A stretch of 21,594 nucleotides of DNA from Phycisphaerae bacterium (GTDB lineage: Bacteria; Planctomycetota; Phycisphaerae; Sedimentisphaerales; SG8-4), in NCBI GenBank assembly GCA_030603035.1, contig JAUVYQ010000029.1, forward strand, positions 1 through 21,594. The letters are read 5' to 3'. Under the pieces are notes generated by a model that was given only the letters and a program-made list of their open reading frames with translations, did not search any database and was not told the DNA's origin. The translations under genes and the position numbers were made by a program. The stretch's first letter is position 1. Every line of letters starts with the position of its first letter. This document shows, in pieces, positions 1-21,594 of the stretch.

Positions 1-33
1 TTCTTTCATTTGGTCTAAAATTTCTTCATACAT
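1..33 (-). CDS. 5' end of a leftward gene (unknown, cut by window edge)
   Basis: Read leftward from an ATG at 33-31, eleven codons are open to the window edge (MYEEILDQMKE). A strong ribosome binding site, GGAGGG on the minus strand (complement of 41-46), lies 7 nt before the ATG, which is what makes this start credible. The product cannot be recognised from eleven residues. The gene is divergent from the cassette starting near 128, and its ribosome binding site forms one arm of the inverted repeat 40-48/102-110. Confidence 0.5.
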   Translation of the reverse strand, partial: MYEEILDQMKE

Positions 34-39
34 TTTTTT

Positions 40-110
40 GCCCTCCAATGGCAGAAACATTTTTAGGTGAATTTTAAGCTAATTTACCAAAAATGCACCT
101 GTTGGAGGGC
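40..110. repeat. 9-bp inverted repeat between divergent genes
   Basis: GCCCTCCAA at 40-48 is the exact reverse complement of TTGGAGGGC at 102-110, with 53 nt between. Each arm contains a GGAGGG ribosome binding site for the gene pointing away from it. It could be an operator or a structure affecting translation of both divergent genes, or simply the same Shine-Dalgarno sequence on both strands. Confidence 0.45.
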
Positions 111-127
111 TATTTTTACCTACAAAC

Positions 128-757
128 TTGACGGGCACCCAGATTAAAGGCAAAACACCAAATTATACAATTCAAGAAAGAGTCCAGAGGGATGAGAGCT
201 TCACACGAATCGGGGTAGGCCTTTATGCGTTGACAAAGTTTCTATATAAAATTCAAAAAGTAGAGATACCGAAAAAGAAAGAAGAAAGGGCTGAATTTCA
301 ACACGCAAGGATCCAGAGCATGTTGCTGGAGATTGGAGAACTACGACAATATGCCACATACACACCTGATAAGAACAGAATGTTCGATGGAAAAATGCTT
401 GGTCTGATCGCAAGTATTAAGGAGTGTCCTGCATTTACTTTTTCACACATAATTCAGCAAAGCGTTAAGTTTATCGACGTAATCTGGTTTAATGAGAGAA
501 AATTTCCATCGCGTGCGTTCGAAATAGAACATTCAACTGACTTTAGAGGGGCATTCACCAAGTTTTCTGAGTTACAAGACTTTACAACAGAGTTTTTTAT
601 AGTGTCTCCGGAAAAAAGGGAGCAAAAATACCAGACAGAAGTAAGAAAAAGAGCTTTTCAACCAATTGCCAACCGCTGCCAATTTAGGTCGTATGAAAAT
701 GTCGAAAAATATTACCAAGCATTATTGAACTATTCAAAAGTTAAGAAAATACTTTGA
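128..757 (+). CDS. HARE-HTH-like protein with putative nuclease domain, apparently 5'-truncated
   Basis: The 209-residue product opens with what looks like the second half of a HARE-HTH (HB1/ASXL/restriction endonuclease) winged helix: GKTPNYTIQERVQRD followed by FTRIGVGLYAL at about residues 8-35. The usual first 25-30 residues of that domain are absent, and the 127 upstream bases do not encode them in any frame. Residues about 60-200 form a second domain with LLEIG, DVIWF, FEIEHSTDF and a KFSELQDF helix; the spaced acidic residues suggest a PD-(D/E)XK-like nuclease, but this is inference. The frame is open only from 83, and the TTG at 128 sits 18 nt after the nearest GGAGGG, which is too far to be convincing. 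The stop overlaps the next start. Possible defence or restriction cassette; function unproven. Confidence 0.6.
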   Translation: MTGTQIKGKTPNYTIQERVQRDESFTRIGVGLYALTKFLYKIQKVEIPKKKEERAEFQHARIQSMLLEIGELRQYATYTPDKNRMFDGKMLGLIASIKECPAFTFSHIIQQSVKFIDVIWFNERKFPSRAFEIEHSTDFRGAFTKFSELQDFTTEFFIVSPEKREQKYQTEVRKRAFQPIANRCQFRSYENVEKYYQALLNYSKVKKIL

Positions 758-1014
758 GTGAAGAATTAGCGATTTGGCTTTACGAAAACCAGGGTGCGCA
801 AAGATTCGGAGCAGACAATAGGTTGTTTGTTATCTTACACGATAGCCAAAAACCCGAAGATAGTTGGAAAATCAAAAGGGATATAAATTTCATAAAGCAG
901 AAGATAGACCGATTTTTTGAAGAAGAGACTATTTCTGGAGAGGACGAGATCGTTTTCAACTTTCAACGGCAATCATACACAGCAATTACGAAGGTCTTGT
1001 TGATAGTTAAATGA
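754..1014 (+). CDS. Small unknown protein translationally coupled to the HARE-HTH gene
   Basis: An 86-residue soluble protein whose TTG start (754-756) overlaps the TGA of the upstream gene in the sequence TTGA, implying translational coupling and a shared role. The middle reads NRLFVILHD, then PEDSWKIKRD, then a predicted amphipathic helix. It has no membrane segment or signal peptide, and I do not recognise the family. Its position directly behind a HARE-HTH/nuclease-like protein makes a partner or specificity subunit plausible, but nothing in the sequence proves it. The 4-nt overlap and continuous coding character argue that it is real despite the rare start codon. Confidence 0.55.
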   Translation: MSEELAIWLYENQGAQRFGADNRLFVILHDSQKPEDSWKIKRDINFIKQKIDRFFEEETISGEDEIVFNFQRQSYTAITKVLLIVK

Positions 1015-1335
1015 TCTAAGAAAACAAAGGCCATTGGCCTGTTGGAAAAGTCGTTGTGTTTGGAAAAAATAGGTGTGTCAAATTTTTTTGAGAGAGAATT
1101 GCGGTTTTGGCTATTCTATGGCGTGTGGTTCATAGTTCGTAGTTTGTTGTTCGTTGCCCGGTTAAAAAATCAAATACGACTTTTATTATTTCAAAGCAGT
1201 ATTCCGCCCCTTGGTGTTTCCTTATTTGGTTAGATAAAATAGCGTAAAAGGCCGTAAAAGGCAAAAGGATTTTAGATTTACTATTTCCAATTTACTCCGT
1301 CAAAAGGCGCCGGATCTTCGAGATTTACGATTTTG

Positions 1336-1367
1336 GATAGAGATTGCCGCACTGCGCTCGCAATGAC
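1336..1367 (-). repeat. Short copy of the GTCATTGCG...GCAATCTC repeat
   Basis: On the plus strand it begins GATAGAGATTGC and ends CGCTCGCAATGAC, the same termini as the longer copies at 17404-17461, 2967-3024 and 3890-3917, with a shorter middle. It is intergenic here. Confidence 0.6.
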
Positions 1368-1410
1368 CCCGCAAATATCCAACACCGAACAAGGAATATC
1401 GAATTTTGAA

Positions 1411-1468
1411 GTGAGCTAAAGTGAACTAAAGTGCCTAAAGTGAGCTAAAGTGCCTAAAGTGAGCTAAA
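1411..1468 (+). repeat. Tandem repeat of alternating 10- and 9-nt units
   Basis: Six contiguous units: GTGAGCTAAA, GTGAACTAAA, GTGCCTAAA, GTGAGCTAAA, GTGCCTAAA, GTGAGCTAAA. The GTG...CTAAA frame is constant, and units alternate between 10 and 9 nt after the first pair. The array is intergenic, downstream of the 754-1014 gene and downstream of the leftward PilZ gene. Confidence 0.8.
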
Positions 1469-1552
1469 GTTGGAGGACCTTTCGACAAGCTCAGGGTAAA
1501 CTCCAGACAGAGGACGAGGGCGGAGGATGGTGAGACGGAACTCAATAATCTA

Positions 1553-1948
1553 TTATATCGTTACGGGGTCAAGCTGTTCCTGTGTATCGGATTTAGTTTT
1601 GTCGTCGGTTTGTTCGCCGGGTTTGAAGGGCAGCGGTTCGGCGAACTGAACTGCAACACGGCGTAAGAAATTATTTACGTCATCGACGCGGCAGATATGG
1701 CCTGAACGGGTGAAATTTGCCATATCGAAGGACTCGTCAGGGCCAAAACGCGGAACGCTAAAACGAGCGGTTATTTCCTGGCCGAGATAGGGACAAGTGT
1801 CGTCGGCGTGGCAGGTAAACGCCGCTGCCCTGCTGGAAAGGTCAAGCATCTGGCCCTGCGAAAGTGCCTCGTCAAAGTCCTCGGCGAACCAGATGGGCCA
1901 ATAATAACGCAGTCTTTGCTCACTTCTTCGCTCGTTTTTTTTGTCCAT
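1553..1948 (-). CDS. PilZ-domain protein (putative cyclic di-GMP receptor)
   Basis: The 131-residue cytoplasmic protein starts with the PilZ signature RxxxR (R8-SEQ-R12 in ERRSEQRLR). It then has a DLSSRA version of the [D/N]xSxxG motif at residues 36-41, in which alanine replaces the usual glycine. Hydrophobic strands (GQEITARFSVP, GHICRVDD, RVAVQFAEPLPF) complete the beta-barrel, and the last 25 residues are charged and probably disordered. PilZ domains bind cyclic di-GMP and regulate motility, adhesion or polysaccharide export through partners. The start is fixed by GAGG on the minus strand, 8 nt before the ATG. It is a single-domain protein with no adjacent partner gene. The missing glycine could weaken ligand binding. 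Confidence 0.8.
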   Translation of the reverse strand: MDKKNERRSEQRLRYYWPIWFAEDFDEALSQGQMLDLSSRAAAFTCHADDTCPYLGQEITARFSVPRFGPDESFDMANFTRSGHICRVDDVNNFLRRVAVQFAEPLPFKPGEQTDDKTKSDTQEQLDPVTI

Positions 1949-2054
1949 TTTTAGTACCTCAGAAACCTTCTGCTTTCATTACTGTTTTGGAAATCGACCG
2001 ATTTAAGGGGTGACTTAACAAAGGATTGCCGAAAAAATCACTGCTGACTGAGTT

Positions 2055-2075
2055 AATAAGGCAGATTGCCTTATT
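2055..2075. repeat. Perfect hairpin upstream of the PilZ gene
   Basis: AATAAGGCA, loop GAT, TGCCTTATT: a 9-bp stem with a 3-nt loop. There is no T-run on either side, so it is not a convincing intrinsic terminator. It lies between the end of the displaced murD tail and the PilZ gene, both read leftward, and could stabilise RNA or bind a protein. Confidence 0.5.
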
Positions 2076-2162
2076 CTGAGTTCAGTAATGATAGAATGGG
2101 CCGATTAGCTTTTTTGCAGGTTTTTCGGTTTTTTTGGTTCCTCGACGCAGATATTCCTATAA

Positions 2163-2225
2163 TCAGCCGCTGATTTCCTGTACAAGTTTGCAAAACTTGT
2201 GGCCGCGGTGCTGGAAATTATCAAA
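2163..2225 (-). pseudogene. Displaced copy of the murD 3' end
   Basis: Read leftward, this encodes FDNFQHRGHKFCKLVQEISG and a stop, matching the C-terminus of the intact murD (FDNFQHRGQQFCKLVRQIVD, stop, at 2781-2843) at 14 of 20 residues. The DNA matches at about 48 of 63 positions with no gap. Homology stops abruptly just past the phenylalanine codon, where an in-frame TAA lies two codons upstream. The sequence between the two copies holds the MNT gene. It looks like a tail left behind when DNA was inserted at the end of murD. Confidence 0.75.
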
Positions 2226-2246
2226 AAATTACAAATGGCTATAATT

Positions 2247-2339
2247 TTAGCAGCCCGAATTAATAATAGCTCCTATGTGTTTTACGAACGCTTCAGCTTT
2301 AGAAATCCAGGGCAAGACCTGTGATTCTTTGAATCGCTC
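2247..2339 (-). pseudogene. C-terminal stub of a probable HEPN partner gene
   Basis: Immediately after the MNT stop, a different frame reads about 30 codons, including RFKESQVLPWISKAEAFVKHI and ending INSGC before TAA. The pattern (acidic or polar residues, VLPWI, KAEAFV, hydrophobic end) resembles the C-terminal helix of HEPN proteins that pair with MNT nucleotidyltransferases. The rest of the HEPN domain, including the expected Rx4-6H motif, is missing. Recognition rests on pattern only, so the family call is tentative. Confidence 0.4.
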
Positions 2340-2652
2340 ACAAAACTATCCCTTCACGTTCGACATTTTCATGAAACGGCATAGCTTTATAAAGGGGACT
2401 ATCCCATTCTTTTCGGCTGCGCACGATACAAGTAATAACTTCTCCATATTGCCATTCAATGTTGTAAAGTCGATGACGGACAGCATCTATACGTTCCTGG
2501 TCAACACTGCCATCTAACAAAACAAGAAAATCCCAATCAGATTCAGGCCCGGCTTCTCTGCGAGTTCGAGAACCATAAATTATAACATCTGCATCAGGCT
2601 CAATTCCAAGAATAGTTCGTTTGACTTGCTCAAGTAATCGTTCTCGATTCAT
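2338..2652 (-). CDS. Minimal nucleotidyltransferase (MNT-type antitoxin-like)
   Basis: The 104-residue protein has the polymerase-beta-fold nucleotidyltransferase signature: G27-S28 in IIYGSRTRREAG, followed by D39-W-D41 in SDWDFLVLL, the two metal-binding aspartates. The length and the ending (MPFHENVEREGIVL) fit complete MNT proteins. These usually form toxin-antitoxin pairs with HEPN RNases and in studied cases neutralise the toxin by AMPylation. Here only a stub of a possible HEPN gene follows, so the gene looks like an orphan. The ATG at 2652 has a weak GGGG-type ribosome binding site about 10 nt upstream. It lies between the intact murD tail and a displaced murD tail, implying acquisition. 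Confidence 0.85.
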   Translation of the reverse strand: MNRERLLEQVKRTILGIEPDADVIIYGSRTRREAGPESDWDFLVLLDGSVDQERIDAVRHRLYNIEWQYGEVITCIVRSRKEWDSPLYKAMPFHENVEREGIVL

Positions 2653-2780
2653 TTCAATTACTACCCCTATACGTCTAACTTGTTTCTTTCAGTAGATCGA
2701 CCATTCCAGCCAACTTACAACTTTATACCAGCTGTACAGCTTTGTCTACAACTTTTGCAATTTGAACTATACGCTAATAA

Positions 2781-4364
2781 TCAATCCACGATTTGGCGCA
2801 CGAGTTTGCAAAATTGTTGGCCGCGATGCTGGAAATTATCGAACATATCGTAGCTTGCACAGGCGGGACTTAATAAGACGACATCGCTGTTGACTGCAAG
2901 GTGAGCGGCCAATTGGACGGCTTCGGACAAGGAATCAACAATCTCGATTTGCGTATTGCGTGGTTTGAGATTGTTTCGTTCCGTCCAGGGGCCGGACTTC
3001 CAGCGCTTTGCTCCTCGCAATGACATCTTAGCATTATGTATTGCATCTGCGATTTTTGGGGCGGTCCGGCCGAGCAGGATAGCAGCTTTAGCGTTTTCGG
3101 CTATTTTTTGGCCGAGTTCATCGAAAGGTATATTCTTGTCATATCCGCCGGCAATGATAATCGTGGGCTGGTCAAACGCCTCCAGCGACGCAATCGCACT
3201 TTGCGGCGTGGTAGCTTTGGAATCATTGTACCACCTGACGCCGTGTATCTGAGCGACGAATTCGAGGCGATGAGGTAACGGCTTGAATTCCGGCAGGGAG
3301 CTTTTGAGCCGGTCATCGCCGGCGCCGAAATGCCTGGCAATGGCGATAGCGGCGGCGAGGTTTGAAAGATTAGCTCGGCCCGGCAAGGAAAAACCACTGC
3401 GAATTTCTTCACTCACATCGTCAGTTGAAAATTCGATACAAATTCTACCGGCCTCTGTCTTGTATTTTTCAAACCATTCGGCGCCGATTTTATCTTCGGC
3501 ATTGAAGATAGAAACAGCAGGAAAATCTTTGTCCAGCTTTTGAAACTTGAAGATGTTTTCCTTGGCGGCACAGTAATCGGCGAACGTGCCGTAGCGGTCG
3601 AGATGGTTTGGGGTAAGATTTGTTAAGAGTGCAACTTTCGGTGCCTTTTGCCCCGCACCAATTGATGTTTGTCGTGGATATTGCTTATTACCGGAGCGTT
3701 GTCCTTTTGATGAGAGACAATTGGTGCGGGGTAGTGCTAATTGCTCAAGCTGAAAGCTCGACAGTTCGAGAACAACCAAATCATCAGGAGCGATTTGGTT
3801 CAGGGCAGTCAGTAACGGCTCGTTGCCGATATTGCCGCTTAGCCAAACGTTTTCGTATTGCGTATTGCGTATTGCGTATTGCGTGTTTTGAGATTGCTTC
3901 GCTTCGCTCGCAATGACATTTTTATTGATGCTGGAGTTTTTACTGAGCGCAAGGTTCAGTAGGTGGGTGGTCAGGGCGGCTGTTGTGCTTTTGCCGTTTG
4001 CCCCTGTTATGCCGATTATCGGCGCAGGACACAGCTCAAAAAAGATGCTTATCTGGGACGTGATGAATTTTTTGTGCCGGCGGGCGAGTTCGAGAAACTC
4101 ATTATCAAGGGCAACTGCGGGATTGGCTACGATAATGTCGGCTTGCTGAAAATCGGCAGGGTCGTGTGAGCCGAGATGGAATACAATATCAGGAAATTTT
4201 TGGAGCCGGCTTATAGAATCGCACAACTGCTCGGCTGAAGCTAAATCCGTTACTATTACTTTTGCACCGGCTGTATGTGCAAATTCAGCGACATCAGCTC
4301 CGCCGCCGAACCGTCCCAGGCCCATAATTAAAACTTTTTTGCCGGCGAAAAATTCCTTTTTCAT
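2781..4364 (-). CDS. murD: UDP-N-acetylmuramoylalanine--D-glutamate ligase with three repeat-derived insertions
   Basis: MurD adds D-glutamate to UDP-MurNAc-L-Ala in the cytoplasm during peptidoglycan synthesis. Visible motifs are an N-terminal Rossmann glycine motif (GLGRFGGGAD, 15-24), the ATP loop GITGANGKST (118-127), ELSSFQLE (200-207), NLTPNHLDRYG (249-259), the PHRLEF and YNDSKATTP motifs (364-387) and C-terminal SPACASYDMFDNF (499-511). At 527 residues it is some 70 longer than usual. The excess comes from three in-frame inserts: about residues 149-171 (VIASEAKQS then NTQYAIRNTQY), 212-238 (from an 81-bp palindrome) and 447-473 (SLRGAKRWKSGPWTERN). All lie between motifs, so activity is plausible. 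Its ATG overlaps the pyrF stop (ATGA), so the pair is translationally coupled. Confidence 0.92.
   Translation of the reverse strand: MKKEFFAGKKVLIMGLGRFGGGADVAEFAHTAGAKVIVTDLASAEQLCDSISRLQKFPDIVFHLGSHDPADFQQADIIVANPAVALDNEFLELARRHKKFITSQISIFFELCPAPIIGITGANGKSTTAALTTHLLNLALSKNSSINKNVIASEAKQSQNTQYAIRNTQYENVWLSGNIGNEPLLTALNQIAPDDLVVLELSSFQLEQLALPRTNCLSSKGQRSGNKQYPRQTSIGAGQKAPKVALLTNLTPNHLDRYGTFADYCAAKENIFKFQKLDKDFPAVSIFNAEDKIGAEWFEKYKTEAGRICIEFSTDDVSEEIRSGFSLPGRANLSNLAAAIAIARHFGAGDDRLKSSLPEFKPLPHRLEFVAQIHGVRWYNDSKATTPQSAIASLEAFDQPTIIIAGGYDKNIPFDELGQKIAENAKAAILLGRTAPKIADAIHNAKMSLRGAKRWKSGPWTERNNLKPRNTQIEIVDSLSEAVQLAAHLAVNSDVVLLSPACASYDMFDNFQHRGQQFCKLVRQIVD
2945..3024 (-). repeat. Repeat insertion 3 in murD (58-bp repeat plus heptamers)
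   Basis: Bases 2967-3024 are a copy of the repeat at 17404-17461, in opposite orientation, with 55 of 58 bases identical. It abuts heptamers CGATTTG, CGTATTG, CGTGGTT at 2945-2965. It encodes about residues 447-473 of MurD without breaking the frame. Confidence 0.8.
3651..3731. repeat. Repeat insertion 2 in murD: 81-bp palindromic element
   Basis: CCCCGCACCAATTG (3651-3664) and CAATTGGTGCGGGG (3718-3731) form a perfect 14-bp inverted repeat around 53 nt. The element is exactly 81 bp (27 codons) and lies between LEQLA and KVALLTNL, where MurD proteins normally have only a few residues. Confidence 0.75.
3854..3917 (-). repeat. Repeat insertion 1 in murD: four CGTATTG units plus GCAATGAC repeat
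   Basis: Four perfect 7-nt units (3854-3881) run directly into a short GAGATTGC...GCAATGAC repeat (3890-3917). In the murD frame the two blocks read NTQYAIRNTQY and VIASEAKQS. Confidence 0.85.
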
Positions 4365-5311
4365 ATCAACGTCTGCATTGCATTTGCCAGGTCCAACTTT
4401 GCATCGATAACGGCGTGCTCAATGCACCTTTTCCAATCATCGCCGAACTGCTCTTTGTATTGCGGCTTTTCATAGGCATAAATTATCGAGCGTGATGCGT
4501 TAATTAAAGCTCCGGTGCCGTCGGGCTTGCAGAACCGCACACAGTCGGCGGCGGAGGCGCCCTGTGAGCCGTAGCCCGGCACAAGAAACCATACCTTATC
4601 ATACTCTTGGCGCAGAGCAGCTGAGACAGGGGGTGTAGTACCACCGACTATCATTCCTATGTTACTATAGCCGTGGTTTCCGATTCGTTCGGGTTCGTTG
4701 GCAATCTGGCCGATGATTTCGGCGAGCTTCTCGTACATTGTTTTACCGTCGGCGTCGGCAAAATCCTGAATGGCTGCGGCTGAAGGGTTGCTTGAGCGGA
4801 CCCAGACGAAGATGCCTTTTCCCTGCCGGTCAGCCATACGTGCGAAAGGCTCGATGCCGTCAAGGCCTGCGAAGCCATTGACGGTTATAGCATCGGGAGC
4901 AAGGGTATCCTCCAGTCCGGTCAATTCCGGATTTTCCAGATGAGCAGCGGCGTAAAGCTCCGCGGTATGGCCTATGTCGCCGCGTTTTACGTCGCCGATT
5001 ATTTCCAGGCCCAAATCGTCGGCCTCGGAAATCAACGCATAGTAAGTCTCTATGCCCTCCCAGAGATACTTTTCGAAAAAGGCGATATTTATCTTCACTG
5101 CCGGCACCATCGATGCAATGATTCGCATCGCCTGTGTGCAAAAATCGAAGATTGCATCCACTGCAGCAGCGGCATCAAACTCATCGTTCATATCGCGATG
5201 GCTTTTTATCGCCGGGGGGAGCTGGCTGTAAACAGGGTCTAACCCGACAATCAAAGAAGTTTTCTTGCTTTTTACGGCATCGAAGAGCCGGTCGGCAAAA
5301 TGACTCGCCAT
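4361..5311 (-). CDS. pyrF: Orotidine 5'-phosphate decarboxylase, type 2
   Basis: Decarboxylates OMP to UMP, the last step of de novo pyrimidine synthesis. The 316-residue protein shows LIVGLDP (20-26), AVKINIAFFE (71-80), the catalytic D-x-K-x-x-D set as D107-V-K109-R-G-D112 in GDVKRGDIGHTA, VNGFAGLDG (144-152), and phosphate-binding VGGTTPP and LVPGYGSQG. The longer form with GDIGHTA is typical of the type 2 subfamily. The ATG has an AAAGGAATT-type ribosome binding site on the minus strand. It overlaps murD by 4 nt (ATGA), so UMP supply and cell-wall synthesis genes share a transcript. It is divergent from the gene at 5528. Confidence 0.95.
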   Translation of the reverse strand: MASHFADRLFDAVKSKKTSLIVGLDPVYSQLPPAIKSHRDMNDEFDAAAAVDAIFDFCTQAMRIIASMVPAVKINIAFFEKYLWEGIETYYALISEADDLGLEIIGDVKRGDIGHTAELYAAAHLENPELTGLEDTLAPDAITVNGFAGLDGIEPFARMADRQGKGIFVWVRSSNPSAAAIQDFADADGKTMYEKLAEIIGQIANEPERIGNHGYSNIGMIVGGTTPPVSAALRQEYDKVWFLVPGYGSQGASAADCVRFCKPDGTGALINASRSIIYAYEKPQYKEQFGDDWKRCIEHAVIDAKLDLANAMQTLI

Positions 5312-5432
5312 TAGTTAATTCCTTTCATAAAAGCCCACAAACGTGCTGGAAAAACCTTTTTACCAAACGTCTAAAACACTATAATCACATAAACGGTTTC
5401 AGGCAAGACAGAAATCGAAGCACGATGCGAAT

Positions 5433-5479
5433 CCGGCAAAATGCCGGACCGAAGTCTGGCAAAACAGGGATGTTTTGCC
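5433..5479. repeat. Two adjacent perfect hairpins in the pyrF/5528 divergent region
   Basis: CCGGCA-AAA-TGCCGG at 5433-5447 and GGCAAAACA-GGGA-TGTTTTGCC at 5458-5479. They lie in the 216-bp region between divergent genes, ahead of the rightward gene. No T-run follows. They may shape the leader RNA of the 5528 gene. Confidence 0.55.
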
Positions 5480-5527
5480 TCGGAAATTGATAATTGATTG
5501 CCGATTAATCGAGGTACGGGAGCAGGT

Positions 5528-6220
5528 TTGAAAAAACGCAAAAAGAGAAAATTCAAAAAAAGATACTGGCTTTTGATTGACCTGGCTATAGCGATTGTTA
5601 TTTTTGGTTTATTGCTATACAAGCCCGCGCGTTATAACCCACCTGCCGGCCCTGTCGGCAACAGAAGGCAGGTCAGTCCCTATCTGACGCACGAATTATT
5701 GCCCCAACTTTATAACGGCGCCCAGCGTGAAGAGCCGTTCGACCTGGTCGTCACCCAGAAGGGTATAAACGAAGCAATCGCCTGGTCTGAATGGCCGAAG
5801 GAGGCCGAGGAGGTCAGGTTTTCGGTGCCTGTGGTGTTTTTTGTGCCAGACAGGATAGAAGTGATGGGAACGGCGAATATGAAAGGTGTTGACCTTGTCA
5901 TTAGTATTGTGGTCAAGCCCCGTCTTGACGAGGAGGGTCTCCTGAACCTGCATGTGGCGAAACTGAAAATCGGCGCTATGAATATCACGCCTGTTGCCAG
6001 GATGATAGCCAAAAGAATGTACGCACAGAGACTTGCGACGGTGCCCATTGACACAGAGAATTTGCGGGCACAGATTGCAGCGTCATTACTGAATGACGAG
6101 CCGTTCGAGCCGGTCTTTGATATCGCGGATATCTTTGAAAATGAGAACAAGAAACTGCGAATAGAGAAAATAACTATTACACGGGAGAAACTAATACTGC
6201 GTCTGGTTCCAGCTTCATAG
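5528..6220 (+). CDS. Membrane-anchored protein of unknown function
   Basis: About 230 residues. A strongly basic N-terminus (KKRKKRKFKKRYW) is followed by one transmembrane helix (LLIDLAIAIVIFGLLLY), so most of the protein is probably outside the cytoplasmic membrane. The exported part contains PFDLVVTQKGINEAIAW, alternating strands (VRFSVPVVFFVPDRIEVMG, VDLVISIVVKP) and a C-terminal LRIEKITITREKLILRLVP. The pattern resembles lipid-binding or DUF4403-like beta-rich proteins, but I cannot assign a family. I prefer the TTG at 5528, which has GGGAG 5 nt upstream, over the in-frame TTG at 5498, which has no ribosome binding site. Divergent from pyrF and 134 bp before yebC. Confidence 0.65.
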   Translation: MKKRKKRKFKKRYWLLIDLAIAIVIFGLLLYKPARYNPPAGPVGNRRQVSPYLTHELLPQLYNGAQREEPFDLVVTQKGINEAIAWSEWPKEAEEVRFSVPVVFFVPDRIEVMGTANMKGVDLVISIVVKPRLDEEGLLNLHVAKLKIGAMNITPVARMIAKRMYAQRLATVPIDTENLRAQIAASLLNDEPFEPVFDIADIFENENKKLRIEKITITREKLILRLVPAS

Positions 6221-6261
6221 CGGACAGTGTCGCTGTGCCGACGGCTAAACGGGAAAAATAC

Positions 6262-6291
6262 TTACTTGTCGAATAGGAAATAAGGTATAAT
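6262..6291 (+). promoter_or_regulatory. Candidate sigma-70-type promoter for yebC
   Basis: A perfect -10 element TATAAT at 6286-6291 is preceded by TTACTT at 6262-6267 with an 18-nt spacer. It lies 64 bp before the yebC ATG and directly upstream of the heptamer array, which would then sit in the 5' untranslated leader. Confidence 0.45.
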
Positions 6292-6295
6292 ATTT

Positions 6296-6330
6296 CGTAT
6301 TGCGTATATCGTATATCGTATTGCGTATTA
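6296..6330 (+). repeat. Five CGTATNN heptamers in the yebC leader
   Basis: Units in register: CGTATTG, CGTATAT, CGTATAT, CGTATTG, CGTATTA. They lie between the TATAAT box and the AAGGAGCAGG ribosome binding site of yebC. Confidence 0.85.
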
Positions 6331-6354
6331 AAAGTGTTTTCGTAAGGAGCAGGT

Positions 6355-7104
6355 ATGTCAGGTCATTCACACTGGGCGGGAATAAGATATAAAAAGGCGG
6401 CCGTTGACGCCAAGCGTGGCAGGGTATGGAGCAAATTGGCCCGAATGATAATCGTTGCCGCCAAGGCCGGCGGAGGCGACCCGGCTGCGAATCTGTCTCT
6501 GCGATATGCAATTGACAAGGCCAAGGCGGCCAATATGCCGAAAGATACCATTGAAAAGGCAATCAAAAAGGGGACCGGCGAGGTAGAGAGTGTTAATTTT
6601 GAAGAAGTGCTCTACGAGGGCTATGGCCCGGGCGGAGTGGCTATAATGGTCGAGGCACTGACAGACAACCGCAATCGAACTACGCCGGAAATCAAGAGAC
6701 TGTTCGAAAGACACGGCGGCTCGTTGGGGGCAAGCGGATGCGTCAACTGGATGTTCAGCAAGAAGGGGCTTATCACAGTCAATACCGCTGAGACGGGCGA
6801 AGAGCAGCTTCTGGAAATCGCTCTGAACGCGGGCGCAGATGATATGCAAAACACGGGGGAAGTTTATGAAATAACGTGCGACCCGGCCGCTTACGAGAAG
6901 CTAAAAGAGCGACTGCAAGAAAAAGAGATACCTACTGAGGTGGCCGAGATTTCGATGGTGCCGCAGAATACCGTGCCGGTGAACGATGACAAAACTGCCA
7001 AAAAGATAATTTCTCTGATGGAAGACTTCGAAGACCACGACGACGTGCAAAACACATACGCAAACTTTGATATACCTGATGAAATCGTATCTCGTATATC
7101 GTAG
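6355..7104 (+). CDS. yebC: YebC/PmpR-family protein
   Basis: The 249-residue product starts with the family signature SGHSHWAGIRYKKAAVDAKR (known relatives read GHSKWANI). It continues with ANMPKDTIEKAIKKGTGE, YEGYGPGGVAIMVEALTDN, RNRTTPEIKRLFERHGGSLG and GCVNWMFSKKG, covering all three domains. The family was long annotated as a DNA-binding regulator; more recent work links members to translation, including relief of ribosome stalling. The ATG follows AAGGAGCAGGT. The last codons and the TAG lie within a degenerate heptamer array, so the natural ending (DIPDEI...) continues into repeat sequence. Likely monocistronic, from the promoter near 6286. Confidence 0.95.
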   Translation: MSGHSHWAGIRYKKAAVDAKRGRVWSKLARMIIVAAKAGGGDPAANLSLRYAIDKAKAANMPKDTIEKAIKKGTGEVESVNFEEVLYEGYGPGGVAIMVEALTDNRNRTTPEIKRLFERHGGSLGASGCVNWMFSKKGLITVNTAETGEEQLLEIALNAGADDMQNTGEVYEITCDPAAYEKLKERLQEKEIPTEVAEISMVPQNTVPVNDDKTAKKIISLMEDFEDHDDVQNTYANFDIPDEIVSRIS

Positions 7105-7120
7105 GTCGTACTTCGTACAA
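7086..7120 (+). repeat. Degenerate heptamer array spanning the yebC stop codon
   Basis: CGTATCT, CGTATAT, CGTAGGT, CGTACTT, CGTACAA follow each other in exact 7-nt register. The yebC TAG at 7102-7104 lies inside the third unit. Confidence 0.7.
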
Positions 7121-7165
7121 ATCCGAATATCGAATATCGAAATCCGAAACAAATTCGAAATTCAA
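7121..7165 (+). repeat. AATCCGAATATCGAA-type A/T-rich repeat
   Basis: A run of degenerate units (ATCCGAATATCGAATATCG, AAATCCGAAAC, AAATTCGAAATTC) fills the gap between the convergent yebC and O-antigen ligase genes. Similar fragments recur near 9550-9575 (AAATTCGAAATTC). No terminator hairpin was recognised here. Confidence 0.5.
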
Positions 7166-7207
7166 ATACCAAATGTTCAAAACATAGGTCGTGGGCAGTA
7201 ACTCGTG

Positions 7208-9472
7208 TTATGGAGTTGGTTTCTGGGAGAGCTGTTCAAATCGCTGTTTTCTCTGTTTTGCGTTCTGGTATTTTTCCTCTCCTAATCTGCTGAATATTTC
7301 CTCCTCCTCGGGATACATTTTCTCAAACTGGCGGCGATATTTATCTTCGATATTGATTGCTTCTTCATACTGTTTGATGGCAATATCGGTTTTGCCAAGC
7401 TGCTCGGCGATTTTGGCTAATTCGATTCGCAGTCGGCCGGAGCCGGGATAATGCTCAACGGCAAGCAAAGCATTATCAAAAGCTTCATTCAGGTAATCGA
7501 CCTTTTTGTGCGGGGTAGAGGCGTCCGCAAGCAGGTTGTAGACCTCGGCCAATCGTTTGAAATTCTTAAAGTCGGCCCTGTTGCGCTCAATTGCGGCGAG
7601 AAAACATTCTTCGGCCTGCTCGAGCAAAAGCGGCTGATTCCTTCCGGTCTCTTTGTAATGCTGTAAATATAGTCTGCCATTCAAATTCAACGCTGCCGGG
7701 TCCAATCGGTCATCTTCAGCCGCCTCATCTAAAAGCTGGTGCGCATGTCCAAGCTCTCGCAGTGCCAGCTCGGTCTTTGCAGCAGCTTTAGCTACGGGGA
7801 TGAGAGCGTAATTAAAATAGGCCCAAACCAATACTAAGGAGACTACAACCCCTATCGCTTTTACAAAAGGTGCAGGTTTTAGAACGACCTGGGTGCGGGA
7901 CTTTTGGTGGAAGTCTAATGCGATTAGACAAGCTATTATTGCCCAAAAAGTAGTAAACACGCCCGGCTCAAAAATGGCAAAGTCTATCAAGTTGTGCAAA
8001 ATGATGCCTAAACAAGCGCAAAAAAGAGCGGCGGCGATGATATTCGTATTGCGTATTGCGTATTGCGTATTGCGTGCTGTGTTTAATGGTGATGTAAGAA
8101 GGAGAAAGGCAATGATAAAAACAGCCACGGGCGCAACGTATAATGTCACTATCACATAAATCATCACATCAAGAGTATTGCCATCTGTTACGGGCATAAT
8201 CATCGGTCTGATAAGGAGCAAGGCGGCGGATATGACAATTACGAAAGGTATGGCGAGTTTTGTAAAAGCCGGCTCACGCTGATGAGGTTTCGGCGAGAGT
8301 AAAGCAGACTTACGAGACACTGCTCGCCATAACGGTATCGAAACAAGGGCTAAAAATCCTATAAGGCCGAGTGGGCCATATTGAGTAAGGATGCTGAGCA
8401 GAAAATTATGGGGGTCTGCAACGGTTTCGAGGGCTTCGGCGGGTTTGTAATGGGTATAAAAATGTGCGAAGTTGCCCGGGCCGACACCTGTGATGGGATG
8501 GTCGGCGTACATCTTAGCCGATGCGTGCCAATACTGCCATCTGACGAGCATTGAGCTGCCGCCCGGCAATTCGCCGTGATTCAATCTATACTGAATAACC
8601 GCGCAACCGGCGGCGAGGGCCAATAGCAGGCAAACAATGAATATGGCTTTTTTGTGGGCTTTTAACCAGTTGCCAAATAAAAGGTAGATAACAAACATTG
8701 CCGCGGCAATTAGTGATGCGGTGATTGCTCCTTTGCTTTTGGTAATAGCAAGGCCGAAAATAATAACAGCGACCGCAATGCCGCAAGTAACAAGCGCTTG
8801 AGAGCCGGATGCATCGGATTTGCGATTTCTGAATTTCTCCAGGAACAAAGCGATACCGGCAAAAGACGCCAGCAATGAGAACGAGCCGGCTGAATTACGC
8901 GTTGTAAAAAAGCCGCGGACTCCCTTTGTATAAAGACGATGTTCAAAAAGAAATTGGGCAAATGTGCCTGGCTGTATGCCAAGCGGCTCAAGCAGGGTTT
9001 GTGGGGCCTTTTCATATTCGTCAATCATTGCCTGGTTTGTAACGAAAAGCTGATTAGCAGATTCATAGGCCGATACCACACCCAAAGCGGCGATAACAAC
9101 AAGCAGCAGTTTGATTTTTGAATGCGAGTCCAATATCTGTACCAGCAGGACGGCCATTAGAATTGGGGCCAGCAGCGTTACAAAGTTAGTGATTGCGGCC
9201 CGCTTGTTTGCAGCGGCAAGGCCGGCGACGATAGCAGCTATTGCGAAGATAGCCAGCCCGACTTCTATGGCGGTGAAACGATATGAAAATCTTTTACTGC
9301 AAAAGCCCCACACAAACCAAACGACAAACGACAATATCAACACAGCCGATACGGCTAAACTGTAAACGCTGTCGCTCAGATTGGCCGACTTCGTAGCAGG
9401 GCTTTCGGCAAACGTTGTTCGAAGTGCGATTACGCAAAGGCAGAGGGCAAGCAGGACATATTCGAAAATCAC
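7208..9472 (-). CDS. O-antigen ligase family (Wzy/WaaL-like) membrane protein with C-terminal TPR domain
   Basis: A polytopic inner-membrane protein with about a dozen hydrophobic segments. The conserved Wzy_C region reads GVGPGNFAHFY followed by ADPHNFLLSILTQYGPLGL, typical of enzymes that ligate or polymerise surface polysaccharide on the outer face of the membrane. The last 200 residues are hydrophilic helical repeats of TPR type (LNLNGRLYLQHYKE, AFDNALLAVEHYPGSGRL, TDIAIKQYEEAINIE). I prefer the GTG at 9472, which has AAAGG upstream. Starting at the GTG at 9529 would add 19 residues encoded almost entirely by heptamer repeat. A second heptamer block is in frame at about residues 465-476, in a loop between membrane helices. 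Downstream of the WecA-like gene, which would supply the lipid-linked sugar. Confidence 0.85.
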   Translation of the reverse strand: MIFEYVLLALCLCVIALRTTFAESPATKSANLSDSVYSLAVSAVLILSFVVWFVWGFCSKRFSYRFTAIEVGLAIFAIAAIVAGLAAANKRAAITNFVTLLAPILMAVLLVQILDSHSKIKLLLVVIAALGVVSAYESANQLFVTNQAMIDEYEKAPQTLLEPLGIQPGTFAQFLFEHRLYTKGVRGFFTTRNSAGSFSLLASFAGIALFLEKFRNRKSDASGSQALVTCGIAVAVIIFGLAITKSKGAITASLIAAAMFVIYLLFGNWLKAHKKAIFIVCLLLALAAGCAVIQYRLNHGELPGGSSMLVRWQYWHASAKMYADHPITGVGPGNFAHFYTHYKPAEALETVADPHNFLLSILTQYGPLGLIGFLALVSIPLWRAVSRKSALLSPKPHQREPAFTKLAIPFVIVISAALLLIRPMIMPVTDGNTLDVMIYVIVTLYVAPVAVFIIAFLLLTSPLNTARNTQYAIRNTNIIAAALFCACLGIILHNLIDFAIFEPGVFTTFWAIIACLIALDFHQKSRTQVVLKPAPFVKAIGVVVSLVLVWAYFNYALIPVAKAAAKTELALRELGHAHQLLDEAAEDDRLDPAALNLNGRLYLQHYKETGRNQPLLLEQAEECFLAAIERNRADFKNFKRLAEVYNLLADASTPHKKVDYLNEAFDNALLAVEHYPGSGRLRIELAKIAEQLGKTDIAIKQYEEAINIEDKYRRQFEKMYPEEEEIFSRLGEEKYQNAKQRKQRFEQLSQKPTP
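8045..8079 (-). repeat. Four CGTATTG heptamers inside the O-antigen ligase gene
   Basis: Perfect units at 8045-8072 followed by CGTGCTG. In the gene frame this reads ARNTQYAIRNTN, a polar stretch between two membrane segments. Because the unit is 7 nt, gain or loss of one unit would shift the frame. Confidence 0.85.
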
Positions 9473-9489
9473 CTGGCCTTTGCTTTTCT

Positions 9490-9524
9490 CGTATTGCGTA
9501 TTGCGTATTGCGTATTGCGTATTA
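9490..9524 (-). repeat. Five heptamers at the 5' end of the O-antigen ligase gene
   Basis: Four CGTATTG units plus CGTATTA, in register. They lie just before the preferred GTG start (9472) and inside the longer alternative reading frame from 9529, so they are either leader or repeat-encoded N-terminus. Confidence 0.85.
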
Positions 9525-9571
9525 ACCACGAAACTTCACGAGTAATACTAATAAACTCAAAATTCGAAATT

Positions 9572-10606
9572 CTAAACGGTAGTTTCGAAAATAGCGATAA
9601 TGGCCAATATCATAAACGTTTGAATGAAAATTAGAATTGCGCCGGCGAGATTAACCTGATAGAGGAAAGTTGCGCCCAGGCCGGTGCAGAGCGTAGCCAG
9701 ATATAACGTCAGAACCGTCTGGGTGTCGCTCAATCCGTGCTTTTTTAATCTGTGGGAGAAGTGCTGGGTGTCGCCGACAAACGGGCTTTTGCCCTGGCTT
9801 ATACGCAAAAGGGTTACGCTGATAAAATCATACAGTGGGACCGCCATAACGACCAACGGCATAAAAACCGAATACCATTGTCCGCTTTGGGCTTCTTGAT
9901 AATAGGTGGTGCGGAGCGTCAAAAGTGCAACGAAAAAGCCCACGACGAGCGAGCCGGCGTCACCCATAAAGATTTTGGCGGGCGGGAAATTGAACACCAA
10001 AAATCCTAACAATGTCCCTATGAAAACAATTGCCAGGCCGCCAACAAAGACCTGGGCACTTAAGGCGGCTGCGGTGAATAAAATGCAGCTTGCTATGACT
10101 GCGATGCCGGCGGCCAGGCCGTCCATATTGTCAAGAAAGTTGAAGGCGTTAATAATCAAAACTATCCAAACGGCTGAAAGAACGGTGGTGATTATTTTGC
10201 TTTCAATAAAAAACTCAATGCGAATATCCGCAACGGCGGCGGCGATTATTGCAACTGCAAACTGAACGCCAAGTTTGAAAAACGGGCCAAGATGTTTTTT
10301 GTCGTCCCATAGGCCGAGCACAAACAAGACGAAGACGCAGAGCAGCACAATCAGAAGCTGGCCGATTTTGTTTAAGAAATCAACAGGGTCAATATTAGCG
10401 GTTTGGGCGAGCGGTTCAAGATAACCGGGAAGAACTTTTATTGCGGCTGTGGCAGCGAGGATGAAAACCATTAGTGTGGTAAAGATTGCGATACCACCGC
10501 CGAGCGGGACGGATGCTTGTGCAAATCTGTCTTCAGCCGGATGCGCGACGAAGTCGGCGCGAGCGGCCAGCTTTCTTACGACGGCTGTTAAGATGACCGA
10601 CAGCAC
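9572..10606 (-). CDS. WecA/MraY-like polyprenyl-phosphate sugar-1-phosphate transferase
   Basis: A multi-pass membrane enzyme that moves a sugar-1-phosphate from a UDP-sugar to undecaprenyl phosphate, the first step of O-antigen or exopolysaccharide synthesis. Motifs: HPAEDRFAQ and PLGGGIAI near the N-terminus, WDDKK (100-104), NAFNFLDNMDGLAAG (153-167), FMGDAGS (213-219) and HFSHRLKKHG (282-291). The final His-rich loop is that of WecA/TagO-type rather than MraY-type enzymes. The listed GTG start leaves a short first membrane helix. The frame stays open upstream (ETLTILATILLAGSF) with no ATG, GTG or TTG, but an ATC at 10654-10652 has GGAG 8 nt before it. The real start may therefore be upstream and overlap the DUF4416 gene. 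Confidence 0.88.
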   Translation of the reverse strand: MLSVILTAVVRKLAARADFVAHPAEDRFAQASVPLGGGIAIFTTLMVFILAATAAIKVLPGYLEPLAQTANIDPVDFLNKIGQLLIVLLCVFVLFVLGLWDDKKHLGPFFKLGVQFAVAIIAAAVADIRIEFFIESKIITTVLSAVWIVLIINAFNFLDNMDGLAAGIAVIASCILFTAAALSAQVFVGGLAIVFIGTLLGFLVFNFPPAKIFMGDAGSLVVGFFVALLTLRTTYYQEAQSGQWYSVFMPLVVMAVPLYDFISVTLLRISQGKSPFVGDTQHFSHRLKKHGLSDTQTVLTLYLATLCTGLGATFLYQVNLAGAILIFIQTFMILAIIAIFETTV

Positions 10607-10641
10607 AAATGAGCCGGCAAGTAAGATTGTCGCTAATATGG

Positions 10642-11184
10642 TTAGTGTTTCGATTTCAACTGCTCCAGCAATCGGGTTCTGACTTTTTCAAAAAAAATGA
10701 AATAGCACCGCTGTTTGTAGTCCGGATAAGTGTATTTCAGAGGGCGCCAGGAGCCCTTGTCAAAAACAAGCGTTACTTCGGCGTACATTCTCTTGCCGAT
10801 ATATATACGATGCGAATAGTTTTTTGTTGTGGCTAGGATTAGCTTGGAGGGTTCAATGATGCCGGGGTCCAGATTTGCCGGCCTGGGCAAAGGAAGGGCC
10901 AATCTTGCCGCCAACTTTTGTTCGAGCTTGTTTGTCTTGTGTTTGATTTTCGCCAGTAAAGCCGGGTCAATCAGGCGCTCAAAGCTGAGAAATTGTCTTA
11001 AGATATGCGGGCCTGTCTGGTCTTTATAATAATCGGTTTTGTCGAATGGCCATACGTCACTTGTAAAATCGGCCCTGCCAAACTTATGGGTCAGCGCCTC
11101 GATTGCGGCGTGCAAACATTTGTGGTTGGCAGCCAGAATTCCAACTATGAGCTTGACCGGCTTAGGGTCTTTTAGCTTCCACAT
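10642..11184 (-). CDS. DUF4416-family protein
   Basis: A 180-residue soluble protein recognisable as DUF4416 from PVKLIVGIL, TDYYKDQTGPHILRQFLSFERLI, IKHKTNKLEQKLA, NLDPGIIEPSKLILATTKNYSHRIYIG, YAEVTLVFDKG and YTYPDYK. The family is found in planctomycetes and deltaproteobacteria and has no assigned function. The ATG at 11184 has no clear ribosome binding site. It is 35 bp downstream of the isomerase-like gene and touches or overlaps the start of the WecA-like gene, so it is probably in the same leftward transcript. Confidence 0.85.
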   Translation of the reverse strand: MWKLKDPKPVKLIVGILAANHKCLHAAIEALTHKFGRADFTSDVWPFDKTDYYKDQTGPHILRQFLSFERLIDPALLAKIKHKTNKLEQKLAARLALPLPRPANLDPGIIEPSKLILATTKNYSHRIYIGKRMYAEVTLVFDKGSWRPLKYTYPDYKQRCYFIFFEKVRTRLLEQLKSKH

Positions 11185-11219
11185 AGGTAGTTTTGAGTTT
11201 TGAGTTCTTAGTTTTCGGG

Positions 11220-12095
11220 TCAGACGTCGCAGATTCGTGCGGCGTATGCCAGCGACGTAAGCGGGTCCTTCCTGGGAATAAACTCGTGTGCGACGTATCC
11301 TTTGTAACCCGTCTCGACGATTGTCCGCATAATGGCGGGGTAGTACAGTTCCTGAGTTTCATCGATTTCGTTTCGGCCGGGGTTGCCGCCCGTGTGGTAA
11401 TGGCCGATGTATTCCTTATTGTTGCGGATGGTGCGGATTATGTCGCCTTCCATTATCTGAGCGTGGTAGATGTCGTAGAGGATTTTTACTCGCTCGGAGC
11501 CGACTTTTTTGCAGACCTCGACGCCCCATTTCATATTGTCGAACATGTAATCCTTATGATTGACCTTGCTGTTGAGATATTCGAGGCAGATGGTGACCTT
11601 CTTCTTTTCGGCAAGTCCCACGACCTGTTTAAGTGCGGTAACGGTATTTTCGACGCCTACATCGTCCGGCATACCGCGTCGATTTCCAGGGAAAGTGATA
11701 ACATTCGGGAATTTGTGCTCTGCGGTTGCTTCTATAGCGGTGCGGATTTTGTCGAGGCACTGAGCATGAATCTTTTTGTTGTTGAGACCGTTCGATAGTC
11801 CGTGCGTGCTGGTCATTGTGCATACGAGGCCGTATTTTTTGAGTGTGGGAAAGTCGGATGGCCCAAGCAGGTCGATTCCCTTGAGGCCCATTTGGGCTGC
11901 TGCTGCGCAGAGCCGGTCAAGAGTTAGTTTGCGGTAGCACCACCTGCTAACTGACTGGTTGATGCGTCCCTTCTTGATGACCCGTTCGATGTCGGCGGCG
12001 ACTGCCTTGCGAGTCAGTGCCCCGGCAACTGTCCCTGCGGCCATCAGGGAAGTATTGCGGATGAAAGTCCTTCGTGAAAGTTTGTTCTTGTTCAT
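11220..12095 (-). CDS. Tat-exported sugar isomerase/epimerase-like protein (hydroxypyruvate isomerase-like TIM barrel)
   Basis: The 291-residue protein begins with a twin-arginine signal (LSRRTFIRN, then a hydrophobic run ending near AVAAD), so it is predicted to be exported folded. The mature part is a xylose-isomerase-like (AP endonuclease 2) barrel. Metal-site residues fit E172 in CLEYLNS, D208 and H211 in YDIYHAQ, H232/H234 in IGHYHTGG, and E271 in AHEF. These proteins isomerise or epimerise small sugars or keto acids; substrate unknown. The ATG at 12095 has AAAGGAGAG about 5 nt upstream and begins directly before the Tat motif. The longer reading from 12143 adds 16 residues with no ribosome binding site. 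Downstream of proS by about 110 bp. Confidence 0.88.
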   Translation of the reverse strand: MNKNKLSRRTFIRNTSLMAAGTVAGALTRKAVAADIERVIKKGRINQSVSRWCYRKLTLDRLCAAAAQMGLKGIDLLGPSDFPTLKKYGLVCTMTSTHGLSNGLNNKKIHAQCLDKIRTAIEATAEHKFPNVITFPGNRRGMPDDVGVENTVTALKQVVGLAEKKKVTICLEYLNSKVNHKDYMFDNMKWGVEVCKKVGSERVKILYDIYHAQIMEGDIIRTIRNNKEYIGHYHTGGNPGRNEIDETQELYYPAIMRTIVETGYKGYVAHEFIPRKDPLTSLAYAARICDV

Positions 12096-12206
12096 CGTTT
12101 CTCTCCTTTTCAATTCTGGGTTGGTTCCGGCATCTTCCGGCAACTAAACCGGAATTTGGCCAAAACCGGTTGTAAGGTTTTCTCATCACCAATTATGCGT
12201 ACTCTG

Positions 12207-13946
12207 TTAGGTCTTCAGTTGTTCTTTTAATGAATTGACCAGCTCAATCGCCTTATCTGCCGCTTTTTCAATGGAAACTTTCCGGCTTTGCGATTCGGCT
12301 CGCAGTTTAATTTCGACATTGCCGTCGGCGACGGACTTTCTGCCGACGGTAACCCTTACCGGTATGCCAATCAGGTCGGCGTCTTTGAATTTCACTCCGC
12401 CGCGCAAGGCGCGGTCGTCTAACAATACGTCGATGCCCTTGTTGAGTAACTGCTGGTAGATGTTTTCGGCCACTTGTGCAACATCCTGGTCGTCCTGATT
12501 AACGCAAACGACCGAAACTTCAAACGGGGCGATGCTAATGGGCCAAATAATGCCGTTATCATCGTTGCTAATTTCAATGGCCGAGGCAAGGATTCGGTTG
12601 ATGCCGATGCCGTAGCAGCCCATAATGCAGGGCGCCTCTCTGCCGTTTTCATCAAGAAATTTAGCTCCGAGTTTTTCACTGTATTTTGTTCCGAGTTTGA
12701 AGACCTGGCCGACCTCGATACCTTTTCGAAACAGCAGTTTTTTGTCATTATACGTATCGCCTTCAACGGCGTAGCGAATGTCGGCAACGGTAATATTTTC
12801 ACCTTCGAGCGGGAAATCACGTCCGGGCACAACATTCTTTACGTGATAGTCGGTCTTATTGGCACCGGTAACACCCACCGCCATAGCTGCAACGGCGTGG
12901 TCGATAATCATTTTTGAGACTTTATCGGCTATCCCAACGGGTCCGGCAAAACCCACCTTTGCATCGGTAACTTTTTCTATCGTAGCTTCATCTGCCAACT
13001 CGATATGTTTGCCGCCAACAGCCAGCCTCATCTTCTCTTCATTAACATCGTGGTCACCACGAATAATTACTGCTACCGTCTTGTCTTCAGTCGAATAAAT
13101 CAGCGTCTTTATCATTTGTTCGGGTTTTGTCTTTAGAAACTTGCAGACGGCTTCGATGCTGCCGATGTTCGGCGTGTGGACATCCTGCATCGGCGGGATT
13201 TCGGCGCTGGATTTTTCTTTCGGCAATGGGTCAACAGCCGCTCTTTCGAGGTTCGCCGCATACGAGCCGTCTTCGGTATAAATGATTGTATCTTCGCCGG
13301 ATTCGCACGGGATGGTGAACTGGTGTGAGCCGGAGCCGCCCATTTCGCCGGACTCAGCCTCGACGATTACATACTCAAGGCCGCAGCGTTTGAAAATCCG
13401 GCAGTATGCGTCATACATTATTTTATATGATTTATCGAGGCCTTCGGGGTCGGCATCGAAGCTATACGCATCCTTCATTATGAATTCGCGGGACCTTATT
13501 ACGCCAAAGCGCGGGCGGAACTCATCGCGGAACTTGGGGCTTATCTGATAGAGGTTGATGGGGAGCTGCTTGTAAGAATTTATCTCGCCGGCGGCAAGGT
13601 AGGTAACAACTTCCTCGGCGGTAGGCTCGAGCACACTTTCTCTGCCGTGACGGTCAGTGAGGCGGAACAATGTCGGGCCGTAGTCGGTGCTGCGGCCGGT
13701 CCTGTCCCAGAGCTCAGCGGGCTGCATACAAGGCACAAGAATCTCCTGTGCGCCGGCCCTGTCCATCTCCTCACGGACGATTGCGATGACCTTGAGCAGG
13801 CTGCGCCAGCCGAGCGGCAGATAAGTGTATGTGCCGCTGGCGACTCTGCGGCACAAGGCCGCCCGAATCATCAATTTGTGGCTGGTCGTCTCGGCGTCGG
13901 CTGGGACTTCCTTGACCGTCGGTATAAACATTCGGCTGTATCTCAT
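12207..13946 (-). CDS. proS: Prolyl-tRNA synthetase, bacterial type with editing domain
   Basis: Charges tRNA-Pro in the cytoplasm. The 579-residue product shows class II motifs: EPTAEEV (107-113), motif 2 around PKFRDEFRPRFGVIRSREF (137-155) with MKDAYSFD after it, and motif 3 GCYGIGINR (443-451). An insertion of about 160 residues (roughly 225-390, with KTLIYSTEDKTVAVIIRGDH and VGFAGPVG) is the YbaK-like domain that clears mischarged Ala-tRNA-Pro. The C-terminal 100 residues form the anticodon-binding domain. I chose the ATG at 13946 (MRYSRMFIPTVKE), which has GAGG 8 nt upstream; the longer frame from 14024 adds unconserved residues. First gene of the leftward run. Confidence 0.96.
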   Translation of the reverse strand: MRYSRMFIPTVKEVPADAETTSHKLMIRAALCRRVASGTYTYLPLGWRSLLKVIAIVREEMDRAGAQEILVPCMQPAELWDRTGRSTDYGPTLFRLTDRHGRESVLEPTAEEVVTYLAAGEINSYKQLPINLYQISPKFRDEFRPRFGVIRSREFIMKDAYSFDADPEGLDKSYKIMYDAYCRIFKRCGLEYVIVEAESGEMGGSGSHQFTIPCESGEDTIIYTEDGSYAANLERAAVDPLPKEKSSAEIPPMQDVHTPNIGSIEAVCKFLKTKPEQMIKTLIYSTEDKTVAVIIRGDHDVNEEKMRLAVGGKHIELADEATIEKVTDAKVGFAGPVGIADKVSKMIIDHAVAAMAVGVTGANKTDYHVKNVVPGRDFPLEGENITVADIRYAVEGDTYNDKKLLFRKGIEVGQVFKLGTKYSEKLGAKFLDENGREAPCIMGCYGIGINRILASAIEISNDDNGIIWPISIAPFEVSVVCVNQDDQDVAQVAENIYQQLLNKGIDVLLDDRALRGGVKFKDADLIGIPVRVTVGRKSVADGNVEIKLRAESQSRKVSIEKAADKAIELVNSLKEQLKT

Positions 13947-14039
13947 ATTTCGCGCCTCAATACCTGGCTGCTCATTTTTGGCATTTCGTGGCACGTTTAT
14001 AGCCCAAAATCCTGATGCTTGCAAGCATATTTCCTATTT

Positions 14040-14060
14040 CGTTGTTCATATTTCGTATTA
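14040..14060 (+). repeat. Three degenerate heptamers in the proS/YhaM-like divergent region
   Basis: CGTTGTT, CATATTT, CGTATTA in 7-nt register, in the 258-bp region between proS and the nuclease gene. Confidence 0.45.
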
Positions 14061-14136
14061 TGGGAAATCACTGCTTGCATAAGAATCGGTTAGGCAATAT
14101 GATTTCGGGAAAGATATATGATTAACCGCGGAGAAC

Positions 14137-14162
14137 GCGGTCCTTGGGACTCCTTACGGAGA
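14137..14162 (-). repeat. Copy of a CCTTGGGACTCCTTNCGGAG repeat
   Basis: GCGGTCCTTGGGACTCC followed by TTACGGAG matches, in the opposite orientation, the block inside the composite element near 17482-17511 (CCTCCGAAAGGAGTCCCAAG, then GACTGCGG). Another example of one repeat unit shared between distant intergenic regions. Confidence 0.5.
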
Positions 14163-14204
14163 GAATGCAGAGAATAATCAATAATCAATTTTATGGAGCG
14201 GACA

Positions 14205-15167
14205 ATGGCGCATAAATTCATTAACGAAGTCGGGCCGGGAGAGACAATCGATGATGTTTATATGGTAGCAGACCCGATTTTGCGAAGCACAACGCGAGGC
14301 GATTTGTATATAGCAATGTTCCTTTCAGACAAGACCGGGCAAATGAACGGGCGAATGTGGCAGGCAACGGAAACGGTTTATCAAGCGCTGCCGAAGCCGG
14401 GCTTTGTCCATATACAGGGAAGAAGCGAGCTTTATCAAAACAAGCTGCAAATCATCGTAAATAACGTCAGCGTCGTCGATGCAAAGGACGTTCGCATTGA
14501 GGATTTTCTGGCGCGAACGGACAAGGACACCGACCAGATGTTCGAGGAGGTAAAAAAGATTGTAGGCCGAATAAAAAATCCTCAGCTAAAGGCGCTGGTC
14601 GGAGAATTCCTGACTGATGCCGGGCTGATGGAGAAATTCCGTAATGCACCAGGCGGGGTGAAATTGCATCATAATTATCTCGGCGGGTTGCTGGAGCATA
14701 CCCATAATATGCTGCGAGTAGCTGTTTCGATACTGCCGTTGTACGAACAAGTGCAGTCTGATTTGGTCCTTGCCGGGATTTTTCTTCACGATATCGGCAA
14801 GACCGAAGAGCTGTCGTACGATATGGCCTTTTCATATACGGATTCAGGCCAATTGATAGGGCATGTCGTGCAAAGCTTACTTATGGTAAACGAAAAAGTT
14901 GCTGTGCTGAAGGCCAGGGGAACACAGATTGATAAGCCGATTTTGGATTCTCTTGGACACATTATTCTGTCTCACCACGGTCAATATGACTTCGGCTCGC
15001 CGAAGCTGCCGGCGATGGCCGAGGCCTTTATGGTTTATTATATCGACGATTTGGATGCCAAGGTGAGCCAGGTAACGGCGGCGATTGACAGCGAGCTGAG
15101 CGATTCAAGCTGGACTGCCTGGAAAAACGCTCTGCAGACCCGGCTTTACAGAAAGCGTATCGAATAA
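14205..15167 (+). CDS. OB-fold/HD-domain 3'-5' exoribonuclease, YhaM-like
   Basis: A 320-residue cytoplasmic protein. Residues about 12-90 form an OB-fold (GDLYIAMFLSDKTGQMNGRMW, GFVHIQGRSELYQNKLQIIV). After it comes an HD phosphohydrolase domain with H155/H156 and H165/H167 (LHHNYLGGLLEHTHNML), the H195-D196 pair (FLHDIGKTEEL), H220, H257/H258 (SHHGQYDFGSP) and D281-D282. This order matches YhaM/CBF1 proteins, which degrade RNA and sometimes ssDNA 3' to 5' with divalent metal. The ATG at 14205 has GGAG 7 nt upstream; the ATG 12 nt earlier overlaps that site and is less likely. Divergent from proS. Confidence 0.9.
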   Translation: MAHKFINEVGPGETIDDVYMVADPILRSTTRGDLYIAMFLSDKTGQMNGRMWQATETVYQALPKPGFVHIQGRSELYQNKLQIIVNNVSVVDAKDVRIEDFLARTDKDTDQMFEEVKKIVGRIKNPQLKALVGEFLTDAGLMEKFRNAPGGVKLHHNYLGGLLEHTHNMLRVAVSILPLYEQVQSDLVLAGIFLHDIGKTEELSYDMAFSYTDSGQLIGHVVQSLLMVNEKVAVLKARGTQIDKPILDSLGHIILSHHGQYDFGSPKLPAMAEAFMVYYIDDLDAKVSQVTAAIDSELSDSSWTAWKNALQTRLYRKRIE

Positions 15168-15221
15168 AAACGGTTTTTTACAGAATCTATTCTGTGCAAT
15201 TAATAATCAGGAGGTGAAACT

Positions 15222-15917
15222 ATGAATCGTCCAAAGATTTTCTCGATGGCTCTAGTTGCTATTCTGCTCGGAACGCTGGCGTATGCTTCTAAAATCCAGC
15301 GACTGGAGTTGGCAAAGTTACCTGCTCGTGCCGAGGTTATAGCCTTGGCAAAGGTACTGAGGGTGGAGGAAAAATCATTAGACTCTCGAGTGCCTGCACC
15401 ATATGACGAAGTCACCATAATGGTGGCATCTGTGCTAAAGGGAAGTATCAAACAAGGTGAGATTAAAGTTATTTTACAGCCTCGGGGTTTAAAAGGTTTT
15501 GATCCCGTGCTTAAGGTCGGAGATATTGGTGTCTTCTTCCTCCGAGAGGTTAGCGAATCAGAAGCAAAGCTGGCATATTGGGGCAGTGTTGCTGTCTTTC
15601 AAAAACTGAATTTCGCAGTCTCAGAGAAACCTAAAGAGCAACAGCTCCGGGAGAATCACACTGACTGGATAAGCGAATGCATGAAGTGTATTCAATTTAT
15701 TAAGCCAGGGGCGACTCGCGGCGAACTTCTTGAGGTGTTCACGACCGAAGGAGGTATCTCTACCAGGTTGTGGAGAAGGTATGTTTATAGACAGTGCCCA
15801 TACATCAAGGTGGACGTTGAATTCAAAGCGGTAGATGATGACAAGTGGACCGAGAAGCCCGGGGATATAATCACTAAAATTTCCAAGCCATTCTTAGAAT
15901 GGTCCATTATAGATTAG
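15222..15917 (+). CDS. Secreted protein of unknown function
   Basis: 231 residues with a clear signal peptide (MNRPKIFSMALVAILLGTLAYA, cleavage likely before SK). The exported part has a strand-rich segment (YDEVTIMVASVLKGSIKQGEIKVI), DPVLKVGDIGVFFLRE, and a region with a C-x-x-C pair (ECMKCIQF). The first half resembles proteins that report adhesion or OB-like extracellular folds (KVLKGxxKxGxxI...V...GDxxxFFL), but I cannot name the family. An excellent ribosome binding site (AGGAGGTGAAACT) precedes the ATG. It lies 54 bp after the YhaM-like gene and may be cotranscribed with it. Confidence 0.7.
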   Translation: MNRPKIFSMALVAILLGTLAYASKIQRLELAKLPARAEVIALAKVLRVEEKSLDSRVPAPYDEVTIMVASVLKGSIKQGEIKVILQPRGLKGFDPVLKVGDIGVFFLREVSESEAKLAYWGSVAVFQKLNFAVSEKPKEQQLRENHTDWISECMKCIQFIKPGATRGELLEVFTTEGGISTRLWRRYVYRQCPYIKVDVEFKAVDDDKWTEKPGDIITKISKPFLEWSIID

Positions 15918-15996
15918 AAGCCACATAATCGCGTGATTTAGTGGTATGTTGCCTAACTATGCGCTGCTCGTGCCGAGGTAAAGCTATGAAGTCAGT

Positions 15997-16042
15997 CCGG
16001 CTGGGCTACCCCCCGAAGGAATTGGCCCAGCCGGGTCGTTTT
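15997..16042 (+). terminator. Intrinsic terminator after the secreted-protein gene (possibly part of a riboswitch-like leader)
   Basis: CCGGCTGGGC (15997-16006) pairs perfectly with GCCCAGCCGG (16025-16034), a 10-bp GC-rich stem with an 18-nt loop, followed by GTCGTTTTTC. It lies 80 bp after the stop at 15917. The sequence just before it (AAAGCTATGAAGTC, then GGCTGGGCTACC) faintly resembles the 3' half of a cyclic di-GMP-I aptamer, whose last strand often overlaps a terminator stem. The P2 hairpin is not recognisable, so terminator is the safer call. Confidence 0.55.
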
Positions 16043-16212
16043 TCATAACTCAATTCTGCGTTGCACGGCTTTGTCCGCCGTGCTGTTGATACGTATCGAC
16101 TATCCTGAAGCGAATTAGCTATGTTTTTGTCGCAACTGTGACAACGGTATGTCACACCTTGTGAAAAAATCCACAAATCAAGCGGGAATATTGCGATTCT
16201 CGTCTCTCGTTT

Positions 16213-16240
16213 AACGAACAACGAGCAACGAGCAACGAAA
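16213..16240 (+). repeat. Four AACGAGC-type heptamers
   Basis: AACGAAC, AACGAGC, AACGAGC, AACGAAA in register, ending 7 bp before the stop of the leftward gene. Same 7-nt period as the CGTATNN arrays but a different sequence. Confidence 0.7.
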
Positions 16241-16247
16241 TATGGGA

Positions 16248-17075
16248 TTAGATGCTCTGCGTAGGGTCTCGTTTGAGGACGATGCCGGAAAATCGCCAGA
16301 TTTTCTCGAACTGCTCGTGGGACATCAAAGTTCTGCCGAAAACGGGGTCGGCGATGGTAACCATTCGGTCCGAGACTTCAAGGACGGTGACGCAGTGGTC
16401 CGACAGAAATGCGTCCCTTACCACAGCTAACGTAATGCCTGCATTTCTGAGTTGAGCAATCGAATCGAAGTGACGGTACCGGCATTTCAGGCCGTCAGCG
16501 CCATAGCGATTCTGAAGCGCTGTACGGAGGCAAGCGGGAAGCGTGCCGGCTACTGGGCTTGAGTGAGAAAGCACAGCTATTTCTCCCTCGCTGGCGGACA
16601 GGCCCAATTTCCCAAGAGCCGTTACTGCCGCAGCAGGGCCACAGGTATAAGCTGTAGTCTGAAAGCAAAGGCCGTTGGAATTAACAGTTGTCTTAAGATT
16701 CGAGAGCTCGTTCTTAATCAAAGCCGGCACAAGAAAAGGCAAAATCGAAAACCACGTTACAACCACAACCATCAAGACGCCGATTATGAGCCTCTCGCAT
16801 TTGCGAGGCAGACGCGAGAGCGGGGTGGTCAAGCCCATTGTAACGGCTAAAGCTAAAATGACGAATCTTACCCGTCCTGCTGTAATCCACGAGAACGGCG
16901 GCACAAATGGCAGGGCATTATTGTACCTGGCCAGCACCAGCATCGCGATGAGCAGAGAGGGGAGAAAATAGCCCAACGTCCAGTAGGGCTTTCGAAGACC
17001 TGAAAACACCCTGCCAAGAAAAATACCTAACAGGGCTATCTGTATAACACCTATAGTTTCAAGCCACGGATTCAT
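16248..17075 (-). CDS. Membrane protein with C39-type cysteine peptidase domain
   Basis: 275 residues. The first 125 hold four hydrophobic segments (roughly 5-25, 33-50, 68-88, 95-120). The C-terminal domain has the C39 peptidase pattern: oxyanion Q139 and catalytic C145 in CFQTTAYTCGPAAAVTALGKLG, H227 in SDHCVTVLEV, and D243 in IADPVFG, with GTLP downstream of the Cys as in the family. C39 domains usually remove double-glycine leaders from exported peptides, most often fused to ABC exporters; here there is no ABC module and no peptide gene next door. Start chosen at ATG 17075, which has GGAAGG about 8 nt upstream; a GTG 9 nt earlier is possible. It stands alone, with long gene-free flanks. 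Confidence 0.75.
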   Translation of the reverse strand: MNPWLETIGVIQIALLGIFLGRVFSGLRKPYWTLGYFLPSLLIAMLVLARYNNALPFVPPFSWITAGRVRFVILALAVTMGLTTPLSRLPRKCERLIIGVLMVVVVTWFSILPFLVPALIKNELSNLKTTVNSNGLCFQTTAYTCGPAAAVTALGKLGLSASEGEIAVLSHSSPVAGTLPACLRTALQNRYGADGLKCRYRHFDSIAQLRNAGITLAVVRDAFLSDHCVTVLEVSDRMVTIADPVFGRTLMSHEQFEKIWRFSGIVLKRDPTQSI

Positions 17076-17084
17076 CTGCACCAC

Positions 17085-17614
17085 CTTCCCCCGAACTACA
17101 CTTTTTGCGTATAGATATTGTACCAGATTAAGATTCAGGAATCAAGAGAATTCGATGAGCTGAAAACAAAACGGTGAAATGGACCGTCCAACCATCATTC
17201 ATCCAGCCCATTCGATGGGCTTGGATTCATCGTCCTATAATTTACTCGATTACAACTTGACAGCTCATTAAGTTGGTAATGGAAGGCTGTGGTTTTAGCA
17301 GAAAGCAGGTGAGAATGTTTTTCTTTTTACTTCAGCTTTTCCCCGCTTGAAACCGTAATCGTAACCGTTCACGGGGTAATATGTTGAATTTTGGCCGTTT
17401 TTCGTCATTGCGAGGAGCGAAGCGCTGAAAGTCCGGCCCCTGGACGGAACGAAGCAATCTCTATCTTCCGCCGATAGGCGTCCTCCGAAAGGAGTCCCAA
17501 GGACTGCGGAGAGCGTTTGAGATTGCCACGGCCTTTGAAAAAGGCCTCGCAATGACACAGAAACGCAATTTATACCCCCTGAACGGTTACGCGCAAGTTT
17601 GGTGCAAATTGGAA
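17085..17614. other. Gene-free region dominated by repeat elements
   Basis: About 530 bp without a gene between the leftward C39-like gene and xseA. It contains a hairpin at 17201-17226 (AGCCCAT-TCG-ATGGGCT core) and the composite palindromic element 17360-17591. An 87-codon leftward frame across 17295-17558 is only a translation of the repeats. Confidence 0.6.
17360..17591. repeat. Composite palindromic (MITE-like) element
   Basis: The outer inverted repeat pairs CGTAACCGTTCACGGGGTA (17360-17378) with its complement at 17573-17591, 18 of 19 bases matching. Inside, GTCATTGCGAGG (17404-17415) pairs perfectly with CCTCGCAATGAC (17545-17556), and GCAATCTC (17454-17461) is opposed to GAGATTGC (17519-17526). 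The 58-bp block 17404-17461 recurs in murD. No transposase is encoded. Confidence 0.75.
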
Positions 17615-17654
17615 ATTGATGGGCGGGGCCTTTGGGCTTATAATTACCGTCGAG

Positions 17655-18935
17655 ATGCGAAACAGAGCTAAAATATATACGGTCAGCCAGGTCAATGCGC
17701 TAATCAAAGTAGTGCTCGAAGAGAGTCTGCCTCCGCGATTGATAGTGCGGGGCGAAATAAGCGGCTGGAAACACCACGCAAGCGGGCACTGTTATTTTTC
17801 GCTAAAAGACGAAAGCGGAATACTGCCGTGCGTTATGTGGGCGAGCAAGTTCAGAAATGTCAAGTTTTTGCCTGAGGACGGAATGGCGGTACTGGCAACA
17901 GGTCATATCGATGTTTATACAGTTGGGGGTAAGTATCAGCTTTATGTCGATAAGCTGGAGCCGGAAGGTGTTGGCGCGCTGCAGTTGGCTTTCGAACAAA
18001 TGTATAAACGGCTCAAAGCGGAAGGGCTGTTTGAGGAAAAATACAAAAAGCTGCTGCCGCCGTATCCGGAAAGAATCGGGATATTGACCAGCGAATCGGG
18101 GGCGGCGGTGCACGATATAAAAGACAGCATTCACAACCGCTGGCCGTGCACCAGATTGTTTCTCTATCCGGTGCCAGTCCAGGGTGAAGGAGCGGCGGAG
18201 AAAATCGCAGCGGCCCTTAGAGATGTGAACAGGCGCAACAAGGAGCTTAAACTCGATATTTTGATTGTCGGGCGGGGCGGCGGGTCGCTGGAAGATTTGT
18301 GGGCCTTCAATGAAGAAGTTTTAGCCAGGGCGATTTTCAATTCGAAAATACCTGTCATAAGTGCGGTCGGTCACGAGGTTGACACCACAGTCGCCGATTT
18401 GGTTGCCGACGCCGGGGCATCGACGCCGACAAAAGCCGGTGTTGTCGCAGTTCCGGATATGCAGGAAGTCTTGGAGCATATTGACAATCTCAAAAAAAGG
18501 TTGGGGTCCCAGCTCAAGTTCCTCATCTACAGCGCGGAACAACAATCTGATGAGCTGTGCATCAGACTGGAAAGTTTAGTAAAACAATTGCTGGCCGAGG
18601 CACGTGCAAAGCTGCACGCTGCTTTCCAGCAGATTGTAAAGATTGAGCCGCATTGGCTCTTGGGAAGGAAAACGGTCGATGTAAATAATTTGAAAAATCG
18701 GGCAAATGCAGCAATAAGGGCAATCATTAACAAAGCTCGGATGCAGCTTACAGCGAAGGAGAATCTGTTGGCCGGCTTGAACCCAAAATCGGTTTTGCAG
18801 CGGGGATACAGTATCACCTCCAACAAAAAGACCGGCCTGCTAATAAAATCTTCAGAGGATGTTAAAATCGGAGATTTATTAATTACCGAGCTTGCAGAGA
18901 AAAATTTGATTGAAAGTAAGGTAACAAAAAAGTAA
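17655..18935 (+). CDS. xseA: Exodeoxyribonuclease VII large subunit
   Basis: Catalytic subunit of ExoVII, which degrades single-stranded DNA from both ends to oligonucleotides. About 426 residues: OB-fold at 20-105 (IVRGEISGWKHHASGHCYFSLKD), then the catalytic domain with LPPYPERIGILTSESGAA (134-151), ILIVGRGGGSLEDLWAFNEE (202-221), the GHEVD motif (239-243) and ASTPTKAG (255-262), then a long coiled-coil (about 270-390) that binds the small subunits, ending LQRGYSI. The start is uncertain: ATG 17655 gives the usual distance to TVSQVN, whereas ATG 17619 would add 12 residues. Neither has a strong ribosome binding site. xseB follows after a repeat-filled gap of about 210 bp instead of the usual tight coupling. 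Confidence 0.94.
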   Translation: MRNRAKIYTVSQVNALIKVVLEESLPPRLIVRGEISGWKHHASGHCYFSLKDESGILPCVMWASKFRNVKFLPEDGMAVLATGHIDVYTVGGKYQLYVDKLEPEGVGALQLAFEQMYKRLKAEGLFEEKYKKLLPPYPERIGILTSESGAAVHDIKDSIHNRWPCTRLFLYPVPVQGEGAAEKIAAALRDVNRRNKELKLDILIVGRGGGSLEDLWAFNEEVLARAIFNSKIPVISAVGHEVDTTVADLVADAGASTPTKAGVVAVPDMQEVLEHIDNLKKRLGSQLKFLIYSAEQQSDELCIRLESLVKQLLAEARAKLHAAFQQIVKIEPHWLLGRKTVDVNNLKNRANAAIRAIINKARMQLTAKENLLAGLNPKSVLQRGYSITSNKKTGLLIKSSEDVKIGDLLITELAEKNLIESKVTKK

Positions 18936-18944
18936 AAAGAATTA

Positions 18945-19130
18945 AGCCACAGATGAACACAGATTGACACAGATTAAATAAAAGGAAAAAGGAAAAAAGA
19001 AAAAGCCACAGAGGTCACATAGGGAAATGAAAAATAATATATCTCAAAGAACGATTTAATATTCTCTCTGTGTTCTCTGTGCTCTCTGTGGCTAAAAAAC
19101 AAGAAATATAAATCTGTGAAATTTGTGGCT
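18945..19130. repeat. Nested CACAGA palindromes between xseA and xseB
   Basis: Inner pair: AGCCACAGAG (19004-19013) with CTCTGTGGCT (19084-19093), perfect over 10 bp. Outer pair: AGCCACAGAT (18945-18954) with ATTTGTGGCT (19121-19130), 9 of 10. Direct copies of CACAGAT and of TCTCTGTG surround them. The element would separate xseA from xseB on the mRNA. Confidence 0.75.
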
Positions 19131-19148
19131 AAAAATAAAAAGGATAAA

Positions 19149-19397
19149 ATGATGGCGGAAAAAAAGCAAAAAAATGATATCGGCAAATTGGGCTTTGAAG
19201 AGGCAATTAAGGAGCTTGGCAGTATCGTCGGCAGGATAGAGCAGGGCCAAATTCCATTGCAGGACAGTCTCAAGCAGTATGAAAGAGGGATGGCCCTGAT
19301 TAAGCATTGTCGGGCAATATTAGAAAAAGCCGAGAAACGGATTGAGAAGATAACAGAGCCAGACGAAAAATCTCAAAAACGCACGGACAGCGAATAG
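19149..19397 (+). CDS. xseB: Exodeoxyribonuclease VII small subunit
   Basis: 82 residues, normal for XseB. Core LGFEEAIKELGSIVGRIEQGQIPLQDSLKQYERGMALIKHCRAILEKAEKRIEKI forms the two-helix structure that packs on the XseA coiled-coil and is needed for ExoVII activity. Start at ATG 19149 (or the adjacent ATG at 19152), preceded by AAGGAT; an upstream GTG at 19116 would read through repeat DNA. The last 20 codons, the stop and 57 bp beyond are duplicated 1426 bp downstream, next to tRNA-Leu, with one mismatch in 119 bp. Confidence 0.92.
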   Translation: MMAEKKQKNDIGKLGFEEAIKELGSIVGRIEQGQIPLQDSLKQYERGMALIKHCRAILEKAEKRIEKITEPDEKSQKRTDSE

Positions 19398-19454
19398 GAG
19401 AAAGCGAAAAACGCAATACGATATACGCAATACGCAATACGATATGCGAGCGTG
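19336..19454 (+). repeat. 119-bp direct repeat, copy 1 (xseB tail, heptamers, first 9 nt of tRNA-Leu)
   Basis: Identical to 20762-20880 except for one base (A at 19399, G at 20825). It covers the last 20 codons of xseB, its stop, the heptamer array 19407-19448 and GCGAGCGTG, which are the first nine bases of the tRNA-Leu gene in copy 2. Confidence 0.95.
19407..19448 (-). repeat. Heptamer array (minus-strand CGTATNN) within direct repeat copy 1
   Basis: On the plus strand: AAAAACG, CAATACG, ATATACG, CAATACG, CAATACG, ATATGCG in 7-nt register. The matching array in copy 2 is at 20833-20874. Confidence 0.85.
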
Positions 19455-19531
19455 ACGGGCAGGATTTAGGGCGGAGCAAGCGTTGGGTGTATTGGCCAAT
19501 ATCAGGAGGTTTTTTTGAAAGGGATGGAGAA

Positions 19532-20719
19532 ATGGAAAAGAAAAATTTAGTAGTTTGGGTGATAGGGGCAGTGCTGACAGTTGCCGGGGTTTCTAAGGGT
19601 GTTAACGCAGATGCCGGGCCTGAAATTATTGCCGGCCCATATCTGCAACATGTAACACAGACCAGTATGACCATCATGTGGGAAACGGCTCAGCCATGCA
19701 CATCTGCGGTCGAATACGGTGAAGCCGAGTGGGTGAAGAAAGGCCAACCTGTACCGTTGAAAAACCTCATCGAGGAAGATGAAAAGAAAACGATCCATGA
19801 GCTCGTCCTGAAGGGACTGAAGGTTCAGACCAACTATTTGTATCGTGTCAGTTCTGTGGACGATGATGCCGCAAAGGTGGCATCAGAGATATATACCTTT
19901 CAGACGGCTGTGCGCAAGGACTCGCCCTTTGCATTTGTTGTAATAGGTGATAACCGCACGTACCCGGAGCGATTTGCAAAAATCATCGCACGGGCCTGGG
20001 CGGAGCGTCCCAATTTTATGCTGAACGTGGGCGATGTGGTAACTGATGGGAACGTCAAGGAGCAATGGCTTGATGAGTATTTAAGGCCTGCGGCCGAGTT
20101 GATGAGGCGGGTGCCGACCTACGTAGCCATCGGCAACCATGAGAGGGATGCGGATTGGTACTACAAATACGTTTCATATCCCAAGCCGGAAAACTATTAT
20201 TCATTCGACTACGGCAATGCACATTTTGCGATTATTGATAGTAACAAAGACCTCTCGCCAAATAGTGAACAGTACAAGTGGCTGAAAAAGGACCTGGCCA
20301 GGTCCAAAGCACGCTGGAAATTTGTGCTCCATCACCATCCGCCGTATAGTTCTGATGAGAACGATTACGGCGATACCTATAGAGGTAAATCCAGGTTGGG
20401 AGATATGAATGTAAGGCAGTTGGTGCCGCTTTATGAAAAATACAAGGTAGACATTGTTTGGTATGGCCACATCCACGACTATGAGCGGACCTGGCCTATC
20501 AGAAATGGCAAAGTTGACCGGAAGAGGGGGGTAATCTACATCCAGACAGGCGGCGGTGGAGCGGAACTTGAAGACTTCGCTCCCACCCGCAGTTGGTTCA
20601 CTGCGAAGGTGTTGCGTAATTGGCAGTATTGCCTTGTTGCCGTTCACGAGGAAACTTTGCGAATGATGGCCTATGATATTGATGGCCGGATGTACGACTA
20701 TCTGGAGCTGAAAAAATAG
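19532..20719 (+). CDS. Secreted purple-acid-phosphatase-like metallophosphoesterase
   Basis: 395 residues with a signal peptide (NLVVWVIGAVLTVAGV core, cleavage near VNA-DA). Residues 30-128 form the fibronectin-like N-terminal domain of purple acid phosphatases (GPYLQHVTQTSMTIMWET, YRV, YTFQT). The calcineurin-like catalytic domain has all metal motifs: GD 139-140, GD 167-168 (NVGDVVTDG), GNHE 201-204, HHH 267-269 (FVLHHHPPYS) and GHIHDYER 312-319. It probably releases phosphate from organic esters in the periplasm or outside. ATG 19532 is the first start before the signal peptide. A strong AGGAGG at 19504-19509 instead serves an out-of-frame TTG. The gene lies entirely between the two 119-bp direct repeats, so it appears to be a recent insertion between xseB and tRNA-Leu. 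Confidence 0.9.
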   Translation: MEKKNLVVWVIGAVLTVAGVSKGVNADAGPEIIAGPYLQHVTQTSMTIMWETAQPCTSAVEYGEAEWVKKGQPVPLKNLIEEDEKKTIHELVLKGLKVQTNYLYRVSSVDDDAAKVASEIYTFQTAVRKDSPFAFVVIGDNRTYPERFAKIIARAWAERPNFMLNVGDVVTDGNVKEQWLDEYLRPAAELMRRVPTYVAIGNHERDADWYYKYVSYPKPENYYSFDYGNAHFAIIDSNKDLSPNSEQYKWLKKDLARSKARWKFVLHHHPPYSSDENDYGDTYRGKSRLGDMNVRQLVPLYEKYKVDIVWYGHIHDYERTWPIRNGKVDRKRGVIYIQTGGGGAELEDFAPTRSWFTAKVLRNWQYCLVAVHEETLRMMAYDIDGRMYDYLELKK

Positions 20720-20761
20720 TCTGCGACAAAGGAAAAGAATTAATCGCAGAGAACGCAGAGG

Positions 20762-20880
20762 AACGGATTGAGAAGATAACAGAGCCAGACGAAAAATCTC
20801 AAAAACGCACGGACAGCGAATAGGGGAAAGCGAAAAACGCAATACGATATACGCAATACGCAATACGATATGCGAGCGTG
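20762..20880 (+). repeat. 119-bp direct repeat, copy 2 (displaced xseB tail, heptamers, 5' end of tRNA-Leu)
   Basis: 118 of 119 bases match copy 1. Bases 20762-20823 encode a headless copy of the last 20 residues of XseB plus its stop; 20872-20880 are the true first bases of tRNA-Leu. Confidence 0.95.
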
Positions 20881-20956
20881 GCGGAATTGGCAGACGCGCA
20901 AGGTTTAGGTCCTTGTGTCCATTATGGACGTGGAGGTTCGAATCCTCTCGCTCGCA
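20872..20956 (+). tRNA. tRNA-Leu (anticodon UAG)
   Basis: An 85-nt cloverleaf with a long variable arm. Acceptor GCGAGCG (20872-20878) pairs with CGCTCGC (20949-20955), discriminator A. The anticodon stem CAAGG/CCTTG encloses loop TTTAGGT with anticodon TAG at 20906-20908. The variable arm is the GTCCA/TGGAC stem, and the T arm contains GGTTCGAATCC. The CCA end is not encoded. It would read CUA and, by wobble, other CUN leucine codons. The direct repeat and its heptamers abut the 5' end exactly, so the tRNA promoter must lie within repeat or insert DNA. Confidence 0.97.
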
Positions 20957-20989
20957 GTTTTTATAAAGAGTTAGGAAAGGAAACAAGAG

Positions 20990-21508
20990 ATGAAACACCA
21001 TCAAACCAGAAGACAATTTCTAAAAACTATGGGTCTGGGCGCAGCATCACTGGCAGCGCCGAAATTAGTATTCGCTGCAGAAAAGCCAATACAAAAGCCA
21101 AACGTGATATTGTACGTCGTGGACGACCACGGCACCGATGATGCAGGCTGTTACGGCAATCCTGTAATTAAAACGCACGGCCTCGATATGCTCGCCCGCG
21201 AGGGGACACGATTCACCCACGCTTTCTGCACCACTGCAAGCTGCAGCGCCAGCCGCTCGGTAATACTCACAGGACTGCACAACCACGCCACCGGCCAATA
21301 CGGACATCAGCACGGATACAGTCACTTCGTCAGCTTCCCGAATGTTAAGAGTCTGCCGGTGTTGCTGGCCGATGCAGGATACAGAACAGCATCGGTGGGC
21401 AAGTATCACGTGGCACCCGAAGAAGTTTACCACTTCCAGCAGTACATCAAGAACACTAACCCGCATTTCTCACAGCACCAGTTGAAAAAAGCTCCTTTTC
21501 TGGTATAA
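20990..21508 (+). pseudogene. Sulfatase interrupted by an insertion sequence (N-terminal fragment)
   Basis: Encodes the first 150 or so residues of a type I sulfatase. It begins with a twin-arginine signal ([25 protein letters not shown]), followed by [14 protein letters not shown] with the metal-binding aspartates, and the formylglycine motif C85-S-A-S-R89 followed by VILTG. The run [22 protein letters not shown] resembles heparan N-sulfatase-type members. Family members usually have about 450-500 residues. Here homology ends near FQQYIKNT (about 21455), and the frame then runs through insertion-sequence DNA to a TAA at 21506. The remaining metal and substrate residues are lost, so the product should be inactive. 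33 bp downstream of tRNA-Leu. Confidence 0.8.
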
Positions 21509-21547
21509 CTTGTTTAGAAAAAACAAGTTAACAAAAAGAAAAGGAGC
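21491..21547 (+). promoter_or_regulatory. Hairpin masking the transposase ribosome binding site
   Basis: GCTCCTTTTCT (21491-21501) pairs perfectly with AGAAAAGGAGC (21537-21547). AACTTGTTT (21507-21515) pairs with AAACAAGTT (21521-21529) around an AGAAA loop. The 3' arm contains the AGGAG for the ATG at 21554. Transcripts entering from the sulfatase would fold the site away. Confidence 0.65.
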
Positions 21548-21553
21548 AATACA

Positions 21554-21594
21554 ATGAAAACACACTGTAATCAAAAAACCCTCGAATTTCAAAC
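21554..21594 (+). CDS. Transposase, N-terminal fragment (IS1380-like)
   Basis: Thirteen codons are visible, MKTHCNQKTLEFQ, before the window ends. IS1380-family transposases commonly open with MKT/MKA, a Cys and an LEF/FEF motif, which is why I suggest that family. AAAGGAGC lies 7 nt upstream, inside the hairpin arm. Confidence 0.55.
   Translation, partial: MKTHCNQKTLEFQ

Follow-up and report, generated by a model that had tools for sequence, protein, structure and literature searches.

A phosphatase gene between xseB and tRNA-Leu in a planctomycete lineage: probable recent insertion with long target duplication

Most bacterial gene gain is attributed to recombinases or to homologous recombination between shared flanking sequences. 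Tandem duplications that take up filler DNA after paired nicks or template switching have been described, mainly in plants and animals. The transposon-free movement of single bacterial genes is under-studied. The closest described system is the insertion with long target duplication of Helicobacter pylori (Nobusato et al. 2000), in which the inserts are often restriction-modification genes (PMC1643837); it is also treated in two further papers (PMC3154945, PMC4978471). According to the excerpts of these sources, the target duplications are long and variable (PMC3031569), and the association with restriction-modification genes is frequent rather than required (PMC1643837). In Arabidopsis, transposed single genes were described with flanking direct repeats that are homologous to the empty, mostly genic target of a sister species, and the authors, in the excerpt at hand, prefer recombination between tandem repeats and reinsertion of a circle over target duplication (PMC2869330). 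Among the papers that a literature search listed, none was, to judge by its title, about such a pattern in planctomycetes.

Here we describe a locus of an uncultivated planctomycete-like bacterium in which a phosphatase gene lies between two nearly identical copies of a gene junction. The window, that is, the whole stretch of DNA analysed, is 21,594 bases long. The features of the locus are as follows.

17616..18935, + strand: xseA, exonuclease VII large subunit (PF02601, E 5e-87), the anchor for finding relatives
19149..19397, + strand: xseB, exonuclease VII small subunit, intact (PF02609, E 3.1e-22, in the reading 19116-19394); the start at 19149 was read by eye
19336..19454, + strand: copy 1 of the duplicated target, made up of the end of xseB, the spacer and the initial 9 bases of tRNA-Leu
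19423..19441, + strand: 7-base-periodic array in copy 1; its counterpart in copy 2 is at 20849-20867
19455..20761, + strand: inserted DNA, 1307 bases, absent at the same place in the relatives G062 and G063
19532..20719, + strand: the cargo, a purple-acid-phosphatase-like metallophosphoesterase of 395 aa (PF00149, E 4.4e-21; PF16656, E 5e-11; in the reading 19487-20716)
20762..20880, + strand: copy 2 of the duplicated target, continuous with the intact tRNA-Leu; G062 and G063 have this stretch once
20871..20957, + strand: tRNA-Leu (TAG), by ARAGORN; complete match to Rfam RF00005, 53.5 bits

Comparison of 19336-19454 with 20762-20880 gave 118 identical bases of 119, just as the original prediction had it. 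The sole mismatch (19399 A, 20825 G) leaves perfect blocks of 63 and 55 bases, and a repeat search of the window reported the pair as a 137-base family at 96% with a spacing of 1426. The length of the 119-base match is far beyond chance. The repeat was predicted to hold the last 20 codons of xseB, the spacer and 9 bases of the tRNA; this holds in outline, the xseB part being the last 62 bases of the gene (2 bases, 19 sense codons and the stop) and the tRNA part its first 9 bases by the Rfam start (20872) or first 10 by the ARAGORN start (20871). Both xseB and tRNA-Leu are intact, since each keeps a full copy of its own end, xseB in copy 1 and the tRNA in copy 2. A decayed second tRNA at the left end of the insert was considered and rejected: 19455-19531 aligned to 20881-20989 with a score of 17, which 304 of 2000 shuffles equalled, and by this alignment copy 1 has no continuation into tRNA sequence beyond 19454. 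None of the 25 inverted pairs listed, of 38 in the window, joins the ends of the insert.

The phosphatase, which bears a purple-acid-phosphatase N-terminal domain by Pfam, is the only gene-like ORF of the 1307 bases according to the ORF list and Pfam. The ORFs scanned in the insert had no Pfam match to a transposase, recombinase or integrase, in agreement with the predicted lack of an integrase. A foreign origin finds no support in composition: GC is 48.9% in the insert and 47.5% in the window, and the third-position GC of the phosphatase, 0.563, is inside the range of the neighbouring genes. Relatives of the protein are common, with 895 proteins at E <= 0.001 among 5436 candidates. Among the matches listed, the best 120 of the 895, those on metagenome contigs P0002-P0008 are 79-94% identical and P0010, whose source name is Omnitrophota, is 70% identical. 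Four of these contigs (P0002, P0004, P0006, P0008) are near the size of the unit and were considered as a free form of it, an idea that was dropped because any contig with the 1.19-kb gene reaches that minimum. Within the order, 8 of 161 genomes match the phosphatase at E 1e-60, all at 50-53% identity, and the two closest genomes, G062 and G063, are not among them. At the same threshold no match was found in ten remoter genomes (5 labelled Omnitrophota, 5 planctomycete), a result of little weight, and searches of viral contigs with the phosphatase and the junction found nothing. As a possible donor of the left flank of the insert, 21 of the 161 order genomes matched 22-59 bases of a 106-base query and none was a donor; nor was a phosphatase donor with flanks found in the order genomes or viral contigs searched.

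Relatives were found through xseA, which matched in 137 of the 161 genomes of the same order (Sedimentisphaerales by record title). The closest genomes found by xseA, both drafts, are G062 (93%) and G063 (81%). By alignment, both have xseB, exactly one copy of the junction and an intact tRNA-Leu, without the phosphatase and the 1307 bases. The junction is thus single in these two relatives and not doubled in all, which bears out the ancestral order xseB-spacer-tRNA-Leu and the insertion of a phosphatase unit with duplication of the junction, both proposed in the original prediction. Counting from the end of xseA, 23 of 39 loci have tRNA-Leu at a distance of 262-821 bases (20 of the 30 loci from the order, 3 of the 5 nearest and 0 of the 4 remoter ones), against 1936 bases in the window; the other 16 loci do not exclude an insert, because the stretch after xseA spans only 0.1-1.5 kb in the order loci and has no tRNA in it. 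Over the 119 positions of the junction, copy 1 of the window agrees with G062 at 116 and copy 2 at 115. Both window copies carry two substitutions that neither G062 nor G063 has, and one change is private to copy 2. The array inside the junction is one 7-base unit shorter in G063 than in the window. The window has gained 1307 bases with a direct target duplication of 119 bases, and the empty site in the relatives is single-copy. As both copies share substitutions that the relatives lack, the gain was recent in the window lineage, as had been predicted. The duplication therefore either arose in this lineage once it had parted from G062 or was brought in from within the same lineage.

A second case of the same architecture is found in the window, at a gene that we take to be murD. 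Neither this case nor the 7-base-periodic array in the junction repeat featured in the original prediction.

2781..4364, - strand: murD, host gene of the second case (ORF, aligned to relatives)
2777..2843, - strand: murD tail, copy 1, 78% over 67 bases against copy 2
2338..2652, - strand: cargo, an MNT-type nucleotidyltransferase of 104 aa (PF01909)
2159..2225, - strand: orphan murD tail, copy 2, single copy in four relatives

The nucleotidyltransferase matches the MntA antitoxin family weakly, below the threshold. The same insert in G062 holds a PF01909 gene together with a HEPN gene (PF05168), an arrangement that presumably resembles the MNT/HEPN toxin-antitoxin pairs. The window insert is about 290 bases shorter and most of the HEPN gene is missing, which suggests that the partner was lost. 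Eleven genomes were searched for this locus and ten loci from nine genomes were aligned. The tail is single, and the site empty, in G012, G034, G016 and G015; two copies are present in G062 and G063, and G021 seems to have two by alignment. The count leaves out G020 and G014, which were not judgeable.

A scan of 1.396 Mb of G062 gave 24 low-copy direct pairs and 1 inverted pair, pairs with more than two further matches (15 of 39 direct, 3 of 4 inverted) being excluded from such counts. By judgement, 12 of the 24 direct pairs are insert-like, 10 are paralogous or internally repeated proteins and 2 are doubtful (L177, L242); the L217 and L247 pairs, at 96-98% identity, are outside the 24. Nine of the insert-like pairs were read in sequence and three (L220, L225, L234) were judged by coordinates only. 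Six lie at a gene 3' end (one of them ends 10 bases short) and one at a 5' end; the other five fall between genes or have no assignment. A 318-base pair at the starts of two prepilin-like genes on contig C17 of G062, about 180 bases of it non-coding, was set aside as paralogous or internally repeated, and the L005 pair was dropped as unrelated, in a repeat-rich gene presumably of the RHS type.

The control was a set of 80 xseA loci from many phyla (1.288 Mb), which includes same-order loci and contigs as short as 3 kb. Here 10 direct and 1 inverted low-copy pairs were found, and 3 of the 10 (L023, L055, L073) are insert-like as judged by coordinates only. In 400 kb of G034, a genome of the same order, there are 2 direct pairs, both with an ORF between; one is possibly insert-like, and one lies in two separate ORFs, perhaps paralogous. 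The contrast in insert-like pairs, 12 per 1.396 Mb in G062 against 3 per 1.288 Mb in the controls, has a post hoc binomial probability of 0.025. Given this post hoc contrast and the shortness of the control contigs, the enrichment is modest and can be considered only tentative. Direct pairs outnumber inverted ones 24 to 1 in G062, but the ratio is high in the controls too (10 to 1) and so proves nothing alone; the argument rests on the single-copy empty sites.

Several of the cases in the relatives are instructive. The last 30 or so codons of an HD-domain gene are repeated in G063 (L125, 741-851 and 1688-1801) at 85% around a YkuD gene, and the same tail copy is present in G062, with 94 bases at 84% and two genes between; a repeat search of the window showed no second HD tail there. 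Also in G062, a clpB tail of 122 bases is repeated at 94%, flanking an aspartyl-protease-like gene; a 53-base tail of a flavin reductase/rubredoxin gene is repeated around a Cys/Met-metabolism PLP enzyme; and a 71-base spacer pair at 99% surrounds genes with M78 peptidase and DUF4411 domains. The tail of an MBL hydrolase gene is duplicated around a DUF4258/DUF2283 pair, and this locus has three tail copies in all, with genes between. The same architecture thus recurs at several other genes of the lineage, where the inserts are small gene modules; in at least five loci the duplicated target belongs to that locus and differs from those of the others. Across the 12 tabulated cases, of which the two HD rows are probably one event, the duplications are 53-235 bases long, and in the older cases the copies are 78-94% alike. 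The insert runs in the direction of the host gene in 10 of the 11 tabulated cases with a host gene, or in 9 of 10 events if the HD rows are one; the L171 case has no host gene and was left out of this count. No common motif was visible by eye among the junction sequences compared, and the inserted ORFs scanned had no Pfam match to recombinase or restriction-modification families. There are 100 arrays of 7-base period in the 1.396 Mb of G062, one in the 400 kb of G034 and nine in the window. Such an array lies within the repeats of 2 of the 12 tabulated cases, those with the copies most alike (xseB in the window and a response regulator gene in G062), an association that is a lead only.

Empty sites were found at other loci as well. 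Upstream of a gene that we take to be rpsP, a single copy is present by alignment in G063, G020, G033 and G034 and by coordinates in G021, which makes 5 of 8 genomes; the remaining 3 were not decisive. Between the flavin reductase/rubredoxin gene and its neighbour, presumably G6PD-like, alignment showed a single copy in G020, G021, G033 and G014 and coordinates showed one in G034; the insert is present in G063, and the host gene had no match in G012 and G016. At the presumed response regulator gene, a single copy was seen by alignment in G021.

Two of the inserted genes were found elsewhere in other genomes. The gene for the Cys/Met PLP enzyme lies away from the flavin reductase/rubredoxin host in G034, G033 and G014, in the last of these at a distance of 16 kb; in G012 and G016 it stands at a locus without the host gene. 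A gene that we take to be EamA-like follows the MBL tail copies in G062, whereas in G020 and G021 it and the MBL gene are on separate contigs. Its product ends in 'QQHLKPVSTNNNNTGKST' in G062, against 'QQHLKQPK' in G020 and 'QQHLRRNVPE' in G021, and the C-terminus in G062 is encoded within the third copy of the MBL tail (46 bases at 83%). Where G062 matches the neighbours of the EamA-like gene of G020, another gene, presumably miaA, takes its place; about 40% of G062 was read, and a second EamA-like gene is possible.

The most probable explanation of the phosphatase locus, in our judgement, is a recent insertion with long target duplication, and we infer that the event took place by a process independent of recombinases. 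The main competitor is the origin suggested in the original prediction, a circle that carried the phosphatase and one copy of the junction and was integrated by a single homologous crossover. Such a circle yields exactly the observed product, and circle insertion has been proposed for the transposed Arabidopsis genes with flanking repeats, as the excerpt has it (PMC2869330). It would, however, have to carry its own target beforehand at each locus, with at least five different targets in this lineage, and its donor must be of the same lineage, as the window copies share lineage-specific substitutions; the origin of the arrangement is then shifted to another cell and left unexplained. We therefore do not retain the circle as the origin and consider it unlikely as the account of this locus, though it could carry an existing insert to further genomes. 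The two copies at rpsP in G062 bear on this. Copy 1 agrees with G063 at 76 of 81 positions and with copy 2 at 71, copy 2 agrees with G063 at 73, no substitution sets both G062 copies apart from all relatives, and at two sites copy 2 matches, by eye, the remoter genomes G020 and G034. These comparisons point to copies that are not simple sisters: either the duplication is older and recombination between the copies removed the insert precisely in G063, or one copy was donor-borne. They keep the circle open as a means of spread.

The remaining explanations are much less probable. Tandem duplication is what direct repeats usually indicate, and a duplication or rearrangement of a region that ancestrally had the phosphatase, followed by loss, might be imagined; yet xseB stands directly before tRNA-Leu in G062 and G063, the short distance from xseA to the tRNA recurs in 23 of 39 loci, and the phosphatase matches at E 1e-60 in so few genomes of the order (8 of 161, at 50-53%, neither of these two among them) that we regard this as very improbable. 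Even less credit can be given to a non-autonomous mobile or integrative element at the tRNA, with its integrase supplied in trans and the 119 bases as attachment site. The position at a tRNA gene and the near-perfect repeats are what such an element would give, but only the first 9-10 bases at the 5' end of the tRNA are repeated, as the original prediction stressed, the unit has no recombinase or integrase match, and the other cases use unrelated protein-gene ends or spacers with repeats of differing length. We hold an assembly artefact to be equally improbable. The window is an entire contig of 21,594 bases, which might invite the suspicion, but the mismatch splits the repeat so that its longest perfect block is 63 bases, and older cases with diverged copies (78-94%) sit in independent assemblies; it is for these reasons that we discount it.

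An insertion with long target duplication could proceed as follows. DNA synthesis, or a broken end, would leave the target just inside tRNA-Leu; the leaving end would be joined to foreign DNA carrying the phosphatase and would rejoin the target 119 bases upstream. This could happen through a template switch at microhomology, or a long staggered break could be filled in and its ends joined without Ku. A preference for gene ends may arise because a gene duplicated there stays whole, and the duplications that span a gene end may simply be those that survive. Once formed, the two copies could recombine, and the unit would be lost precisely or excised as a circle. Ku was not found in the nearest genomes, G062 and G063, and is present in 7 of the 161 order genomes; reverse transcriptase was likewise not found in these two and is present in 4 of 15 genomes. 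Both absences are less than certain, since G062 and G063 are drafts and are relatives of the window's genome rather than that genome itself; they may speak against Ku end joining with fill-in and against target-primed reverse transcription. The origin that we then consider likeliest is template switching, or else the capture of DNA in a long staggered break whose ends were joined in some other way independent of Ku.

A broader and rather doubtful reading is that the lineage has a recurrent, dedicated or strongly facilitated capture of genes without transposase, integrase, Ku or reverse transcriptase. Single genes and toxin-antitoxin-like pairs would be copied or moved to the ends of host genes, with 50-235 bases duplicated each time so that the host gene survives, and genes could stack as at the MBL locus; the 7-base-periodic arrays may be hot spots of breakage or switching. 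Two results lower its odds: the controls show almost as strong an excess of direct over inverted pairs, and the direction count falls to 9 of 10 events.

The empty sites and the relocated cargo (the PLP-enzyme and EamA-like genes) make a third route of gene gain testable, namely illegitimate insertion with long target duplication. If common in planctomycetes, it would help to account for the movement of single genes and toxin-antitoxin pairs that have no vehicle. Its trace in a genome is simple, the tail of a gene reappearing after a foreign gene, and is easily overlooked in annotation.

In comparison with known systems, the 119-base duplication is not of the short fixed length of a transposon or insertion sequence, and no terminal inverted repeats were among the pairs listed; the original prediction had likewise judged it too long for a transposon target duplication. 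Tandem duplication with filler DNA resembles the locus in its variable-length duplication with inserted DNA at the joint. Integron cassette arrays resemble it in that single genes pile up behind a gene, as at the MBL locus, but the repeats here are local host sequence, different at each locus, and the scanned inserts have no integrase match. A tRNA-targeting integrative element would bring an integrase and use the 3' end of the tRNA; here there is no integrase match and the 5' end is involved. The varying lengths, the lack of a common motif visible by eye and the inserts in host direction do not fit fixed-length transposition, tRNA integration or integron cassettes. The Arabidopsis transposed genes, so far as the excerpt describes them, are similar in being relocated single genes with flanking direct repeats, and differ in that Arabidopsis is a eukaryote. 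The closest likeness is to the insertions of H. pylori. As the excerpts of those sources describe them, they share with our locus a gene-sized insert against an empty site in a related genome, a long direct target duplication at both ends (119 bases here) that is single in the empty site, and a duplication length that varies between insertions (53-235 here); we also asked of members of this type that the insert have no transposase or recombinase, and the phosphatase insert has none by Pfam. The differences are in cargo, here a phosphatase and in the relatives toxin-antitoxin-like pairs and metabolic genes rather than restriction-modification genes, and in host, here a planctomycete lineage with several cases in one lineage. 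The usual restriction-modification cargo aside, the phosphatase locus is best placed with the known insertions with long target duplication.

The locus of the MBL hydrolase gene in G062, one of the two genomes closest to the window by xseA, seems to have acquired its genes one after another, because G020, of the same order, already carries both a DUF2283 gene and a tail copy (a duplicated 3' end of the host gene) and lacks DUF4258. The G062 locus is:

L159:1483-3945 (a stretch of G062), three MBL gene tails with genes in between

Another repeat in G062, between the 57-base ends, identical in length and 93% identical, of two adjacent genes (L179:8077-8133 and 10396-10452), was not counted as insert-like, since these ends were judged to be paralogous domains; both encode a dockerin-like C-terminus.

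The stretch behind the HD-domain gene is perhaps an insertion hot spot. In the window it holds the following ORF, for which no Pfam match was found, and in the same place G062 and G063, the other of the two closest genomes, have other genes plus a tail copy:

15222-15917, 231-residue ORF

Nine 7-base-periodic arrays were found within the 21.6 kb of the window, the last two inside the target copies that flank the phosphatase insert:

3854-3884
6303-6321
7124-7141
8045-8075
9490-9523
11189-11206
16219-16238
19423-19441
20849-20867

In 1.396 Mb of G062 there are 100 such arrays, and in 400 kb of G034, also of this order, there is one. Between G062 and G063 the spacer array differs in length by one unit. 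Two window genes contain such arrays in frame:

2781-4364, murD
7208-9529, 773-residue ORF

These arrays encode peptides with NTQYAIRNTQYE or NTQYAIRNTN, and murD additionally contains stretches of a dispersed repeat of the GTCATTGCGAG type. Both coding sequences look as though short repeats had been inserted.

The intergenic 46 bases at window 16124-16169, adjoining a C39-peptidase-like gene, are 91% identical to G034, belong to a longer stretch that aligns with G062, and carry a TGTGAC...GTCACA palindrome; they may be a conserved operator. At the contig end (window 21490-21594), inspection by eye showed that an inverted repeat closes the sulfatase ORF and that a new ORF begins after it (MKTHCNQKTLEFQ); this segment is probably an insertion sequence.
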